A stretch of DNA of 64,000 bases from Roseimicrobium gellanilyticum (GTDB lineage Bacteria > Verrucomicrobiota > Verrucomicrobiia > Verrucomicrobiales > Verrucomicrobiaceae). The position numbers were made by a program, and so were the translations under genes. Shown one piece after another: positions 1-64,000 of this stretch (positions are counted from its first letter, which is position 1; each line of letters starts with the position of its first letter). The stretch lies in contig NZ_QNRR01000019.1 in assembly GCF_003315205.1 (NCBI RefSeq), positions 1 through 64,000 of the forward strand. Reading direction: 5' to 3'. Below the pieces are notes generated by a model, which worked only from the letters and a program-made list of their open reading frames with translations, was not told where the DNA came from and ran no database searches.

Positions 1-253
1 CACAACGCTCACGCACCCGGCGCAAACGCTGCGCGCTCAACTCAGAAAAAAACAGACAACCACTTCCGCGACTCCATTTATCTAACTAGACTTAATCATC
101 TCAAACGCAACATCCTTTACGCCATTCCTCGCCAACTTCCCTTCATGGCATTGGGCTTCAGCCGAATAGTATGCGGCACCGCTTGTTCTGCGGTGAAGGA
201 ACATGGTGAGCTGCAGGAGTTCGGCTGAAGCCGAAGCTACTTTCTTTCGCTGC
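1..253. other. Left-edge stretch with no supported gene
   Basis: No frame here has convincing protein character. One plus frame is open from the window edge to about 228, but its translation resembles no family I know. A second plus frame stops near 83 and could be the tail of a gene starting outside the window. The text TTCAGCCGAA near 158 and TTCGGCTGAAGCCGAA near 220 form a small dispersed-palindrome motif lying just after the stop of the minus-strand propeller gene. Confidence 0.4.
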
Positions 254-1483
254 TCACTCCCCTATCCGCCACAGGGTGCTGTCCGTACGCACGAACACAT
301 GCTTACCGCTCAGGGCCGGGGTGCTGAGCACGAGTTCCTTGGTCTCCGCATTCAGCGGAAGCTGCAGCGTGGCAACCACAGCGCCTTCTGCAGCGGTCGT
401 GTCCACCACCTGGAACACGCCCTTCTCGCTCACGGCGACGATGTTCTTTCCTGCGGCCACAGGAGACCCGCTGAAGGGGCCGGTGAGGCGCAGTTTCCAG
501 CCGCGATCGCCCGTGAGGCGATTCGCTTCATTGAGCACGCCGGCGCTGTTGATGGTGAAGATGTGATCTCCCACGACGACCGGGCTGATGGTGCTGGGGT
601 TGAGCTGCTCGGAGCGCCAGATTTGTTCGGGGGCTTCCCCGTTGGTCTTCGGCTTCAACGCGGTGATGCCTTTGGACGCTGCATACACAACGCCATCCAT
701 GACCACACCAGAGGACATGGTGGAGGCACCCTCTTCATACTCCCACAGACGGCTGCCGGTGGCGGCGTCCACACCCACGATGCCCTTGGACGATTGCAGC
801 AGGGTTATCGGAGCGCTGTTCTTGTCCGCCTGCCACACGAGTGGGCTGGTCCAGTTGGCGGACTTGGGACGCTCCATTTTCCAGAGGTTGCGACCCGTGT
901 TGGCATCGACGCCGAGTGTGTAGCTCTCGCTGTCATTCTCAATCATGGTCACCACCGTCTCACCCACCACGATGGGAGAAGACGCCATGCCGAGGCTGTT
1001 GCTGGCATTGGGGTAGTCGATGGTGAGACCGCGCAGCCAGAGCAGATTGCCATCGAGATCAAAGGCTGCGAGATCGTTAGAAGACCACAGCGCGAAGAGA
1101 CGCTTCCCATCGCTGCAGGGTGTGCACGCGGCGACGGAAGACTTGTTGTGCGCCATGGTGCGACCCGTGGCCTTGAGCTGGCGTTCCCAGACTTTGGAGC
1201 CATCGGAGGCCTTGAAGCAGATCACATGCAACCGCTCCTGTCCCGGACCGCTGGAGCAGGTGACGTATACCTTGTCCCCAATGATGATGGGGCTCGCGAG
1301 ACCACGACCGGGAAGCGAAGCGCTCCAGTCGATCTTGGGTTTCACAGGAGCGACAGCGTCGGCTGAATAAGCAGCACTGCCGGGGCCACGGAACTGGGGC
1401 CAGTCGGCGGAGAAAGCACAAGTAATCAGTGAGCAGTACACAGTAATCAGTGAACTGCGGAGGAAGGTATGTGAATGGAACAT
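254..1483 (-). CDS. Secreted PQQ-like beta-propeller protein
   Basis: The protein reads as a BamB/PQQ-dehydrogenase-type propeller: after a signal peptide comes DWPQFRGPG, the usual opening of verrucomicrobial and planctomycete outer-membrane-assembly-like PQQ proteins, then repeated blades such as GDKVYVTC, GKRLFALW and DGVVYAAS. It is probably exported and structural or binding rather than catalytic, since no enzyme domain precedes the propeller. I chose the ATG at 1483, which gives about 409 residues starting directly at the signal peptide; ATG 1519 and a start at 1588 would add an unlikely leader, and 1588 would overlap the upstream gene. Oddity: the hydrophobic core of the signal peptide is encoded by two copies of the ACTGATTACTG intergenic repeat (about 1421-1456). 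It may be cotranscribed with the two minus-strand genes upstream. Confidence 0.8.
   Translation of the reverse strand: MFHSHTFLRSSLITVYCSLITCAFSADWPQFRGPGSAAYSADAVAPVKPKIDWSASLPGRGLASPIIIGDKVYVTCSSGPGQERLHVICFKASDGSKVWERQLKATGRTMAHNKSSVAACTPCSDGKRLFALWSSNDLAAFDLDGNLLWLRGLTIDYPNASNSLGMASSPIVVGETVVTMIENDSESYTLGVDANTGRNLWKMERPKSANWTSPLVWQADKNSAPITLLQSSKGIVGVDAATGSRLWEYEEGASTMSSGVVMDGVVYAASKGITALKPKTNGEAPEQIWRSEQLNPSTISPVVVGDHIFTINSAGVLNEANRLTGDRGWKLRLTGPFSGSPVAAGKNIVAVSEKGVFQVVDTTAAEGAVVATLQLPLNAETKELVLSTPALSGKHVFVRTDSTLWRIGE
1415..1458. repeat. ACTGATTACTG-type repeat inside a signal peptide
   Basis: On the minus strand, TCACTGATTACTG occurs twice within about 40 bases, separated by TGTACTGC. 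The same short motif appears in intergenic DNA at 1961-1990, 38528-38560 and, as a 7-bp tandem, at 45272-45365. Here it is translated in frame as two S-L-I-T units of the leader of the propeller protein. Confidence 0.75.
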
Positions 1484-1527
1484 AGCGAAAGACGAGGATT
1501 GGGAAGAGAGGGATGACATGCTTTGAT

Positions 1528-1938
1528 TCAGCCCGTGCGCTTGCGAGCCCTTTGCTGCGCCGATTTTTTCTTGCCCACTACCTGCCATCCAAGCTTCCTG
1601 GCAGTTTGGCGCACGTACTTCTTTGTGGCTCGAAGTTCCTGCCTGGGCTCGCGTTTTATCCGCTCACGCGGCTTGTCGGCTTTGGGAACTTCCACGACGC
1701 GGATGGACACTGCGTCTCCCACTTTGAGATTTCGACGTTTCCAGATCAGATGCTCATTCGTCTTGGCATCCAATCCCCCGGCATGGATGGACAGGAACTC
1801 CTTGGGCACCGAACCTTTCGCACGCCGTGGATTCGCTCCGGGGGTGTTCACCCAATTGAGGATCGTGGACACGACACCGCTCTCAAGCCCAACCGTGCAC
1901 AGACGTTTGCCGTTCAAGAAGATTTCGAAGGCAGTCAT
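1528..1938 (-). CDS. Conserved hypothetical protein with basic C-terminus
   Basis: A 136-residue cytoplasmic protein with no signal peptide. The N-terminal 90 residues look like a compact beta-rich fold (FEIFLNGKRLCTVGLESGVV near the start, then LKVGDAVSIRVVEV). The last 45 residues are very rich in Lys and Arg, which suggests binding to nucleic acid or an acidic surface. I do not recognise a named family. It lies between two secreted-protein genes on the same strand, 42 bases after the stop of the upstream one and overlapping only the rejected longer form of the downstream one. Length and codon pattern support a real gene, but function is unknown. Confidence 0.65.
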   Translation of the reverse strand: MTAFEIFLNGKRLCTVGLESGVVSTILNWVNTPGANPRRAKGSVPKEFLSIHAGGLDAKTNEHLIWKRRNLKVGDAVSIRVVEVPKADKPRERIKREPRQELRATKKYVRQTARKLGWQVVGKKKSAQQRARKRTG

Positions 1939-1960
1939 ATTCAGAAACTGAGAGCTTTCT

Positions 1961-1990
1961 TCTGGTTACTGAATACTGATCACTGATTAC
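1961..1990. repeat. ACTGATCACTGATTACTGG repeat at a gene end
   Basis: A short run of TACTGA/CACTGA/TTACTG units. It overlaps the last codons and the TGA stop of the minus-strand gene ending at 1980, so the C-terminal residues S-N-Q are repeat-encoded. It belongs to the same family as the copies at 1415-1458, 38504-38560 and 45272-45365. Confidence 0.7.
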
Positions 1991-3137
1991 TGGCGATCGC
2001 CGTTCCCGTCGCATCACACACGCGGAGCTGGAATTCCCACTCCACGGTCCACTGCTCGGTCTGCTCGTTCTGGCAGCACTTCACGAGGATGGTGTTCGCG
2101 CCTTTCTTCAGCTTCGCATTGAGCTTGTACTGGTCCATCTTCTGCCCGCGATGGTATTCATCGCGACCGAAGACGAACTCGCCATTCACCCAGACTTTCC
2201 AGGCGTTCTTGCAACCGAGGCGGAGTTCCACCTCACGGGCTTCATCCGTGTTGAAGGTGGCGAGCGCATAGGCGGTGCTGCTCTTGAGCATGCCCAGTGG
2301 CTTGTTGAAGTCGAGCTTGCCGTACTCATGCTTGGTCTCAAAGGGTTGCCATTTCACCTTCGTGGGCTGGCCTTTGTCGTCCTTTTTGCCTTCGTAGGTG
2401 GCCTCGAGCTTGATTTCTTTTTCCGGCGCATAGACGGCATCGAAGCCTTCGCGCTTGGCATTGTCGAACGGCCCGATGACCTGCCAGTTCATGAGAAAGC
2501 CAAAGTGCTTGGGCAAGTCCACCTCCATCCCCAGCTTCGTGAGAGCTTCGGCGATCACCTTCACCTGGTCCTCGTCACGCGCGGCATGGAGTGCCTTGGT
2601 GTAGGATTCCTTCGCGGCAGATTCTTCCTTCGCATCCGCAGCCTTCTTTCCGGCATTGATAAGACGCTGCACCGCGCCACGGCGGAGTTCCTGGGAGGGG
2701 TCATTGAGCAAGGTGGGCTCGATGACATCGGCCTTCGCCACATCGGCCTGACGAATCACATCGAAGGCAAGCAGGCGCGACTGCGGCGTGTGTTTGGTGT
2801 CCTTGAGATAGGACTCGAGTTCCGCAACGGGTAGCGTCTTCTTCGCTGCGACGGCGTCATCCGCGATCACCGTGGCGGCAAGACGCAGCCAGTTGTCCGC
2901 CACCACGTTGCCTTTACCCGAGGCATTCAGAATGGGCAGCAGATTTTCCGGTCCTCCTGCCACGAGTTCCTTCCACGCGGCGCTGGCAGTTTCATTCCCC
3001 TGCCCTTCCTTTCCCACGGCGACAATCGAGTCGAGGGATTTGGCGGCATTGGCGTACAGGGAGGATGCACCCACCATGGGGAGCAACGACAACGAGAGGG
3101 CAGCAACGCGGGTGAGCGTGATTGGGTTCGCAGGCAT
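1980..3137 (-). CDS. Secreted hypothetical protein, helical repeats plus jelly-roll-like domain
   Basis: About 385 residues. An N-terminal signal peptide (hydrophobic LSLSLLPMVGASSLYA) is followed by roughly 180 residues of Ala/Lys-rich helices resembling HEAT/TPR repeats (LLNDPSQELRRGAVQRLINAG). The C-terminal half begins MNWQVIGPFDN and contains KNAWKVWVNGEFVFGRDE and KKGANTILVKCCQNE, the signature of galactose-binding-like domains attached to many verrucomicrobial and planctomycete secreted proteins. ATG 3137 is preferred because it places the signal peptide at the start; ATG 3164 would add nine residues. The stop codon and final residues lie in an intergenic repeat. No enzymatic function can be assigned. 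Confidence 0.7.
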   Translation of the reverse strand: MPANPITLTRVAALSLSLLPMVGASSLYANAAKSLDSIVAVGKEGQGNETASAAWKELVAGGPENLLPILNASGKGNVVADNWLRLAATVIADDAVAAKKTLPVAELESYLKDTKHTPQSRLLAFDVIRQADVAKADVIEPTLLNDPSQELRRGAVQRLINAGKKAADAKEESAAKESYTKALHAARDEDQVKVIAEALTKLGMEVDLPKHFGFLMNWQVIGPFDNAKREGFDAVYAPEKEIKLEATYEGKKDDKGQPTKVKWQPFETKHEYGKLDFNKPLGMLKSSTAYALATFNTDEAREVELRLGCKNAWKVWVNGEFVFGRDEYHRGQKMDQYKLNAKLKKGANTILVKCCQNEQTEQWTVEWEFQLRVCDATGTAIASNQ

Positions 3138-3283
3138 GGCGGAGACGGTGGTGGTGGGCGTCAACAGGCGGAGGTGTAGACTGCAAAACGGGGCGACGCC
3201 AAGAAATCTTTGAGTCGGAACGTGAAGTCTTGGAAATGATCCGGCGTTGCGAGGTGTCGGCCACGCTTCGTGACGCAGGCAGA

Positions 3284-3380
3284 TATAGTGGCCGACTTTC
3301 TCCGAAAGTTGATGCGGGTGAAAGCAACCTCGTTGGTAACATCAACACGCTGCGACTTTCGGAGAAAGTCGGCCACTATA
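3284..3380. repeat. Perfect 26-bp inverted repeat with structured loop
   Basis: The left arm, TATAGTGGCCGACTTTC and onward (3284-3309), is the exact reverse complement of 3355-3380. The 45-base loop holds a second inner stem (GTTGATG near 3308, CATCAAC near 3340). It fills most of the 300-base gap between queD and the downstream minus-strand gene. There is no T-tract, so it does not look like an intrinsic terminator; a REP-type dispersed palindrome is more likely. Confidence 0.8.
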
Positions 3381-3440
3381 GTACGGCACCACTTTGGAGG
3401 ATGGTGCGATGCAGCCAAGAAAAGCCGCGCGCATCCGAGC

Positions 3441-3806
3441 TCAAAATTCCCCGCGGAAAACGCAGCGGGCAGTCGGCGTCTCGTGAATCACGATCTCACA
3501 CAGGCCGGGAAGTTGAGGTGCAAGTTTTTTCCACAGCCACGCAGCCATGATTTCGATGGTGGGATTCTCCAGACCCTCGATCTCATTGAGATAACTGTGG
3601 TCAAGCTGCTCAAGCAGCGGATTCATGGCGCGGGAGATCTCCGCGTGATCATAGACCCAGCCAATCTTCGGATCGACCTCTCCTTCCACAGCGATCTCGA
3701 CCTTGAAGCTGTGGCCGTGCATCTTCTTGCACTTGTGATTCCCCGGCAGGGACGGCAGGGTCTGGGCGGCTTCGAAGCGGTAATCTTTGACGAGGCGGCA
3801 GCGCAT
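3441..3806 (-). CDS. queD: 6-carboxytetrahydropterin synthase (QueD family) with altered zinc site
   Basis: QueD converts dihydroneopterin triphosphate to 6-carboxy-5,6,7,8-tetrahydropterin in queuosine/7-deazaguanine synthesis. The 121-residue protein aligns end to end with my memory of E. coli QueD: catalytic Cys26 in HKC, zinc ligands His30 and His32 in MHGHSF, His70 in LDHSYLN, Glu109 in HETPTARCVFRGE. The first zinc ligand, His in FEAAH of E. coli, is Gln15 here (FEAAQTLP). The start at ATG 3806 gives the family length; the upstream ATG at 3848 adds an unlikely leader. No queC, queE or queF lies nearby. It ends before the IR-containing gap and begins 57 bases after the sulfatase stop. 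Assignment is firm; the effect of the Gln substitution is not known to me. Confidence 0.9.
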   Translation of the reverse strand: MRCRLVKDYRFEAAQTLPSLPGNHKCKKMHGHSFKVEIAVEGEVDPKIGWVYDHAEISRAMNPLLEQLDHSYLNEIEGLENPTIEIMAAWLWKKLAPQLPGLCEIVIHETPTARCVFRGEF

Positions 3807-3863
3807 GGCTGGGAGAGTTTCGGTTTTGAGGGTTCGGTTTGAGTACAAGAGTTTCCGGCAGGG

Positions 3864-6014
3864 CTACTCGACCGGCACGGCCTTCGCAGCACGGGTTTCC
3901 ACGGCACTGCCGGGCAGCAGGGTATAGCGCAGATGATGGATGGCACCATCAAAGGGCGTGCTGTTTGGGAAGCTTTCACGATCCAGCACACCGAAGCTTT
4001 GTGCGACCTGAAGCCCCTGGTTGGGCTTGCGCGGAAAGCCTCCCTCCATGGGAGCGTAGCCGCGTGCTTCCTCCTTCAATCCCGTGGCGCTGAAGGCGAG
4101 AGTGCCGTCCAGAGCGAAGAGCCCGCGGTAGATGACCCGCCCGGCTGGCAGTGGTTCAGTGGACTTGAGCGTGGTACGCAGGCCATCGTAGTTCACGGTG
4201 AAGGCGAGCTTTCCATCCAGGCAGTGCACTGCAAAGCCAAGTTGCGGTCCACCCTGGCTCAGAATGGTGCTGTCACGATCCACCGCAGGGTCATAGTCGA
4301 AGACCATTTCAATTTCGAGGGCACGCTCTTTGATATCCGGCGAATCGTCCGCGGAGAAGCTGTCGCCGGACTGATACCAGTAGGTCACACTGCCATCCGC
4401 GCCGGCATCGACACGCACGTCACCCTGCTTGCGGTAGGCACTGGCCCACGCAGTCGGCAAAGTTTTGCGCAGCGTTTCTGCAGCAGCCACCGCATCGGGT
4501 GAAGGCGCAGCGGCAAAGAGCAGATTCGTCCACTCATGGGGATCGTTTTGGTGATCGTAGAGCTCCTCAGCCCCATTCGCATAGCGAATGTAGCGCCAGC
4601 GGTCGGTGCGAGCCGAGTAGGACTGCTTTTCCTCGGTCCCGGCAAAGGTGAAGGCGGGCCGCGAACGCTTCGCCTCAGGATCCTTCAGCAGCGGCAGGAG
4701 GGATTCGCCTCCCAAATGGGCAGGCTTCTGGATGCCCACCAGATCACACAGCGTGGGATACAGATCCACGAGGCTCACAGGTTCATTCGACACAGCCTCG
4801 GGTTGAGTGATGCCTGGCGCCACAATCACAAGCGGCACGCGTGTGCCCTCCTCCCACAGGCCACCTTTGTGCCACCGCTGCTTCTCACCCAGGTACCAGC
4901 CGTGGTCACTGGTGAAGACGATGATGGTATCCTTCTTGTGCGGACTGCGATCCAGCGCATCCAGCACACGACCCACCATGGCATCACAGAAGGAGACATT
5001 CGCCAGGTAGGCACGCACGGCCGAGGGCCAGAGGTTCTTTTCCAAGATGCGCCGGTGGTTGTTTTCCGCGCCTTTGATGTACCCCTTCGCCACTTCGGGA
5101 ATGTCATTGAGGTCATCGGCCTTCACCTGCGGCAGGGTCACATCCATGAGCGGGCGCTCGGTGAAATACTGCCGGGGCGCGTACCAGGGTGAGTGCGGAC
5201 GGTAGAGGCCGACTGTGAGGAAGAAGGCGTTGCCGTGGTCCTGCTGCAGAAACTTCTCCGCCCAGCTCACCACCTTGCCATCGTCTGTCTCATTATCCGG
5301 CACGTCAATGCCGCCCCAGTCCCAGTGCCAGATATTGAGGCCGTTGAAATTCTGCCCCACGTGCACGGGCAGGTCCGGGATTTGCACGCCGGGACTTGGG
5401 AAGCGCATGTCCCAGACACCATCCTGCTCAAAGCCACGCCGGCCGCCGTGCCATCCGGTGAGCCGCCCTTCCGGGCCGCCATGATTCGCGTGGAAGACCT
5501 TTCCGCCGGCTGCAGTAAGGAAGCCGGTATCGCGGAAATACTCTGGCAGCGTGGGCTTGCCCTGCACCTGGATGGACTTGCGCCAGTCCTGCTCATTGCC
5601 ATACACCCCGCTCTGCCAGGGCCACATGCCGGTGAAGAGCGCGGTGCGGGAGGGATTGCACAGGGAGAAGGCACAGTGCGCATTGGTGAAGCGCATGCCC
5701 GCGTGCGCCAGGCGGTCCATGTTCGGCGTGCGAGACTGGGGATGCCCGCCCATCCAGCCCACCCAGTCATTGAGGTCATCTGCGATGATGAAGACCACGT
5801 TCGGCCCCTTGGTGCGAAGAGGCCGGGCCTTGGGCGGAGGCGCCAGAGCCGGAGCCACCGGAATCACGGTGGGCGCGGCCGTGGTACTCGCGGCTGCTTT
5901 CCCCGTTCCGGATTTTTTCCGCGTCGCGCTGAGCAGATCCGTGCTGCCCATGGTCAAACCGGCCACAACGACCGCGAGCAAGAACAAGGGCGAGTAAAAA
6001 TGTCTTCCAAACAT
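3864..6014 (-). CDS. Secreted type I sulfatase, iduronate-2-sulfatase-like
   Basis: A 716-residue formylglycine-dependent sulfatase. It has an N-terminal hydrophobic leader (residues 5-22), an Ala/Pro-rich linker to about 68, then NVVFIIADDLNDW with metal-binding Asp79/Asp80. The FGly motif C-x-P-S-R is at Cys119 (SLCNPSRTALFTG), and FTSDHGWYLGE supplies the second metal-site Asp-His pair. Context around CNPSRTALFTG resembles iduronate-2-sulfatases. Residues from about 560 form an extra beta-rich C-terminal region (LamG-like, inferred). It would desulfate an external sulfated glycan once matured; no formylglycine-generating enzyme is in the window. It is divergent from the DUF1287 gene with start codons only about 25 bases apart, so their promoters must overlap coding DNA. 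Confidence 0.92.
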   Translation of the reverse strand: MFGRHFYSPLFLLAVVVAGLTMGSTDLLSATRKKSGTGKAAASTTAAPTVIPVAPALAPPPKARPLRTKGPNVVFIIADDLNDWVGWMGGHPQSRTPNMDRLAHAGMRFTNAHCAFSLCNPSRTALFTGMWPWQSGVYGNEQDWRKSIQVQGKPTLPEYFRDTGFLTAAGGKVFHANHGGPEGRLTGWHGGRRGFEQDGVWDMRFPSPGVQIPDLPVHVGQNFNGLNIWHWDWGGIDVPDNETDDGKVVSWAEKFLQQDHGNAFFLTVGLYRPHSPWYAPRQYFTERPLMDVTLPQVKADDLNDIPEVAKGYIKGAENNHRRILEKNLWPSAVRAYLANVSFCDAMVGRVLDALDRSPHKKDTIIVFTSDHGWYLGEKQRWHKGGLWEEGTRVPLVIVAPGITQPEAVSNEPVSLVDLYPTLCDLVGIQKPAHLGGESLLPLLKDPEAKRSRPAFTFAGTEEKQSYSARTDRWRYIRYANGAEELYDHQNDPHEWTNLLFAAAPSPDAVAAAETLRKTLPTAWASAYRKQGDVRVDAGADGSVTYWYQSGDSFSADDSPDIKERALEIEMVFDYDPAVDRDSTILSQGGPQLGFAVHCLDGKLAFTVNYDGLRTTLKSTEPLPAGRVIYRGLFALDGTLAFSATGLKEEARGYAPMEGGFPRKPNQGLQVAQSFGVLDRESFPNSTPFDGAIHHLRYTLLPGSAVETRAAKAVPVE

Positions 6015-6038
6015 CCAGCCAGCATTGTAGCCAGAAGC

Positions 6039-6713
6039 ATGACCCCGCCAATGGATTCATTCCTGAAACGAGCCAGTGCAGTCCTGCAGGTCCTGAGCGT
6101 GGCGGGCATCGCCCTCGTGCTGTCACTGCCCTACCTGCGGGGTGCCACGCCGGAGCAGGTGGAGTCCGCCCGGGCGCAACTGCCCAAGGACGAGACCTTC
6201 GCCACGAAGCTGGCCCATGCCGCACTGGACCGCACCAGGCACACCGTGCGCTATGAGCCTGACTATGTGCGCCTGGACTACCCCAATGGAGATGTGCCCG
6301 CTGACACCGGTGTGTGCACAGATGAGGTCATCCGCTCCTACCGCACCCTCGGACTGGACCTCCAGAAGCTGGTGCATGAGGACATGAAGCGGAACTTCAG
6401 CGTCTACCCGAAGAACTGGGGCCTGAGCCGCCCGGACCCGAATATCGACCACCGCCGCGTGCCGAATTTGAAGACCTTCTTCAAGCGCAAGGGTTCCAGC
6501 CTGCCCGTGACGGACAAGCCGGAAGACTACCTCCCCGGCGACCTCATCACCTGCACCGTGCCGCCGCACCTGCCTCACATCGCGATTGTGGTCCCCGCGC
6601 CCGATGGCGGCCCGCGCCCCTGGATTGTGCACAATATTGGCAGCGGTCCCAAAATGGAGGACCGGCTCTTCGAGTTTCCACTGACCGGGCACTACCGCTG
6701 GACCGGGAAATAG
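6039..6713 (+). CDS. DUF1287 domain protein, NlpC/P60-like fold
   Basis: About 224 residues with a hydrophobic N-terminal export segment ([19 protein letters not shown]) followed by a DUF1287 domain. Recognisable elements are [30 protein letters not shown] with a conserved Cys, [10 protein letters not shown] and LPHIAIVV with a conserved His. These Cys and His residues would be the active pair if the domain is an NlpC/P60-type hydrolase, as DUF1287 is generally thought to be; that is inference. The start is ambiguous: ATG at 6000, 6039 and 6051 are all in frame. 6000 overlaps the divergent sulfatase start, so 6039 or 6051 is more likely. Confidence 0.8.
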
Positions 6714-6870
6714 GTGCCAGACCCAGAGCATAAATGCGGCCTTGAATGCCCTCGGAGCCGTTTCATTTGCTGCCCGGCAGCCCCCGGTTGCGAATTTTGA
6801 GCACGATGATGACCGCAGTCCTTACTTTTGCCATTGCACCGAAGTGCAACAAGTGCCTCAGTCCCTTTCC

Positions 6871-7473
6871 ATGAAAACGAACGTCTTCCTCAAATTGCTG
6901 GCGGCCGGCGTCATGGCCACGGCTCTTGGTCTGCATGCTCAAGATGCCAAACCAGAAACCACCACCCCAGCTCCAGCCAAAGTGAAAGCCACCATTGAAA
7001 CCTCGAAGGGTACTATCGAACTCGAACTCGATGGCGCCAAGGCACCCATCACCGTGCAGAACTTCATCAACTATGTGAAGAAGGAGCACTACAACGGCAC
7101 CATTTTCCACCGCGTCATTCCCGGCTTCATGATTCAGGGCGGCGGCTTCACGGCAGAAATGAGCCAGAAGCCCACGGACAAGCCCATCGCGATTGAGAGC
7201 CAGAACGGCCTGAAGAACGCACGTGGATCCATCGCCATGGCCCGCACCAGCGATCCGAACAGCGCCACCTCCCAGTTCTTCATCAATGTGAAGGACAATG
7301 CCAATCTGGATTTCCCCAGCTTCGACGGACACGGCTACGCGGTGTTCGGCAAGGTGACCAAGGGTCTCGACGTCGTGGACGCCATCGTCAGCGTTCCTAC
7401 CACGCGTAAAGGTCCTCACGCGGATGTGCCAGCTGAGGCCATCACCATCACGAAGATCACCATCACGGAGTAA
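6871..7473 (+). CDS. Exported cyclophilin-type peptidylprolyl isomerase
   Basis: A 200-residue protein with a signal peptide (residues 1-23, ending LHAQ), a short Pro/Thr/Ala linker and a complete cyclophilin domain from about residue 38. The active-site signature [13 protein letters not shown] (Arg81, Phe86, Gln89) and [11 protein letters not shown] are intact, so it should catalyse cis-trans proline isomerisation in the periplasm. ATG 6871 is chosen because the signal peptide begins there; upstream in-frame codons lead to no plausible protein. It is followed by a strong intrinsic terminator at 7560-7600, so it is probably the last gene of its transcript. Confidence 0.93.
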
Positions 7474-7846
7474 GCGCCGAGTTCTTGAAGCGCCGTCGCT
7501 GAGCCCTTTGAAGAGCTCATGCGCGGCGGACTTCCAGAAACACCGGACTTGGATTCTCACAGCGGCAGCGACCCCAGCGGTCCCTGCCGCTGATTTTTTT
7601 ACACACCTGCCGCCGAGACAAGAAAGACGGGACAGGCACGAAATCCCCCTCGCCCCGGCGGACATGGCCGCCCGGCACCCCAAGTGCAAACTGCCCGGCC
7701 TGCCTTGATGCCGACCCCAGCAAATCCGGTTTTCGCCGCCCTGTTCGGTGGCAGTCCGAAATTCCATTTTGTGGGAACGCAAACTTCCCATTGCGGCCCC
7801 GCCAGCCCGCTGGTAATCATGCGCCCTCACTCTCTCTTCCTCAGTC
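7474..7846. other. Intergenic region with one terminator, otherwise empty
   Basis: A 373-base gap between the cyclophilin and the HTH-MBL gene. It holds the terminator at 7560-7600 and presumably the promoter of the downstream gene, but I see no convincing -35/-10 pair, no RNA gene and no member of the dispersed repeat families. Confidence 0.5.
7560..7600 (+). terminator. Rho-independent terminator of the cyclophilin gene
   Basis: A perfect 9-bp stem, CAGCGGCAG (7560-7568) with CTGCCGCTG (7584-7592), a 15-base loop, then A and seven T residues. It sits 87 bases after the stop codon. Confidence 0.8.
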
Positions 7847-8674
7847 ATGCCCATCCCTCTCGAAGACAACTACAATGATGTCATTGGCAAAGCCCAGCGG
7901 GGATTGAACCTTCCAGACGACGCCTTGGCCGCGCGCATCGGCATGCCGGAGTCCGTCATCACGAAGCTCAAGGAAGGCTCCATGGATGAGATCGTATTCG
8001 ACAAGATCTCGCGTGCTCTGAATCTCCACACCGGAGCCTTGATCGCCATGGCGAAGAAGGATTGGTATCCTGATCCGGTGCGCCTGGCCGGACTGGAACA
8101 GTTCAACACGCCGTACGAGGACTACACGGTGAATGCCTATGTGGTGTGGGACCCGGACACGAAGCTCGCTGCTGCGTTCGATACGGGCGCCTCGGCGAAG
8201 CCCATGGTGGATTTCATCGCCAGCAAGGGGTTGAAGCTCGAAGCGATCTACCTCACGCACACGCATCCGGATCACGTGGCGGACATTGCCACGCTGCGTA
8301 CCGCAAACCAGCCTGTCTACTCCTGCAACAAGGAGCCCTGGGACGGCACTGAGCTGTTCGATGCGGGACACGAGTTCAATCTCGGAGGTCTGCGCATTGA
8401 GACAAAGCAGACCTCCGGCCACTCGCGTGGCGGCATCACGTACATCATCCACGGACTGGATGAGCGTGTAGCCATCGTGGGAGATGCGCTTTTCGCCTCC
8501 AGCATGGGTGGCGGCATGGTCTCCTGGGCGGATGCCCTGGCCACCAACCGCCGCTACATCCTCGCCAACCCGGAGAACACCGTCATCTGCCCCGGCCATG
8601 GTCCCATGACCACGGTGGGTCAGGAGAAGGCGCACAACCCCTTCTACCCCGAATACAAGCCCTCGGCTTCGTAG
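7847..8674 (+). CDS. XRE-like HTH fused to metallo-beta-lactamase-fold hydrolase
   Basis: A 275-residue protein. Residues 14-62 look like a lambda-repressor-type helix-turn-helix (LPDDALAARIGMPESVITKLKEG then FDKISRALNL). Residues 92-270 are an MBL hydrolase with a full metal site: HTHPDH at 138-143, His192 in SGHSRGG, Asp213 in VGDALF and His251 in CPGHGP. The MBL part resembles glyoxalase II-type and related thioester or sulfur-handling hydrolases. No signal peptide, so it is cytoplasmic. It stands alone between a terminator and the HIBADH-like gene on the same strand. The HTH could be a DNA-binding module or a degenerate dimerisation module; the sequence alone cannot decide. Confidence 0.88.
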   Translation: MPIPLEDNYNDVIGKAQRGLNLPDDALAARIGMPESVITKLKEGSMDEIVFDKISRALNLHTGALIAMAKKDWYPDPVRLAGLEQFNTPYEDYTVNAYVVWDPDTKLAAAFDTGASAKPMVDFIASKGLKLEAIYLTHTHPDHVADIATLRTANQPVYSCNKEPWDGTELFDAGHEFNLGGLRIETKQTSGHSRGGITYIIHGLDERVAIVGDALFASSMGGGMVSWADALATNRRYILANPENTVICPGHGPMTTVGQEKAHNPFYPEYKPSAS

Positions 8675-8840
8675 TCGCCGCCAGACCAGACGGACTGGAG
8701 CATCCTGCTCTCGCCCTTGCCCTTTGTCACTCTCCTCTTTTCCAGTCACGACATGATGGAGTAAGAGCGGGAGCAAGATTGAATTCAGCGCTGTACAAGA
8801 CAGCACTCTTCAACGCCAACCACGTAACACCTGCCTCATC

Positions 8841-9728
8841 ATGTCTCAAACCATCGCATTCGTCGGAGTCGGCCGCATGGGCGCCAACATGGCCCGCCGC
8901 CTCATGGACTGTGGCTACAATGTCACCGCCGTCTATGACGTGTACACGGAGGGCGCCGCCTCGCTTGCCAAGGAAATCGGCTGCAAACATGCCACGACGC
9001 TCGCGGACGTAACCGCCGCGGCGGATGTCATCTTCACCGTGGTGACGAATGACGCCTCCATGCGCACCATCTTCCTCGAAGGCAGCGACAACTTGCTGGT
9101 GAATGCGAAGGGTAAAATCTTCGTGAACTGTGCCACCGTCACGCCCGGCATCCACCGCGAAGTGTACGCGGCTGCCCGCACCGCTGGCGCCAGTGCACTG
9201 GAAGCCAGCATGGCATCCAGCATCAGCCAGGCTCGTGAAGGCAAGCTGTATCTCATGCTCGCCGGTGATGAGGCCGTGTACCAGCAGGTGCAGCGCATCA
9301 TCGAAGACCTCAGTGTGAACCGCCGCTTCATCGCCGGTGGTGCTGGCAAAGCCGCCGAAGTGAAGGCGCTGGTAAACATGGTCATGAACATCAACACCGC
9401 GGGTCTCGCCGAAGGCCTCGGCCTCGCCGCCGCCCTCGGTCACGACCTCGGCATGATTCGCGAAGTCTTCTCCCAGACCGGCGCGAACAGCCGTGTGCTG
9501 GAAACCGACGGTGCCGACATGGCGGACCGCTCGCATGATTGCTGGTTCAGCGCCGAGCACGCCGCCAAGGACAGCGGCATCGCAGGCTTGCTGGCCAAGG
9601 AGCAGGGCCTGAACCTGCCCCTCAACACCGCCACCGAAGCCCAGTACCAGAAGATGGTGCAACTCGGACTCGGCGGCCTGGACAAGAGCGGTGTCGCGGA
9701 GCTGACGTTCAAGGGACGGCACGCGTAA
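8841..9728 (+). CDS. NAD-dependent beta-hydroxyacid dehydrogenase (3-hydroxyisobutyrate dehydrogenase family)
   Basis: A 295-residue enzyme with an N-terminal Rossmann fold (GVGRMGANMARR at 9-20) and the all-helical C-terminal domain of this superfamily. The catalytic Lys175 is in GKAAEVKALVNMVMN. Two substrate-site motifs differ from classical members: DxSTxxP is VNCATVTPG, and DAPVSGG is EASMASS at about 121-127. The reaction is probably NAD(P)-linked oxidation or reduction of a beta-hydroxy acid, but the substrate should not be assumed to be 3-hydroxyisobutyrate. It is followed by a clear terminator at 9758-9784 and lies 166 bases after the HTH-MBL gene. Confidence 0.88.
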   Translation: MSQTIAFVGVGRMGANMARRLMDCGYNVTAVYDVYTEGAASLAKEIGCKHATTLADVTAAADVIFTVVTNDASMRTIFLEGSDNLLVNAKGKIFVNCATVTPGIHREVYAAARTAGASALEASMASSISQAREGKLYLMLAGDEAVYQQVQRIIEDLSVNRRFIAGGAGKAAEVKALVNMVMNINTAGLAEGLGLAAALGHDLGMIREVFSQTGANSRVLETDGADMADRSHDCWFSAEHAAKDSGIAGLLAKEQGLNLPLNTATEAQYQKMVQLGLGGLDKSGVAELTFKGRHA

Positions 9729-9757
9729 GCGCAAAGCCCGGTTCAGTGATAACCATG

Positions 9758-9784
9758 AAAGGCCTCCGGATAGGAGGCCTTTTT
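9758..9784 (+). terminator. Rho-independent terminator
   Basis: AAAGGCCTCC (9758-9767) pairs with GGAGGCCTTT (9773-9782) around a five-base loop and runs into T residues. It lies 30 bases after the stop of the dehydrogenase gene. Confidence 0.88.
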
Positions 9785-9842
9785 AATGCCTTAGGGAAAG
9801 CTCGCGACCACACAGAAGGAGGTCACGCTGCATGGACGCTTC

Positions 9843-10207
9843 TGGTTAACCGCAAAGGGGCAAAGCAGCAAAGGACGCAGAGGTTCGACTCAGTTTGGCG
9901 TTGGGATGTATCTTTGTGTTGAGAGGTAGCAGGGCTTTCGAAGAAGAGGAGGCAAAGACGCGCAGGAGCTTTGCGGAGCATCGTGTCCGCTTTGTGCGTT
10001 CAGGTTGCCACACCACCCGACTTCCTGGCGTTTCCGCGGAGGAATTGAAGAGAGAGCACCGCCTGAACGCGTTACAGACGAGAGTTACCCCAGGAGGAAA
10101 AACGCTCCGCTCCCTTTGCCTCCTCTTCTCCGAAACGTTCCACTCCGCGGAGCCCACCCTTTCAAAAAGCTCTGCGTCCTTTGCTTCTTTGCCCCTTTGC
10201 GGTTAAC
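9843..10207. repeat. MITE-like element with 40-bp inverted ends (GGTTAACCGCAAAG family)
   Basis: The left end, CTGGTTAACCGCAAAGGGGC from 9842, and the right end near 10165-10210 are almost exact reverse complements over about 40 bases; the right end reads CCCCTTTGCGGTTAACCAG on the plus strand. The 280-base interior has no open frame of note but carries related subrepeats (GAGGAGGCAAAGACGCGCAGG). The same ends and interior modules recur at 25754-25937, 28787-29099 and 29803-30113. No transposase is present, so it is non-autonomous if mobile. The rest of the gap to 10250 is unremarkable. Confidence 0.75.
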
Positions 10208-10250
10208 CAGAGTCGGCCACGTGACGTAAATGCCCCAGCAGTTTCGGATG

Positions 10251-10301
10251 GCGGGTAGGAAAACCCACCATCCACTGTCCGGTCAGGAGACCCGACTTCC
10301 T
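10251..10301. repeat. 51-bp dispersed repeat, copy 1
   Basis: Matches 29736-29786 over 51 bases with about three differences. It includes a short hairpin (GCGGGT...ACCCAC) followed by the invariant CCACTGTCCGGTCAGGAGAC. Its last base abuts the stop codon of the DUF1080 gene. Confidence 0.8.
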
Positions 10302-10936
10302 TACAGCGCCTTCACGCGGATGTTCTTCCACCACACGGGGTCGCCGTGGTCGGTGAGCATGAGCTTGCCTTTGCCGGGGGCAAAACCTTCCACGGCCTTG
10401 AACTTGCTGTTCGCGATGCCGGTCTTCCACGCTTCCGACTTGGTATCGGCAGAGGCAGCAAGCTTGCCATTGAGCCAATGCTCGATTTTGCCGTCCTTCA
10501 CAATGACCTTGCTGTGGTTCCATTCGCCAGCAGCCTTCACGCCCTTGTCCGCCACGGGGCCGATGATGTCATAGATGCTGGCGGTGCTGTGGTTGTCGCC
10601 CTTCTTGGCGTCCGCGTGCTTCTCGTCATCAATCATCTGGTACTCCACCCCGAGCCAGCCCTTCTTGTCGAACTTGTTCACCCAGTACTTGATGCCGCTG
10701 TTACCACCGGCATCCAGCTTCCAATCCCACTCGATTTCGAAACTGGAGTACTCCTCCTTGGAGATGATGTTTCCTGCCTTGGCGACGCGGCTGATGACGC
10801 CTTCCGAGTCCTGCACCCAACCGGCCGGCACGGGCTTGCCGTCGCCGTCAGTGAAATCTGCGAGCGTGAGCGTGACCGGCTCAGCGGCAGAAAGAGAAGC
10901 GGCAAAGAGGAAGCTTAGGAACAAGGCGGATTTCAT
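10301..10936 (-). CDS. Secreted DUF1080 (3-keto-disaccharide hydrolase family) protein
   Basis: 211 residues: signal peptide (FLSFLFAASLSAAE), then one DUF1080 jelly-roll domain ending in LTDHGDPVWWKNIRVKAL, the typical close of the family. DUF1080 domains are concanavalin-like and abundant in Verrucomicrobiota; some relatives hydrolyse 3-keto-glucosides, so a role in glycan breakdown is plausible, but no catalytic residue can be verified here. ATG 10936 places the signal peptide at the N-terminus. It is a single gene, flanked by repeats on both sides. Confidence 0.88.
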   Translation of the reverse strand: MKSALFLSFLFAASLSAAEPVTLTLADFTDGDGKPVPAGWVQDSEGVISRVAKAGNIISKEEYSSFEIEWDWKLDAGGNSGIKYWVNKFDKKGWLGVEYQMIDDEKHADAKKGDNHSTASIYDIIGPVADKGVKAAGEWNHSKVIVKDGKIEHWLNGKLAASADTKSEAWKTGIANSKFKAVEGFAPGKGKLMLTDHGDPVWWKNIRVKAL

Positions 10937-10992
10937 GGGAGAAAAGGAACTGCGAACAGCCTCCCTAACTTTCAAGCAGCAGAACAAAAAAT

Positions 10993-11107
10993 GGGGGCAA
11001 GAGTGCCCCCGTTCCGGCTTGGCTGACGCCTCCTTTACTGACCAAGCCAGACCAATCTACTGCGACCGAACGGCTTTCCCCTCAAGGATCGGGGCACTCC
11101 TGCCCCC
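10993..11107. repeat. Inverted repeat with GGGGGCA/TGCCCCC ends
   Basis: GGGGGCAAGAGTGCCCC (10993-11009) and GGGGCACTCCTGCCCCC (11091-11107) are reverse complements with one mismatch. Each arm is itself nearly palindromic. It occupies the gap between the DUF1080 gene and the methyltransferase gene and has no T-tract. Confidence 0.7.
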
Positions 11108-11168
11108 TTCGTCGCACGCCCCTTGATGTGCCCAACAGCGAGAAACCAAGAACCAAGAACCTCTCCCC

Positions 11169-11909
11169 CTACTTCACCGCCGCCCCACTCTCCGGCGTCT
11201 TCCCAAACCACATCATGTGCTGCCAGGGAAGTTCATCGAACTCCTTCACGCAGGTATAGCCATTCGCATTGAGCTCCTTGTTGACCTGCGCCTTGGACAT
11301 CTTGTGCTCTGGTTTGATGGGCACGGACTCGTCCTCCTCGCGGAACTCCACCAGCACCAGCTTGCCATCGGGCTTCAGGGCCTTGCGCATGGCGGCGAGC
11401 ATCTCCACGGGGTGGGAAAACTCATGGTACACATCCACCAGCAGGATGAGGTCGAAGGTGTTGTCCGGCAGCTTCGGGTCGTGCAGCAGGCCGAGCACAG
11501 GCACGAAGTTGGTGACTTCCTGTTTCTTCGCAGCCTCTTCCAGCATCTTCAGGTACGGCTCCTGAATTTCCACGCCATAGACCTTGCCGGAGGGGGCCAC
11601 TTCCTTCGCCATGGGGAAGGTGTGGTAGCCATTTCCGCAGCCGAGGTCGCACACGATCATGCCGGGCTTCAGCTCCAGCTTCGAGCGCATGAGCGTGGCA
11701 GCCTCCTCGCGATCACGCTTCGTACGAATGAGCCACGCGGCACCGGTGTAGTGCATCGTTTGGGCCACGTTGCGCCCCAGGTACTCTGTGAGGCCGGGAT
11801 GCGGCGGCTCGGTTGAGGAACTGTCCTGAGCTTGACCACGCACCGCTCCAGCGACCAGTGCAAGGGCTCCAAGGACACAAAACAGTCGGCGAAAAGAAAA
11901 CGGTGTCAT
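11169..11909 (-). CDS. Exported class I SAM-dependent methyltransferase
   Basis: About 246 residues. It begins with a signal-like leader (FCVLGALALVAGAVRGQ), unusual for a SAM enzyme but common in this family in Verrucomicrobiota and Planctomycetota. SAM motif I is DLGCGNGYHT at about 88-97, followed by VYGVEIQEPYLKM. A later LILLVDVYHEFSHPVEML and KPDGKLVLVEFREED match the usual motifs IV and VI. The substrate is unknown. ATG 11909 or 11915 is the start; the longer form from 11984 has an unlikely leader. It is divergent from the small membrane-protein gene at 12016. Confidence 0.82.
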   Translation of the reverse strand: MTPFSFRRLFCVLGALALVAGAVRGQAQDSSSTEPPHPGLTEYLGRNVAQTMHYTGAAWLIRTKRDREEAATLMRSKLELKPGMIVCDLGCGNGYHTFPMAKEVAPSGKVYGVEIQEPYLKMLEEAAKKQEVTNFVPVLGLLHDPKLPDNTFDLILLVDVYHEFSHPVEMLAAMRKALKPDGKLVLVEFREEDESVPIKPEHKMSKAQVNKELNANGYTCVKEFDELPWQHMMWFGKTPESGAAVK

Positions 11910-12015
11910 CTGCATGCGAGTATGACTCAGACGGCTGCACTCAACGAGTTCAATCACCTCTCCGTTCCATTTTTGGCATCCCATTCTTCCGAGGTTCCCC
12001 TAGATTCGGAGAAAC

Positions 12016-12312
12016 ATGAGCATTCCCCACCGATCCACCAGCTACCTCCGTGTCGGCTTGTGGTTTCTGGCGTCCATTGTTTTGGGCAGCATGTGCAGCG
12101 CCATACGATGGGGTACCGAGGATCGGTTTCATGGCACAGGCTTCCCTATCCCCATCGTCATGTGGGACAAGCCTCCAGGAGGTGACCAGTTCATCGACTA
12201 CGTCTCTTTCGCAGGGCTCATCCTTAATCCGCTCTTTGTCTTCCTGACCGGTCTGTTCTATTGGGGCTTGTGGTCTGTGGCGCGTTGGACCTGGAGACGC
12301 GTGCGAGGTTAA
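12016..12312 (+). CDS. Small two-helix membrane protein, unknown function
   Basis: 98 residues with two hydrophobic segments, about 11-30 (VGLWFLASIVLGSMCSAI) and 64-90 (FAGLILNPLFVFLTGLFYWG), and a basic C-terminal tail. A good ribosome binding site (GGAG, six bases before the ATG) supports the start. I recognise no family. It is followed after 76 bases by the AbiEi-like gene on the same strand, which could be cotranscribed. Confidence 0.65.
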   Translation: MSIPHRSTSYLRVGLWFLASIVLGSMCSAIRWGTEDRFHGTGFPIPIVMWDKPPGGDQFIDYVSFAGLILNPLFVFLTGLFYWGLWSVARWTWRRVRG

Positions 12313-12388
12313 ATATCAATATCAACCACGCAAGCCCATTGCAAAACCACTGGCCACCGGGCCCGAGTTCCGCTAGTCTGACCCTCCC

Positions 12389-13690
12389 ATGAAGCTCGCC
12401 TCGCTCCTGTCCCAGCCAGCCGCGCCTTCAGACTCGCGGCATCTCCCTGTGGATGATCGAAGCTTTTTCGAATCTTGGGACAAGTCCGAAAAACCTGCCA
12501 TGGAATCGGAATCTTCCGCGGCACCTTCACCCAAGTCGAAGTCCCGCAAGAAAGCCGTGACATCGGTGCGCGAGCACGCCGAGCTGGTGATGCACTTCAC
12601 ACTGCTGCTGCACACAGACCCGGACATGAAGTGGGCCTTTGCGGAGCCGGGCAATGGCGCGCCCATCCCCCAGCTCGAGCTGGAGGTCGAGGGACACACG
12701 CAGGCTTTCGCACCGGTGTATGAGCTGAAGCCAAGCCCGGCACGGCTGCGCAAGATTCGTACGCCGGAGGGCTCACCACCGCCCCTGCTCCTGACCACGG
12801 AACTTACGGCGGGCATGCAGGCGATATGTCGTGAACGCCGGCTGTGCGCGATGGACCTGAATGGGCGCACGTTGCTGCGGGCTCCCGGTTTGCTGGTGGA
12901 TCGAGCTCCCCTTCCCGGCCGGGCTTACAAGCATGAGGTGGAGCCGCGCAACATCTTCGCCGGAAAGAGCGCCCGCATCCTGCGTACGCTGCTCACGGAT
13001 GCATCACGCCTCTGGAGCCAGGGGGACGTGGTGGCACGTTCACAGGCAAGCGCGGGGCTGGTCTCACGCATTGCCCAGCATCTCATCGCGCAGGGACTGG
13101 CCAAACGAACGGCTCATCGTGATTTGCAGGTGACCCAGCCGGGCAACCTGCTGGAAGCATGGGCGTCGACAGATCACTTCGAGGCGCGAACGAAGTCGCA
13201 AAACTTCGCGATCGATGAACGCAGCCCGCTGGAGGTAGCACACACCTTGCGCGCATGGGCGAAGTCACACGACGTCCAGATTGCCTTCACCCGGCAATTC
13301 GCCGCAGGACTGCGGCATCCCGAAGGTGGAGCCTCCGATGCCGCGGATGAATCCATCTCTGTGTATCTTTCGGTGATGCCAGATGCTGCGGCGCTGGAGC
13401 AGATGGACCTCCGGGCAGACGATGACCTTGAAAATGATGGTGACAACCAGGAGACGCCGTCCGCCAACGGTCTCTGGCTCCATGTGCCGGATGACGAAGG
13501 CGTGTTTCTGGAGACGCAGCCTTCATACCGGTATGTCAGCATCCTGCAGCAGCATCTGGATCTCGATCTACCGCTGGCGAGTGATGCGCAAATCTATCTC
13601 GACCTGCTCAAAGCGGGACCGCAGGGCGCAGAGCTGGCACGGAAGTTTCGTGAGTGGGATGAGTTCTGCAGGGATGGTGTGCGGGTGTAG
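12389..13690 (+). CDS. Winged-helix protein resembling AbiEi-type antitoxins
   Basis: 433 residues, no signal peptide. Residues 1-60 are Ser/Lys-rich and low complexity. Residues 195-270 (AKSARILRTLL ... SRIAQHLIAQGLAKRTAHRDLQVTQPGNLLEAW) resemble the winged helix of type IV toxin-antitoxin AbiEi-family proteins and similar transcriptional regulators. The following LRAWAKSHDVQIAFTRQFAAGLR also fits that family. Residues 350-375 are Asp-rich. No AbiEii nucleotidyltransferase toxin lies beside it, so if the assignment is right it is an orphan. Alternative: a general winged-helix regulator. The upstream neighbour is a small membrane protein. Confidence 0.5.
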   Translation: MKLASLLSQPAAPSDSRHLPVDDRSFFESWDKSEKPAMESESSAAPSPKSKSRKKAVTSVREHAELVMHFTLLLHTDPDMKWAFAEPGNGAPIPQLELEVEGHTQAFAPVYELKPSPARLRKIRTPEGSPPPLLLTTELTAGMQAICRERRLCAMDLNGRTLLRAPGLLVDRAPLPGRAYKHEVEPRNIFAGKSARILRTLLTDASRLWSQGDVVARSQASAGLVSRIAQHLIAQGLAKRTAHRDLQVTQPGNLLEAWASTDHFEARTKSQNFAIDERSPLEVAHTLRAWAKSHDVQIAFTRQFAAGLRHPEGGASDAADESISVYLSVMPDAAALEQMDLRADDDLENDGDNQETPSANGLWLHVPDDEGVFLETQPSYRYVSILQQHLDLDLPLASDAQIYLDLLKAGPQGAELARKFREWDEFCRDGVRV

Positions 13691-13779
13691 AGAGAAGGGC
13701 GCATCTCCGTTGAGACGTCTCGTAAGGATAGTTCGCGCGACTCGCAATGGTTGAGCCTAAAAGCACGCCACCTTGCGCG

Positions 13780-13796
13780 AAGCGGCCGCTTTTTTG
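13780..13796 (+). terminator. Possible weak terminator
   Basis: The palindrome AAGCGGCCGCTT (13780-13791) is followed directly by further T residues, 90 bases after the AbiEi-like gene. The stem leaves no proper loop, so the call is weak. The rest of the gap 13691-13861 holds nothing I can name. Confidence 0.3.
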
Positions 13797-13861
13797 CTTC
13801 ACTACGCTGGATATGTCACGAGACGATGCTCAATCGCGGCGATACACCACATCACCTTATC

Positions 13862-14872
13862 CTACACCTCCACCACAATCTTCCCGAAGTGTGCTCCGGC
13901 GGCCATGTGCTCGAAGGCGGCACGGGCTTCGGTGAAGCCGAAGACACGATCAATCACGGGTTGCAGCTTGTGAAGGTCGATGGCGCGCAGCATGGCTTCC
14001 ATGTGCTCGCCATTGCCCACATAAATGCCCTGCACAGTGAGGCTCCGGGCGATGATGGGCCATGGATTCACGGTGCCCTCAAACCCGGTGAGCACGCCGA
14101 TGACACTCACCCGTCCCCCGTAGCGCACGGCATCGAGGGACTTCTGCAAAGTTCCGGCACCACCAAGCTCAATCACGTGATCCACGCCACGTTTCTTTGT
14201 CAGTGCGAAAGCCTCGCGCTCCCAGTCGGGCTTGGTCTTGTAGTTGATGGTTTCATCCGCGCCGAGTTCCTTCGCGCGGGCGAGCTTTTCATCACTACTG
14301 CTGGTGATGATGACGCGAGCGCCGTGCATTTTCGCGAACTGCAGGGCGAACAAGGACACGCCACCAGTGCCGAGGGTGAGGATGGTGTCGCCGGATTGCA
14401 GATGACCGTGGCCCACCAGCGCATTCCATGCGGTGAGCGCAGCACAAGGCAAGGTGGCCGCCTGCTCAAAGGTCAATGAGTCTGGAATGCGTACGAGGCC
14501 GTCTTCACGAATAAGCACCTGCTCTGCCAGCACGCCCTGAAAGGCCCCACCGAGCGCGGACTTCATCACATCGTGAGTCATGCCACCAGCAGGCCAGCGC
14601 TGGAAGAAGAGCGGAATGACGCGGTCACCCGCCTTCCACTTCGTGACACCAGCGCCAACCTCCAGCACCTCCCCTGCTCCATCTGAGCAGATGGTGAAGG
14701 GCAGCGGAAGATTGCCCGGGCGCTCGCGCTTCGTGGTGCCGAGGTCGCGATAGTTCAGCGAGGCGGCGCGGATGCGCACCAGCACTTCATGCGGGCCGGG
14801 CTTGGGAGCTTCCAGCTCCACTAGGTCCAGTCCCTGCGGCCCCTCGGGTCTTTGAATCTGCCATACCTTCAT
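13862..14872 (-). CDS. Zinc-free MDR-family NAD(P)H reductase
   Basis: A 336-residue medium-chain dehydrogenase/reductase. The N-terminal GroES-like domain (VLVRIRAASLNYRDLG, FTICSDGAGEVLEVGAGV) leads to a Rossmann domain with LTLGTGGVS (168-173) and TSSSDEKLARAKELGADETINY. The structural-zinc cysteines and the catalytic zinc ligands of alcohol dehydrogenases are absent, so it groups with quinone oxidoreductase and zinc-independent enzymes. It probably reduces an enone or quinone with NADPH. It lies 23 bases downstream of the cobalamin adenosyltransferase gene on the same strand, so the two may be cotranscribed, though no functional link is evident. Confidence 0.9.
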   Translation of the reverse strand: MKVWQIQRPEGPQGLDLVELEAPKPGPHEVLVRIRAASLNYRDLGTTKRERPGNLPLPFTICSDGAGEVLEVGAGVTKWKAGDRVIPLFFQRWPAGGMTHDVMKSALGGAFQGVLAEQVLIREDGLVRIPDSLTFEQAATLPCAALTAWNALVGHGHLQSGDTILTLGTGGVSLFALQFAKMHGARVIITSSSDEKLARAKELGADETINYKTKPDWEREAFALTKKRGVDHVIELGGAGTLQKSLDAVRYGGRVSVIGVLTGFEGTVNPWPIIARSLTVQGIYVGNGEHMEAMLRAIDLHKLQPVIDRVFGFTEARAAFEHMAAGAHFGKIVVEV

Positions 14873-14895
14873 GGTGTATCACTCTCTATTATGAT

Positions 14896-15453
14896 TTAAC
14901 GAGCGCCCTGTGACACTTGTTTCTCCTCCATCCTCGCCATCAGCCAGAGTACGTCTGAGAGGCGGTTGAGGTAGCGGACGATTTCTTCATTGGGCACCGC
15001 CTCGGGCGAGCCGTTGAGGCTCACCACGGCACGCTCAGCACGACGGCAGACAGTGCGGGCCACATCGCAATGTGCGCCGCTGAGGGATCCCGCTTCACCG
15101 GGAAGGGCCCAGCCTTTGAACTGAAGAGCGCCGGCCTTCTCCAGTTCACGCACGAGTTCATCAAGGTGTTGCACGGTAGCGGCATCGATGCGTTGTGGAT
15201 GCGTCTCCGCATAGCGCGCCTCTTGTCCGGGTGGTGTGGCGAGTTCCCCCATCAGGGCGATGAGCGTCTTCTGCATGAGCGGCACTTCATGCAGGGCGGC
15301 CTCTCCGGTGGCAGTGAGACGCACGACGCCAAGTGCAGCATTCAGCTCATCCACGCAGCCGATGGCGTCGATGCGAGGATAGTCCTTCTGCACCCGGCAG
15401 CCAAAGAGCAGGTCTGTTTCTCCTGTGTCGCCGCGCCTGGTGGTGATGGACAT
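14896..15453 (-). CDS. PduO-type cob(I)alamin adenosyltransferase
   Basis: 185 residues. The family hallmarks are present: an N-terminal TTRRGDTGETDLLFG followed by DYPRIDAIGCVDELNAALG (ATP site and trimer interface), CRRAERAVVSL, and YLNRLSDVLWLMAR near the C-terminus. It transfers adenosyl from ATP to cob(I)alamin to make coenzyme B12. ATG 15453 gives the normal family length. A terminator (15553-15582) separates it from the ABC cluster upstream, so it is a new transcription unit, perhaps with the reductase downstream. No cobalamin riboswitch could be recognised in the 99 bases between that terminator and the start. Confidence 0.9.
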   Translation of the reverse strand: MSITTRRGDTGETDLLFGCRVQKDYPRIDAIGCVDELNAALGVVRLTATGEAALHEVPLMQKTLIALMGELATPPGQEARYAETHPQRIDAATVQHLDELVRELEKAGALQFKGWALPGEAGSLSGAHCDVARTVCRRAERAVVSLNGSPEAVPNEEIVRYLNRLSDVLWLMARMEEKQVSQGAR

Positions 15454-15552
15454 GGCTACCGCTACGTTGAGCAACCGCAGTGTTCAAGAGGCAAACGTAC
15501 GCGGGCAACGGTCACCAAATGACCTGTATCCAGGCATGGGCCGATGCACGGC

Positions 15553-15582
15553 AAAAATAAACCGGGGACATGCCGTCCCCGG
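15553..15582 (-). terminator. Rho-independent terminator of the ABC/DUF4340 cluster
   Basis: On the minus strand CCGGGGAC pairs with GTCCCCGG around a five-base loop (15562-15582), followed by TTTATTTTT. It lies just after the DUF4340 stop codon. Confidence 0.85.
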
Positions 15583-15603
15583 TCTTGAGCTACTTGCAGC
15601 GCA

Positions 15604-17130
15604 CTAGGACGAAGCGGGCTTGGTCTCAGCGGGCTTGGTCTCAGCGGGCTTGTCCGCAGGTGCAGGCGTAGCAGGCTTCTCCGCAGGGGCGGGAGCAGCG
15701 GGCTTGGTCTCAGCGGGCTTGTCCGCAGGTGCAGGCGTAGCAGGCTTCTCCGCAGGGGCGGGAGCAGCGGGCTTGGTCTCTGCTGGCTTGTCTGCAGGAG
15801 CTGGCGCGGCGGGTTTGGACTCCACGGGCTTTTCAGCAGCAGGAGCAGGTGCGGGGGCCAAGGCTGCGGGAGGAGCGGAGCGAACAGGGGCAGTTCCCGG
15901 AATCCCCAAGGGCGGGACTGGAGCAGCATTGGGAGGCATCAAGGCGCCAGGGACGGGAGCCTGGGGTGCCGGAGCTTTCTCACGAAGCAACTCGCTGCGC
16001 TTCTTCACGAGCGAGCTCACACCATACTGCGAGACTTCGTACACCCAACCGTGAAATTGCTTCTGTTCATCAGCGAGGCGCTTGGTGAGCAGCTCGTTGC
16101 GCTGCTTGAACTCTTCATCCTTCTGTTTGACGTCAGCCTCCTTCTCATCGGGAGAAGGCTTGCGCACCTTGGGAAGGTCCGCTGTCACTTTCATGGTGAC
16201 AAGATAGGCGGGGAAGCCCTCCTCGGCATCCTTCTTCGCCAGGATTTCCACGTCATAGGTGAATCCCTCGAAGGTGACAATCTTCACTTTGCTCGCTCCC
16301 TTCATGGTGTCCGGCGTCACCTTGTCCTTGAGCAGCACGTCATTGAGTGGCCCCTCAAGCACGCGGGCAGCCAGTCCGGCAGCTTTGGCAGTGTCCAGCT
16401 CTTCACCGGCCGGAGCATTCACAAAGGTAAACGGTGCATCAAGGGTGGCGCGCTCGGCCTTCCAGGAGTCCGCCGCATTTGGGAAATTCACCTCCGCGGA
16501 TTTCACATTGGTGATATTGGGCCAGGCCATGTTGAGCCACAGCCTGGGATCGGACAGCAATTCGTCAAAGCTGTCATCCACCACCCAGACGGTGTCCTTG
16601 TCATTGGGCGTGCGAACGAAACGCTGCGGCGTGGGACCGCCGAACATGTTGGTGCTGGAGGCACCACCGGAACTCTTGGGAGAAGAACCCACCACCACAC
16701 TGCCAAGCAGAGTGCCCTTTTCATCTTCAAGCTTCACTTCAAGTCCGGCGCCTTCGCCATCCTTTTGTTCGCCGGGAGCCAGCACATTCAGCTTCGCCAG
16801 GGAGGACTTGCCCACCTCCTTGCGGTCCTTGATTTTGAGCTCTTCAAGTCCCTGCACCGCGCGCTGGATCTTCTCAAGAGAGGCGGGATAATTGCTACGG
16901 TCCTCCACCACCCACTGGCCTCCTACCACAGCGAGCGAGACTTTCCCCTTCGAGTCATGGACGGTGACCTTATGAACCTTGTCCGAAGGCAGATTGGGCA
17001 GGAGGAACTCCCGCGCATCCGCCTTGCTCAGGCTATAGCCGCTGGTGCGCTCGTCGAATGCCCTCTTGTAGAACAGGGCGAACCCCACAAGTGCGACAAG
17101 TACGATGAGAAGGATTGCCGGTTTTTTCAT
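15604..17130 (-). CDS. DUF4340 protein with Pro/Ala repeat tail
   Basis: 508 residues. One N-terminal membrane helix (ILLIVLVALVGFALFYK), then an extracytoplasmic DUF4340 domain with KVHKVTVHDSKGKVSLAVVGG and WVVEDRSNYPA near its start. DUF4340 proteins usually accompany GldG-like ABC components and may contact substrate outside the membrane. The last 130 residues are Pro/Ala/Lys-rich, including a 23-residue unit (KPATPAPADKPAETKP...) repeated from a 69-bp DNA repeat. It is the last gene of the four-gene minus-strand cluster, 53 bases after the GldG-like gene, and is followed by a terminator. Confidence 0.85.
   Translation of the reverse strand: MKKPAILLIVLVALVGFALFYKRAFDERTSGYSLSKADAREFLLPNLPSDKVHKVTVHDSKGKVSLAVVGGQWVVEDRSNYPASLEKIQRAVQGLEELKIKDRKEVGKSSLAKLNVLAPGEQKDGEGAGLEVKLEDEKGTLLGSVVVGSSPKSSGGASSTNMFGGPTPQRFVRTPNDKDTVWVVDDSFDELLSDPRLWLNMAWPNITNVKSAEVNFPNAADSWKAERATLDAPFTFVNAPAGEELDTAKAAGLAARVLEGPLNDVLLKDKVTPDTMKGASKVKIVTFEGFTYDVEILAKKDAEEGFPAYLVTMKVTADLPKVRKPSPDEKEADVKQKDEEFKQRNELLTKRLADEQKQFHGWVYEVSQYGVSSLVKKRSELLREKAPAPQAPVPGALMPPNAAPVPPLGIPGTAPVRSAPPAALAPAPAPAAEKPVESKPAAPAPADKPAETKPAAPAPAEKPATPAPADKPAETKPAAPAPAEKPATPAPADKPAETKPAETKPASS
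15639..15800. repeat. 69-bp in-frame tandem repeat in the DUF4340 gene
   Basis: The unit beginning TCTCAGCGGGCTTGTCCGCA starts at 15639 and again at 15708, identical over 69 bases (23 codons), with a degenerate third unit after 15777. It encodes the Pro/Ala/Lys tail of the DUF4340 protein and is a likely site of copy-number variation. Confidence 0.8.
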
Positions 17131-17183
17131 GAGTTTGGAAAAGCGTGCAAAGAAAGAAATGATATCTGCTTCAGCATTCAGCT

Positions 17184-19283
17184 TCAGTGCGCCGCCTGAA
17201 TGGAGTGGCGACGCATGGCGAGGACAAGACCAATGGCAACGACCAGCAGCGGTACCGCAGCCATGTTCAGCGTGGTGATGATCATCTCGAGGTGATCCTT
17301 CTGCTTCTTCAGCTCCTTCTCAGCATCCCGCTTTTTCTTCTGGATTTCGAGCTGCTTGTCCTTGAGCTGTTGAAGCTGCTGCTTGTTGGGATTGAGGAAG
17401 ACCACGCCCTGCTCCTGCTTCGCACCGGAGAGGCTCGCGATGTCTCCCACGATTTTGTTCAGCGCAGCGTTCTGCTCTTCGATGACGGGGCGGTATTTGG
17501 CTTCCACGGAGGACATGAGTTCGTTCATCTTCGTGAACTCACGGTGGCTGGAAGCGCGGCTGCGCACGGCCACGAGGTCCGAGCTGCCGCTCGCCATTTC
17601 CATGATGTTCAGCATCATGGGGATGTTCGAGTTGATCGGAATAGGAACGGCGCGCCCGGACTGGTCACGCTGCAGGGCGAAGACATCGTAGAGCATATCC
17701 GCGTCTGCGAAGAGGAAGACCATGCCCTCGCTGTTGGCGGACTTTTTCAGGGCCTCCGGAGCTACAGGCGCGGCAGGAGCAGCACCGGCAGGAGCAGCAC
17801 CGGCAGGAGCAGCACCGGCAGGAGCAGCACCGGCAGGAGCAGCGGCTGCGGGAGCCGGGGTTGTCGCTGCGGCAGGAGCGCCCGCATCCTTCTTGTCTTC
17901 ACCACCCGTTTCACCAGGGGCTCCAGGAAGGGTGAGACCGGGCGGCAATCCAGGAATGCCAGGAGGCTTCGGACCGCCAGGAGGCATGGCCTCAGGCTTG
18001 GGCGCGCCTTCCGGGAAGGCAGTGGTAAACGTGCCGGTGAGGCGCAGGGCCAGAATCTTCTTCTTCCCTTCCGGTTGGAAGTTGGTCATCTCCTCATTCT
18101 GCACCTTCTCCGCCTCACTGCTGTCGATGAAGGAAGAGTTCTCAGACGACTCCAGCAGGCGGGTCGCCGTAATGCCTTCTTTCGCGCTGATGCTGAAAGC
18201 GCCCGTGCAGAACATCTGCACCTTCTCCAGTGCGTTGGCAATGGGCTCGCTGGTGTTGATGCCCGCGCGGTCCACGCTGAGGAAAGTGGGAACGGACTTG
18301 CCGCGCCCCACAGTGACGCGGTAGGTCATGTCTGCCACGAGCTGGTGTTTGTTGTACTCCACGCCCCATGCCTTGAAGAGCTCAGGCAAATCCGAATCCT
18401 GCGGCGCCGAGGGCGGAGCCATGCCCATCTGCATCTGGTTGGGGTTGTTGTACGCTTCAGAAACCATGCAACGGGGATCCACCATCGCGATCACCTTGCC
18501 ACCCTTCAGCAGGAACTGGTCGATGGCGAACTGGGCCGCATTCGTGATGCCGCCGGGATGGATGACGAGGAGGATCTTCACATCCGCATCAATGGTGTCC
18601 GAGGACATCGACACTTCGCGCACATCATAGTCCTGGCGCAGATGCTGGATGAACATCCACGGCGGAGGCGTACGCTGCGGCATGCCTGGGAAATTCATGG
18701 CCGGGCCCGCGATGGGCATGGCGCTCATGACGCCCACGACCACGCGACTGCCTTCATTCGACGTGACCTTGGAAATGCCACGGGCGATGTAGTACTCCAG
18801 CGAGGCTTCATCATTGGGATTGAGCAGTGGGATGATCTCCTTGCGATCCACCGCTTCAATGGCGAGGCCCAGGTAGAACTTGCTCGTGCCATCCATACCG
18901 TTGAAGCTCGTGATATCGTCCGCAATGGCCTTGTCCTCGTCCTCAGTGCTCGGGCGGGGGTCGATGCGCTCGAGCTTGATTTTGCCGCGGCCTTCCTTCT
19001 CGATTTCCATGAGCAGGTCACGCACGGGCGTCACGTAGTTGAGCGCCTCCTGCGGCATGATACGGCCGTCTTCCGTGGCGTAGAAGCGCAGCGTCACCGG
19101 CTCATCCGGATTGATGCGGGAGATGATGCGCTTGGTCCCGTCCGACAGGGTGTAGATGTTCTTCTCCGTGAGGTCGAACTTCGGATTCAGGATGTTGAGA
19201 TGCCCGACAATGTAGTTCACCACTACAATGATTCCGATGACGTTCAGCAAGGAAAGGGCTGACACGGTGGCCTTGTGTTTCAT
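17184..19283 (-). CDS. GldG-like ABC transporter auxiliary protein
   Basis: 699 residues. A membrane helix near residues 8-28 (SLLNVIGIIVVVNYIVGHL) and another at the extreme C-terminus (MAAVPLLVVAIGLVLAMRR) bracket an extracytoplasmic region of the ABC_transp_aux/GldG type (FYATEDGRIMPQEALNY, YIARGISKVTSNEGSRVVVGVM, ILLVIHPGGITNAAQFAIDQFLLKGG split here by family motif). Between about 455 and 520 is a Pro/Gly/Ala linker with (AAPAG)n. The last 60 residues before the final helix are a Lys/Gln/Glu-rich coiled coil. It forms a complex with the permease and ATPase upstream. The operon spacing to the permease is about 50 bases. Confidence 0.87.
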   Translation of the reverse strand: MKHKATVSALSLLNVIGIIVVVNYIVGHLNILNPKFDLTEKNIYTLSDGTKRIISRINPDEPVTLRFYATEDGRIMPQEALNYVTPVRDLLMEIEKEGRGKIKLERIDPRPSTEDEDKAIADDITSFNGMDGTSKFYLGLAIEAVDRKEIIPLLNPNDEASLEYYIARGISKVTSNEGSRVVVGVMSAMPIAGPAMNFPGMPQRTPPPWMFIQHLRQDYDVREVSMSSDTIDADVKILLVIHPGGITNAAQFAIDQFLLKGGKVIAMVDPRCMVSEAYNNPNQMQMGMAPPSAPQDSDLPELFKAWGVEYNKHQLVADMTYRVTVGRGKSVPTFLSVDRAGINTSEPIANALEKVQMFCTGAFSISAKEGITATRLLESSENSSFIDSSEAEKVQNEEMTNFQPEGKKKILALRLTGTFTTAFPEGAPKPEAMPPGGPKPPGIPGLPPGLTLPGAPGETGGEDKKDAGAPAAATTPAPAAAAPAGAAPAGAAPAGAAPAGAAPAAPVAPEALKKSANSEGMVFLFADADMLYDVFALQRDQSGRAVPIPINSNIPMMLNIMEMASGSSDLVAVRSRASSHREFTKMNELMSSVEAKYRPVIEEQNAALNKIVGDIASLSGAKQEQGVVFLNPNKQQLQQLKDKQLEIQKKKRDAEKELKKQKDHLEMIITTLNMAAVPLLVVAIGLVLAMRRHSIQAAH
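17772..17846. repeat. 15-bp tandem repeat, five units, in the gldG-like gene
   Basis: GGCAGGAGCAGCACC recurs at 17772, 17787, 17802 and 17817, with a diverged fifth unit at 17832. Translated on the minus strand it gives A-A-P-A-G units in the linker of the GldG-like protein. The repeat length is a multiple of three, so copy changes keep the frame. Confidence 0.85.
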
Positions 19284-19335
19284 AGGCGGCAGTAAGGTCT
19301 GGGTGATTAAGAAAGGTGCGGAATAGCTGGCGCAA

Positions 19336-20094
19336 TCAGGCGCGCTTGCTCTGGAGGGCGTGGTGCGTGATCATCAGACAGACGGCGATCACACTGACAA
19401 AGTAGAGGACATCGCGGAAGACGAGCAGCCCCTTCGTCATGTACTCGTAGTGGGTCATGAAGCAGAGCTGGGCGATAATCTTCACCACTCCGGTGAGGGA
19501 GTCAGGAGTCACCTTCAGCACGGAATCCACCACCTGCTGGAGTCCCATGAGGAAGAGCACGAGGCAGATGGTCACGGAGATGATGAAGCAGATGACCTGG
19601 CTGCGGGTGAAGGCACTCACGGCGCTCGTGATGGCCAGGCAGGCAAGCGCATAGAGGTAGCTCGCGATATAACCGCTGACGATAGGCCCGGGGTCAGGCT
19701 CGCCAAGGTAGAACACCGTCCACACAATGGGGAAGGTGAGCGCGAGGGCCAACGCCCACACGGTGGCGGCAGCGAAGTACTTGCCCAGGATGGCGTGCCA
19801 CGGAGAGATGGGCATGGTCATGAGCAGCTCCATGGTGCCCAGGCGGTGCTCTTCGGACCAGAGGCGCATGCCCACGGCGGGCACGAGCATGAGATAGATC
19901 CAGGGATGCCAGCTGAAAAAGCCCATCTGGTACGAGAGCGAGGCGCTGTCCCGATTGAGGAAGCCGCCCACGATGAAGGTGAAGCCCTGCACCGCGAGCA
20001 GGAAGATGACGAGGATGATGTAAGCCAGGGGCGAATTGAAATAGCCGAGCAGCTCGCGCTTGTAGACGGCAAAGGTATTTTTCCAGGAACTCAT
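19336..20094 (-). CDS. ABC-2 type permease, GldF-like
   Basis: 252 residues with about six membrane helices. It starts WKNTFAVYKRELLGYFNSPLAY, the characteristic opening of GldF/NosY-type permeases, followed by EEHRLGTMELLMTMPIS, a conserved cytoplasmic motif of the family. ATG 20094 is chosen because it gives this opening; ATG 20133 adds an unlikely leader. It is the membrane channel partner of the ATPase upstream and the GldG-like protein downstream. The substrate is unknown; in gliding Bacteroidota the complex supports motility, elsewhere similar sets have other or unknown roles. Confidence 0.9.
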   Translation of the reverse strand: MSSWKNTFAVYKRELLGYFNSPLAYIILVIFLLAVQGFTFIVGGFLNRDSASLSYQMGFFSWHPWIYLMLVPAVGMRLWSEEHRLGTMELLMTMPISPWHAILGKYFAAATVWALALALTFPIVWTVFYLGEPDPGPIVSGYIASYLYALACLAITSAVSAFTRSQVICFIISVTICLVLFLMGLQQVVDSVLKVTPDSLTGVVKIIAQLCFMTHYEYMTKGLLVFRDVLYFVSVIAVCLMITHHALQSKRA

Positions 20095-20196
20095 GAGAAG
20101 CGAAGTGTGTGGTAAACGACGTTCAGAAATCAATCAGCGCCGCCGGGCGCGTCTCGGACCAGAAGTCCTCACGCGCCATGGGCGGAGAGGTGTGGA

Positions 20197-21147
20197 TCAG
20201 GCTGTGTCCGAGCGTGTGAGCGCGCGGAACATTTCATCCAGGCGGCCTTCCTCGCGGTGCAGTTCTTCCACCTTCCAGGCCTTCGCCTGGGCCAGCGAGG
20301 CAATCTCGCGGGACAGGCCCTCATGATTTCCCTGACGTGAGGGCAGCACGCGCCCGGCGAAGCGGCCATCCTCTGCTGCGGTGCTTTCCACTTTGTCCAC
20401 GCCGCTGATTTTCCCAAGCTCCTCACGGATGGCTGCACCCGAAGCACCGAGAATCACCACGCGCACGGCATCCGCACCCGGAGCGCGGCGCTTGAGCTGG
20501 TCAGGTGTGCCGTCTGCCACGATTTTGCCACGGTCAATGATGATGGCGCGGGAGCAGGCAGACTCCACCTCCTCCAGGATGTGGGTGGAGAAGATGATGG
20601 CTTTTGTCTCGCCCATGCGCTTGATGAGGTTGCGCACCTCATGCTTTTGATTGGGGTCGAGACCGTCCGTGGGTTCGTCCAGGATGAGAACTTCCGGGTC
20701 GTGAATGATGCTCTGGGCGAGACAGGTGCGGTGGCGGAAGCCCTTCGAGAGCGTGTCCACGCTCTGGTTGCGCACGGGCTCCAGGAAGCAGGTCTCCAGC
20801 GCCTTGTCCACGGCACGGGCACGTGCGTAGCCATAGAGGCCGCGCATCTCTGCGCAGAAGCCGAGGAAGCCTGAGACACTCATGTCTGAATACAGCGGCG
20901 CATTCTCCGGGAGGTAGCCAATCAAGCGTTTCGCCTTCTCCGGCTCCTCTAGCATGTCGATGCCACCCACACGGATGCTGCCGGCGGTGGGCAGGTAGTA
21001 GCCGGTGACCATGCGCATGGAGGTGGACTTGCCGGCGCCGTTGGGCCCCAGAAAGCCCAGCACTTCACCTTTCTCCACATTGAAGGTCACTCCATCGACC
21101 GCAACCTTGGTTCCGAACTCTTTTCGTAGATCCTTTACCTGTATCAT
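20197..21147 (-). CDS. ABC transporter ATP-binding protein, GldA-like
   Basis: 316 residues. Walker A GPNGAGKST (34-42), signature LSKGFRHR (133-140), Walker B VLILDEP (153-159) followed by TDGLDP, and an H-loop FSTHILEEVE are all intact. The C-terminal 100 residues are the extension found in GldA/NatA-type ATPases. It powers the permease encoded 103 bases downstream. As the first gene of the four-gene cluster its promoter should lie in 21148-21306. Confidence 0.93.
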   Translation of the reverse strand: MIQVKDLRKEFGTKVAVDGVTFNVEKGEVLGFLGPNGAGKSTSMRMVTGYYLPTAGSIRVGGIDMLEEPEKAKRLIGYLPENAPLYSDMSVSGFLGFCAEMRGLYGYARARAVDKALETCFLEPVRNQSVDTLSKGFRHRTCLAQSIIHDPEVLILDEPTDGLDPNQKHEVRNLIKRMGETKAIIFSTHILEEVESACSRAIIIDRGKIVADGTPDQLKRRAPGADAVRVVILGASGAAIREELGKISGVDKVESTAAEDGRFAGRVLPSRQGNHEGLSREIASLAQAKAWKVEELHREEGRLDEMFRALTRSDTA

Positions 21148-21306
21148 GATGTGAGGATTTGCCTTGAGCTTCGTGCAGGGAAAAAACTAACGCCTGTGAG
21201 ACGCCATTGTTACAACCGCCCATTTCAGAAGTGGACATGGGCGGAAAAGAATTCTGTGCGCAATGCTGAGGGGCTATTCAAGAAAAAAATGCATGCTGCC
21301 CGATGG
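21148..21306. other. Gap upstream of the ABC cluster
   Basis: 159 bases between the SufU-like gene stop and the ATPase start, both minus strand. It must carry the cluster promoter unless there is readthrough, but no clear promoter or terminator hairpin is visible. Confidence 0.35.
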
Positions 21307-21744
21307 TCAGAGGGAGGGGCGCAACATCCGGATCATCTGACGGGCAGCCAGCGTGGCGCACACCACACGGGCGGGAAACCGTGCAAGACTGAGCAGCGCC
21401 CCGGTGTCGCCAAACTCCTCAAAATGCAATTCAGGATCCACTGTGCCGGATTCCATGACCGAACAAAAATGCTCCAGCAGGTGGGTGGCCTGGGTGGCTG
21501 GCTTTCCCTGCACCATACCCAGCACCAAGGAGGCGCCCGCCTGACTCGCGGCACACCCCGCGCCCACAAACCGGGCACAGATGACGCTCCGTTCCGGCCC
21601 TGAAACCGCGAGTGACAGGGTCACGATGTCGCCACATGCCGGGTTCTCCACTGTCTCAGGCTGTGCTCCTTCGCACGCGCCACGGTGCCGCGGGTTGCGG
21701 TAGTGATCTCTGAGAATGGCTTCACAGACTTCCGGGGTGAGCAT
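21307..21744 (-). CDS. sufU: SufU/NifU-like iron-sulfur cluster scaffold
   Basis: 145 residues. The three conserved cysteines of the IscU/SufU fold are present with their motifs: NPACGD (Cys37, Asp39), GAGCAAS (Cys64) and VCATLA (Cys129). The opening EAILRDHYRNPRHRG is typical of SufU. It accepts or relays sulfur for Fe-S cluster assembly with SufS, which is not in the window. A GGAGGT sequence about ten bases before ATG 21744 supports the start. It is divergent from the TPR protein gene, with a shared promoter region of about 130 bases. Confidence 0.9.
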   Translation of the reverse strand: MLTPEVCEAILRDHYRNPRHRGACEGAQPETVENPACGDIVTLSLAVSGPERSVICARFVGAGCAASQAGASLVLGMVQGKPATQATHLLEHFCSVMESGTVDPELHFEEFGDTGALLSLARFPARVVCATLAARQMIRMLRPSL

Positions 21745-21879
21745 GCTCTCTGGACCTCCACGGTCCGGTGCGGTGCGTCAACCCCCGCCCTCAATTCTTT
21801 TCCGCCTCACCGTCCAGACTGTTTCAACGTCCTTGCCATTTAGGTGACCAAAAACTATGCTTTCCGCTCCCTTCCCCGC

Positions 21880-23742
21880 ATGCTGAAATCCCAGAGTCAC
21901 GCTACATCTGACGCGGCCGAGCCCTTCGTTCTGTTCAGGCCGTTTGTCCGGGCCTGGCGGTGGCTGTTTCCGCCCAGCCTGGCGGATATCGACCGACAGT
22001 CCGGCACGGCCCGCCTGCTGGCGAAGATCATGATCGTGGCGGTCTTCTTCGGCTTGGGCACCCTGGCCGTCATCTACGGGAAGACCTTGCACAACATGGT
22101 GCAGACCTTCCGCTCCAACCAGTTTGTGGATGATGCCGAGGAGTACGAGAAGAACGCGGAAATCGTGAAGGCCTGGACTGCCGCCACCCGCGCATACCAC
22201 CTGGACTCTAACAATCCCAGAGCCGTCCGCACCCTGGCCAGGTTCTACGTGCTCACCAAGCAGAAAGAAGCCGGATACCTGCTGGACAAGCTCCGCGACC
22301 TCGGCCACTTCAACGACGAAGACCTCCTGCTGGAAATCACGGCACTCTCCAACTCGGCAGACAACAAGGCTGCGAGCGCGAAGATTGAGGAAAACCTGCG
22401 CAACTCCGTCCCGAACCGCCGCGTGGTGGAAATCGCCGACAAGGTCATGCGCGACCTGAATCGCAAGGACAAGCTCCTGGAAATCCTGAAGGTGTACGTG
22501 GAGCGCGCTCCGGATGATCTGGACATCAAGCTGACCTACGCCCTGCGTCGCATCGAACTCGGCAACCCCGTCCAGAGGAGCGAAGGCATGTCCGACCTGT
22601 GGCGGGTGGCCGAGACCAAGGGCAAGGAGGGGCTCGAAGCGCTGGAGTATCTGGATGAGGAAACCCTCACGGATCCCGGGGAACAGCGCCTGCTCATCTC
22701 CCTCCTGGAGCGTCACCCTCTCGCCAAGGAACCGCACCACATCGCCGCCATGAAGCGGCTGGTCGCCATCGAACCCGGCCGTCGCAAGGAAATTCTGGAC
22801 AAGGCGGTGGCCGAGCGCCGTGACACCAAGCGCGAGGAACTGGAGCCCATCGCCCGGTGGCTCTCCGTGGAAGGCGAGTACGACCGCTTCTTCATCCTCT
22901 TCAACGAAGACAAGGTGCGCGACTATCCCCCGCTGCTGCGCCACTATCTGAACGTCCTCATGCTGCAGGACCGGAAGGCGGAGATGGAGAAGCTCATCAA
23001 TGACCCGCGCACCCGGCTCTTCACCCATGAGCGCGCCTTCTACACGGCACACCTTGCCTTTGTATCGGGCAAGAAATGGGAGGAAGTGAACTCGCTCCTG
23101 GTGAAGGCACTCGCCACCGCGGAGCAGTACGGACAGCCCAATACCATCCTGCACATTGCCCAGTACGCAGAGCAGCGGAACTTCCTCCTCGTGGCAGAGC
23201 AGGCCTACCGCTCCGCCTCCGCCCTCCGCCGCTCGGAATCCGTTCAACGCAAGGCCTTCGACGGCCTGCTGAAACTCACCTACCGCAACGGCAACTCAAA
23301 GGGCTTCATCGAGGCCTGCCATGACAGCGCCGAGCGCTGGCCGGACAACAAGGACATCCGTGAACGCGCCCTCTACGCCAGCCTTCTGGCCGGCATGGAC
23401 CTGGAGCTCTCCATCTCCACCATGCAGAAGCTCCTGAAGGAGGCTCCGGACGACTCGCGCCGCAAGCTCATCATGGCGCTGGGACAATTCCGCATGCTGA
23501 ACTACGACGCCGCCGCGCGTCAGCTCAACCAGAGTAACCTCAGCCAGCTCACCCCCGGTCAGGCGGCCGTGCTCTGCGGCATCCTCACTGCCGCAGGGCG
23601 TGATGAACAGGCAAAGGGCATCGCCAAGCAGATTCCCCAGGGCCAGATCATGCTGCAGGAGGAGATGCGCTTTCTCCAGCTCACCGACCCCTCGCGACTG
23701 CCTCCCGCCGTGGCCGAAGCCCCTCCGCCGCCACAGTTGTAG
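21880..23742 (+). CDS. Membrane-anchored TPR-like protein
   Basis: About 620 residues. A short cytoplasmic head, one membrane helix (KIMIVAVFFGLGTLAVIYG, near 50-68), then an extended alpha-helical region of TPR-type repeats, for example IVKAWTAATRAYHLDSNNPRAVRTLARFY. The C-terminus is Pro-rich (PPAVAEAPPPPQ). No catalytic motif is visible; such proteins usually scaffold complexes at the membrane. The start is ATG 21880, though GTG 21844 is also in frame and would add twelve residues. It is monocistronic by position, divergent from sufU. Confidence 0.78.
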   Translation: MLKSQSHATSDAAEPFVLFRPFVRAWRWLFPPSLADIDRQSGTARLLAKIMIVAVFFGLGTLAVIYGKTLHNMVQTFRSNQFVDDAEEYEKNAEIVKAWTAATRAYHLDSNNPRAVRTLARFYVLTKQKEAGYLLDKLRDLGHFNDEDLLLEITALSNSADNKAASAKIEENLRNSVPNRRVVEIADKVMRDLNRKDKLLEILKVYVERAPDDLDIKLTYALRRIELGNPVQRSEGMSDLWRVAETKGKEGLEALEYLDEETLTDPGEQRLLISLLERHPLAKEPHHIAAMKRLVAIEPGRRKEILDKAVAERRDTKREELEPIARWLSVEGEYDRFFILFNEDKVRDYPPLLRHYLNVLMLQDRKAEMEKLINDPRTRLFTHERAFYTAHLAFVSGKKWEEVNSLLVKALATAEQYGQPNTILHIAQYAEQRNFLLVAEQAYRSASALRRSESVQRKAFDGLLKLTYRNGNSKGFIEACHDSAERWPDNKDIRERALYASLLAGMDLELSISTMQKLLKEAPDDSRRKLIMALGQFRMLNYDAAARQLNQSNLSQLTPGQAAVLCGILTAAGRDEQAKGIAKQIPQGQIMLQEEMRFLQLTDPSRLPPAVAEAPPPPQL

Positions 23743-24249
23743 CCGTGCCTCGCCGGTGAAGCGGATGGGGTTTATCGCAAAGCAGCGAAAGCAGCAGAGA
23801 AACAAAAGGAGGTTAGGCGTCTCGCCTGACCGAGCCCCGCTCACAACACCGCAAAGCCGTTTCCATGCCGCTTCGCTGAAGCAAAGAGACAAAGACCCGC
23901 AGCACGCCTCCGTCCAACCTCTTGTGCCTTTTGTGTTTTTTTGCGGCTAGGGCGGTTTAAACAAAATCGTGGCCTTCGATCAGGGGTGACTTGCCGTACC
24001 GCGACCAGCGGTTGGGTTGGCGCGCCCCCATAACGAAAATGGCTACACTGTAACTTAAACCGCTCTAATCCCTCAGTCGATGCCACCGGCAGAAGGTCGG
24101 TCCTCCCTACCTCCTCATCCTTTTGCGTCCTTTGCGCTCTTTTGCGGCTATTCCCAAGAACCCGCCACCTCCCCGTCTCGCAATTTCCTGTCCAAAACCC
24201 GCCATCCGCATCGTTACACGCACAGGAGTCACGCCCTCCCCACCCGCCG
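23743..24249. repeat. Repeat-filled intergenic region (CGCAAAG and TTAGGCGT families)
   Basis: This 507-base gap holds no gene. It contains CGCAAAGCAGCGAAAGCAGC near 23776, the hairpin module GTTAGGCGTCTCGCCTGAC near 23813, and two reverse-oriented TTTTTTGCGGCTA ends (near 23937 and 24150). These modules also build the long inverted repeats at 28787-29099 and 29803-30113. GGCGGTTTAA near 23951 and TTAAACCGCT near 24054 form a further short inverted pair. The promoter of the DUF1501 gene must lie at its right end. Confidence 0.7.
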
Positions 24250-25701
24250 ATGCACGAAGCCACCTCCATCGCCAGCCATCGCTTTCCCTGTGCGGGAGGA
24301 CGCTCCCTGTGGACTCCCACGCGACGCGATTTTGTCTACGGTCTCGGCACCAGCGTCGGCAGTGTCGCCTTCTCCACCCTCCTCGCCGCGGAGGAACAGA
24401 AGAAATCCGGACCGCTCGCGCCCAAGGAAGGCCACGTGGAGGCCAAGGCGAAGCGCTGCATCTTCCTCATGATGGAGGGCGGCCCCTCGCACATCGATAC
24501 CTTTGACCCGAAGCCCGCGCTCGCGAAGCAGCACCTGAAGGAATTCACCCGCACGGACAAGCAGCAGTCCGCCATGTCCGGCGGGAAGCGCTACTTCGTG
24601 CAGAGCCCCTTTGAGTTTCGCAAGGCAGGCCAGAGTGGCGCGGACATGTGCACGCTGTGGGAGAACCTGCAGCACGTGGCGGATGACCTCTGCTTCTACC
24701 GCGGCTGCCAGGTGGACTCGGTGAATCACCCCACCGCCATGTACCAGATGAATACCGGCAACCGCTTCGGCGGCGACCCGGCCATCGGCTCATGGACCAC
24801 CTATGGCCTCGGCAGTGTGAATCAGGACCTGCCCGGCTTCGTGGTGCTGCCCGAAGTAAGCTATCCGCAGGGCGGCTCGGCGAACTGGAGCAACGGCTAC
24901 CTGCCTGCCAGTTTCCAAGGCACGCCGCTGCGCGCCAAGGGCTCGCCCATTCTCGACCTGCAACCACCCAAGGGCATCACGCCTGAGCTGCAACGCGCGA
25001 ATCTCGACCTGCTCGCGAAGCTCAATCAAGAGCACCTCGCCGAGCATCCGTGGCATGGCGAACTCTCCGCCCGCATGGAGAACTACGAGCTCGCGTTTCG
25101 CATGCAGATGCAGGTGCCCGGCGTGCTCGACCTCTCCAAGGAAGACCCAAAGACGCTGGAGCAGTACGGCATCGGCAATGACCGCACGGATGCCTTTGGC
25201 CGCAAGTGCCTGCTCGCGCGCAAGCTCGTGGAGCAGGGCGTGCGCTTTGTGCAGCTCTACGCCGGCACGTGGGACAGCCACGACTACATCGAGCGTGCCC
25301 ATGCGAACCTCATCGGCGCCGTGGACAAACCCATCGCCGCCCTCATCGCCGACCTGAAGCAGCGCGGCATGCTGGAAGACACCCTCGTGGTGTGGTGCGG
25401 GGAATTCGGACGCTCCCCGGACAACGGCGTGCGCGGCGGCACCGCGTATGGCCGCGACCACAATCCCAAAGCCATGACCGTCTGGTTCGCCGGCGGCGGA
25501 GTCAAAGCTGGCCACACCATCGGCGCCACGGATGAAACCGGCGCCGAAGCCGTGGAATGCGTGCACCACGTGCGTGATTTGCACGTGACCCTGCTGAGGC
25601 TACTCGGGCTGGATGATAACCGGCTGACGTTTTATCACGCCGGACGCTTCAAGCAGCTGTCGCAGTTTGGCGGGCAGGTGATTAAGGAGCTCATCGCGTA
25701 A
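24250..25701 (+). CDS. DUF1501 protein with twin-arginine leader
   Basis: 483 residues. TRRDFVYGLG followed by a hydrophobic stretch is a Tat-type signal. The DUF1501 body shows RCIFLMMEGGPSHIDTFDPKP, FVVLPEVSYPQGGSANWSNG, VRFVQLYAGTWDSHDYIE and VVWCGEFGRSPDNG, placing it in the alkaline phosphatase/sulfatase-like fold. DUF1501 genes in Verrucomicrobiota and Planctomycetota usually follow a DUF1549/DUF1553 gene with a cytochrome-c-like PSD domain; here no such partner is adjacent. ATG 24250 is favoured because longer forms add Pro-rich leader only. Enzyme activity is unproven for the family. Confidence 0.9.
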   Translation: MHEATSIASHRFPCAGGRSLWTPTRRDFVYGLGTSVGSVAFSTLLAAEEQKKSGPLAPKEGHVEAKAKRCIFLMMEGGPSHIDTFDPKPALAKQHLKEFTRTDKQQSAMSGGKRYFVQSPFEFRKAGQSGADMCTLWENLQHVADDLCFYRGCQVDSVNHPTAMYQMNTGNRFGGDPAIGSWTTYGLGSVNQDLPGFVVLPEVSYPQGGSANWSNGYLPASFQGTPLRAKGSPILDLQPPKGITPELQRANLDLLAKLNQEHLAEHPWHGELSARMENYELAFRMQMQVPGVLDLSKEDPKTLEQYGIGNDRTDAFGRKCLLARKLVEQGVRFVQLYAGTWDSHDYIERAHANLIGAVDKPIAALIADLKQRGMLEDTLVVWCGEFGRSPDNGVRGGTAYGRDHNPKAMTVWFAGGGVKAGHTIGATDETGAEAVECVHHVRDLHVTLLRLLGLDDNRLTFYHAGRFKQLSQFGGQVIKELIA

Positions 25702-25753
25702 TTCTCCGGTGCCTTGCCCGTCATTTTACGTGGCAGGCAGCCGCGTCAAAGGG

Positions 25754-25937
25754 ACGCTTCTGGTTAACCGCAAAGACGCAGAGAGGCAAAGGACGCAAAG
25801 GAGGGAGAGGGTTTGGCGCTGGGTGTGCGATGTGCTTCGCGGTAACAACGTCTCGAAGTAGAGGAGGCAGAGACGCGCAGGTCGCGTGGACGGGTGTCAT
25901 CCAAACTCTTGTACCTTTTTGCGCTTTTTTGCGGCTA
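25754..25937. repeat. GGTTAACCGCAAAG-family element
   Basis: Starts with CTTCTGGTTAACCGCAAAGA and ends TTTTTTGCGGCTAA. Internal GAGGCAGAGACGCGCAGGTC and CATCCAAACTCTTGTACC match the interiors of the elements at 28787-29099 and 29803-30113. It lacks the TTAGGCGT module those copies carry. Confidence 0.75.
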
Positions 25938-26221
25938 ATCCACGACCCCCTCATGGTCGAATACAGTCTGATACATCACCCAAGGTGTCGGTCGCCTGAA
26001 GCTCCCTAACCCTGGTCCCGTTTTGCGGGATCCTGCGCCCCTTCAGGGCGCGGCTGCTGACGATTCCCACGCCGCCATATCTCACCTGCGTTCTCACCTT
26101 CTGCGCCTTTTGCGTTTCATTGCGGTTATCCCCCAACCACACAAACTCCACGCACCGTCCTACTGACTACTGAAATGCCCGAGGTCTCCAGGCCACATCG
26201 CATTCCGCGCGTCTTCTCACC

Positions 26222-26353
26222 CCGATTCCACACGCTAAGCGTTCGCATAGCGATGTTTCTGAGAGACGCTAGCGTAACGCTCAGCGTTCGCTCAGCGTCC
26301 CTTTTGTGAGTCGCTAGCGTGTCGACATCGAATCGCTTAGCGACACGCACCAT
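26222..26353. repeat. CGCTAGCG/AGCGTTCGC-rich palindromic block
   Basis: About 130 bases dense in related 8-9-mers: CGCTAAGCG, TTCGCATAGCGA, CGCTAGCG twice, CGCTCAGCG twice, TCGCTTAGCGA. The two halves can pair imperfectly around a TTTTGTGAG centre. There is no coding potential. It lies just beyond the stop codon of the minus-strand gene at 26378. Confidence 0.65.
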
Positions 26354-26377
26354 CCCGTCCCACACCTGCCTTGCCGC

Positions 26378-27439
26378 CTACTTTTTCTCCTTGGCGGCTG
26401 CGTCCTCCTTCGCCGCGTCTTTCTCAATCCGCTCCATATCGAACAATTGGAACTCCATCATGCGATTGAACACTGGCGAATAGCGATCCCACTGTTCCTT
26501 GGGAGCACCGGAGATCATGACCACACTGATGTCATCACTCCAGAACACGGAGTACATGATGTGGAACCTCCCCTCCTCCATCTCCAGGCAGGTGCGGGTG
26601 AACATGCCCTGCTCCTTCTCCGGGCAGGTGGAGAGGACCTTGCCCTCACCCTCCTGCTTGGCTGCGAGGAAGCCCTGCAAAAATTCCTTCGCGCTCTTTC
26701 CGGTGTTCTCCTTCACCTTGAAGAAGGCCTGGATGCGCACGCCGGTGTCGTAGCTGCCGCCGTTGGAGATGTCCTGCTCGGAGATGGTCCACACGAACTT
26801 GGCGCCCTTGTGCCCCTCCGTGTAGTGCCAGGCTTTGGGCTTGGTGATCTTGCCACCGAGCGGTTCGAGTATCTGCTCCACATACTCCACCGTGGTTGCT
26901 TTCGTCGCGGCCTTCTGCGCATCCGTATCCGGCCAGACGAGGGCGAGGATTTCATCCGGAGTTTCGAGGTCCTTCTTCGCCTTCGTCGCGGCCTCCTCCC
27001 ACTCCGCCGGCATGGGCGGGCCATCGCTGTTTTTTCCCTCCGCCTTTGCGGTGGCTTCATCCGAAATGCCGATGATCACCGGTCCTTCCTTCACTGCCAT
27101 CGCGGGCACGGCTTCCAGCTTCTTCTTCAAAGGTTCGATGCGGGCAGTCTCCTTCGCGTCTGGTGTGACGAACCACACACGCGATGTCTTGCCGGGCTTC
27201 ACCGCTGCCAACACGTAGAAGGGCGGTTTCGGCCTTGCCTCCTTCGTGAAGTACTCATGACACGCTGCCTCGAGGGCTTGCGCATACGTCGCCAGTTCCT
27301 TGACATCCGGCGCACGCGCCTCCAGCACATCTTCCGTCTGATACAAGATGACGCCGCCCGTCTTGAAGCCATCAGCTCCATGAGTGATGCCGGCCAGCGT
27401 GGTGACAAGAGCAAGGACGAGTGAGGCGAGCTTTTTCAT
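26378..27439 (-). CDS. Secreted hypothetical protein
   Basis: 353 residues with a clear signal peptide (LASLVLALVTTLAGITHGA). The mature part is rich in Lys, Glu and Ala, with a Trp-rich C-terminal region (FVWTISEQDISNGGSYDTG, FHIMYSVFWSDDISVVMISG) and a charged Lys/Ala/Glu tail. I recognise no family. It is monocistronic by position; the 104-base gap upstream separates it from another minus-strand gene. Probably periplasmic. Confidence 0.7.
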   Translation of the reverse strand: MKKLASLVLALVTTLAGITHGADGFKTGGVILYQTEDVLEARAPDVKELATYAQALEAACHEYFTKEARPKPPFYVLAAVKPGKTSRVWFVTPDAKETARIEPLKKKLEAVPAMAVKEGPVIIGISDEATAKAEGKNSDGPPMPAEWEEAATKAKKDLETPDEILALVWPDTDAQKAATKATTVEYVEQILEPLGGKITKPKAWHYTEGHKGAKFVWTISEQDISNGGSYDTGVRIQAFFKVKENTGKSAKEFLQGFLAAKQEGEGKVLSTCPEKEQGMFTRTCLEMEEGRFHIMYSVFWSDDISVVMISGAPKEQWDRYSPVFNRMMEFQLFDMERIEKDAAKEDAAAKEKK

Positions 27440-27543
27440 GCTGCGAAGGGTTTGCGCAAGGCAAACTCAATCGGGAATCGCAAGGTTTAGCCAGCTCTTT
27501 TAGGCAGCACCAATGAGTCCACTCAGTCGGCAGGGCAGCGCCA

Positions 27544-27849
27544 CTATCGCGTAAACCCACGCCATCTCGCAGCGAGGTGGTGCCCCCACAGAGTAAGCAT
27601 GGCCGCCCAGATGGTTCCCGCCAATGCCGCAACCACTTTTACCAGGGACACATCTTCCCCGAGAAATCGTGAAATCCCCAGATGCAGGACTGCATACAAG
27701 GGGAAGCCGACAGATGCGATCATCAGCCATCGGCGCGTCTTCAGATAGTGTTCCCTGCCTCCCAGCACCTGGTGCCAGCAACTCACCTGGATGAGAAACA
27801 CGGTGGCAGAGGCGGCAAGCACCAGCGCGGTAATTCCAAAAACTTCCAT
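27544..27849 (-). CDS. Small membrane protein with three helices
   Basis: 101 residues with hydrophobic segments near 3-24 (FGITALVLAASATVFLIQV), 41-58 (RWLMIASVGFPLYAVLHLG) and 70-90 (VVAALAGTIWAAMLTLWG). I chose ATG 27849; the frame stays open much further upstream, but that extension is polar, compositionally different and overlaps the divergent gene. Function unknown. Confidence 0.6.
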   Translation of the reverse strand: MEVFGITALVLAASATVFLIQVSCWHQVLGGREHYLKTRRWLMIASVGFPLYAVLHLGISRFLGEDVSLVKVVAALAGTIWAAMLTLWGHHLAARWRGFTR

Positions 27850-28041
27850 GTCACGAGCGGCTGAAGATTGAGCAGGCTGTTTCAAGTTCATAGACCCAAA
27901 CGCCCTGTCCGTCGAGCCTGTTCCCCAGGGAATGGCGGTCTCCACCGGAGTGTCGCGTTTCATCCGGCAGATGAAAGTCGGCCCAGTGCCGCCCGTATCC
28001 CAAGCGTGACTCCCCTGCCCCATTTGCTTTTGAAGAAAGCA

Positions 28042-28776
28042 ATGAAGCTGACACATGGCGCCCTGTGCGGCATGGCGATAGCCCTTATGACGGCTCAGGG
28101 AGCCGAGATGCCACCTGAGACTCCGGCTGTGGAAGGTGACGCAGATCTGCCACAACCGCTGAAGAGCGAGGCCTTCGAGGGCCTGCTGGCGAACTCTCCC
28201 TTCACCCGGTCACTGGGCATTTCCGATTCCCTCATCCTCACGGGTGTGGCCCGCTTCAACAACGAGGTGCACGCCACGCTCATGGATACGCAGACCATGG
28301 AATCGCACGTGGTCACCAAGACGCCGAACCGCGAGGGCTGGCAGTTGATTGCCATCGGCGGCGACCCGGCGCAGATGCACACCTGGACGGCGAAGATTCA
28401 AATGCAGGGTGGTCAAATCACCGTCATCCGCTATCAGAAGCCACCGCCCAAGCCGACGCGCTCCGGCTCAAGTCCCGGCGGCTCCGGTGGAGGCCCCGGC
28501 GGCAGTGGACCCAATGGCAGCCCACGCCCGCTCAACACCGCCGAGGTCGAGGAAGCGAAGAAGGCCGCTGTGAACTACAAGGAAGGCTTCACCTCCGATG
28601 GCTACCCACGCCAGCCCCCACCCGAGATGGTGGAGAAGCTCTCCCGCCTGAGCGTACAACAGCGCGAGGACATCAACCGCCAGATGATTGGCATCCGCAA
28701 CACAGGCATGGGCATGGAGGAACGGAGGCGCATCTACGAGAACATGGTGGACCGTGCGAGTGGCCGCGGACGGTGA
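28042..28776 (+). CDS. Secreted hypothetical protein with Gly/Pro linker
   Basis: About 244 residues. Signal peptide (GALCGMAIALMTAQGAE), a folded domain to about 135 (FEGLLANSPFTRSLGISDSLILTG, WQLIAIGGD), a Pro/Gly/Ser linker with GGSGGGPGGSG, and a helical charged C-terminus (VEKLSRLSVQQREDINRQM). The first domain resembles small verrucomicrobial secreted proteins of unknown function. ATG 28042 is followed directly by the signal peptide. Its stop codon lies eleven bases before the left arm of the long inverted repeat at 28787. Confidence 0.72.
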   Translation: MKLTHGALCGMAIALMTAQGAEMPPETPAVEGDADLPQPLKSEAFEGLLANSPFTRSLGISDSLILTGVARFNNEVHATLMDTQTMESHVVTKTPNREGWQLIAIGGDPAQMHTWTAKIQMQGGQITVIRYQKPPPKPTRSGSSPGGSGGGPGGSGPNGSPRPLNTAEVEEAKKAAVNYKEGFTSDGYPRQPPPEMVEKLSRLSVQQREDINRQMIGIRNTGMGMEERRRIYENMVDRASGRGR

Positions 28777-28786
28777 GATTGGGTGA

Positions 28787-29099
28787 AACGCAAAGCAGCA
28801 GAGCAGCAAAGAAACTGAAGGAGGTTAGGCGTCCCCGCCTGACAGCGGGCGTTAGGCGTCTCGCCTGACCGACACTCCGCTCACCACTCGCTCTTCACCT
28901 TGCATGGCCGATTCTAGTTAACCGCAAAGAAGCAGAGAGGCAAAGGACGCAGAGGATGGAGTGGGTTTGGGTGCAGGGGACAGGATGCGTGCAGTGAGGT
29001 GGCCACGTCTCGATGCAGAGGTGGCAAAGACGCGCAGGTCTCGTGGATGAGTGCTATCCAAACTCTTGTGCCTTTTTGCGTTTTTTTGCGGCTAACCCT
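28787..29099. repeat. Left arm of a 310-bp long inverted repeat
   Basis: Runs from AACGCAAAGCAGCAGAGCAG to TTTTTTGCGGCTAACCC and is the near-exact reverse complement of 29803-30113, apart from a diverged stretch of about 30 bases in the middle. It is modular: an AACGCAAAGCAGC start, two TTAGGCGT...CGCCTGAC hairpins, then a GTTAACCGCAAAG element like that at 25754-25937. Together with its partner it brackets the gene at 29155-29658. Confidence 0.85.
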
Positions 29100-29154
29100 T
29101 CAGTAGGATGCATCCAGCAGTCTTCCTACCCGCCCATCATCCCACACACCCCAC

Positions 29155-29658
29155 TCACGGCGTACGCGGTACTTCAATCTCAGCCGTACCCCACCTGCCC
29201 TGGTCGTGAAGAAGGCTCGCGGGAGCCATCCCGAACATCGACCGCACCTTCCACCAGTACCCATCGAGCGTCGGCAGCCACGGAGGCATCCATTCATAGC
29301 AGTACACGGGATTGCCACGGCTCAAGCTCGCCACGCTGACCGTGCCACCGGTGGTGTAGGACTTCCCCGGCTCGAGCACCATGGGCATCAGATCATCCAG
29401 ATTATCGGTGGTGACCGCGAAACCCGCAGGCCTCGGCTCTGCCTCGTACACGCCCCACCTGGCAAGCAGCAGCACCGCATCGCGGGACTCGTTGCGCACT
29501 TCCAATCGCACCACCGTGTACGCGCCTTCAGGGATGACCTTCGTCACGCGGGCACGCAGTGGGTTCTGCATGGTGAGGGGGCGGAGAACCACATACAGCA
29601 CTGCTACAAAAAGCAGTCCAAGCGTGATGAAGAGAAGTGTCTTGAACTTGGAACTCAT
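29155..29658 (-). CDS. Membrane-anchored hypothetical protein lying between long inverted repeats
   Basis: 167 residues. One N-terminal membrane helix (LLFITLGLLFVAVLYVVL), then a small extracytoplasmic domain (VVRLEVRNESRDAVLLLARWG, GGTVSVASLSRGNPVYCYEWMP). It has no recognised family. The ATG at 29658 is chosen because the helix follows at once; the longer frame to 29850 would read through a repeat. It is the only gene inside the 28787-30113 inverted-repeat structure, so it could be cargo of a composite element, but no transposase is present. Confidence 0.65.
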   Translation of the reverse strand: MSSKFKTLLFITLGLLFVAVLYVVLRPLTMQNPLRARVTKVIPEGAYTVVRLEVRNESRDAVLLLARWGVYEAEPRPAGFAVTTDNLDDLMPMVLEPGKSYTTGGTVSVASLSRGNPVYCYEWMPPWLPTLDGYWWKVRSMFGMAPASLLHDQGRWGTAEIEVPRTP

Positions 29659-29735
29659 CGCATGGGCACATGTGGGATGGCCAGCACACGCGCAGCCTAT
29701 CGGTTCACGAGGCAACTGCCAAGCAGCCATGACAG

Positions 29736-29786
29736 GCGGGTAAGAAAACCCGCCAACCACTGTCCGGTCAGGAGACCCGACTTCCT
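29736..29786. repeat. 51-bp dispersed repeat, copy 2
   Basis: Same orientation and same length as 10251-10301, with about three differences. It contains the hairpin GCGGGTAAGAAAACCCGC and the invariant CCACTGTCCGGTCAGGAGAC. It sits 17 bases inside the right arm of the long inverted repeat. Confidence 0.8.
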
Positions 29787-29802
29787 GCCGTAGCATCGAC
29801 TG

Positions 29803-30113
29803 AGGGTTAGCCGCCAAAAAACGCAAGAGGCACAAGAGTTTGGATAGCACTCATCCACGAGACCTGCGCGTCTTTGCCACCTCTGCATCGAGACGTGGCC
29901 ACCTCACTGCACGTCGAGCGTCCCACCAGCCACCCCCACTCCATCCTCTGCGTCCTTTGCCTCTCTGCCCCTTTGCGGTTAACTTGAATCGGCCTTGCAA
30001 GGTGAAGAGCGAGTGGTGAGCGGAGTGTCGGTCAGGCGAGACGCCTAACGCCCGCTGTCAGGCGGGGACGCCTAACCTCCTTCAGTTTCTTTGCTGCTCT
30101 GCTGCTTTGCGTT
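29803..30113. repeat. Right arm of the 310-bp long inverted repeat
   Basis: Reverse complement of 28787-29099. It ends with TTTGCTGCTCTGCTGCTTTG, seven bases before the stop codon of the LacI gene, so both arms abut the 3' ends of flanking genes. Confidence 0.85.
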
Positions 30114-30119
30114 AAAACC

Positions 30120-31166
30120 TCACCCGCTTCCGCATACACTGTCCCCTTCCATCCACGCCGGAGGGATGAGAATCTGCCGGGGCACTTCGGGTACGCCGCG
30201 CTCGTGTTGCAGGAGTTGCGTGGCCACCAGATCCACGCCGGCGGCGGCGACTTCATCCCGACGCTGGTAGATGCCTGCGAGGCCTTTCATGCGGTGGGTC
30301 CAATCGTGCACCACGAGGCCGATGTCTTCTGGGATGCGCAGGCCCAGTTGCTTCAGCCAGTCGGGGACATAGGTGTCAAAGGAGATGAGCGCGTCGGGCT
30401 GGTGCGTCTTCATCCACTCCTTGAAGACGGAGGCGCACTTGCGCAGGTCGTTGTGCGGGAAGAGCAGGATGGGCACACGACTACTCTTCGGCATGCTCTG
30501 CTGGAAGAACAGCATGGCGCCGCTGTAGGCGTGCTCGGCGCGGTCATCCACCCAGCGCGTGACGGCGAGGCCGATGCGCTTGTACCCGCGCGCGGCGAGC
30601 TGCGTCGTGGCCATCTGCACGCCGAGCGTCATGTTCCCCGCAGCGCGATGCAGCGAGGGCTGCTTCAGGCCATAACCAAAGGTCACGGCAGCAAAGGGCG
30701 CGTAGTCCATCTGTGCGCACAGCATCTGCGAGGACTGCGGGGAGACAATCAGGCCCTCAATGCCCCGCGCCTGCAGCACCTTGCCCAGTCGTGCGGGCGT
30801 CATGCCATCCCGCCCCATCCAGAACTCCTCCGCGTAGTAGCCGTGCTTCTCGGCGCGATTGCGGATATCGCCAATGGATACATACTGATACGCTGTATCA
30901 TGCAGCGCATCCTGCGGCGTGCCCTCCCGCACCACGGCCAGCACGGCGCGCACCTTCGGAGCCTTCCGGCTGCGCACCATGGTCATCATGCGCGCGAGAT
31001 GCGGGTCCGGCTGGTACTTCAGCGCCCGCGCCGCCTGCATCACCTTCTTCTTCGCGGCCTCCGACACACGGGGTGAATTCCGCAGCACGCGGGACACGGT
31101 CATGGCAGACACGCCGGCGCGTGTGGCGATGTCTTGCAGGCTGACAGCGGCGTTGGCTGAGGACAT
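30120..31166 (-). CDS. LacI-family transcriptional regulator
   Basis: 348 residues. N-terminal DNA-binding domain with VSLQDIATRAGVSAMTVSRVLRN (split here from the following SPRVSEAAKKKVMQAA hinge region), then a periplasmic-binding-protein-like effector domain (GIEGLIVSPQSSQ, GYKRIGLAVTRW, PDALISFDTYVPDWLKQLGLRIPEDIGLVVHDW). It is divergent from the three-sialidase operon, with 519 bases between the starts containing a nested palindrome at 31556-31579. By analogy it should repress the sialidase genes and be released by a product of glycan breakdown; that is inference. Confidence 0.92.
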   Translation of the reverse strand: MSSANAAVSLQDIATRAGVSAMTVSRVLRNSPRVSEAAKKKVMQAARALKYQPDPHLARMMTMVRSRKAPKVRAVLAVVREGTPQDALHDTAYQYVSIGDIRNRAEKHGYYAEEFWMGRDGMTPARLGKVLQARGIEGLIVSPQSSQMLCAQMDYAPFAAVTFGYGLKQPSLHRAAGNMTLGVQMATTQLAARGYKRIGLAVTRWVDDRAEHAYSGAMLFFQQSMPKSSRVPILLFPHNDLRKCASVFKEWMKTHQPDALISFDTYVPDWLKQLGLRIPEDIGLVVHDWTHRMKGLAGIYQRRDEVAAAGVDLVATQLLQHERGVPEVPRQILIPPAWMEGDSVCGSG

Positions 31167-31190
31167 AGGGGCTAATTTAATCTGGAGCTA

Positions 31191-31470
31191 GATGCTCTGT
31201 CCCGGAGGGACAACGGCTGGTAGCCGGTCGGTGAAGCGAGTCTAGACGAGCGCAACCACCGGATCATGATGACAAAAGATGCTTCCGTCCCGGATGGGAC
31301 GGCGGAAGGTCGTCGCAGGGCCGATGAAGGTCCATTACTACGCTGCACCCTTTCCGGCGTGCCCTCCGGGACGCCATCACGTTCTCGTGGGAGTTCCGGT
31401 GGTTGCGGTCGCTGAGGCTCCCTCCACCGACCGGCTACCAGCCGCGCTCCCTCCGGGAGCAAGCTTCGAA
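31191..31470. repeat. 280-bp REP-like element, copy 1
   Basis: A long imperfect palindrome marked by GTCCCGGAGGGAC, GGTAGCCGGTCGGTGAAG, GTCCCGGATGGGACGG and CTCCCTCCGGGAGC. Its reverse complement matches 36643-36927 in order and spacing. It occupies more than half of the LacI/sialidase intergenic region. One minus frame is open across it, giving about 105 residues, but this is the repeat and not a gene. Confidence 0.85.
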
Positions 31471-31555
31471 CTGAGTAGGTGGCGCACATGAGGTGTTCTT
31501 TGTGTGAGGATTCAAGTCAGCGCCCACAGTCGCAGTGGGTCCAGCAGTGGCCATG

Positions 31556-31579
31556 GGATGTTACCATAACATGACATCC
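31556..31579. promoter_or_regulatory. Candidate LacI operator (nested palindromes)
   Basis: ATGTTA-CCA-TAACAT (31558-31572) is a perfect 15-base palindrome, and GGATGT (31556-31561) with ACATCC (31574-31579) forms a second, overlapping one. It lies 114 bases before the first sialidase start and outside the repeat element, in the shared upstream region of the LacI gene. Binding is inferred from position only. Confidence 0.45.
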
Positions 31580-31685
31580 GTGTTCTTCTCAAGAAATTCA
31601 ACCCGCACAATCCCGTAACCACTCCACGCACCTGCACTCCGCTCCATTCCGTCTGTTTGTCTCACTCGCTTCCTTTCGCACCGGC

Positions 31686-34481
31686 ATGAAGACCTTCCCA
31701 CGCCTTTCCCTCCTCTGCCTCACGGCCTCGCTGCTGCCTCATGCGTCCACGCTAATGGCCGCCGAGGGAGACACCCTCACCGTGCCCAGGAGTGTGCTGG
31801 ACCTCGCGATGGAGCCTTCCTTCATCAATACGAATCCCGGTCCCGAGTACTCGGATGAGCAGCGCGACTACGCCATGGTCATCGGCATGGACCGCACGCA
31901 GAAGGGCCGCCTCTGGTCCGCGTGGGTCGCGGGTGGTGACAGCGACCTCGGCTACTTCGTCCTCGCGAGCAGCGATGACCACGGCGCCACCTGGTCGAAG
32001 CCCCGTCTTGTCATTGACCCACCGGAAGCGCCCACCGGGCTGCGCAAGCGCATCCTCGTGGGGAACCTGTGGACAGACCCCACCGGCAAGCTCTGGCTCT
32101 TCTACGACCAGTCCATGGGCTACTACGATGGCCGCGCCGGCGTGTGGGCCATCACCTGCAGCAACCCTGATGACGCGAATCCCACGTGGTCCGAGCCGCG
32201 CCGCATCTGGCACGGACTCACGCTGAACAAACCCCTCGTGCTGAAAAACGGCGAGTGGCTCCTGCCCATCTCCCTGTGGGGCCGCGGCAACATCAATCCC
32301 CCCGAACTGCGCGATGCCCACGCCGAACTGGATGACATGCGCATGGCGCACCTCTTTGTCTCCAAGGACCAGGGCGCCACATGGACGCGCCGTGGTGGCG
32401 TGGTGGTGCCGCACACGCAGTTCGACGAGCACATGTTCGTGGAGCTCAATGATGGTCGTCTCTGGATGCTCGTGCGTACGAACTACGGCATCGCGGAAAC
32501 CTTCTCCTCCGACCAGGGCGCGACGTGGAGCGAGCCGCAACCTTCCACGCTCCAGAATCCCAGCGCCCGCTTCCACCTTCGGAAGCTCGCCTCCGGTCGC
32601 ATCCTGCTCGTGAAGAATGGCCCGCTCACCGAGCGCACCGGACGCACCCTCATGACCGCCTACCTCACGGAGGACGAGGGCAAGACGTGGAAGGGCGGCC
32701 TGGTCATCGATGAGCGCAATGGTGTATCCTACCCTGATGGCTTCCAGGCACCGGATGGCAGCATCAACATCATCCACGACCGCGAGCGCGCGAAGGAGCG
32801 CGAGATTCTCATGGCCCGTTTCACGGAGGAGGACATCCTCGCAGGCAAACTGGTATCCCCCGGCTCGCAGACGAAGATGCTCGTGAGCAAGGCGCTCGGT
32901 GCGACCATCGGTGAAGTCACCTACAACGGCCTGCGCAATCCCGGCGAGTGGCCGCCGAAGACGCAGGACCCGAAATCCTTCGAGCCCATGACTGTGCCGT
33001 GGCTGGAGGAGAAGAACAAGCCGGACGTCATCCCCATCACCTTCGGCCGCCAGCTCTTCGTGGATGACTACCTCATCGAGAGCACGGACCTGAAGCGCAC
33101 CTTCCACACCGCGCAGAAGTACGAGGGCAATCCCGTCTTCAAGCCGGAGACGCCCTTCGAGCTCGCACCCACGGGGGCAGACAACAATCAGCAGGCCGTG
33201 TGCTACCTCGGTCACGGCGGCGTGTTCTGGGAGCCGCAGGAGAATCTCTTCAAGATGTTCTACACCGCCGGATGGCGCGGTGGATTGGCCGTGGCCACCA
33301 GCCCGGACCTCATCAACTGGACACGCCCCGACCTGAAGCTCGCCGGTGGCAATCTCCTGCTGCCTCCCGGTCGCAAGGCCGTGGGTGGCGACAACTCCGT
33401 GTGGCTCGACATCAATGCGAAGCCTGCTGAGCGCATCAAGTACCTCACCGACCGTGGCCCGCATACGTTGCAAACTTCTGATGGCGTGAAGTGGTCCACC
33501 CCGGTGCCCATGGAGAAGTCCGCTGACTACTGCTCCATCTTCTACAATCCCTTCCGCCACACATGGGTGTACAGCATCAAGCAAGGTGGCCCGCATGGTC
33601 GCTCGCGTTATTACGCGGAGAGCCGTGACTTCCTGAAGGCCGACTGGAAGAAGTCCGTGTACTGGACGAACGCGGACCGTCTCGATGAAGTGGACCCGAA
33701 GATTGGCGATGCGCCGCAGCTCTACTCGCTCAATGCGGTGGCGTATGAGAGCATCCTGCTCGGCGAGTTCTACATCCACCTCGGGCCGGACAACAAGATT
33801 TGTGATGAGGGTAAGTTCCCCAAGATCACGGAGATCAAGCTGGGCTTCTCCCGCGATGGCTTCCACTGGCATCGCCCGGACCGCCGCGCTTTCATCGGCG
33901 CTTCGCAGAAGGAGGGCACGTATGACCGCGGCTACATCCATGGCACCACGGGTGTGTGCGCGGTGATTGGCGACAAGCTCTACTTCCCCTTCACCGCGTA
34001 CTCCGGCATCGCACCGAATGGCGTGCGCGGCATGTACACCGGCGCCACGGTCGGTGTGGCCACGCTGCGCCGCGATGGCTTTGCCTCCATGGATGCGGGC
34101 GATGCACTCGGAAATCTCACGACGAAGAAGGTCGCCTTCAATGGACGGCACCTCTTTGTGAATACCGATGCCTGGGCGTTGTCGGCAGATGTTCTCGATG
34201 AATCAGGCAAACCCATCCCTCCCTTCACCCGGGAAAACTGCGAACTGGTCAGACGAACCGAGACCTGCACTGAGGTGAAATGGAAGGGTGCGGCGAACCT
34301 CGATGCCGTGCGCGGCAAGCCGGTGAAGTTCCGCTTCGAGCTTACTCGTGGAAACCTCTATTCCTTCTGGGTCAGCCAGGACGAATCCGGCGCGAGCCGT
34401 GGCTACGTCGGCGCGGGTGGCCCCGGATTCACCGGAAACACCGATACGGTGGGAGAAAAGGCTGTGCCTTCTGCGCGTTGA
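31686..34481 (+). CDS. Secreted sialidase-fold protein fused to a second propeller glycosidase-like domain
   Basis: 931 residues: signal peptide (LSLLCLTASLLPHAST), then a BNR/sialidase domain (about 35-400) with Asp-boxes SSDDHGATW, SKDQGATW, SSDQGATW and TEDEGKTW. A second domain starts near 450 (VIPITFGRQLFVDDYLIEST) and runs to the end (SFWVSQDESGASRGYVGAGGPGF split by family). The second half is paralogous to the whole protein at 41414-43165 and resembles GH32/GH43-type five-bladed propellers. Role: release of terminal sugars from external glycans. Whether the sugar is sialic acid is not shown. First gene of a three-gene run, 39 bases before the next. Confidence 0.85.
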   Translation: MKTFPRLSLLCLTASLLPHASTLMAAEGDTLTVPRSVLDLAMEPSFINTNPGPEYSDEQRDYAMVIGMDRTQKGRLWSAWVAGGDSDLGYFVLASSDDHGATWSKPRLVIDPPEAPTGLRKRILVGNLWTDPTGKLWLFYDQSMGYYDGRAGVWAITCSNPDDANPTWSEPRRIWHGLTLNKPLVLKNGEWLLPISLWGRGNINPPELRDAHAELDDMRMAHLFVSKDQGATWTRRGGVVVPHTQFDEHMFVELNDGRLWMLVRTNYGIAETFSSDQGATWSEPQPSTLQNPSARFHLRKLASGRILLVKNGPLTERTGRTLMTAYLTEDEGKTWKGGLVIDERNGVSYPDGFQAPDGSINIIHDRERAKEREILMARFTEEDILAGKLVSPGSQTKMLVSKALGATIGEVTYNGLRNPGEWPPKTQDPKSFEPMTVPWLEEKNKPDVIPITFGRQLFVDDYLIESTDLKRTFHTAQKYEGNPVFKPETPFELAPTGADNNQQAVCYLGHGGVFWEPQENLFKMFYTAGWRGGLAVATSPDLINWTRPDLKLAGGNLLLPPGRKAVGGDNSVWLDINAKPAERIKYLTDRGPHTLQTSDGVKWSTPVPMEKSADYCSIFYNPFRHTWVYSIKQGGPHGRSRYYAESRDFLKADWKKSVYWTNADRLDEVDPKIGDAPQLYSLNAVAYESILLGEFYIHLGPDNKICDEGKFPKITEIKLGFSRDGFHWHRPDRRAFIGASQKEGTYDRGYIHGTTGVCAVIGDKLYFPFTAYSGIAPNGVRGMYTGATVGVATLRRDGFASMDAGDALGNLTTKKVAFNGRHLFVNTDAWALSADVLDESGKPIPPFTRENCELVRRTETCTEVKWKGAANLDAVRGKPVKFRFELTRGNLYSFWVSQDESGASRGYVGAGGPGFTGNTDTVGEKAVPSAR

Positions 34482-34520
34482 TGAGGCAAAGTTCTGCCTC
34501 ACTCAACTCCGGAATTCCCC

Positions 34521-37001
34521 ATGATGCTGCCCACGTCCACATCACGAAGCCTTGCCCTCCTGCTCGCGAGCCTGAGCCTGCTCTGCACTCCTGCGCCGCT
34601 CACCGCTGCGAATCCCGCACTGGTGTTCCCCGCGAAAGTGCCCGCGACGATCACGGAGGTGAATGCGCCGGTGTGGGTGGGCCGACCGCCCACGGACGCG
34701 GGTTTCGGCCTCGTGCGCCTCGTGAATGGTGAGATTCGCGCTTATGACTACGGCGACCAGGTGAGCATCCTGCTGCGTCATCAGCCGGACCATCTGCCAA
34801 AGAACTACATCGTGAGCCTGGACAACGGACTCACGTGGGACAGCAAGTCCGTAGCGCCGAATCACATGGCCGCGGATGCACGCAGCCCGGTGACGAATGA
34901 ATATGTGCGCCTCATCACCAAGGAAGACGGTGTGTATGCCATCCGCTCAAAGGGTGGCATGGATGGCCAGTGGAGCCAGCACCGTGTGTGGGAGACGAAG
35001 GTGCGCGGACCTGAGCTTGGACTCATCCGCCCTGCCGTCTTCATCCGCGAGGGGAAGCGCATCCTCGCGCCCTTCACCACCATGCGACGCTTCGAGCCGG
35101 ACTTCCTGAATCAGGTCGGCTCCTTCTATTCGGATGACGAAGGTGCGACGTGGCAGCGCTCCAATCTCGTCGCCGCGCCTCCGCACAAGCCGAATGGCCG
35201 CGACAAGTCCGTGCGCTGGCAAAACGAAGCCTACGAGCCCACCTTCGTGGAACTGAAGGATGGACGCGTGTGGATGCTATTCCGCACCTCGCAGGACACG
35301 CACTACGAGTCCTTCTCCGAGAATGGCGGCGCTACGTGGAGCGAGCCGCAGCCCTCGCCCTTCTACGGCACACTCACCATGCCCACCATCCGCCGCCTGC
35401 GCGATGGCAAGCTGCTCTTCCTCTGGAACAACACGACTCCCCTCCCCGAGTTCGTGAAGAACGCCGCCACTGCGCCCTATCTTGGTCGCGCCAATGACGG
35501 CCAGGGCGAGGACATGTTCACCAATCGCGATGTCATCCACGCCGCCATTTCAAGTGACGATGGAAAAACATGGCACGGCTTCCGCGAGCTCTACCTGAAT
35601 CCCGCACGCAATGACCGTCGCTATGCGGAGACCGGCGGCATCGACCGCAGCGTGCATCAATCGCAAGCAGTCGAGGTGGCGGAGGGCCGTGTACTCGTCG
35701 CACTGGGCCAGCACTGGCTGCACCGCTCCCTGGTGCTCTTCAATCCCGCCTGGCTGGAGGAGAGGGAACGTAGCAACAGCTTCGCGAACGACCTCGATGA
35801 CTGGTCCGTGCAGGGCTTCCTGCGCGGCATCCGCGGCCACTGCGCGCTGAACCGTTTCGAATCCTGCGCCCTCGTGCCGCATCCCGACAGCGCGGAGAAG
35901 CAAGCCCTGCTGGTGAAACGTGTGGCGGATGGCAATGCCATGTACGCGAACGCAGGCGCCGTGTGGAACTTCCCTGCCGCACCCGCAGGCACCTTCGAGG
36001 TCCGTATTCGCCTGCAGGAGAAGTCCGCCGGTGCGCGCCTCTCGCTCATTGACCGCTGGCTGAATCCCACCGACCCCACCGCGCACACGCTCGCCATGGG
36101 CAGTCTGCAGATCAAAGGCGATGGCACGACCAATGTGGAAGGCGTGAAGCTCACGCCCGGCCAGTGGCACACGCTCACCTTCAAGTGGGCCGAGTGCGCC
36201 AAGGGTACAAAGTGCGAGGTGCAGGTGGATGGCCAGCCCGCCTCCGGCACACTGAACTTCGGACGCGAATCCCGCCACGGCATCAGCTACGCCCATTTCC
36301 AGTCCGCCGCAGATGAAGGCGACGAGGGCTTCCTCATCGAGTCCGTGCGCGCCACCGTGACACCTCCGCCTGCACCTCCTGCAGCGGAGCCAGCACCCGC
36401 ACCTGCAGCAACTCCTGCGCCTGCAGGTGCACCAGCGCCATCTCCTCCCACCGGCACACCTGCACCTGCCACACAGCCCGCTCCTGCTCCAACGCCCACT
36501 CCAACTACTCCCCCTGCGTCCACCACGCCATCTCCATCCCCAGTTCCTGCAACAAAGCCTGCGCCCACACCCGCTCCTTCCACAAGTTCCAACACCAGCA
36601 AGTCTCCAGGCAAACGCGACTCAGCGTCGGCATCTCCTCGCAGCTTCGAAGTTGCTCCCGGAGGGAGCGTGGATGGTAGCCGGTGGTGCCGGGAGCCTCA
36701 GCGACCACAACCACCGGATCTCGCATGGAAACTTCATCGCGTCCCGGAGGGCACGCCGGAAGGGATGTCGCCATGGCCGTGCGACGTGAAGCCTGACTGC
36801 CACGCCTTTTCCGCCGTCCCATCCGGGACGGAACATCTCTTAGTCGACATGATCCGGTGGTTGCAGTCGCCAAGGCTCCTTTCACCGACCGGCTACCATC
36901 CGATGTCCCTCCGGGACAAGAGCATCTGCCACGAATTCGCATCGATTACGACTCCCGCGGCGAAGCCCGCTCCCGCACCCGCCCCTTCCACCACCTCCTG
37001 A
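34521..37001 (+). CDS. Secreted sialidase-family protein with repeat-derived C-terminal region
   Basis: 826 residues. Signal peptide (LALLLASLSLLCTPAPLTAA), BNR/sialidase domain (about 35-430) with Asp-boxes SLDNGLTW, SDDEGATW, SENGGATW and SSDDGKTW, then a LamG-like domain (about 470-615, from SAGARLSLIDRWL to FLIESVRATV). A long Pro/Ala/Thr linker follows. Residues about 708-802 are translated from the 285-bp REP-like element 36643-36927, and a short Pro/Ala tail resumes after it. The element leaves the frame open and its length is a multiple of three. The enzyme's catalytic part is unaffected. ATG 34521 or 34524 is the start. Confidence 0.85.
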   Translation: MMLPTSTSRSLALLLASLSLLCTPAPLTAANPALVFPAKVPATITEVNAPVWVGRPPTDAGFGLVRLVNGEIRAYDYGDQVSILLRHQPDHLPKNYIVSLDNGLTWDSKSVAPNHMAADARSPVTNEYVRLITKEDGVYAIRSKGGMDGQWSQHRVWETKVRGPELGLIRPAVFIREGKRILAPFTTMRRFEPDFLNQVGSFYSDDEGATWQRSNLVAAPPHKPNGRDKSVRWQNEAYEPTFVELKDGRVWMLFRTSQDTHYESFSENGGATWSEPQPSPFYGTLTMPTIRRLRDGKLLFLWNNTTPLPEFVKNAATAPYLGRANDGQGEDMFTNRDVIHAAISSDDGKTWHGFRELYLNPARNDRRYAETGGIDRSVHQSQAVEVAEGRVLVALGQHWLHRSLVLFNPAWLEERERSNSFANDLDDWSVQGFLRGIRGHCALNRFESCALVPHPDSAEKQALLVKRVADGNAMYANAGAVWNFPAAPAGTFEVRIRLQEKSAGARLSLIDRWLNPTDPTAHTLAMGSLQIKGDGTTNVEGVKLTPGQWHTLTFKWAECAKGTKCEVQVDGQPASGTLNFGRESRHGISYAHFQSAADEGDEGFLIESVRATVTPPPAPPAAEPAPAPAATPAPAGAPAPSPPTGTPAPATQPAPAPTPTPTTPPASTTPSPSPVPATKPAPTPAPSTSSNTSKSPGKRDSASASPRSFEVAPGGSVDGSRWCREPQRPQPPDLAWKLHRVPEGTPEGMSPWPCDVKPDCHAFSAVPSGTEHLLVDMIRWLQSPRLLSPTGYHPMSLRDKSICHEFASITTPAAKPAPAPAPSTTS
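36643..36927. repeat. REP-like element, copy 2, in frame inside a sialidase gene
   Basis: Matches the reverse complement of 31191-31470: TTGCTCCCGGAGGGAGCG, GGTAGCCGGT, GCGTCCCGGAGGGCACGCC, CCGCCGTCCCATCCGGGACG, CGACCGGCTACCA and GTCCCTCCGGGACA in the same order. The stretch is 285 bases (95 codons). The reading frame crosses it without a stop. Confidence 0.9.
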
Positions 37002-37030
37002 GAGAAGTCATCCCACCCCATCCCACCATC

Positions 37031-38197
37031 ATGAAGCTGACGCGACGCCTCCTCCTTTCCCTCGCCCTGACCGGTGCTACCACCGCCGGACTCACCCACT
37101 CCCACGCCGAAACCGTGGACTGGGCCGCGCAGGCAGAGAAGGACGCCAAGGAAGACCGCAGCAGCAACCCGTATGATGGCATCAAGCCCAACAGCATGGT
37201 GTGTGATACCACCCTGCGCGAGCTGCCGGATGGCTCCTGGGTACTCTTCATCCTCGCCGGTGGAGACACCGAACCCTCCCCGCTGAACTACACCGGCATC
37301 TCCCGCAGCACCGACCAGGGCAAAACCTGGACACCGCTGGAGGCCTTCAACGTGGGCTTCCCCCGCGAGGGCGATACCATGGGCCAGGGTCCCACAGAAG
37401 TCCTCGTGCGGGGCAATCGCACCACGCTCTACTTCTCCACCCACGCGAAGCACTGGTCCACCAACTGGCACTCGTGGTTCATCCACAGTGACGACGGTTG
37501 CAAGACTTGGAGCAAACCCGAGCCCCTGCCTGGCCGCCTGGCACTGCGCACCTTCATCCGCCCCAGCATCATCACGAAGGACGGCCGCATCATGCTGCCC
37601 TTCCAGCACTACATCGGACCAGAAGCAGAACAGGAAAAGCCACCACTGGAACGCGCCTTCACGAACCCTCGCAACGGCGTGCTCATCAGCAGCGACGGCG
37701 GCAAGACCTGGAGCGAGCACGGCAACATCCGTCTCACCGAGGATGACAAGTACTTCGGTTGGGCCGAGCCGAGCATCGTGGAACTGAGCGACAACCGCAT
37801 CGCCATGGTCATCCGTGGGGACAAGCTCGGCGGCGTGCTCTACTACGCCGAGTCCAAGGACGGAGGCAAGACGTGGCCCGACTTCGCCACGAAGACGGAC
37901 ATCCCCAATCCCGGCTCCAAGGCCTCCCTCTTCTCCCTCGGAGGCGACACCGTCGCCATGCTGCACAATCCAAACCCCAAGCACCGCAGCCCCCTCGCCC
38001 TCTGGATTAGCTTCGACGGTCTGAAGACCTGGCCCTACCAGCGCATCCTCGTCCCCGAATCCAGCGATGGACCGAAGGGCCGCATCAACTACCCCGACGG
38101 CTTCGTGAGCAAGGACAAGCAGTGGCTGCATTTCGCTTATGACGACAACCGCCATCGCGCCGTGCATTACAGCGCGAAGCTGCCGCCGCTGAAGTGA
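37031..38197 (+). CDS. Secreted sialidase-fold (BNR repeat) protein
   Basis: 388 residues: signal peptide (LLLSLALTGATTAGLTHSHA) and a single six-bladed sialidase-type propeller with five Asp-boxes (STDQGKTW, SDDGCKTW, SSDGGKTW, SKDGGKTW, SFDGLKTW). It lacks the extra domains of its two upstream neighbours. Arg residues that could form an arginine triad exist but cannot be assigned without alignment, so sialidase versus another exo-glycosidase remains open. It lies 29 bases after the previous gene; last of the three-gene run. ATG 37031 is chosen for the signal peptide. Confidence 0.87.
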   Translation: MKLTRRLLLSLALTGATTAGLTHSHAETVDWAAQAEKDAKEDRSSNPYDGIKPNSMVCDTTLRELPDGSWVLFILAGGDTEPSPLNYTGISRSTDQGKTWTPLEAFNVGFPREGDTMGQGPTEVLVRGNRTTLYFSTHAKHWSTNWHSWFIHSDDGCKTWSKPEPLPGRLALRTFIRPSIITKDGRIMLPFQHYIGPEAEQEKPPLERAFTNPRNGVLISSDGGKTWSEHGNIRLTEDDKYFGWAEPSIVELSDNRIAMVIRGDKLGGVLYYAESKDGGKTWPDFATKTDIPNPGSKASLFSLGGDTVAMLHNPNPKHRSPLALWISFDGLKTWPYQRILVPESSDGPKGRINYPDGFVSKDKQWLHFAYDDNRHRAVHYSAKLPPLK

Positions 38198-38572
38198 AGA
38201 GTATTCAGTAAACAGTAGGCAGTGTTCAGCAGGCAGTAAGTGGTGAGTAGTAAGTAGAACTGAGTCCGTGAGTGACAAGTGCGCGTGAGAACATCGCTCA
38301 CACCACCCGCACAAACTCCCACCCCACCTCAACACTCAAGACTGCCCCCGACCTCAGTCTCCGAAGTTTCCTCTGCGTCTCCGTGTCTCTGTGTTGAAGC
38401 CACTGCACACGACCACACCCATCCGCACCCGAACCAACCCCAGCACCAACACCGCCGGCCAGAGACCAGAGCTCCCAGGGCCGCAAAATCACTGACACGT
38501 CCCCTACTCACTACTCACTACTCACTACCTACTGATTACTGAACACTGACTACTGTTCACTCTCCTTTCCCC
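38198..38572. repeat. Gap between sialidase run and transport operon, AGTA/ACTCACT repeats
   Basis: 375 bases with no gene. It begins with a run of CAGTA/AGTAAG units (38207-38262) and ends with CTACTCA repeated about four times (38504-38530), then ACTGATTACTGAACACTGAC. It also holds the low-complexity CCTCTGCGTCTCCGTGTCTC near 38370. These are relatives of the tandem at 45272-45365. The promoter of the transporter operon, if separate, must be within it. Confidence 0.6.
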
Positions 38573-39532
38573 ATGACCCGCTTCACCAATCTCTACCCCG
38601 TCTGGCTCGTGGGCGGAGCGCTGCTCTCGCTCCTGTACCCTTCAGCCTTCACGTGGTTCACCGGACAATGGATTGTCTGGGCGCTCACCATCGTGATGCT
38701 CGGAATGGGCTTCACGCTCACGATTGAGGACTTCAAGCGCCTCTTCCGCATGCCCGGCTGCCTCACGTTGGGATTCCTCGCGCACTACACCATCATGCCG
38801 CTCACGGGCTGGGGCCTCGCACATCTCCTCGGATTGGAGAAAGGCTTCGCTGTTGGCCTCATCCTCGTGGCTGCGTGTCCCTCCGGCACGGCATCGAATG
38901 TCATCAGCTACCTGGCAAAGGCGGATGTGGCACTCGCCGTCTCCGTCACACTCACGTCCACCCTGCTGGCTTTCATTGCCACACCGCTGTGGTGCCAGTG
39001 GCTGGTGGGTCATCGTGTGCCCGTGGATGCCTGGGGCCTGTGCCTCTCTACGCTGCAGATTGTCGTGGCTCCCGTGCTCATCGGGGTACTGAGCAATTGG
39101 CTCTTCCCCCGGCAGGTGGCAAAAGTCTCACGTTTCGGCCCGGTCGTTTCGGTCGTCGCCCTCGTGCTCATCACCTGCGGCATTGTCTCCAACAACGCGG
39201 CCGCCGTGATGGCCAATGCAGGCAAGCTCCTCCTCGCCGCCGTGCTGCTCCATGTCATCGGCTTCGTGCTCGGCTACCTCGTGGCCCGCGTTCTCCGCTA
39301 TCCGGAACTGGTGGCCCGCACCGTTTCCATCGAAGTCGGCATGCAAAACGGCGGGCTCGCCGCCGCGCTGGCCAAGAAAAACTTCACCATGGAGCCGCTC
39401 GCCGCCGTCCCCGCCGTCTTCAGCAGCGTGGTGCAAAACATCGTCGGCAGCCTCGCCGCCGCCTGGTGGCGGAAACATCCCGTCACCCCCGAGGTTAAAA
39501 CTGTTGAAACTTCTTCAAAGCGAAGCGCCTGA
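38573..39532 (+). CDS. BASS-family sodium-dependent acid transporter
   Basis: 319 residues with about nine or ten membrane helices. BASS (bile acid:sodium symporter) signatures are present: CPSGTASNVISYLAKADVALAVS in the fourth-helix region (split as family motifs) and SIEVGMQNGGLAAALA, the conserved E-x-G-x-Q-N element. BASS proteins carry organic anions such as bile acids, pyruvate or pantoate with sodium. As the first gene of an operon with a kinase and an aldolase, it probably imports a sugar acid. Its TGA overlaps the next ATG as TGATG, so translation of the kinase is likely coupled. Confidence 0.9.
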   Translation: MTRFTNLYPVWLVGGALLSLLYPSAFTWFTGQWIVWALTIVMLGMGFTLTIEDFKRLFRMPGCLTLGFLAHYTIMPLTGWGLAHLLGLEKGFAVGLILVAACPSGTASNVISYLAKADVALAVSVTLTSTLLAFIATPLWCQWLVGHRVPVDAWGLCLSTLQIVVAPVLIGVLSNWLFPRQVAKVSRFGPVVSVVALVLITCGIVSNNAAAVMANAGKLLLAAVLLHVIGFVLGYLVARVLRYPELVARTVSIEVGMQNGGLAAALAKKNFTMEPLAAVPAVFSSVVQNIVGSLAAAWWRKHPVTPEVKTVETSSKRSA

Positions 39533-40656
39533 TGATCGTTAAAGCTTCAGTGAGACGCTCTCCTCTCCTCTCCCATCCTCGCAGTCACATCCACTACTGG
39601 AAATGTGACCGCCCGGCGGCATTTCACGGTACCCAGGAGACGCGGGACCATGCCGCGCTGGAGCAGCAGCTCCTGGACGTGCTGCGCCCCCACGCCATCG
39701 GGAAGCACCTTTCGCTCAAACCCTCCGGCAGTCAGGGAAATCACCTCACGTGGTTGCTGGAGACAGAGGCCCGCAGCTTCTTCATCCGCGTGGAGGACGG
39801 ACCGGACCGGGACGACTACATCGAAGTGGAGTCCCGCGTGCTGCAGGAGGTGCGCTTCCTCGGCATCCGCGCCCCGCAGGTGCACATTGTGGATGCCACC
39901 CGCACCGACGTGCCCTTTGCCTGGCAGGTCATGGATCACATTCCGCATCCGGACCTCAATCACTGGCACAAGCAGGGCACGCTGGACCTGCGCCAGACCG
40001 CCGCATCCATCGGCGCCGCCGTGGCGAAGTGGCAGACACTGACACCTTCTGGCTTCGGCCCCTTCAATCCCCAATCTCTCCGCGACATCGATGAGCTGAC
40101 GGGCTTCCACGCGGAGTATGCGGACTACTTCCTCATGCGCCTGGACCGCCACCTGCACTACCTCGTGGAGCAGGAATTCCTCAGCCTTGGGGAAGCGCGT
40201 GACATCCGCAAGGAAATCGAGAAACACGAGAAGCTGCTCGACCTGAAACAAGGCTGCCTGGTGCACAAGGACCTTGCCCTTTGGAACATCCTCGGCACCG
40301 AGACCCAGATCGAGGCCTACATCGATTGGGACGACGCCGTCTCCGGCGATGCCATGGATGACCTCTCCCTGCTCGCCTGTTTCCACGAGGGCGACATCAT
40401 TGAAGCGGCCCTGCTCGGCTACGCCTCCGTGCGCCCCCTGCCCTCGGAGCATCGCCGACGCTTCTGGATGCACCTGCTGCGGAACATGCTCGTGAAGTCC
40501 GTCATCCGCGTGGGTGCCGGTTACTTCAAGCGGACGGACGGATTCTTCCTCATCAGCTCCGGCAGCTCAGGAGCTGACCTGCGGGAGTTCACGAGAGAAC
40601 GATTGTTCCGCGCCTTGCATGGACTCCGGGAGGACCTAGAAGTCTCCCAACTATGA
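39532..40656 (+). CDS. APH-fold phosphotransferase, probable sugar or sugar-acid kinase
   Basis: 374 residues of the aminoglycoside phosphotransferase/choline kinase fold. The catalytic loop CLVHKDLALWNIL gives Asp247 and Asn252, and IDWDDA (Asp265) takes the place of the DFG metal site. The N-lobe has FFIRVEDG for the ATP lysine/arginine region. No antibiotic-resistance context exists; with a transporter upstream and an aldolase downstream, overlapping both by a few bases, the natural reading is phosphorylation of the imported acid before cleavage. That specificity is inference. Confidence 0.85.
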   Translation: MIVKASVRRSPLLSHPRSHIHYWKCDRPAAFHGTQETRDHAALEQQLLDVLRPHAIGKHLSLKPSGSQGNHLTWLLETEARSFFIRVEDGPDRDDYIEVESRVLQEVRFLGIRAPQVHIVDATRTDVPFAWQVMDHIPHPDLNHWHKQGTLDLRQTAASIGAAVAKWQTLTPSGFGPFNPQSLRDIDELTGFHAEYADYFLMRLDRHLHYLVEQEFLSLGEARDIRKEIEKHEKLLDLKQGCLVHKDLALWNILGTETQIEAYIDWDDAVSGDAMDDLSLLACFHEGDIIEAALLGYASVRPLPSEHRRRFWMHLLRNMLVKSVIRVGAGYFKRTDGFFLISSGSSGADLREFTRERLFRALHGLREDLEVSQL

Positions 40657-41417
40657 GCGACCCTTCCGCCGCCCACCGCATCCGTCTTGGCACCTGGCTT
40701 TCCATCGGCTCCCCCGTGATTGCCGAGCTCGCTGCGGGTGTAGGCTATGACTGGGTGCTCATGGACCTGGAGCACGGCTGTGAATCGGAGGCTGCCATCC
40801 CTTCGCAGCTTCGCGCTCTGCGCGGCTCGAATACCTCCGCCATCGTGCGCGTGGGTGCACCGCACCCGGACCTCATCGGTCGCGTGCTCGACTGGGGTGC
40901 CCGTGGCATCATGGTCCCACATGTGAATAGTGCCGAGGCCGCTCAAGAATGCGTGGAGGCCATGCACTACCCACCCGTGGGGAAGCGCGGCATCTCCCGC
41001 TCCGCGCGCGTGTATGGCTACGGCTTGAATGTGCCCGATGCCTCGCCACCGCCGCCCGTCTTCATGGCGCAGATTGAGACCATCGATGGCGTGGTCAATG
41101 CCGCTTCCATTGCTGCCGTGGATGGCGTGGACGTCCTCTTCGTAGGCCCCGCCGACTTGCAGTTCGACCTTCGTGCCCGCCCGAATGAAATCGCCGAGGG
41201 CTACGACGAATGCCTGAAGCACGTCGTCACCATCGCTCACGCCGCTGGCAAGGAATCCGGCATCCTCGTGCGCAAGGCGTCTGACCTTCCCGCTCTCTTG
41301 GAGATGGGCTTCACGTGCCTCGCCATGGACTCCGACCTTGCGCTGATTCGCAGCGGATTTCAGAAAGCGCTGCAAGGCGCACGTAATGTCGTCGCGAACT
41401 CCCAAGCACACATATGA
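40653..41417 (+). CDS. HpcH/HpaI-family 2-keto-3-deoxy acid aldolase
   Basis: 254 residues, class II pyruvate aldolase. Active-site features: His41 in MDLEHG, Arg66 in IVRVG, Glu142 in AQIET and Asp168 in VLFVGPADL (metal ligands Glu and Asp). Related enzymes are RhmA, GarL and HpaI, which split 2-keto-3-deoxy acids to pyruvate and an aldehyde. ATGA overlap with the kinase upstream and with the secreted propeller gene downstream shows a tight operon. The precise substrate cannot be read from sequence. Confidence 0.92.
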   Translation: MSDPSAAHRIRLGTWLSIGSPVIAELAAGVGYDWVLMDLEHGCESEAAIPSQLRALRGSNTSAIVRVGAPHPDLIGRVLDWGARGIMVPHVNSAEAAQECVEAMHYPPVGKRGISRSARVYGYGLNVPDASPPPPVFMAQIETIDGVVNAASIAAVDGVDVLFVGPADLQFDLRARPNEIAEGYDECLKHVVTIAHAAGKESGILVRKASDLPALLEMGFTCLAMDSDLALIRSGFQKALQGARNVVANSQAHI

Positions 41418-43165
41418 GTGTGCAGGTGCGCCTCCACAGGCTGATGCTGCGTGGGAGCGTGCTGACGCTCCTTCTCACAGGGTCATGGACCACGCCATGC
41501 AAAGCTCAAGCGAAGGAAGAAGGCGAGGTGCTCTACAATGGCATCCGCCTTCCGCAGCAGTGGCCTCCGCTGTTGGCCCCCGCCGCAGCCCAGACTCCCC
41601 AGCCGCCGCCCTACCTCACGCAGCGTCCGGAGTGCATTCCCATTGATGTCGGTCGGCAGCTCTTTGTGGATGACTTCCTCATCGCGAAGAGCACGCTCAC
41701 CCGGGAATTTCACCAACCCGTGAAGCACGTGGGCAATCCGCTGCTCGCACCTGAGGAGCCGTGGGAGATTGGCAAGACACGCCAGCCCATGGCCGCGCCC
41801 TTTAGTGATGGCGCATTCTTCAATCCAACCACCCAGCGCTTCCAACTCTGGCACATGGCGGGATGGTTCGATGGGACCGCGCTCGCCACCAGTGTGGACG
41901 GACTGAAGTGGGACCGCCAGCATTACGATGTGGTCCCCGGCACCAACCTTGTGGTGAAAGGCGAGCCCCAGTGGCGGCGGGATGGAGTATCCATCTGGCT
42001 GGACCACGACACGCAGAAACCGGAGGAACGCTACAAGATGTTTCTCTACGCTCGGTCCGGCGATCTGGGCGGCGAGCTCAGCAATGCCCCGGGCGGCACC
42101 CTGCACAGTTCGCCCGATGGCATTCACTGGACCATGCGTGGCGCGACCGGCAGCACCGGGGACAACACCACCTTCTTCTACAATCCCTTCCGCAAGGTGT
42201 GGGTCTTCAGCCACCGGACCAATCACAACCTGGAAGGCACCTCCGCCCGCACGCGCGGCTACACGGAACACAAAGACTTTTATGAGGCGCAGGGTGATGC
42301 GTGGAAGAAAGCACCACCCGTCTTCTGGGCTCGCTCTGACGATGCTGACAAACCCGACCCCGCAGGCTTGAGCATTCGTCCCCAGCTCTACAAAATCGAT
42401 GCCGTGGCGTATGAGAGCGTGATGCTCGGCCTCTTTGAGGTGCTCTACGGTCCGCACAACAACACCTGTGCGCAGGACGGCTATCCCAAGATCACCGAGC
42501 TTCAGGTCGCCTTCAGCCGGGATGGATTCCACTGGGACCGCCAGCAGCGGAAATCCTTCATCACCGCTTCGCGCAAGCCAGGTAATTGGGAGCGCGCCTA
42601 CGTGACCTCCACCGGCGGGTGCTGTCTCATCGTGGGAGACAGGCTGCACTTCTACTACGGTGCCTTTGAAGGCGACGAAACGCTGAAGGCCGCGGATGCA
42701 CCTGCAGGCAAGGGCATCTGGACCGGCATGTACGCCAAAGCCTCCACCGGACTCGCCACGCTGCGACGGGACGGATTCGCCTCCATGAATGCGGACGGGA
42801 ACGGCGGCACGCTGACCACCGTGCCCGTGCGCTTCCAGGGCAGTCACCTCTTCGTCAACATGGATGCTCCAGAAGGCTCGCTGCAGGTCGAGATTTTGAA
42901 TGAAGCAGGAAAGGTCATCGCTCCTTTCACGAAAGAAAACTGTGCCCCGCTCAAGTCAGATCACACCTGCCAGCCTGTCCGATGGAAGGACGCTCAAGGC
43001 TTGTCCACTCTGCAAGGCAAACCCGTACGCTTCCGCTTCCACCTCACCGATGGGAAGCTCTACGCCTTCTGGGTCAGCCCTGAAACCACCGGTGCCAGCC
43101 ATGGCTATGTCGGTGCTGGTGGCCCGGGATTCGAAAGTGCCATCGATACGGTGGGTCAGCGGTAG
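41414..43165 (+). CDS. Secreted propeller glycosidase-like protein, paralogue of the 31686 gene's second half
   Basis: 583 residues: an N-terminal leader (MLRGSVLTLLLTGSW, cleavage after CKAQA), then from about 75 a domain starting CIPIDVGRQLFVDDFLIAKST. It matches the C-terminal half of the 31686-34481 protein to the end (YAFWVSPETTGASHGYVGAGG). The fold is probably a five-bladed propeller of the GH32/GH43/GH68 kind; a catalytic triad cannot be assigned by eye. It overlaps the aldolase stop codon as ATGA, which ties a secreted protein to a cytoplasmic catabolic operon. Confidence 0.82.
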   Translation: MSVQVRLHRLMLRGSVLTLLLTGSWTTPCKAQAKEEGEVLYNGIRLPQQWPPLLAPAAAQTPQPPPYLTQRPECIPIDVGRQLFVDDFLIAKSTLTREFHQPVKHVGNPLLAPEEPWEIGKTRQPMAAPFSDGAFFNPTTQRFQLWHMAGWFDGTALATSVDGLKWDRQHYDVVPGTNLVVKGEPQWRRDGVSIWLDHDTQKPEERYKMFLYARSGDLGGELSNAPGGTLHSSPDGIHWTMRGATGSTGDNTTFFYNPFRKVWVFSHRTNHNLEGTSARTRGYTEHKDFYEAQGDAWKKAPPVFWARSDDADKPDPAGLSIRPQLYKIDAVAYESVMLGLFEVLYGPHNNTCAQDGYPKITELQVAFSRDGFHWDRQQRKSFITASRKPGNWERAYVTSTGGCCLIVGDRLHFYYGAFEGDETLKAADAPAGKGIWTGMYAKASTGLATLRRDGFASMNADGNGGTLTTVPVRFQGSHLFVNMDAPEGSLQVEILNEAGKVIAPFTKENCAPLKSDHTCQPVRWKDAQGLSTLQGKPVRFRFHLTDGKLYAFWVSPETTGASHGYVGAGGPGFESAIDTVGQR

Positions 43166-43193
43166 GGTCGAATACTCAAATGGCGAGTCGACA

Positions 43194-43403
43194 ATGAACT
43201 TCCCTATGGACGCAGAAGACAACTTTCATACTGCTCCTCTCCATGAGGAACTGAAACCCCACGAACAGGGAACTCTCGAATGCGCCCTCCTTGAGGGAAT
43301 GCGTTCACCTCATCGTGAGTACAACACCTCCGTTCTTCTGGAAATTCGGCAAGAAGCGCAAACAAGAATAAAGTCGCCGCACAGTTCCGGCGAAGAGGGC
43401 TGA
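43194..43403 (+). CDS. Possible small protein (69 aa), unknown
   Basis: An ATG 28 bases after the previous stop opens a 69-codon frame, acidic and charged, predicted helical in its second half (TSVLLEIRQEAQTRIK). Composition is plausible for a small regulator or antitoxin-like protein, but there is no family match and no clear ribosome binding site. It sits just before the repeat element at 43457. May be spurious. Confidence 0.3.
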   Translation: MNFPMDAEDNFHTAPLHEELKPHEQGTLECALLEGMRSPHREYNTSVLLEIRQEAQTRIKSPHSSGEEG

Positions 43404-43456
43404 AAGTAGCCACGCTCAAAACACTTATTGCAAATGTTGATTCGACAGTTGCATTC

Positions 43457-43722
43457 TTACGCCGAGGGCGTTGCACATTGTATAGCCCAAGGTAAGCGTC
43501 ACCGCGAAGCGGTAAGCGCCACCTTGGGTGCGACCCGTTGAGTTCTGTACGCTGAAAGCGTTCCACAAAAGGGTGCCTGACTGCTGACGTTCCACCCCCT
43601 TTGCGATTCCACAGCTTGTAGAACTCTTACAGAGTTCGGGCCCAAGCTTCCCGCAACCCAAGGTGGCGCCCGCTTCGCAGGCTGACCTTGGGCTGGGGAT
43701 GTACAACGCCTTCGGCGTACGA
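43457..43722. repeat. Long palindromic element with CCAAGGT/ACCTTGG core, copy 1
   Basis: Left end TTACGCCGAGGGCGTTGCAC ... AGCCCAAGGT is mirrored by ACCTTGGGCT ... TGTACAACGCCTTCGGCGTA at the right end. Inner CGCTGAAAGCGTTCCACAAA is also shared with the copy at 48417-48605. It lies in the 647-base gap 43166-43812; the remainder holds the small frame at 43194 and the short leader region of the SGNH gene. Confidence 0.8.
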
Positions 43723-43812
43723 CTTCGGGCACGCCAAAAATGATTGCTCTGATTCACCTCGGTGAAATTCCCCACCTCCCACCTCTGTATGATGTCTCCC
43801 ACATCCCCTCCC

Positions 43813-45102
43813 ATGATCCCTCGACTCCGTCCCATCCTCTTCGCAGGTCTCCTCGCCACCGTCTCCCTCCCCGCCTTCGGCGAAACGAAAGCCGTCCCGC
43901 AGGGCGTGAGCACCACGCTTCCTCAGAATGCCAAGCTCGCCATCGTGGGTGACTCCATCACCGAGCAGAAGCAGTACTCGAAGTTCATCGAGGTCTACCT
44001 GCTCGCCAGCGCGGGACGCCAAGACATCAAGGTCTTCCAGTACGGCTGGAGCGGCGAGCGCGCGGGCGGCTTTGCAGCGCGCATGGAGAATGACCTCTCC
44101 ACCTTCCAGCCCACCGCCATGACGCTGTGCTACGGCATGAACGACGGCAGCTACGTGGCCTACAGCCCAAACATCGGCAACGAGTATGAGAAGAACATGC
44201 GCGCCATCCTCACGAAGGCTGCACAACTCGGCGTGAAGAACATTGTGGCAGGTTCCCCGGGCGCGGTGGACACCAAGTACTACGCGAACAAGTCCACCGG
44301 CCCCGATGTCTACAACGACAACCTCGCCCACCTGCGCGACATCGACGCGAAGCTCGCCGCCGAATTCAAGACCGGCTTTGCCAACGTCCACGACGAGATG
44401 ATCAACGCCATGACCAAGGCCAAGGCCAAGCTCGGAGTGGACTACGACGTGTGCGGTCGCGATGGCGTGCACCCGAACTCCAACGGCCAGCTCCTCATGG
44501 CCCTCGCCTTCCTGAAGTCGCTGGGCCTCGATGGCAACATCGGCACCATCACCGTGGACCTGAAGGGCAGCGCCACTGCCACCGAAGGACACAAGGTCCT
44601 GAGCAGCGCCAACGGCAGCGCAGAACTCGAAAGCACCCGCTGGCCCTTCTGCTTCGAAGGCGATGCCAAGGGCGGCACCCGCAGCATCCTGTCCTTCTGC
44701 GACTTCAACGAGAAGCTGAATCGCTACACCCTCCAGGTGAAGAACCTCTCCGCTCCCAAGGCCAAGGTCACCTGGGGCAAGGAAACGAAGGAGTTCACCA
44801 AGGAACAACTCGCCTCCGGCATCAACCTCGCCGCGGAATTCACCAGCACACCTTTCGATGGTGCCTTCTCCAAGTTCTCCAGTGCTGTGGGTGCCAAGCA
44901 GTCCCAGGAAACCGTGATGATCAAGAACCTCATCACCCACTTCCGCTCCTTCGCCGGTGATGTGAAGGAGGACAAGGAATTCGCCAGCGCCCTCGAAGTG
45001 CTCAAGAAGAAGATGACCACCAAGCAGCAGACTCTCGACACCGAAGCCCGCAAGCTCCTCGTGCCCGTGAAGCACACCCTCAAGGTGGAAGCAGTGCAGT
45101 AA
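43813..45102 (+). CDS. Secreted SGNH/GDSL-family hydrolase
   Basis: About 429 residues. Signal peptide (PILFAGLLATVSLPAFGE), then the SGNH blocks: block I IVGDSIT with Ser48, block III GMNDG near 105, and block V DGVHPNSNG near 215 with the catalytic Asp and His. The C-terminal 200 residues (from about 235) are an added domain with FTSTPFDGAFSKFSSAVG and a helical end. It probably de-esterifies (for example deacetylates) an external polysaccharide. ATG 43813 puts the signal peptide first. A strong terminator follows at 45140-45172. Confidence 0.9.
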   Translation: MIPRLRPILFAGLLATVSLPAFGETKAVPQGVSTTLPQNAKLAIVGDSITEQKQYSKFIEVYLLASAGRQDIKVFQYGWSGERAGGFAARMENDLSTFQPTAMTLCYGMNDGSYVAYSPNIGNEYEKNMRAILTKAAQLGVKNIVAGSPGAVDTKYYANKSTGPDVYNDNLAHLRDIDAKLAAEFKTGFANVHDEMINAMTKAKAKLGVDYDVCGRDGVHPNSNGQLLMALAFLKSLGLDGNIGTITVDLKGSATATEGHKVLSSANGSAELESTRWPFCFEGDAKGGTRSILSFCDFNEKLNRYTLQVKNLSAPKAKVTWGKETKEFTKEQLASGINLAAEFTSTPFDGAFSKFSSAVGAKQSQETVMIKNLITHFRSFAGDVKEDKEFASALEVLKKKMTTKQQTLDTEARKLLVPVKHTLKVEAVQ

Positions 45103-45139
45103 ACGCAGTCTTTTTCAACTCAGATATCAATCACTCAAG

Positions 45140-45172
45140 AGAGCCCGCTGGACATCCGGCGGGCTCTTTTTT
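45140..45172 (+). terminator. Rho-independent terminator after the SGNH gene
   Basis: AGAGCCCGC (45140-45148) pairs with GCGGGCTCT (45159-45167), loop of ten bases, followed by a run of T residues. It lies 38 bases after the stop codon. Confidence 0.9.
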
Positions 45173-45271
45173 CACGACATTCCTTCGACATCGCCACTGT
45201 CCCAAGGACCAGGAACGCCTCACACCCGAATCCCTGACATTGCAAACACATGGATCAAAAACCCACCAAAC

Positions 45272-45365
45272 CTACTGACTACTGACTACTGACTACTGAC
45301 TACTGACTACTGACTACTGACTACTGACTACTGACTACTGACTACTGACTACTGACTACTGACTA
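45272..45365. repeat. 7-bp tandem repeat (CTACTGA, 13 copies)
   Basis: CTACTGA is repeated 13 times without a mismatch from 45272 to 45362 and then starts a 14th copy. The first three bases of that last copy (45363-45365) are the TAG stop codon of the minus-strand gene. Related degenerate copies lie at 1415-1458, 1961-1990 and 38504-38560. Confidence 0.95.
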
Positions 45366-45974
45366 CTTCCCCTTCTCTCCCACCTTCGGCGGCACATACC
45401 CGATGAACTCCTCCTTGTACTTGAACGACGCCACCACGTCCTCCAGCGCCACCGCATAGCGTGCACTCACATCCGCACTCTCGGCGCTCATCACCATGAA
45501 CGCCACCGCCTTCGGCATCTGCACATAGGCCACTCGCTCCACACGCGGATACGACTCCGTGGCGGGATATTCATTGATGAACCACTCCAGCCCCTCATTC
45601 GTCTTGCCCGACGCCACCAGACGATGCGTGAAGCCAGCACGCTGCTTCGTCATGTGCTCGATTGCCACTTTCACAAACTCCTTCGCATCTTCATGCGTCG
45701 TGCTGGCAATCTTCGCGTACATCACCACCGGCGCAGTATGCCACGTGGCGTCCTTCGGGTAGAGCACGCATGGAAGGCCATCCGCCGCACCCGACTTGTT
45801 GTCCAGCACCCAGCCATTGGGCGCCGCAATGGCAAATGCTGCCTTGGGTCCATACACCACACCGTTGGGGAAAGTCTCCGGCACGTCCGGCACCTGGGCC
45901 CTGAGCACTGCCGCAAACAGGCCGCAGGTCACAATGACGAGCGAAGCCAAGCCAAATCGGGATGCAGTCTTCAT
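45363..45974 (-). CDS. Secreted hypothetical protein
   Basis: About 203 residues: signal peptide (GLASLVIVTCGLFAAVLRAQ), then a compact domain with GPKAAFAIAAPNGWVLD and WFINEYPATESYPRVERVAYVQMPKAVAFMVMSAES. The pattern resembles small secreted proteins with a PsbP/MOG1-like fold, but I would not assert that. The stop codon TAG is supplied by the 7-bp tandem repeat. ATG 45980 two codons upstream is an equal alternative. It is divergent from the NHL protein gene. Confidence 0.7.
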   Translation of the reverse strand: MKTASRFGLASLVIVTCGLFAAVLRAQVPDVPETFPNGVVYGPKAAFAIAAPNGWVLDNKSGAADGLPCVLYPKDATWHTAPVVMYAKIASTTHEDAKEFVKVAIEHMTKQRAGFTHRLVASGKTNEGLEWFINEYPATESYPRVERVAYVQMPKAVAFMVMSAESADVSARYAVALEDVVASFKYKEEFIGYVPPKVGEKGK

Positions 45975-46069
45975 GTTCATTCAGGGATCGAGTGAAGGGC
46001 ACTCCCTGCATGTCCCCGCATGCCAGAATGTGACATTTCACCGAGCCTCCCCCCGCAGACAGATGTCAT

Positions 46070-46086
46070 TTTCACCCTGGGTGAAA
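46070..46086. promoter_or_regulatory. Palindrome TTTCACCCTGGGTGAAA, candidate operator
   Basis: Perfect 8-bp arms around one T, 78 bases before the NHL gene start and 96 bases before the divergent gene start. Position and symmetry suggest a repressor or activator site; no regulator gene is adjacent. Confidence 0.35.
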
Positions 46087-46163
46087 GCACTGCCTTTCTG
46101 CTTCTGTTTTCCTCTCCCGCCTTGTAATTTCTTGCTCTGCATCCCCCGTTTGATTTTCCTCCC

Positions 46164-47261
46164 ATGAAACTCCGACTCTCCCACGTCCTTCTCGCCTGCC
46201 TCGTCGCTGCCTCACTTCCAGCCCACGTCTCCGCTGCCGAGTGGACCATCGACACCTTCGCCGGTACAGGTGAGCAGGGCTTCAGCGGAGATGGTGGCCC
46301 GGCCACGAAGGCGAAGATGGACAATCCCTTCGGCGTCGTGCGCGGACCCGATGGCGCCCTCTGGTACACGGAATACACCGGTCACAAGATTCGCAAAGTG
46401 ACACCCGACGGCAAGATTCACACCATGGCTGGCACCGGCAAGAAAGGCCACACCGGCGATGGCGGTCCCGCACTCGAAGCCACGCTGAATCTCCCACACG
46501 AGATTCGCTTTGATAAAGACGGCAACTACTATCTCGCCGACATGGCCAATCACGCCATCCGCAAGGTCGATGGCAAGACCGGCATCATCACCACCTTCGC
46601 GGGCACCGGCACCGCAGGCTACAGCGGCGATGGTGGTCCTGCAAACAAGGCGCAGCTCAAGCAGCCACACAGCATCCAGTTCGATCTCGCCGGTGACCTC
46701 TACATTTGCGACATCGGCAACAACGTCATCCGCAAGGTGGACATGAAGACGGGGAACATCTCCACCTTCGCCGGTACTGGCAAGCCTGGTCCCACTCCCG
46801 ATGGCTCACCCATCGCAGGCACGCCGCTCAAGGGACCGCGCTCCATGGACTTCGACCCTCAGGGAAATCTCTGGCTTGCCACGCGTGAAGGAAACCAGGT
46901 CTTCAAGTTCGACCTGAAGGAAGGCAAGATTCACCACATCGCTGGCAACGGTCAGAAGGGGTTCACCGGCAACGGTGGCCCCGCCAAGGAGGCCTCCCTC
47001 TTCGGTCCCAAGGGCATTGCGCTTGATGCCGAAGGCAACGCCTGGCTCGCCGATACCGAAAGCCACAGCGTGCGCATGGTGGAAGCAAAGACCGGCAAAC
47101 TCCTCCTCATGGCAGGCACCGGCCAAAAAGGCGACGGCCCCGATGGCGACCCACTCAAGTGCGCCATGGCCCGCCTCCACGGCATCTACGTGGATAAGGA
47201 CGGCTCCGTTTACATCGGCGACAGCGAGGCGCATCGCGTGCGCGTGATGAAAAAGAAGTGA
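46164..47261 (+). CDS. Secreted NHL-repeat propeller protein
   Basis: 365 residues: signal peptide (HVLLACLVAASLPAHVSA) and six NHL-type blades, each with FAGTG...GFSGDGGPA and an IRKV or VRMV strand, for example GHKIRKVTPDG and NNVIRKVDMKTG. NHL propellers bind ligands or other proteins; some are lactonases, but no catalytic metal set is evident. It is followed after 59 bases by a second, diverged NHL gene on the same strand, so the two are probably cotranscribed paralogues. Confidence 0.87.
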   Translation: MKLRLSHVLLACLVAASLPAHVSAAEWTIDTFAGTGEQGFSGDGGPATKAKMDNPFGVVRGPDGALWYTEYTGHKIRKVTPDGKIHTMAGTGKKGHTGDGGPALEATLNLPHEIRFDKDGNYYLADMANHAIRKVDGKTGIITTFAGTGTAGYSGDGGPANKAQLKQPHSIQFDLAGDLYICDIGNNVIRKVDMKTGNISTFAGTGKPGPTPDGSPIAGTPLKGPRSMDFDPQGNLWLATREGNQVFKFDLKEGKIHHIAGNGQKGFTGNGGPAKEASLFGPKGIALDAEGNAWLADTESHSVRMVEAKTGKLLLMAGTGQKGDGPDGDPLKCAMARLHGIYVDKDGSVYIGDSEAHRVRVMKKK

Positions 47262-47320
47262 GAGCAAGTCATTGGTCACTGGTCATTCGCATTAGATAGA
47301 GATTTCACAGACTACCCGTC

Positions 47321-48388
47321 ATGCTTCGCATTTCCCCCCGACACTCCCTCATCCTCGCCACCGCGTTCGCGTTCACGGCGGCGACGTCAGCCTTTGCTGA
47401 CAAGCTCGTCCTCGTCGCCGGTGGCAGCAAAGACGCGGTGAACATTCCCGCCGTCGACGCCGTCCTCAAAGAACCCTTCGGCACCGAGTTCGATGCGGAA
47501 GGCAACATGTGGATCGTGGAGATGGTCTCCGGCAATCGCCTGCTCAAGGTGGACTCCACTGGCAAACTCTCGCACGTGGCCGGTCAGTTGAAGCCGGGCT
47601 TCTCCGGTGACGGCGGCCCGGCCATCGATGCTCAGTTCAATGGTCCGCACAATCTCGCCGTGCTGCCGAATGGGAACATCCTCATCGGCGACACATGGAA
47701 TGGTCTCGTACGTGAAGTGGATGTGAAAGCAGGCCGTGTCGCTCCGCTCAAGGGCTATGCCACTCCGCTCGACAAAGCCAAAGGCTCCGGCCCTTATTGC
47801 ATCACTCTCAACTTCACGGGCACGAAGCTCTACATCGCGAATCTGCGCCAGATTCAGGAACTCGACCTCACCACGGGCAATCTCAAAGTCGTGGCAGGCA
47901 ATGGACAGAAAGGCATACCCCAGGATGGCGCTCTCGCCACCGAAGCACCGCTGGTGGACCCCCGCGCTGTCGCCGTGGATCACGAGGGCCGCATCTACAT
48001 CCTCGAACGCAACGGCAATGCCCTGCGCGTGGTGGAAAAGGACGGACGCATCCGCACCGTGGTGAATGCCTCCGGCAAGAAGGGCGCGACCGGTGATGGC
48101 GCCGCCGCCATCGATGCCACCATGAATGGCCCCAAGCACATCTGCGTGGACCGCGACAACTCCGTGCTCATCGCCGATGCGGAGAATCACCTCATCCGCC
48201 GCTACGTGCCCAAGGACGGCAGCATCCAACGCGTGGCCGGCACGGGCAAGAAAGGCAATGCCGGTGAAGGTGGCGACCCGCTCAAGATCGAACTCGCCCG
48301 TCCGCACGGCGTCACCATCCACCCGAAGACCGGTGAACTCTACATCACCGACAGCTACAACAACCGCGTGCTGAAGATGGTGAAGTAA
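47321..48388 (+). CDS. Secreted NHL-repeat propeller protein, second copy
   Basis: 355 residues with a signal peptide (SLILATAFAFTAATSAFA) and NHL blades (HVAGQLKPGFSGDGGPA, LRVVEKDGRIRTVVNASG, IQRVAGTGKKGNAGEGGDP). It shares blade sequence and length with the upstream gene but is clearly diverged, consistent with an old tandem duplication. No catalytic site is evident. The 3' flank carries the palindromic element at 48417-48605. Confidence 0.87.
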   Translation: MLRISPRHSLILATAFAFTAATSAFADKLVLVAGGSKDAVNIPAVDAVLKEPFGTEFDAEGNMWIVEMVSGNRLLKVDSTGKLSHVAGQLKPGFSGDGGPAIDAQFNGPHNLAVLPNGNILIGDTWNGLVREVDVKAGRVAPLKGYATPLDKAKGSGPYCITLNFTGTKLYIANLRQIQELDLTTGNLKVVAGNGQKGIPQDGALATEAPLVDPRAVAVDHEGRIYILERNGNALRVVEKDGRIRTVVNASGKKGATGDGAAAIDATMNGPKHICVDRDNSVLIADAENHLIRRYVPKDGSIQRVAGTGKKGNAGEGGDPLKIELARPHGVTIHPKTGELYITDSYNNRVLKMVK

Positions 48389-48416
48389 AGTGGCTTCAAT
48401 CGAACTGCAGCCGTTT

Positions 48417-48605
48417 TTACGCCGAAGGCGTTGTACATTGCCCTAGCCCAAGGTCAGCCTGCGAAGCAGTCGCCACCTTGGGTGGGTACGGGAACTGTAC
48501 GAACTCTGAAAAAGTTCCACAGAAAGGTGGCCGGTGGAGATGGATGCTGCGCTACACCATCGGCGCCTTTGTGGAACGCTTTCGGCCTACTCGTTCATTT
48601 GATGC
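48417..48605. repeat. CCAAGGT/ACCTTGG palindromic element, copy 2
   Basis: Starts TTACGCCGAAGGCGTTGTAC, continues AGCCCAAGGT and CCACCTTGGGT, and has AAAGTTCCACAGAAAGGTGG and TTTGTGGAACGCTTTCGGC as an inner stem. It matches the left two thirds of the element at 43457-43722. It fills most of the 290-base gap before the phosphatase gene. Confidence 0.78.
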
Positions 48606-48678
48606 ACATTCCGATGACAACACCATAGACACCTGATGCGCATCTTCCCTGCTTGGGGTACCATCAAATCCACGCGCC

Positions 48679-49194
48679 ATGCCATCTCCTGCCCAAACAG
48701 ATCTCTGGTGGGTCATCCCCGGCTCACTCGCGGGCACATCAATGCCCTTCGTGCATCCAGACCGGCATGAGTCTCCCAGCTCCACGCTCGAAGCCTTCCC
48801 GGACGAATTGCCCGCACTGTGGGAGGCGGGCATCCGTGCCGTGGTCTCCCTGCTGAACATGCGCTCCGCGGAGTCCGCCTACACGGCCGCGGGCTTCTCC
48901 TATCTCTGCCTGCCCATCACAGATGGACTCGCACCAAGCGTGGAGCAGTTCCGCACCTTCATGGATTTCACCCGCGAGCAGCATGCACAGGGCCGGGCAG
49001 TGGCCGTGCACTGCGTCGCTGGCATCGGTCGCACGGGCACCATGCTCGCTGGGCATCTCATCTGCAACGGCATGGGACCGGACGAAGCCATCACCCAAGT
49101 CCGCAAGCTGCGCCCCGGTGCCGTCGAGACCTTTCCCCAGATGCGCTTTCTTCACGCTCTGGCACGGGACCTCCAGCAGAACCCATCTTCCTGA
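48679..49194 (+). CDS. Dual-specificity (PTP-fold) protein phosphatase
   Basis: 171 residues, cytoplasmic. The P-loop HCVAGIGRTG gives Cys112 and Arg118, and Asp82 in PITDGLAP is the likely general acid. This is the compact DSP/PTP-like fold found in bacteria. It could dephosphorylate proteins, RNA or phospholipids; there is no partner kinase nearby. The start is ATG 48679. It is convergent with the TIGR02597-like gene, leaving 57 bases between stops. Confidence 0.88.
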   Translation: MPSPAQTDLWWVIPGSLAGTSMPFVHPDRHESPSSTLEAFPDELPALWEAGIRAVVSLLNMRSAESAYTAAGFSYLCLPITDGLAPSVEQFRTFMDFTREQHAQGRAVAVHCVAGIGRTGTMLAGHLICNGMGPDEAITQVRKLRPGAVETFPQMRFLHALARDLQQNPSS

Positions 49195-49251
49195 CGACGC
49201 AGGAAGACGGTCCTGCCAAAGCCCAACTCAAGGGAAATCCTTGTTGCCCTC

Positions 49252-50256
49252 CTAGAGTCCTTCGTAGTCCGGGGACGGCACCATTTTCAGCAGGCCCGAA
49301 GCGCCACGGCGCTCAATGGAGAATGCGGAAGGAAACGTCGTGCTCCCTTTGTCTGCATCTCCCTGGCCCACCTGCTTCCACCCCTCCGTGAGAGGCGCGG
49401 CAGCATCCGCGTAGTAGTACTGATTCCACACGCCATTGCTGTCCTGGAACCAGAGGAGGTCACCGGTGGTTTCCGAACCATGTTGCACGTAGTCCTTCAG
49501 CCCGCTGTTGCTGAGCGTCGATCCAGAAGGATAGTTCGTGTTCACGTCCGTCTTGATGCCAGTCGCGGCAAAGAAGTACGTCGGCGAAGTCCGGAGCAGA
49601 CCAGCAAACCGCAGCGCCAGATTGCTGCCCTGATTCCGCTGAACCTTGATGGCATCCACATGATAAACGGGAATGCCGCTCGCATCCGCCGTACTGTTGC
49701 CCACCTCACGCCAGCCATTCTTTTTTGCCGAATAGTAGACCACCCTGAAGCCGCCGTTCCCATCTGGAATATGCACAAGGTCTGCCCCCCCTTCGGAGTT
49801 CGGTGAATTACTGGTGCGCAGCCCGGCCTGATTCGTCGCGCCAAAGAGCGTGGCAACGGTCTGGGCGGTGCGCACCACATAGGTGTCTCCGACTTCCACC
49901 AGCGATGAGAGGTCGTCTTCTGTGGTGAGTGCATTCTGTCCCACGGCGGAGAGAGAAGTGGCAATGCCCTTGTTCGCGCCACTCGTGACCTCAATCCAAA
50001 GATTGGACTGGCCGGCAAGCACCGTCGCAAAGTTCACGTCATTGTCGGTCAATGAATTCGCCGCCTTGGCATCAATGATACCCGTGGCCAGTGCAGGTCG
50101 TACATAGTTCACACCTACCAGCGTGGTGGACGACGCGCGTGCGGTGACGGTATGGAAACCTGCCAGCTTGGAAGCGGTATCGGCAGGGGCCTGCCCGGAA
50201 GCAGTAGTGGCAACAATCGCCAGCGCAGCGGTGGCGAGGAGGGGGTATCTCGTCAT
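49252..50256 (-). CDS. Secreted protein resembling TIGR02597 family
   Basis: 334 residues with a signal peptide (LLATAALAIVATTASGQA). The mature protein begins with TVTARASSTTLVGVNYVRPAL and repeatedly alternates short beta stretches (LWIEVTSGANKG, VYHVDAIKVQRNQGSNLALRFAGLL, WFQDSNGVWNQYYYADAAAPLTEGWKQVG). This layout resembles the verrucomicrobial family TIGR02597, whose function is unknown. I see no sorting signal at the C-terminus. Probably surface or periplasmic. Confidence 0.6.
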   Translation of the reverse strand: MTRYPLLATAALAIVATTASGQAPADTASKLAGFHTVTARASSTTLVGVNYVRPALATGIIDAKAANSLTDNDVNFATVLAGQSNLWIEVTSGANKGIATSLSAVGQNALTTEDDLSSLVEVGDTYVVRTAQTVATLFGATNQAGLRTSNSPNSEGGADLVHIPDGNGGFRVVYYSAKKNGWREVGNSTADASGIPVYHVDAIKVQRNQGSNLALRFAGLLRTSPTYFFAATGIKTDVNTNYPSGSTLSNSGLKDYVQHGSETTGDLLWFQDSNGVWNQYYYADAAAPLTEGWKQVGQGDADKGSTTFPSAFSIERRGASGLLKMVPSPDYEGL

Positions 50257-50498
50257 AACCTAGGGAGGGGTGCTGCGAGAAAAACTAGCGAAAACCGCCA
50301 TGCAATGTCGAGCAAAAAGCAACGAAGGCCGAATTAACTAGCGTGTATATCGAAATCATCGATAAGCCGAAATTCAACGTTTGCACCGGGACGGCAGGCT
50401 TTTGTACGATGACCGCGATAAATAACATCCAGAGAACGTCCTGATCATCGGCGCACATCGCGCATAGCTCCCCATTCCCGCTCGCAACTCGCACGCCC

Positions 50499-51812
50499 AT
50501 GCTCCGCTTCATCCCCTGCCTCTTCGCCCTCGCTGCTGCCCTTCATGCTGCGGAGCCTGCCAAGCCAGACGCCAAACCGGCCCCCCTCTTCCGTGACTTC
50601 GTAGGCCTCTGTGGTCACACGGTGAATTTCAAACCGGACCTCTACTATCCTGTATGTCGCTGGGTGCGTGACTACCATCCCGTCCCCTGGGACTTGGGGG
50701 ACGACACCAGCAAGCTTCCGGACTGGCCCTTCGCGAAGAACAAAGTCTCCTGGGAGAAGATCTACGGCTCATGGCATGCGAAAGGCCTGCGCATCTCGGT
50801 GTGCTTCCAAATCGACAACATGCAGAAGGACTGGAAGAACATGACTGCCGACGCGCATGCGTACGCGAAGAGCTTTGCCGAGAATTTCGGCCCCGGTGGC
50901 AAGTGGCCTTACGTGGAATACGTGGAGCTCGGCAACGAACCCGGCCTCTATGATGACCCATCCTACCGCACCATCTTCGAAGCCATGGCCCGCGGCATAC
51001 GCGAGGGAAATCCGAAGATGAAGATTGCCACGTGCAACATCGAGACCGGCAAGAGCGAACGCTACTGGAAGGGTACAGACAGCATCAAGGGTCTCGAAGA
51101 CCTGTACGACGTACTGCGCGTCCACCGCTATGCGATTGCCAAGCAATGGCCCGTGTGGAGCCGCAGCTATCCAGAAGACCCAGCGGTGCCCTACCTCAGC
51201 CGCATTCAGGAACTTGTGCACTGGCGCGATGCCAATACCCCTGGCAAGCCCGTGTGGGTTTCCGAGTTCGGTTGGGATGCTGCGGAAAAGAAGCCTGACC
51301 CCAAGGGTGAATGGGCCAGGTGGGAGGACTCCACGGACGAAGACCAGGCCCGCTGGCTCGTCCGTTCCTTCCTCCTCTTCTCCGGCATGAACATCGACAA
51401 GGCATTCGTCTACTTCTTCAATGACTCGGACGAAGCCCGCCTGCACCACGCCTCAGGCATCACGCGCAACTTCGAACCCAAGCCCGCATATCACGCCATC
51501 GCATGGATGCTGAAATCACTCGAAGACTACCGCTATGCCCGTACCATCAAAGCGTCGCTTGAGGAGGGCTACATCTACGAGTTCACCCCGGAGAAAGAAG
51601 GCGCGCCCGTCATCTGGGCAGTGTGGCATCCCACCAAAAACGATGTCACCGCGAGCCTCGATACCAAGGACATGTCCCTGCAAAAAGCGGAGCGCATGCC
51701 CCTGGCCAAAGATGCCTCCACCGCCATCGAAGTTTCTGGAGCGGAAGGCAAGCTCTCACTCACACTCAGCACGGACCCCACGTTCCTCTGGCTCGCTCCT
51801 GCACCGAAATAA
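50499..51812 (+). CDS. Secreted clan GH-A glycoside hydrolase
   Basis: 437 residues: signal peptide (PCLFALAAALHAAE), then a TIM-barrel glycosidase. VELGNEPG supplies the acid/base Glu147 preceded by Asn146, and VWVSEFGWD supplies the nucleophile Glu256, the two strands diagnostic for clan GH-A. Family is uncertain; GH39, GH5 and GH30-like are candidates. The C-terminal 80 residues form a small beta domain. It is the first of three same-strand secreted genes (50499-54830), with 66 and 36 bases between them, likely an operon. Confidence 0.85.
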   Translation: MLRFIPCLFALAAALHAAEPAKPDAKPAPLFRDFVGLCGHTVNFKPDLYYPVCRWVRDYHPVPWDLGDDTSKLPDWPFAKNKVSWEKIYGSWHAKGLRISVCFQIDNMQKDWKNMTADAHAYAKSFAENFGPGGKWPYVEYVELGNEPGLYDDPSYRTIFEAMARGIREGNPKMKIATCNIETGKSERYWKGTDSIKGLEDLYDVLRVHRYAIAKQWPVWSRSYPEDPAVPYLSRIQELVHWRDANTPGKPVWVSEFGWDAAEKKPDPKGEWARWEDSTDEDQARWLVRSFLLFSGMNIDKAFVYFFNDSDEARLHHASGITRNFEPKPAYHAIAWMLKSLEDYRYARTIKASLEEGYIYEFTPEKEGAPVIWAVWHPTKNDVTASLDTKDMSLQKAERMPLAKDASTAIEVSGAEGKLSLTLSTDPTFLWLAPAPK

Positions 51813-51878
51813 ATACGCGTCCCTTTCCCATCATCTCCGAGCCTCGGCGTTGAACTGTCGCTCCGTCCCCAGTCCTCC

Positions 51879-52973
51879 ATGCCTCGCTGTACCGCCGTCG
51901 TCCTTTGCTTCCTGCTTCTGCCACTCACACTCGCAGCGCAGTCCGAGCCTGTCCGCATCCCCTTCCCTGACCCGCGCCTCACGGTGGACGGCCTTGGCTG
52001 GTGGAAGGAGACGCAACCCTCCCTCCAACGCCTGCCGGAGCGGTTGAAGCCCACCATTCCACCCAAGGTGTGGCGGCTCGCGCAGATACCCGCGGGTGTA
52101 CGCGTCCGCCTTCGCACGGACTCGGTGCATCTCACGCTGGAGGCGAAGACGGGCACCTACAAGGTCGCGCCCTCGCCTGCACTCGGCCTTATCGGCATCG
52201 ACCTCTATGTGAATGGCCGCTACCATGGCAGCACGCTCCCTGAAAAAGAGGATGGCCTCATCAAGAAGACGTGGGATACCGGCAAGAGAGTCGAGATGCG
52301 GGACATCACGCTGTACCTGCCCATTGGTACACCCACCCTGATACAATCCATCACACTCGACCCCGGCGCAAAGGTGGAGCTTGCGCCTCCATACTCGCAT
52401 CCGAAGCCCATTGTCTACTACGGCTCCAGCATCACCCAGGGGGCGCAGACCTCCAATCCCGGCATGGCCTTCCCCTGTGTGCTGGGTCGCTGGCTGGACA
52501 TGGACTTCATAAACCTCGGCTTCTCCGGCAATGGAAAGGGTGAGCCCGCTCTCGCCCATGCAGTCGCTGAAATCGATGCCGCCTGCTTCGTGCTCGACTA
52601 CTGGGCAAATCCCACACCCACGGAGTACAGCACCACCCTGCCGGGCTTCGTGGACATCATCCGCGCGAAGCATCCCACCACGCCCATCCTCGTCCCGAGT
52701 CCCTACTACAATCCCTCCGAGGCCTTCGGTTCACGCATGGGCGAGTACCAGGTGGCGAAGCGGAAGTTTGCCCCGAAGTTTGTGGAGCAGCGCCGGGCCG
52801 CCGGCGATGCCAACATCCACTTCGTGGATGGCTTCAGCCTCATCTCTCCGGATCAGGCCGATGCCCTGTCCGATGCGCGTCATGCGAATACCTATGGCAT
52901 GTTTCTGTACGCGCGTGGGCTTGAGCCCCACCTGCGCAGGGTGTTGACTCTACCGCCCTCTCCGGCCCGCTAG
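51879..52973 (+). CDS. Secreted SGNH esterase, CE2-like
   Basis: 364 residues. Signal peptide (VLCFLLLPLTLAAQ), an N-terminal beta domain to about 165, then an SGNH domain with YYGSSITQGAQTSNPG, in which block I is GSS rather than GDS (nucleophile Ser184), LGFSGNGKGEPALA and VLDYWANPTPTEY. The distal DARH (332-335) near the end gives the catalytic His. The two-domain layout resembles carbohydrate esterase family 2 acetyl esterases. It would remove acyl groups from glycans, in line with the glycosidase gene just upstream. Confidence 0.85.
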   Translation: MPRCTAVVLCFLLLPLTLAAQSEPVRIPFPDPRLTVDGLGWWKETQPSLQRLPERLKPTIPPKVWRLAQIPAGVRVRLRTDSVHLTLEAKTGTYKVAPSPALGLIGIDLYVNGRYHGSTLPEKEDGLIKKTWDTGKRVEMRDITLYLPIGTPTLIQSITLDPGAKVELAPPYSHPKPIVYYGSSITQGAQTSNPGMAFPCVLGRWLDMDFINLGFSGNGKGEPALAHAVAEIDAACFVLDYWANPTPTEYSTTLPGFVDIIRAKHPTTPILVPSPYYNPSEAFGSRMGEYQVAKRKFAPKFVEQRRAAGDANIHFVDGFSLISPDQADALSDARHANTYGMFLYARGLEPHLRRVLTLPPSPAR

Positions 52974-53009
52974 CGCCTCCTGCGTTCCGAAGCCCAACAT
53001 CCTCCCTCC

Positions 53010-54830
53010 GTGCAAGCACGCTCCCACTTCCTCCTTCGACGCCTGAGTGTCATTCTCGCAGCCGCACTGCCCCTCATCACTGCCCACGCCCGCGACCCCA
53101 AGGCAGACATCGCAGAGCAGGTGCCTCCAGCAGTGGCCACCCTGAAGGCCTACCATGGCGACCTGCCCGGCGAGCTGGAGCGCAAGCTGCACGTCATCTA
53201 CTGGACACCAGCAGACCGCGAACCCCAGCCCCTGTGGCGCGAGCGCCTGAGTCGCGTCATGGAGACTACGGCTGACTTCTATGAAAAGGAGATGAAGCGC
53301 ATGGGCTTCCCCGTACGCCGCATCCCGCTCGACCACGATGCCGATGGCCTGCTGAAGATTCATCTTGTGAAAGGCGAGCAACCTTATGCGCACTATGATG
53401 TGAAGAGCGGTTCCGAGATTCGCCGCGAATGCCTCCCCACCCTGCGCAAGGCAGGTGTCATCAAGGACCTCTCAGGAGATAGCGAGACCATCGTCATCTT
53501 CTGCAACATGTCCGTGTGGGACGCGGAGAAGCGCACCATGCGGCAGAACAGTCCCTACTACGCCGGTGGCAGCGCGCGCAGCGGAACGGCATGGCAGGTG
53601 GACTCCCCTCTGCTCGATCCTGCCCTGCTCGCCGTGAAGGACCAGCGGCTCAAAGACGGCCAGTACGGCGACATCTCCGTCGGCAGGTACAATTCCATCT
53701 TCGTAGGCGGCGTGATTCATGAACTGGGCCATGCCCTCGGGTTGCCTCATAACAAGGAACGCCCGGACGAAGCCGCCCTCTTTGGCACGGCACTCATGGG
53801 CAGCGGCAATCGCACCTACGGCGAAGACCTGCGAGGTGAGGGCAAGGGCAGCTTCCTCACACTCGCGCACGCCATGCGGCTGGCCAGCCACCCGCTTTTC
53901 ACAGGGAGCAGCAAGGGCCTTGATGAAAAATTGAAATCCGAGGTGGGAGACCTTTCTATCACCACCACAGGCAAGACCATCACCGTTACCGGCAAATTGG
54001 AAGCCACACCACCCGCCTACGCCCTGGTGGGATACAGCGACTACAATCAAGCCTCCATCAGCACCATCCCGGCGAAGGATGGGACCTTCACCGTCACCTT
54101 CGATGCCTTGGAGCCAGCGAAAACAGGAGAGCTGCGCTTCATCACCTGCCATGCCAATGGACTCACCGTAGAACGTCGCGGCTTTCACTACACCGTCTCC
54201 GCTGATGGCACCCCGGATGTAAGCACCGTGGAGGCGAAGTTGCTTCTGGATGGTGTGGTCGCCAAGAAGCAGTGGGCCAACATGACACCCGATCAAATCC
54301 TCGCGACTCTCCCTCCCGAATCCCAGAGCGCCGGAGCGAAGCTGGCTCGCAAGGTCGCAAAGCGTTTCCTCCTGCCTGGACCTAAAGCCACGCAATCGCC
54401 TGCGGACATCACAGTAGACGTGAAGAGCGTCAGCTTGTGCGACACCCTGCCCAAGTCACAAAAGGTCGGCTGGGGCAGCCCCGCGGTGGATCGACTGGCA
54501 GAGGAGCCCTTCTACCCTGCATCCAGCAGCAGCATCTTTGAGAGAGGCATCTACGCCCATGCTCCCGCGCAACACGTCTATGATCTCGGCGGTACGTGGT
54601 CGAAGTTCAAAGGCACTTGCGGCCTCGCTCGCGAGCATGACGGCAGCGTCGTCTTTGTCATCAAGGGCGATGGCAAAGAACTCTGGCGCTCCAAGACCAT
54701 CAAGGAGGACGTAGTCACCTTCGACCTCACCGTCACCGGCATCCGTCAGCTGGAGCTCGTGGTGGAGAATGCCGGTGACGACGACCGCTCTGACTGGGGG
54801 CTCTGGCTTGACCCGGAACTGACCCGCTAA
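53010..54830 (+). CDS. Secreted metzincin-type metalloprotease with C-terminal NPCBM-like domain
   Basis: 606 residues. Signal peptide (LSVILAAALPLITAHA). The zinc site HELGHALGLPH gives His237, Glu238, His241 and His247, and a Met-turn candidate is Met263 in ALMGSGN, so it fits the metzincin clan. Residues about 470-606 (VSLCDTLPKSQKVGWGS ... FERGIYAHAPAQHVYDLGG) look like an NPCBM/NEW2 carbohydrate-binding domain. A protease with a glycan-binding module downstream of a glycosidase and an esterase suggests attack on glycoproteins; that is inference. The start is GTG 53010; no ATG gives the signal peptide. Confidence 0.87.
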   Translation: MQARSHFLLRRLSVILAAALPLITAHARDPKADIAEQVPPAVATLKAYHGDLPGELERKLHVIYWTPADREPQPLWRERLSRVMETTADFYEKEMKRMGFPVRRIPLDHDADGLLKIHLVKGEQPYAHYDVKSGSEIRRECLPTLRKAGVIKDLSGDSETIVIFCNMSVWDAEKRTMRQNSPYYAGGSARSGTAWQVDSPLLDPALLAVKDQRLKDGQYGDISVGRYNSIFVGGVIHELGHALGLPHNKERPDEAALFGTALMGSGNRTYGEDLRGEGKGSFLTLAHAMRLASHPLFTGSSKGLDEKLKSEVGDLSITTTGKTITVTGKLEATPPAYALVGYSDYNQASISTIPAKDGTFTVTFDALEPAKTGELRFITCHANGLTVERRGFHYTVSADGTPDVSTVEAKLLLDGVVAKKQWANMTPDQILATLPPESQSAGAKLARKVAKRFLLPGPKATQSPADITVDVKSVSLCDTLPKSQKVGWGSPAVDRLAEEPFYPASSSSIFERGIYAHAPAQHVYDLGGTWSKFKGTCGLAREHDGSVVFVIKGDGKELWRSKTIKEDVVTFDLTVTGIRQLELVVENAGDDDRSDWGLWLDPELTR

Positions 54831-54899
54831 AAACAAACATCGCAACGCGGATGCAAAACCGCGCTGCGATGCGAGAAGCATTCAGCTCTGAAGGCGGGA

Positions 54900-55271
54900 C
54901 TACACCTTCTTCTTTCCACGCGCCGGAGCGGCCAGCCACTCTTCCTTGGAGAGCTTGTCATCGTTGTTCTTGTCCACGCGGGCAAAACGCTTCTCGGCGC
55001 GTTGAGGTTTCTTCTGCGCGAACTTTGCATTCTTGAATTCCTCACGATCCACGAAAGCGTCGCTGTTCTTGTCGAGTCGGGAGAACTGCTTCTCACGTTT
55101 CGCTTTGTTTTTGGCCTTGTCGGCATCTGAGGTGCCAGATGCTACAGACCCGGAGGCGCTCGGGGTTGTCGAGGGAGCCGTGGGGGCAGCAGGCGGTGTG
55201 GGCGTGCTCTGGCCCTGTGCGAGTGATGCGCCGAGCAGCAGGGAGGTGCAAAGGAAGGACATCATTTTCAT
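54900..55271 (-). CDS. Secreted two-EF-hand protein
   Basis: 123 residues: signal peptide (SFLCTSLLLGASLAQG), a Pro/Thr/Ser-rich linker, then two canonical EF-hand loops, D67 to E78 (DKNSDAFVDREE) and D100 to E111 (DKNNDDKLSKEE), and a basic tail. It should bind calcium outside the cytoplasm. ATG 55271 is chosen for the signal peptide. It is convergent with the metalloprotease gene and divergent from the PAQR gene. Confidence 0.85.
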   Translation of the reverse strand: MKMMSFLCTSLLLGASLAQGQSTPTPPAAPTAPSTTPSASGSVASGTSDADKAKNKAKREKQFSRLDKNSDAFVDREEFKNAKFAQKKPQRAEKRFARVDKNNDDKLSKEEWLAAPARGKKKV

Positions 55272-55545
55272 ATTCACGATTTCTGTTTGGGGGTTGGTTT
55301 TGGCTATTGGAGTTAGTCGCGGCCACCACAGCACTCATTCAATGACATGGCACAATCCCAGGCGCATCCAATGCCGCGTGCCGTTCGTTCCAGATGTATC
55401 GTGCTAAATGAAAGGAAAAATCAGAGGGGCTGTGGTCCTTTCGATTGACCCGTTTTCATGAAGTTGCGATGATACGGTGCATCGCGCGCAACGGGCATTG
55501 TGCCATGTCCTGAGCGTATCAAACCTCCCAGCCGGTCCCTCCCCA

Positions 55546-56247
55546 ATGGCAAGGCAACTCCCCCTCCCAGCGTCAGGCATGCGCCCCTCTCCGGTGGAAG
55601 ACGCGCGTCACTTCACCCCGGGTGAAGAAGCCGCCAACTGGATCACCCACGGCATCGGCCTGCTCCTCAGTACAGCGGCTCTGGTGCTGCTCATGATTGA
55701 TGCCATCCTGCACGGCACCGCGTGGCACATGGTCAGCTTTGCTGTGTATGGGACCACACTGGTGGGCCTCTACTCCGCATCCACGGCCTATCATGCCATC
55801 CGCGGCCCACAGCTGAAGCTGCTCTTCAAGAAGCTCGACCACGCCGCCATCTTTCTGCTCATTGCGGGCACCTACACCCCCTTCCTCCTCACGGTGCTGA
55901 GGGGCCCACTGGGCTGGACGCTCTTCGGCGTCATCTGGACACTCTGCGTCACAGGCGCGGTGATGCAGCTCGTGCCACGGAAGGTGCACCGCTTCGCCTC
56001 TGTCTTCGCCTACCTATTTGCTGGTTGGCTTGTGCTCGTGGCCATCAAGCCACTCGTCGCCGCCCTGCCCAGCGGTGGCACCTGGCTGCTCGTTGCAGGC
56101 GGCATCTGCTACAGCTCGGGCATCATCTTCTACCGCTGGCACCGGCTTCGCTACCACCACGCCATCTGGCATACCTTCGTGCTGGCTGGCAGCATCTGCC
56201 ATTTCCTGGCGGTTCTGCTCTATGTGCTGCCGACGCCTACGGCTTGA
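55546..56247 (+). CDS. PAQR/hemolysin III-family membrane protein
   Basis: 233 residues with seven membrane helices. Family motifs: EEAANWITHGIGLLL in helix 1, STAYHAIRGPQLKLLFKKLDHAAIFLLIAGTYTPF (given here as the helix 2-3 region, with the conserved HAAIF and GTYTP), and RYHHAIWHTFVLAGSICHF in the last helix, with conserved His residues for a metal site. Function in bacteria is uncertain; the eukaryotic relatives are ceramidase-like receptors. ATG 55546 is used; earlier in-frame codons add an unlikely leader. Confidence 0.92.
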   Translation: MARQLPLPASGMRPSPVEDARHFTPGEEAANWITHGIGLLLSTAALVLLMIDAILHGTAWHMVSFAVYGTTLVGLYSASTAYHAIRGPQLKLLFKKLDHAAIFLLIAGTYTPFLLTVLRGPLGWTLFGVIWTLCVTGAVMQLVPRKVHRFASVFAYLFAGWLVLVAIKPLVAALPSGGTWLLVAGGICYSSGIIFYRWHRLRYHHAIWHTFVLAGSICHFLAVLLYVLPTPTA

Positions 56248-56435
56248 TTGAGGAGCGCTGCCTGCCGTGCGGATTTGATAAAAAGGCTCGATAAGTGCGC
56301 AGTCACGTTTCTTGGAAATATCGAGTCGCTGGTTTGACGATGACTCCATCGCAAAACCCAGCACCCGGAGTTCGCGAAGAGAATTGCCCACTTTGCCTGT
56401 TTCGCACCGGGCGGCGTCTCTGCTACCTTGGTGGC

Positions 56436-57653
56436 ATGCTGAAAATCGCCGTCCTCGCCGGCATCGCTCTCGTTGCCCCCTCGCTGGGTGCACAAGGGCC
56501 CGCTGCATCATCAGCAGGTGGTGCCGGTGCCACGCCCGTTCCGCCTCCAGCAAAGAAGGAAAAATTCACCGACTCGAATCCCGCGCTGCTCTACTGGCAG
56601 GCCTTTGCCCTGCTGCCCGAACTGAAGCAGCCACAGCTCAAGATCATCACTGAGGTCCTGGAGGGCCGCTTGTCTGCCTCAGATCCTTCCGTGGGCACGT
56701 TGCTCGGCTCCACACGGCGTGCTCTGGAGCGTTTTGCCCGTGCGGCCCGTGGCACCCAGCCGTGTGTGTGGGGTACCACTCTTGATGAGGGCCCCTTCGC
56801 CCCCATGCCACACCTGACCAAGCTTCAGCAGATGTGCCGTCTCGCGCTGGTGCAGGTGGAGGCGCACTATGCCTCCGGTGAATTGGAGAAAGCATGGACC
56901 TGGACGAAGCACGTGCATGCCGCGGCACGACACCTCGCCGCGGAGCCACTGCTCATCACCACCATCACCCAGCAGGGTGTCGAGCAGCAGGCCATCCGCA
57001 CCACGGCCAGACATGCGCTGAGCCTGGATACAGATCACGGTCAGGCAATCATCGGCGATATGAAAGCCATGCCTCCACTGCACACCGTGCGCGAGGCCCT
57101 GACGGGTGAGCATGCCATGGCCGACTGGATGCGGCACATGGTGCTGGGCATCCAGAACTCTCCTGAAAACGAGCAAGCCATGCTCGACGTGGCCCAGTCC
57201 CTCCTCAATGCGCAAAGCCAGGATGCAGACAGCTCCAAATCCGCCGCCGCGAAGCAAGCCCTCGCCTCCATGGAGGAATGGAAGAAGAATGCGGAACAAG
57301 GTCGCGAACTCCAGGCGCGGGCCGAGGCTGCCAGCACCAAGCCATGGAAGGACTACCAGGCCGACCTGAAGGAGATGCATGCCAGCCTGGTGGATGCAGG
57401 CCAGGTGCTGAAGAACACCCTCCCGGCATTCGAAGGTGCGATGCGGAAGCAGTTTGAAACGCAGACCCTGCACATCATGCTATTCGCCGTGCTGCAACCT
57501 CCGGATGAAGGCCACCTGAATGGTGAAATGAAAGGCGCCGTCGACTCTTTTGAAGGCAAAGCTCTCATGCTCAATCGCGATGCTGTGCCTTGGGTGATCA
57601 GCACGCAGGGGAGCATGAACGGCAGGCCGCTCAAGCTGGAAATAGGAAGGTAA
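56436..57653 (+). CDS. Secreted hypothetical helical protein
   Basis: 405 residues: signal peptide (KIAVLAGIALVAPSLGAQ), a short Gly/Ala/Pro linker, then an almost entirely alpha-helical body (SNPALLYWQAFALLPEL, LALVQVEAHYASGELEKAWTW, EWKKNAEQGRELQARAEAAS). No family recognised and no catalytic motif visible. The upstream frame to 56295 is open but lacks signal character. It is followed 31 bases later by a small membrane-protein gene, perhaps cotranscribed. Confidence 0.72.
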   Translation: MLKIAVLAGIALVAPSLGAQGPAASSAGGAGATPVPPPAKKEKFTDSNPALLYWQAFALLPELKQPQLKIITEVLEGRLSASDPSVGTLLGSTRRALERFARAARGTQPCVWGTTLDEGPFAPMPHLTKLQQMCRLALVQVEAHYASGELEKAWTWTKHVHAAARHLAAEPLLITTITQQGVEQQAIRTTARHALSLDTDHGQAIIGDMKAMPPLHTVREALTGEHAMADWMRHMVLGIQNSPENEQAMLDVAQSLLNAQSQDADSSKSAAAKQALASMEEWKKNAEQGRELQARAEAASTKPWKDYQADLKEMHASLVDAGQVLKNTLPAFEGAMRKQFETQTLHIMLFAVLQPPDEGHLNGEMKGAVDSFEGKALMLNRDAVPWVISTQGSMNGRPLKLEIGR

Positions 57654-57684
57654 TCACCACATTGCTCCTGCCAACCCCACTGCC

Positions 57685-58101
57685 ATGAAAACCCTGGCAA
57701 TACCCGTTCCTCCCATCGAGCGTGTTCAAAGCACTCCCGAATGCTACAAGCGGGAGAAGCAAAAGAGCGGCTGGTATTACTGGCTGATACCATCACCACA
57801 GGATCCCAAGAATGCCTTTCTCGCTAACTGGGCTGTCCTGCCAGCAACTCTTGAGGGGATGGCGCTAGTAGGCTTTGCGGTGGCCTCCGACGTCTTGGGC
57901 GGTCACCTGGCCTCCATGGATAAGCTGCCTTTCTGGATAGGTCTCGCATTCTTGGCCCTGCTGGCATGCTGGGGCTATCGCGGCATGGTCGCCGGTCATG
58001 TGCGGCGGGCCGCAAGTTGCGTCCTCTTCTACTCCAATGGGGCACTTTTCGTTCTCATCTCACTCTCCCTTTTGAAGCTGTGGTGGGATTATCGTGAATG
58101 A
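57685..58101 (+). CDS. Small membrane protein, unknown
   Basis: 138 residues with a cytoplasmic N-terminal part (about 40) and three hydrophobic segments: WAVLPATLEGMALVGFAVAS, PFWIGLAFLALLACWGY and ASCVLFYSNGALFVLISLSLL. No family recognised. Its last 42 bases overlap the 3' end of the convergent phosphoribosyltransferase gene, so one of the two C-termini is constrained by the other. Confidence 0.65.
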   Translation: MKTLAIPVPPIERVQSTPECYKREKQKSGWYYWLIPSPQDPKNAFLANWAVLPATLEGMALVGFAVASDVLGGHLASMDKLPFWIGLAFLALLACWGYRGMVAGHVRRAASCVLFYSNGALFVLISLSLLKLWWDYRE

Positions 58102-58758
58102 TCGACAAGAGTCTTGAGTACCTTCAAGAACTTCGCGCAACACCTGCAGCACCTCTTCATCCGTCGTCTGCGTGAAGTCCTCGTAATGACGCCCCACGGC
58201 ATGGAATTCCTGGGGTTCGAATACGAAGACGACCTCGATGCCGGCATCCTCAAAACTCCGGCGTGATTCCCACGCTGCCACCGGCACGGCCACCACACAC
58301 TGCATGACACCGCGACGCCTCAGCGCTTCCACCGCGGCATGCATCGTCGCTCCCGTGGCCAGGCCATCATCCACCACGAGGGCTGTCTTGCCTCTCAGAT
58401 CGATGGACGGCCTCGCGACCCGGTACTCCTGCTCACGCCGCTCCAGTTCCTTCGTCTCCCGCGCCATCGCCTCATGCAGAGCCACCTCCGGCTCACGCAA
58501 TTGGGCCATGACCCCGGGATTCACCACCAGCGCATCGCCTGGCGCGATGGCTCCAAGTGCCAGTTCTTCATGCCCTGGCACCCCCAGCTTGCGCACCACC
58601 ATGATGTCCAGCGGCACATGCAGCGCCTTTGCCACTTCTGCAGCCACAGGTACTCCACCTCGAGGCAACCCCACAATCACCACATCAGCACGTCCTGCGT
58701 ATGCGGACAGGCGTTGTGCCAGTTGCCGCCCAGCGTCAATGCGGTCTCGAAACAGCAT
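58060..58758 (-). CDS. Phosphoribosyltransferase-family protein
   Basis: 232 residues. PRPP-binding loop ALVVDDGLATGATMHAA and the upstream GLPRGGVPVAAEVA loop are typical of the stand-alone PRTase proteins annotated with erythromycin-esterase or dienelactone-type domains in other bacteria. The base acceptor is unknown. ATG 58758 is preferred over 58797 because GGGGAGG lies six bases before it. The C-terminus overlaps the convergent small membrane-protein gene by 42 bases. Confidence 0.87.
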   Translation of the reverse strand: MLFRDRIDAGRQLAQRLSAYAGRADVVIVGLPRGGVPVAAEVAKALHVPLDIMVVRKLGVPGHEELALGAIAPGDALVVNPGVMAQLREPEVALHEAMARETKELERREQEYRVARPSIDLRGKTALVVDDGLATGATMHAAVEALRRRGVMQCVVAVPVAAWESRRSFEDAGIEVVFVFEPQEFHAVGRHYEDFTQTTDEEVLQVLREVLEGTQDSCRSFTIIPPQLQKGE

Positions 58759-58824
58759 ATGCACCTCCCCGGATGGAATCGCACGTGGCGCTTCCATCCG
58801 GTGGCAGATGCATGCAGAACTGTC

Positions 58825-59949
58825 CTAGCTCAGCGTTTCCACAGGCAGCTTCTTAATCGCCCCGCCATCCATCGCGCTCTCATGTGCAAGGATGCCGGTG
58901 CAGGTCCAGTTGGCGCTCTGCTTGGCATTCGGGAAGGGCTCACGCTTCTCCACCAGCGCCATGGCAAACTCATGGGCGAGGTGCGGATGGCTGCCCCCAT
59001 GTCCCGCACCCTGTGTGAAGCTCAGGTGCGTATTCGCATCATCGTCATACACGCCCTTCGTGGTATAGCGCTGAATGGGCTCCGGCAGACGGCTGGCGAA
59101 GTCGGGGCACTTGACCTTCTCGGGAATCTCCTGCTCGGGTTTCTTCGCCGTGTGCAGCACGAGCGGTTCGTGCTCGATGAGCGGCCACTCCACCGACTTC
59201 TGGCTGCCATACACGTCAATGCTCTCCCGGTACTGCCGCGCGGTATCAAAGAGTGAGCGGATGATGCGCACGCTGAGGTCAGACTTGTGCACCTTCACAT
59301 GCGCCGTCTCCACGGCGAAGGGTGAGTTGTAGTGCTTGATGAGTTCTTCACGAATCGTGCCTGAGCCAAAGCAGCTCACATATTCCGCCTCACCACCGGC
59401 GAGGCCGAGCACAGGGCCCACACAGTGCGTGGCGTAGTGCATGGGAGGCAGACCTGGCCAGTAGTTCGGCCATCCATCCATGTCCTGCTGGTGGCTCGCC
59501 TGGATGAACTGCAGTTTTCCGAGTTCACCCTTGTCCGCCAGCTCCTTCATGAAAAGGTACTCACGAGCATACACCACCGTCTCCATCATCATGTAGGTGA
59601 GACCGGTCTCCTGGGTGAGCTTGATGATCTCCAGGCACTCCTCCACGCTGGTGGCCATGGGTACCGTGCAGGCCACATGCTTGCCTGCCTTCAGCGCCGC
59701 GATGCTCATCCAGCCGTGATCCGGAATCGGCGAGTTGATGTGCACCGCATCCACGTTCGGGTCCTTGAGCAGATCCTCATAGTCCGTGTAGCGCACATCC
59801 ACCTTCCAATAGTCACCGCATTCCTTGAGCTTTGCTTCGTTGCGCTGGCAGATCGCATAGCAGTTCGTATGTGGATGGCGCTGCCAGATGGGAATGAACT
59901 CCGCCCCGAATCCGAGGCCGACGACGGCGATGTTGAGTTTTTTGCTCAT
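58825..59949 (-). CDS. Gfo/Idh/MocA-family oxidoreductase
   Basis: 374 residues, no signal. Rossmann motif VVGLGFGAEF (9-18), then the central EKx-type region TVPMATSVEECLEI and the C-terminal GHGGSHPHLAHEFAMALVEKREP, common in planctomycete and verrucomicrobial members. These enzymes oxidise or epimerise sugars with NAD(P). ATG 59949 gives the proper start; the longer frame to 60120 crosses the inverted repeat and is rejected. It lies downstream of the O-methyltransferase gene on the same strand, separated by that repeat. Confidence 0.92.
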   Translation of the reverse strand: MSKKLNIAVVGLGFGAEFIPIWQRHPHTNCYAICQRNEAKLKECGDYWKVDVRYTDYEDLLKDPNVDAVHINSPIPDHGWMSIAALKAGKHVACTVPMATSVEECLEIIKLTQETGLTYMMMETVVYAREYLFMKELADKGELGKLQFIQASHQQDMDGWPNYWPGLPPMHYATHCVGPVLGLAGGEAEYVSCFGSGTIREELIKHYNSPFAVETAHVKVHKSDLSVRIIRSLFDTARQYRESIDVYGSQKSVEWPLIEHEPLVLHTAKKPEQEIPEKVKCPDFASRLPEPIQRYTTKGVYDDDANTHLSFTQGAGHGGSHPHLAHEFAMALVEKREPFPNAKQSANWTCTGILAHESAMDGGAIKKLPVETLS

Positions 59950-60068
59950 GGGTTGAAGCGGCGAAATGCGCGCACGATCAAACGCTGCCGAGCCAGTTTT
60001 TGCACGGACATTTTTTGTGCCGAATCGGACAGGGTGGCTCGCGGAACTCGCCGGAGTTGATGGTCTAT

Positions 60069-60150
60069 GGTTGATAGTTGATAGCCTGACAGCCGACGAC
60101 CCGACTCGGAAGCTTCCCATGAAGCTCCCTCAGGCTATCAACTATCAACC
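60069..60150. repeat. Perfect 21-bp inverted repeat
   Basis: GGTTGATAGTTGATAGCCTG (from 60069) through 60089 is mirrored exactly by 60130-60150. A further TCAACTATCAACT copy follows at 60152. The 40-base loop includes GAAGCTTCCCATGAAGCT. It lies between the stop of the O-methyltransferase and the start of the oxidoreductase; no T-tract follows on either strand. Confidence 0.85.
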
Positions 60151-60175
60151 CTCAACTATCAACTCCCCCACCCCA

Positions 60176-61183
60176 TCACTTAATCCCCACCACCATCGAC
60201 TCCGGCCCCACCAGATGCTCCACGCGCATGTCACGGAAGCCCACCTCCCGCATCCAGCCGATGCAATCGGCTCCGGTGAAGTCGAAGCCGCCATCCGTCT
60301 CCACGAGCATATTCAGGCTCATCATCAGGCCGAAGGCATTCTGGGAGCGTTCATCATCAATGATGGACTCGTACACCACCACCGCACCACCGGCAGGCAG
60401 GGCGTCATAGGATTTTTTCAGGAGCATCTTCTTTGTCTCCAGATCCCAGTCATGGAGGATGTGGCCCATCAGCACCACATCCGCCTGCGGCAGTGCGTCT
60501 GTGAAGAAGCTGCCTCCCGCAAAAGTCACGCGTTCCTTCAGGCCATTCAGCGCCACGTAGTCTGAGAAAATGGGACCCACCTCAGGCAGGTCAAAGCCAA
60601 TGCCCCGGAGATGCGGATTTTTCAACGCAATCTGGACGGCCAGATCTCCCTGCGCAGTTCCCACATCCACGTACGTTTTGTAGTCCAGCCAGGGGAATTG
60701 TTTCGCGATGGCCATGTTCGCTCCACGACTCACACCAGACATGGCACGGAGGAACTCAGCCAGCCTGGCGGGGTCCTTGTACAGTTCCGCGAAGAGGTCC
60801 TTGCCCTCCAGCTTCTCATTCTGCCGCTCACCCGTGCGCAACGCCGTGGTGAGATTTCCCCAGAAGGGATAGAGCCGGTTGTTTGCCATCTCCAGGATGC
60901 CGCCAATGTAGGAGGGCTTGGCCTTGTCCAGGAACAGGTCCGTTTCCGGTGCATTGCGGTACAGCCCCTCTTCCCGCTGGAGAAACCCCAGGGCCACCAG
61001 CGTATCCAGAAAATCCAACGTGCCTCGCGTGTGCAGCCCCAGCGCCCGCTGCAGGGTGGCCGCATCCTGAGGTGCCTTCGCCAGAAGCGTGAAGACTTCG
61101 AGCTCCACGGCGCTGAGCAGGGTCTTGGCAGGCCAGAAGGCAAGACCGGTCTTGAGGATGTTTTCAGGAGAGATCGGTGTCAT
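60176..61183 (-). CDS. Class I (COMT-type) O-methyltransferase
   Basis: 335 residues. N-terminal winged-helix dimerisation domain ([26 protein letters not shown]), then SAM-binding [13 protein letters not shown] (172-184) and the catalytic HILHDWD (His244) followed by [17 protein letters not shown]. This is the acetylserotonin/hydroxyneurosporene methyltransferase-type fold. The acceptor is probably an aromatic or polyketide hydroxyl, which cannot be fixed here. ATG 61183 is the start. Confidence 0.92.
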
Positions 61184-61394
61184 ATGTTGAAGTGAAGATG
61201 AAACCCATACTGGTGCAAAGTCCGCCAGTTGTGACGGAGATCCGACACCGAAACGCTTTCATAGCCGCATCCTTGACTCCCGCAACTATGGTGGAAGTCT
61301 CCGCGCGAATGTCACAAGCGTGGGCTCACCTGCCTTCTGACGGAAAAATTCCTCCTCCCCTCGCACGATAACGAGATCATCAGCCCGACAGAAC

Positions 61395-62117
61395 ATGTCT
61401 GCACCCGTCGCCTTCAAGTGTCCCAATTGTGCCTCGCCGCTCAAGGCGGAAGACTGGGACACCGCCACCGGGATCATCAAATGCAGCTACTGCAGAGCTC
61501 TCTCGACGGTGCCTACTGCCGCCGCCTCCGCTGGCGCTCCCGGCAATGCCTTCGTTGCCCGCCCTCCGGTCCCGCTTCCTCCGGGACTCCAGATCGAAGA
61601 AGGAGCACTTGGCTTGAACATCAAGCGCCGCTGGTTCAGTTGGATTGTGCTTTTCCTGATTCCATTCTGCATCGCCTGGGACAGCTTCCTGGTCTTCTGG
61701 TTCACAGGCGTGCTTTCCAAGGGCGGAGACGTGCCGTGGATCGTGGTTGTGTTCCCCATCGCCCATGTGGCTGCGGGTGTGGGCATGACTTACTTCACCC
61801 TGGCCACCTTGATGAACAGCACCCGCATCAGCCTGGAAAGCGGCCTCATGCGCGTCCGTCATGGTCCCCTGCCGTGGCGGGGCAATCAGGACATCGATGC
61901 CAGCAGCCTCGACCAACTCTTCTGCAAGGAAAAGGTCAATCGCGTCAAGAATGGCGTGCACTACACCTACGAAGTATGGGCAGTATTGCGGGATGGAACG
62001 TCACGCAAGATACTGGGCGTCTCCCTGGATCGGGATCAGGCGCTCTACATTGAGCAGAAGCTTGAGCAGGCACTCGGCATCAAAGACCGGCCCGTACCAG
62101 GTGAGGTGATGCGGTAG
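61395..62117 (+). CDS. Zinc-ribbon membrane protein, unknown
   Basis: 240 residues. A Cys4 zinc ribbon opens the protein (CPNCASPL and CSYC, about 9-33), then two membrane helices (WFSWIVLFLIPFCIAWDSF and VVVFPIAHVAAGVGMTYFT), then a soluble domain (STRISLESGLMRVRHGPLPW, WAVLRDGTSRKILG). The last part resembles PH-like bacterial domains, which is uncertain. It is convergent with tspO, with the stops directly adjacent. Confidence 0.72.
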   Translation: MSAPVAFKCPNCASPLKAEDWDTATGIIKCSYCRALSTVPTAAASAGAPGNAFVARPPVPLPPGLQIEEGALGLNIKRRWFSWIVLFLIPFCIAWDSFLVFWFTGVLSKGGDVPWIVVVFPIAHVAAGVGMTYFTLATLMNSTRISLESGLMRVRHGPLPWRGNQDIDASSLDQLFCKEKVNRVKNGVHYTYEVWAVLRDGTSRKILGVSLDRDQALYIEQKLEQALGIKDRPVPGEVMR

Positions 62118-62615
62118 TCAATTCAACCGCCATAGCGCCGCATTCAGAGCCGTGGCAAAACCCACCCACAACAGGTAGGGCACCAACAGCCACGCGGCGA
62201 ACCGGTCATGCCTGCGGAATGCCTTGCGCGTGGCGGCGATAACGATCAACAGCGCCACGATCACGAACAACGCCAGGTCCGGCCGCTTCATGCCGAAGAA
62301 CACCGGCGTCCACAGCGCATTGAGACCGAGTTGCGCCAGGAACAACGTCAGCGCCCCGCCGGCACGGGCGAAGCCATCCTTCCTCCACACAATCCACGCA
62401 CTGATGCCCATGCTCAGGTAGAGCACTGACCACACCGGACCAAAGAGCCAGTCAGGCGGATGCCACGAGGGCTTCTCCAGATGTGCATACCACGAGTCTG
62501 GAGGAAACCACAGGCCGGGCAGCGCCGCAGTGAAACTGAGCAACACCCATCCCACTAATGCCAGTAGCGCGGTGGGACCAAAGTGGGATCGTGAATCGGT
62601 CGCGGTGAGAGACAT
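62118..62615 (-). CDS. tspO: TspO/MBR-family tryptophan-rich protein
   Basis: 165 residues, five membrane helices, rich in Trp. Family motifs: EKPSWHPPDWLFGPVWSVLY, GLNALWTPVFFG and LLVPYLLWVGFATALNAALW. TspO binds porphyrins and related ligands and affects stress and pigment regulation in bacteria. ATG 62615 is preferred over TTG 62624. Confidence 0.92.
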   Translation of the reverse strand: MSLTATDSRSHFGPTALLALVGWVLLSFTAALPGLWFPPDSWYAHLEKPSWHPPDWLFGPVWSVLYLSMGISAWIVWRKDGFARAGGALTLFLAQLGLNALWTPVFFGMKRPDLALFVIVALLIVIAATRKAFRRHDRFAAWLLVPYLLWVGFATALNAALWRLN

Positions 62616-62710
62616 GCCGTTCAAAGTATCGGCTGAGGCAAGCCCTCAGGACCTGTGAACGACGCATTTTCCAGCGCATCGCGAAGGCGTCTTCCGCAGA
62701 TGCGCCGCTA

Positions 62711-63142
62711 CTACTTCTTTTTCTCTTTGGTGAGGAGGAAGGTCAGATCACTGGCACCTTTCAGAGTAAGACCGGTGAAGGGCTTGCCTTCCTTGTCCTG
62801 ATGCTGACCAAGCGTGAACGTATAGGTCATGGGCTTGCCCTTTCCTGCCTCAGGTACGAGACTCAACGTATCGCCATTCACCGTGTAGGTTCCCTTGGAA
62901 TACGTAAGAATGCCCGCGATGCGATGGCTGTCTTCATAGCTGCCGGAAGGCTCCAGCTTGAGCGTGCCATACACTGCCGTGGTGGAGCCGCCTGTCTGTC
63001 CAGTGGCGAAGTACCAGGTGCCGCTGATATCTGGCCCGGCAGAGGCAGAACACGCAGATAGCAGGATGGTGAAACTGATGGCCAGGAAATGCAGGCAGTG
63101 ACGACGGCTGAAGCAGGACAGAGTGGGCGATGTCAGGATCAT
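62711..63142 (-). CDS. Putative lipoprotein, unknown
   Basis: 143 residues with a lipobox LLSAC giving Cys31 as the lipidated residue. The mature part is a small beta-rich domain (GPDISGTWYFATGQTGG, ILTYSKGTYTVNGDTLSLVP, FTGLTLKGASDLTFLL) resembling the lipocalin-like or META-like folds, which is only a guess. Lys-rich C-terminus. No operon partner is evident. Confidence 0.72.
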   Translation of the reverse strand: MILTSPTLSCFSRRHCLHFLAISFTILLSACSASAGPDISGTWYFATGQTGGSTTAVYGTLKLEPSGSYEDSHRIAGILTYSKGTYTVNGDTLSLVPEAGKGKPMTYTFTLGQHQDKEGKPFTGLTLKGASDLTFLLTKEKKK

Positions 63143-63273
63143 GAGTACACCCTGTTTGGAGGCACTATCGAATCAACGCAAGGAAACATTGTGCCCGCAA
63201 TTGCAGTTTTCATCACCCCACAAGGCGCACTGCATTTTGCATTCCCACCAAGCGGGCACAGGAGGCTTCGGCC

Positions 63274-63310
63274 AAAAAAAAGAGCCCCACACCTTTCGGT
63301 GAGGGGCTCA
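63274..63310 (-). terminator. Rho-independent terminator of the haem-binding gene
   Basis: On the minus strand GAGCCCC pairs with GGGGCTC around a loop containing ACCGAAAGGTG (itself a small stem), followed by eight or more T residues. It lies 29 bases after the stop at 63339. Confidence 0.9.
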
Positions 63311-63338
63311 AACAATGTTCCAAGACGGTCGCTCTTAG

Positions 63339-64000
63339 CTACTTCGTAAACCTCGCATCCTGCGGATTCCCCGCGGAGAGGATGTAGGCGATGAGGTCGA
63401 GCAGTTCATCCTGGTTCAGCGTATTGATAAGGCCCGGCGGCATCATGCTCACAGGCTGGGTCTTTTTGCTCTTCACTTCATCCGCGGCCACTTTCGTGAG
63501 CGAGGTGGGAGCAAAGGGGTTCATCATCACCATGAGATCACCATTCTCCTCCGCCACGATGCGGCCGATGACGAGGCTGCCATCCTTCTTTTCGATCTGG
63601 TGGCTGTCGTACTGGTCCGAGATCACCTTGCTGGGCTCAATGATGTTCTCCATCAAGTCGCGCAGGGTATAGCGGCTGCCAGCGCCGGTCACGTCCGGTC
63701 CGATGCTGCCACCATCTCCACCGAAGCGGTGGCAGGTGAGGCACAGCGTGGAAGTGAACATGGCCTTGCCGTTTTCGAAGTTGCGGTTCTTCAAGCCACC
63801 CTCAGCGAGCTTCAGCACTTCATCGATAGTGTAGGCGCGGCCCGGCCCTTTCGGCGCCACGAAGTTCGCCACCTGAACAGCATCATTCTTCGCGGAGAGT
63901 GCATCCAGAGCGGCGCGTTCTTCTTCAGGAGCAAAGTTGGCCAACGCCTCCTGGCGGGTGTTTTCAATGAATCCCTTGAAGCTGTTGCCACCCTTCCACT
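63339..64000 (-). CDS. C-type haem-binding domain protein, truncated at the window edge
   Basis: The minus frame runs off the right edge, so only the last 220 residues are seen. It contains a c-type haem site CLTCH with the following HRFGGDGGSIGPDVTGAGSRY, then LMENIIEPSKVISDQYDSHQIEKKDGSLVIGRI and a closing TLNQDELLDLIAYILSAGNP. This matches the planctomycete/verrucomicrobial haem-binding domain (TIGR02603-like) usually found after a long membrane-dehydrogenase-type propeller. The N-terminal domain lies outside the window. The frame is open to the edge, so no internal start is needed. Confidence 0.87.
   Translation of the reverse strand, partial: WKGGNSFKGFIENTRQEALANFAPEEERAALDALSAKNDAVQVANFVAPKGPGRAYTIDEVLKLAEGGLKNRNFENGKAMFTSTLCLTCHRFGGDGGSIGPDVTGAGSRYTLRDLMENIIEPSKVISDQYDSHQIEKKDGSLVIGRIVAEENGDLMVMMNPFAPTSLTKVAADEVKSKKTQPVSMMPPGLINTLNQDELLDLIAYILSAGNPQDARFTK

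Follow-up and report, generated by a model that had tools for sequence, protein, structure and literature searches.

Intergenic heptamer arrays as the probable source of a predicted signal peptide core in a Verrucomicrobiaceae propeller protein

Direct heptamer repeats of the unit TAACTGA are described from Beggiatoaceae, Cyanobacteria and Bacteroidetes. According to the available text, these arrays lie close before start codons, overlap upstream stop codons and are sometimes found inside open reading frames near protein ends (PMC4679880). They are direct with one inverted exception, related heptamers are rare, and the available text mentions neither signal peptides nor Verrucomicrobia (PMC4679880). 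RU-2, a small mobile sequence of 168 bp, contributes part of the signal peptide predicted for YPO1552 in Yersinia, the one such leader described in the accessible part of that report (PMC2759123). Tandem repeats of the archaeal Borgs are, in the text available, young and independently arisen, and enter proteins, where they create disordered regions (PMC9879509).

The 64,000-nt stretch of Roseimicrobium gellanilyticum DNA analyzed here (the window) and related genomes contain 7-bp tandems that lie between genes, beside start and stop codons, a property shared with the TAACTGA repeats as far as the available text describes these (PMC4679880). They differ from them in their variable units (ACTGNNN, CTACTGA, CATTCGT, CACTTTT, TTTTAGC and CAGCCTT, none of them the exact TAACTGA unit), in the common inverted pairs and in coding for leader cores. 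Whereas RU-2 as described in the accessible text is a 168-bp element, the unit here is a 7-mer that differs between genomes and recurs in many genes, and instead of the conserved fixed length of RU-2 the arms and spacers vary by locus, the shortest of the latter being about 15 bp (L084) and the longest several hundred bp. Borg repeats, in the text available (PMC9879509), give rise to disordered regions, whereas the short heptamers here give hydrophobic leaders. The literature searched, which included few subscription papers, yielded no report of signal peptides coded by heptamers, nor any of these arrays from Verrucomicrobia. There is one published precedent for a predicted leader built from a repeat (RU-2 in Yersinia) and none for heptamers in that literature, and recurrence across genes and heptamers was not met in it.

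The propeller gene (Table 1) was assigned by its longer frame, which matches PF13360 (PQQ_2) in Pfam with an E value of 3.5e-26. From the ATG at 1483 the protein begins with MFHSHTFLRSSLITVYCSLITCAFS, followed by the mature start ADWPQFRG. The layout MFHSHTFLR-SSLITVYCSLIT-CAFS|ADWPQ is picked up by a simple signal peptide rule and has the sequence features of a Sec-type leader, i.e., a basic n-region, a hydrophobic core, small residues before the cleavage site and a secreted domain. Its hydropathy of 1.98 lies within the 1.78-2.98 spanned by non-heptamer orthologue leaders. Upstream starts at 1588 or 1519 were excluded, as in the same-genus genome G001 an in-frame stop, shortly upstream of the shared ATG, separates it from that region; the leader there also comprises 25 aa. 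ADWPQFRG directly follows the leader, and all 42 scored orthologues have a leader at this position.

The preliminary description had proposed that the leader core is coded by two copies of the 13-mer TCACTGATTACTG. Both are present, one exact at 1441-1453 (minus strand), the other with one mismatch at 1420-1432 (minus strand). The true unit, however, is the 7-mer ACTGNNN, so that the 13-mer corresponds to about two units, and about five degenerate heptamers (tandem array 1421-1451) make up the coding sequence of the core SSLITVYCSLIT. With up to two mismatches TCACTGATTACTG has six matches in the window against 0.75 expected, a number reached in one of 100 shuffles. Period-7 identity of the leader DNA tops all periods from 4 to 12 and exceeds that of all 500 codon shuffles.

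An inverted partner array lies upstream (Table 1). This DNA, taken before to be intergenic (1961-1990), is not purely so, since the upstream gene ends within the array at 1962-1992, with its last codons and its TGA stop (1982-1980). In G001 the propeller gene has the same start and its leader MSLSRTIVRSSLITVYCLLNTPAFS keeps the heptamers, while the end of the upstream gene, TAATCAGTAATCAGTATTCAG, matches the leader array in inverted orientation (score 18.5). Between the two genomes 8 of the 25 leader sites differ, and 20 of the first 300 residues of the mature protein. Because G001 shares both the leader heptamers and the inverted arm at the upstream stop, the element spanning upstream stop and propeller start appears to be older than the split within the genus. 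The ancestral element would have bridged the upstream stop codon and the propeller start codon, and in the window's genome a small gene would now sit between its arms, which are about 510 bp apart. This ORF (1528-1938) was present in 5 of 57 genomes searched and had no match in G001; its homologues outside the own genome are 30-43% identical and have no flanking heptamers. Upstream of the neighbouring gene, at 3285-3379, a palindrome of about 95 bp (GTGGCCGACTTTCTCCGAAAGT ... ACTTTCGGAGAAAGTCGGCCAC) was seen, which also occurs in G001 (L032 10-104), matches in both orientations and looks like a small mobile palindrome.

Table 1. Features of the window, followed by heptamer-coded leaders of orthologues and of unrelated genes.
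Feature	Positions	Strand	Remarks
Propeller gene, PQQ_2/BamB-like, 409 aa from ATG 1483	254..1483	minus	Pfam PF13360; start kept in G001
Leader-coding stretch of propeller gene, 25 aa, MFHSHTFLRSSLITVYCSLITCAFS	1409..1483	minus	G001 comparison; hydrophobicity in orthologue range
Degenerate heptamer array ACTGNNN coding the leader's hydrophobic core	1420..1454	minus	pyrimidine-rich strand is coding strand; array scans
Small ORF, 136 aa, between two heptamer arms in the window's genome	1528..1938	minus	
Partner heptamer array, inverted relative to 1420-1454	1962..1992	plus	carries stop codon of upstream gene
Upstream gene, C-terminus ...ASNQ* heptamer-coded	1980..3164	minus	neighbour in G001 and many orthologous loci
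Purine-rich heptamer arm	38200..38257		2 nt past stop of gene ending 38197
Pyrimidine-rich heptamer arm, inverted partner of 38200-38257	38504..38560		just before ATG 38573
CTACTGA perfect array, x13.7	45272..45367		edge is TAG stop of ORF 45980..45363
Heptamer arm TTGATAG of inverted pair	60060..60084		
Heptamer arm CTATCAA, partner of 60060-60084	60135..60164		12 nt from stop of gene 61183..60176
Orthologue leaders, ACTG			own genome, G001
Orthologue leader, CAGCCTT			G021
Orthologue leader, CACTTTT			G004
Orthologue leader, TTTTAGC			G025
Orthologue leaders, CATTCG			G024, G020, G011
Orthologue leader, more degenerate pyrimidine-rich array			G028
Leader MKLLSLFLSTFVILHSSFAADRPNIL			sulfatase; three genomes, with variants
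Leaders MKLLALLLSSFVILHSSFSAQPNIIL, MKSLILILTSFVILHSSFAAEQRRPNILF			sulfatase-like
Leader MKTVLAFVILHSSFGILLNAATVDFEKQLLP			PSCyt1 cytochrome-type protein
Leader MKHLLLISFVILHSSFAIAAERSRIL			nucleoside hydrolase
Leader MRRFLIHLSFVILHSSFLASCSP			lipoprotein-like

Of the other places named for the motif, the one at 38528-38560 is part of a longer array that lies just before a start codon, and the CTACTGA tandem at 45272 consists of perfect copies of a sister heptamer and supplies a stop codon (Table 1). The inverted pairing of arrays (38200-38257 with 38504-38560, and 60060-60084 with 60135-60164) had not been described. At score 11, 26 period-7 arrays were found in 544 kb of the own genome, against 3, 4, 3, 4 and 1 for periods 5, 8, 10, 11 and 13; periods divisible by three are common, as coding DNA predicts. 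Arrays lie mostly at gene borders and often form inverted pairs, in which a purine-rich arm follows one gene and a pyrimidine-rich arm adjoins its neighbour. In 29 neighbouring pairs the order was purine-then-pyrimidine in 21, opposite in four and undecided in four. Deep inside called genes were 3 of 62 arrays (G000 set), 0 of 17 (G001) and 5 of 13 (G011), with genes called by a simple home-made codon-bias script and with the G000 and G001 sets including loci selected for having arrays. Derivation of the arrays from a known RNA family was rejected, as Rfam gave no match in the window at gathering score.

Several further observations concern the arrays as such. The arms of L084 (17760-17798 and 17814-17852) are near-perfect reverse complements including unit variants and only 15 bp apart, which hints that one may have been copied from the other. 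One contig end (G000, contig C2, 1181249-1181343) falls inside a CTACTGA array; such arrays therefore interrupt the assembly, and their real length may exceed that seen here. At G000:C8:296222-296447 and G001:C1:1651222-1651431, possibly the same locus, a long CTGCTTA array is accompanied by an inverted partner. The window also holds period-8 arrays (GCAAAGGA / CCTTTGCC, CGCAAAGA and CTCTGTGT; 9852-9875, 10178-10200, 25769-25800, 28790-28811 and 38371-38394) with one apparent inverted pair, possibly a second class of short arrays. Two further tandems, of 69 bp (x2.6, 15627-15806) and 15 bp (x4.9, 17771-17843), have periods that are multiples of three and are probably coding.

Leaders were compared across 43 orthologue loci, of which 42 were scored; the truncated L075 was left out, and two duplicates (L062 of L033, L063 of L040) and the distant L064 and L065 were not counted as orthologues. 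In a codon-shuffle test (500 shuffles each) eight of the 42 leaders had P<=0.02 with period 7 first among periods 4-12, and by array score nine were heptamer-coded, with at least five different heptamers (Table 1). The leader of the same genus has the same repeat DNA, while those of other genera are unrelated, 7 of 40 being made of heptamers of another sequence. By array score, heptamer coding was absent from the 198 other signal peptides predicted in G000 and G011. The difference (Fisher 7e-8, and 2.4e-6 with the own genus removed) does not translate into a probability of independent events because the orthologues are related. The control periods 5, 8, 10 and 11 gave no match among the 200 predicted signal peptides of G000 and G011 and a single one among the orthologues (period 10, L034). 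The stretch L158 8636-8665 was rejected as a second leader of G024, as the frame that follows it is helicase-like and has a poorly placed start.

That T-rich hydrophobic codons look periodic by chance is very improbable. T is common at the second position of such codons, and a few GC-rich leaders give weak shuffle P values, but in seven of the 42 orthologues the observed value was not reached in any of the 500 codon shuffles, the control periods fail, and CATTCGTCATTC-type DNA recurs in unrelated genes.

Heptamer leaders as a general genome-wide rule were rejected. Among the 200 predicted signal peptides of G000 and G011 the array-score cases were the two orthologues of the propeller gene only, and all three matches among 67 further predicted signal peptides were again orthologues. 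In a looser codon-shuffle test (P<=0.05) period 7 was found in 10 of 113 (G000) and 3 of 87 (G011) and period 5 in 11 and 14, respectively. Heptamer leaders are thus a small minority, because this test shows no genome-wide excess of period 7.

In the mature-protein tree of the 42 orthologues, with eight rows labelled heptamer, six state changes are needed, five of them forced by starred branches, and seven changes if heptamer types are distinguished. Within the clade of G025 near-identical mature proteins carry MKTISMCLMMCLATGVVR-like leaders in several members and MKTTSLLLAFSFYLSASAH-like leaders in others. Heptamer and other orthologue leaders are equally hydrophobic (2.21 and 2.29). Such arrays might also have grown in place, by 7-bp slippage inside pyrimidine-rich leader DNA, with nothing recruited from between genes. 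This is a real, though clearly the lesser, possibility, since the heptamer of G025 is absent elsewhere (the CTTTTNR pattern matches its CTTTTAG leader array only) and the leader heptamer of G021 is matched at one other genomic place only. The G025 leader is also similar to those of the near relatives L038 and L042, the L046 leader resembles those of its relatives, and most CATTCGT leaders have no upstream arm. Against slippage, the leader heptamer family occurs elsewhere in the genomes G000, G001, G011, G020 and G024, an inverted partner lies outside the gene, at the stop of the neighbour, in G001 (TAATCAG), G004 (AAGTGAA) and G011 (AATGACG), and leaders change wholesale between near-identical proteins. 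Recruitment of repeat DNA into predicted leaders, as first suggested for this gene, is supported: the start does not lie further upstream, and orthologues of other genera do not carry the same leader.

The recurrence of heptamer leaders in unrelated secreted proteins goes beyond that first proposal. Forty genomes of the family were scanned for ATGA, a gap and CATTCGTCATTCNNCATTC, and 16 of them had matches. Many matches were judged by eye not to be leaders and set aside, as an ORF can by chance run back through an array that is open in its frame; 15 leaders were kept, chosen by eye as signal-like, one of them being the G024 orthologue of the propeller gene. In related genomes CATTCGT codes for the leader core ("SFVILHSSFA") of unrelated secreted proteins (Table 1). 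Six proteins were assigned with Pfam (L236 Sulfatase, L175 PSCyt1/WD40, L246 IU_nuc_hydro, L253 Cytochrom_C, L241 BatD and L264 PPC), and other protein names were judged from sequence. For the nucleoside hydrolase a period-7 leader was present at score 9 in 3 of 28 distinct loci (the rows L298-L300, where the best match is a neighbouring paralogue, duplicate others), and the nearest relative, with a mature part 97% identical, has the unrelated leader MKPLLILSVILCALGGSTQAA. Leucine replaces the arginine given by CATTCGT in 13 of 14 scored units of the kept leaders versus 16 of 96 elsewhere, a bias that is suggestive only and partly circular because the 15 leaders were picked for their leader-like look. 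CATTCGT-coded leader segments were also seen in type IV prepilin-like frames (G|FTLLE-like; L172, L174 and L252 in G016, G011 and G059).

An upstream inverted arm at score >=11 was found for only two of the 15 kept leaders (L242 and L196), and therefore the inverted element is not needed for a heptamer leader and was rejected as a requirement. This bears on the reading that an RNA hairpin is what is selected, with arms that base-pair over the start codon and regulate translation of the neighbours or couple it, the peptide being a by-product. Compared with shuffles, junction RNAs do show better folding, and the start codon lies in the loop (z of -4.2 in G001, -3.0 in G004, -3.9 in G011 and -1.8 in G025), and the arms abut stop and start codons. 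However, for six of the nine heptamer-coded orthologue leaders the 200 nt upstream contain no array at score 10, the arms in the window's genome are far apart with an ORF between them, convergent genes (L078, L140) are flanked by arms too, and the arm is missing from most heptamer leaders of other genes. Selection for a hairpin is therefore unlikely as the explanation; a junction hairpin could affect translation and is treated here as a rival or a side effect.

Recruitment of the array as a leader is consistent with the coding properties of heptamers. As 7 is not divisible by 3, a perfect heptamer array that lacks stops is translated into one heptapeptide in all three frames. In 81 distinct arrays the mean hydropathy of the translations was +0.65 on the pyrimidine-rich and -0.59 on the purine-rich strand, and a hydropathy of at least 0.8 was reached by 46% and 3%, respectively. 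In the heptamer-coded leaders the coding strand is the pyrimidine-rich strand. We therefore consider it likely that the propeller leader is a working Sec signal peptide and that its core is the translated pyrimidine-rich arm of one of the family's intergenic 7-bp arrays. Signal peptides tolerate very diverse sequences. Arrays would spread or grow through unconstrained DNA and halt at the first constrained codon. Because a leader would demand just a basic start, a hydrophobic core and a cleavage site, an array entering it would be retained if open and hydrophobic, and selection would trim it afterwards. In the best reading, pyrimidine-rich arrays at gene borders are tolerated or recruited where a hydrophobic leader is the sole demand. 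It is more doubtful that the inverted elements act as portable gene-junction modules, in which the purine-rich arm would close the upstream frame with stop codons, the two arms would make a hairpin of the mRNA around the start codon and the pyrimidine-rich arm would provide a signal peptide in any frame, the leader being swapped while the mature protein stays unchanged.

Few natural signal peptides have been seen arising from repeat or non-coding DNA in the literature searched. Here, such an origin appears several times in one gene and recurs in unrelated genes, and close relatives that lack arrays serve as controls. The repeated cases together with these relatives therefore make the origin of export signals testable, with regard to which repeats are used, in which frame and under which later selection. 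That intergenic 7-letter repeats have repeatedly been turned into what is likely the code of an export tag suggests one route to new export signals.

Follow-up and report, generated by a model that had tools for sequence, protein, structure and literature searches.

Background

The entry of a palindromic repeat into the reading frame of a protein gene has precedents in Rickettsia and among intragenic REPs, including those of Verrucomicrobia. The closest described systems are the GTAG-tagged REP dimers, or REPINs, and the REPtrons (Di Nocera 2013, PMC3733652; Bertels and Rainey 2011, PMC3116915). REPs are found inside the genes of several species, GTAG cases being most numerous in the Verrucomicrobium O. 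terrae, and the larger intragenic clusters encode 43 to 82 residues (PMC3733652). Insertions at the C-terminus may be neutral (Di Nocera, PMC3733652). The published TIRs are mostly unrelated to GTAG repeats (PMC3733652). The Rickettsia palindromic elements (RPEs), which are 105 to 146 bp long, have been found in 19 reading frames (PMC2229807).

The locus described here lies in a stretch of 64,000 nucleotides of Roseimicrobium gellanilyticum (positions 1 to 64,000 of contig NZ_QNRR01000019.1), referred to below as the window. In it, a mobile repeat is read in frame near the end of a sialidase-like gene, and a second copy has altered the start of a regulator gene nearby.

The sialidase gene and its insert

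The host gene is a single open frame whose product matches the Pfam family BNR_2 (E=1.5e-18). As the sequence-only reading had stated, the frame spans the insert without a break, and the insert is read in frame as residues 708-802 (36642-36926). The features of the gene and the insert are as follows.

34521-37001, + strand: ORF of the BNR/sialidase-like secreted protein that hosts the insert, 826 codons in one open frame
36613-36956, + strand: widest span over which similarity to other copies is detectable, comprising the core and degenerate outer MITE arms
36656-36916, + strand: core of the inserted element, 261 nt, in which GTAG-tagged hairpin repeats form an inverted dimer
36676-36717, + strand: left REP-like unit, GTAG followed by the stem CCGGTGGT/ACCACCGG, a local hairpin
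36762-36808, + strand: variable spacer between the halves, where the autonomous C9 locus carries its transposase gene
36853-36896, - strand: REP-like unit of the right half, inverted (CCGGTGGT ... ACCGGCTAC)
36957-37001, + strand: remnant of the native C-terminal Pro/Ala tail with its stop, common to the sister orthologue (PAPSTTS*)

The insert sits within a low-complexity Pro/Ala tail, 24 codons upstream of the stop, and the next gene follows 30 nt downstream of the sialidase. The Pro/Ala linker had been described as stopping at the left boundary and resuming at the right. The pattern already fades some 17 residues upstream of that left boundary (SSNTSKSPGKRDSASASPRS), and both ends of the insertion fall in low-complexity sequence. 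Searches of protein families (Pfam), structures (PDB) and phage proteins (PHROG) gave no match for the 96 insert-derived residues, and a scan of the genome's own contigs gave no relatives of the sialidase. The insert should add about 95 to 115 residues without a recognisable fold to the sialidase tail; EPQRPQPPDLAWK is an example of a tryptic peptide from residues 708-802.

Architecture of the element

Aligned to the reverse complement of 31190-31470, positions 36640-36932 are 81% identical over 283 nt. The local alignment score is 178.5, compared to a best score of 35 in 200 shuffles, which upholds the reported match to the reversed element nearby. Similarity to other copies reaches beyond the extent first given, 36643-36927, to roughly 36613-36956. 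The insert is a long imperfect palindrome, with inverted arms at 36656-36720 and 36851-36916 (81-86% complementary) and an inner inverted pair at 36740-36761/36809-36830, and it is predicted to fold as a strong long hairpin (z=-10.4). Each half is a repeat of about 110 nt with three hairpins, and the spacer between the halves is 47 nt in this copy. An 8-bp stem begins directly 3' of the GTAG, of which the TAG is invariant across the aligned copies and the full tetranucleotide is present in 18 of 19. In most copies the core measures 256-261 bp; with outer ends included, the element reaches about 366 bp.

The Rfam matches to the element (MIR918, RsmV) score below the gathering cut-offs and were rejected as an identity; the palindrome alone is probably behind them. 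A covariation analysis (term -0.33) is uninformative since most pairs are invariant.

Copies and their distribution

The R. gellanilyticum genome (7.93 Mb in 32 contigs) holds about 20 loci of this repeat family, with about 13 full and 7 partial copies. In the one sister genome that served as the same-genus comparison (G001), there are 29 matches, many of which are one locus seen on both strands. Across the rest of the bacterial family the matches are weaker and mostly of half length. The element is dispersed and mostly extragenic and, judging from the copies inspected and the empty sister sites, mobile on an evolutionary scale. In one copy (L100, 8855-9113, right flank), the outer arm of a subfamily-A copy stands in tandem duplicate beside the core.

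The sequence-only reading had proposed a search for the same element in frame in other genes. By the test used, an ORF with coding-like codon usage spanning the element, the sialidase copy is the only one wholly inside such a frame; about 29 loci from the two genomes of the genus were inspected. Three other copies with long open frames were considered and rejected: those at C9:33018 and C20:57220 would be N-terminal extensions of genes whose real start is probably downstream, and at the sister copy 7385705 no ORF that covers the element is coding-like. At 32 further loci in two other genera, none was flagged in frame by a weaker codon-score test, a zero that carries little weight, as this survey would miss low-complexity linkers like that of the sialidase. 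The insert peptide, searched in 57 relatives, gave matches that are weak or coincide with copies of the repeat. In-frame entry is a single event and not a habit of the family.

Empty sites in the sister species

The sister species has a sialidase orthologue with an open frame of 725 aa, 93% identical in the catalytic region, and this gene does not contain the element, which was the outcome that the first reading had looked to an orthologue to provide. In the DNA alignment, its Pro/Ala tail runs uninterrupted to the identical ...PAPSTTS stop. In another genus, the sialidase orthologues stop near residue 616 and lack a tail altogether.

The second copy in the window tells a similar story at the other end of a gene.

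31164-31529, - strand: second insertion of the same repeat family, about 366 bp when its outer inverted ends are counted, with a clean empty site in the sister
30120-31166, - strand: LacI-type regulator whose first codons were lost to the second insertion, with its start ATG at the element edge

In place of the roughly 366 bp at 31164-31529, the sister shows continuous sequence, and because of this empty site the outer ends of this copy can be assigned to the inserted DNA. The sister regulator begins MATAGPSVNATVSLQ, the window version MSSANAAVSLQ; about nine original codons have been replaced, the old ATG lies at 31554-31552, and stop codons separate the present gene from the old start. Only one of the fetched loci is occupied in both species. 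By these alignments, both window copies are lineage-specific insertions, because the sister species has the element at neither site.

The link to Y1 (HUH) transposases

An autonomous locus at C9:47846-48548 contains a likely transposase for the repeats. Here, a 148-aa Y1 transposase (PF01797, E=1.6e-22, HUH motif DHVH) lies between two inverted half-elements. It passes the NF033573 IS200 equivalog model (61.5 bits vs a cut-off of 55) and fails the NF047646 model of the REP-associated tyrosine transposases, or RAYTs (24.5 bits vs a cut-off of 80). Relatives of this protein are present in 48 of 59 genomes of the bacterial family, and matches to a profile of the half-element flank both sides of 18 of 30 Y1 loci of the clade, mostly in the expected inverted orientation, compared to none of four other Y1 genes in the same genome. 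Because half-elements flank related Y1 loci, the element is to be seen as the terminal repeats of a Y1 transposon minus its gene. It is a REP-dimer/TIR-dimer that derives from a Y1 "REPtron/TIRtron" and is itself non-autonomous.

Other IS200-like Y1 genes of this genome (L070, L071, L073 and L074) each have their own, differing inverted multi-hairpin repeats, which suggests several independent transposase-repeat pairs. The sister genome keeps full copies of the element, yet its nearest relative of the cognate Y1 protein is only 42% identical. These copies may be stranded or mobilised by a different enzyme, and because they persist beside so distant a relative, the cognate Y1 protein is no more than a candidate mobiliser.

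Origin of the insert

The explanation that we consider highly probable as a whole is a non-autonomous, Y1-derived mobile element that was inserted after the species split, is read through and has been retained as nearly harmless. The insert would consist of two inverted GTAG repeats of about 110 nt with three hairpins each. These would be the terminal repeats that characterise an IS200-like Y1 (HUH) transposon family of this bacterial family, the Verrucomicrobiaceae, with a 47-nt spacer in place of the transposase, and the insert was probably carried within a second, DDE-type miniature element. It would have entered the C-terminal Pro/Ala tail of the sialidase after the split from the sister species, in a phase and orientation free of stop codons, so that the ribosome should read through it, and would have been kept as it did little harm. 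Mobilisation in trans by a Y1 or DDE transposase, translation in vivo and neutrality are the parts that we infer.

The strongest competitor, which we regard as quite possible while leaning against it, is that an IS transposase acting in trans moved the whole unit, from outer end to outer end, as a DDE-type MITE, with the GTAG-REP dimer as passive cargo and Y1 uninvolved. The core is surrounded in many copies by outer inverted ends of one of two types, GAGCATTTT with TA flanks (subfamily A) or CATAGGCGC..AACTTAA. Core-less short MITEs exist with both types of end, and one of them, L173 (G001:C1:7199808-7199921), has clear inverted ends and is flanked by a duplication of 10-11 bp (GCACTCCTGCC). 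The empty site of the second copy (31164-31529), whose inverted ends and flanking duplication are degenerate, places the outer ends within the inserted DNA and argues in the same direction. However, these ends are hardly recognisable at the sialidase copy, several copies (e.g., C9 and the half-elements) have no clear outer ends of these types, and the searches made found no autonomous DDE element with them. The C2 copy has a 597-aa gene next to it that might have been a transposase, but this candidate was rejected, being a GAF/SpoIIE/HATPase regulator. Besides L173, L129 and L132 are short DDE-like MITEs without a REP core.

In the composites, the core occupies the loop of the GTCCC/GGGAC hairpin of the MITE, and each of its arms is extended so as to form a palindrome by itself. 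This hints that the core was inserted or copied in an unusual way. In several loci of the two species, a given type of outer end goes with a given core variant. One could tentatively picture a two-layer element that either transposase may spread, in which a GTAG-REP dimer of Y1 type occupies the central hairpin of DDE-type MITEs, although we think this rather unlikely. If true, host genes would occasionally gain from it a long peptide in frame or a new start codon.

Tolerated or selected

The sequence-only reading had left the choice between a tolerated and a selected insertion. Tolerance fits the data. Over the 21 full copies, open frames number 13 of 126, in line with the 9.75% expected from shuffling. 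The length of the insert, a multiple of three, had been offered as evidence, and it proves to be a weak one, since the core has such a length in 12 of these 21 copies, which are mainly intergenic. The sialidase copy differs from the family consensus at 26, 19 and 25 sites in codon positions 1, 2 and 3, and because these departures ignore codon position, there is no sign of constraint at the level of the protein. Codon usage in the insert is non-coding-like, with a mean log-odds of -0.13 vs 0.30 for residues 1-618; that of the native linker is likewise low (-0.43). Taken together with a dispensable tail, in which even a frameshift would cost little, the insert looks tolerated, and selection for it is unsupported. 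The prior chance of staying in frame is only a few percent, and because of this there is room for weak selection against disruption of the frame.

It is improbable that the insert has been co-opted, with the 95 residues themselves selected or an mRNA hairpin tuning the stability or translation of the sialidase and the next gene. The frame has been kept though about 90% of the frames in the family are closed, the predicted hairpin is very strong, and REPs at the 3' ends of genes are often held to act on mRNA (PMC3733652). Yet there is no codon-position bias, no fold or family was found for the segment, the sister does without it, and it lies in a low-complexity tail.

An ordinary protein domain or repeat mimicked by the DNA resemblance is scarcely credible: a few other copies (31190, L095, L096, L103 and L112) have this frame open as well, but by codon score these are intergenic, the repeat is found on both DNA strands, and no orthologue has the segment, nor does any family or structure match it. 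Very improbable, too, is an assembly error that placed a repeat copy in the gene, a worry raised from the start and natural for a repetitive element in a draft genome of 32 contigs, as the insert sequence is unique there (the closest copy is 81% identical), the frame is intact, and both flanks and the downstream gene agree with the sister locus.

Significance and comparison with known systems

The repeats of this family can be tied to a likely transposase, and filled and empty sites are available in a sister pair at two loci separated by 5 kb, one at the C-terminus of a sialidase and the other at the N-terminus of a regulator. Because of these filled and empty sites, the cost of in-frame entry of a repeat is testable. 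There is a caution here for annotators as well, since about 95 residues of this sialidase are probably a translated transposon.

Like the GTAG REP dimers and REPINs, the element has a GTAG beside a palindromic stem and inverted dimers that form a long hairpin, and, as in the REPtrons, the same repeat flanks a Y1 HUH transposase; it is also mostly extragenic and dispersed. It differs from GTAG REPs in its longer unit (about 110 nt, three hairpins) and moderate copy number, and the roughly 95 residues that it encodes compare with 43 to 82 in the larger REP clusters. Unlike RAYT systems, its transposase is scored as IS200-type, under the NCBIfam cut-off for REP transposases. It resembles the TIRtron/TIRYT systems (PMC3733652), with long inverted repeats near both ends of the Y1 gene and moderately abundant TIR dimers elsewhere, whereas the TIR here, unlike most of the published ones, includes a GTAG hairpin.

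The analogy to the Rickettsia elements, drawn in the first reading, is sound in principle, as in both cases a palindromic repeat is translated in frame within a protein gene and tolerated. It does not extend to the element itself, which is a longer core of 261 bp built on GTAG-tagged Y1 hairpin repeats, with one in-frame case. Bacterial MITEs such as ERIC, Correia/NEMIS and YPAL (PMC2229807) share the inverted ends, the target duplication in some copies and the occasional in-frame fusions; unlike them, the element here has a REP dimer within a MITE hairpin, two element types nested in one another. The length of the insert and this nesting are what make the case somewhat unusual.
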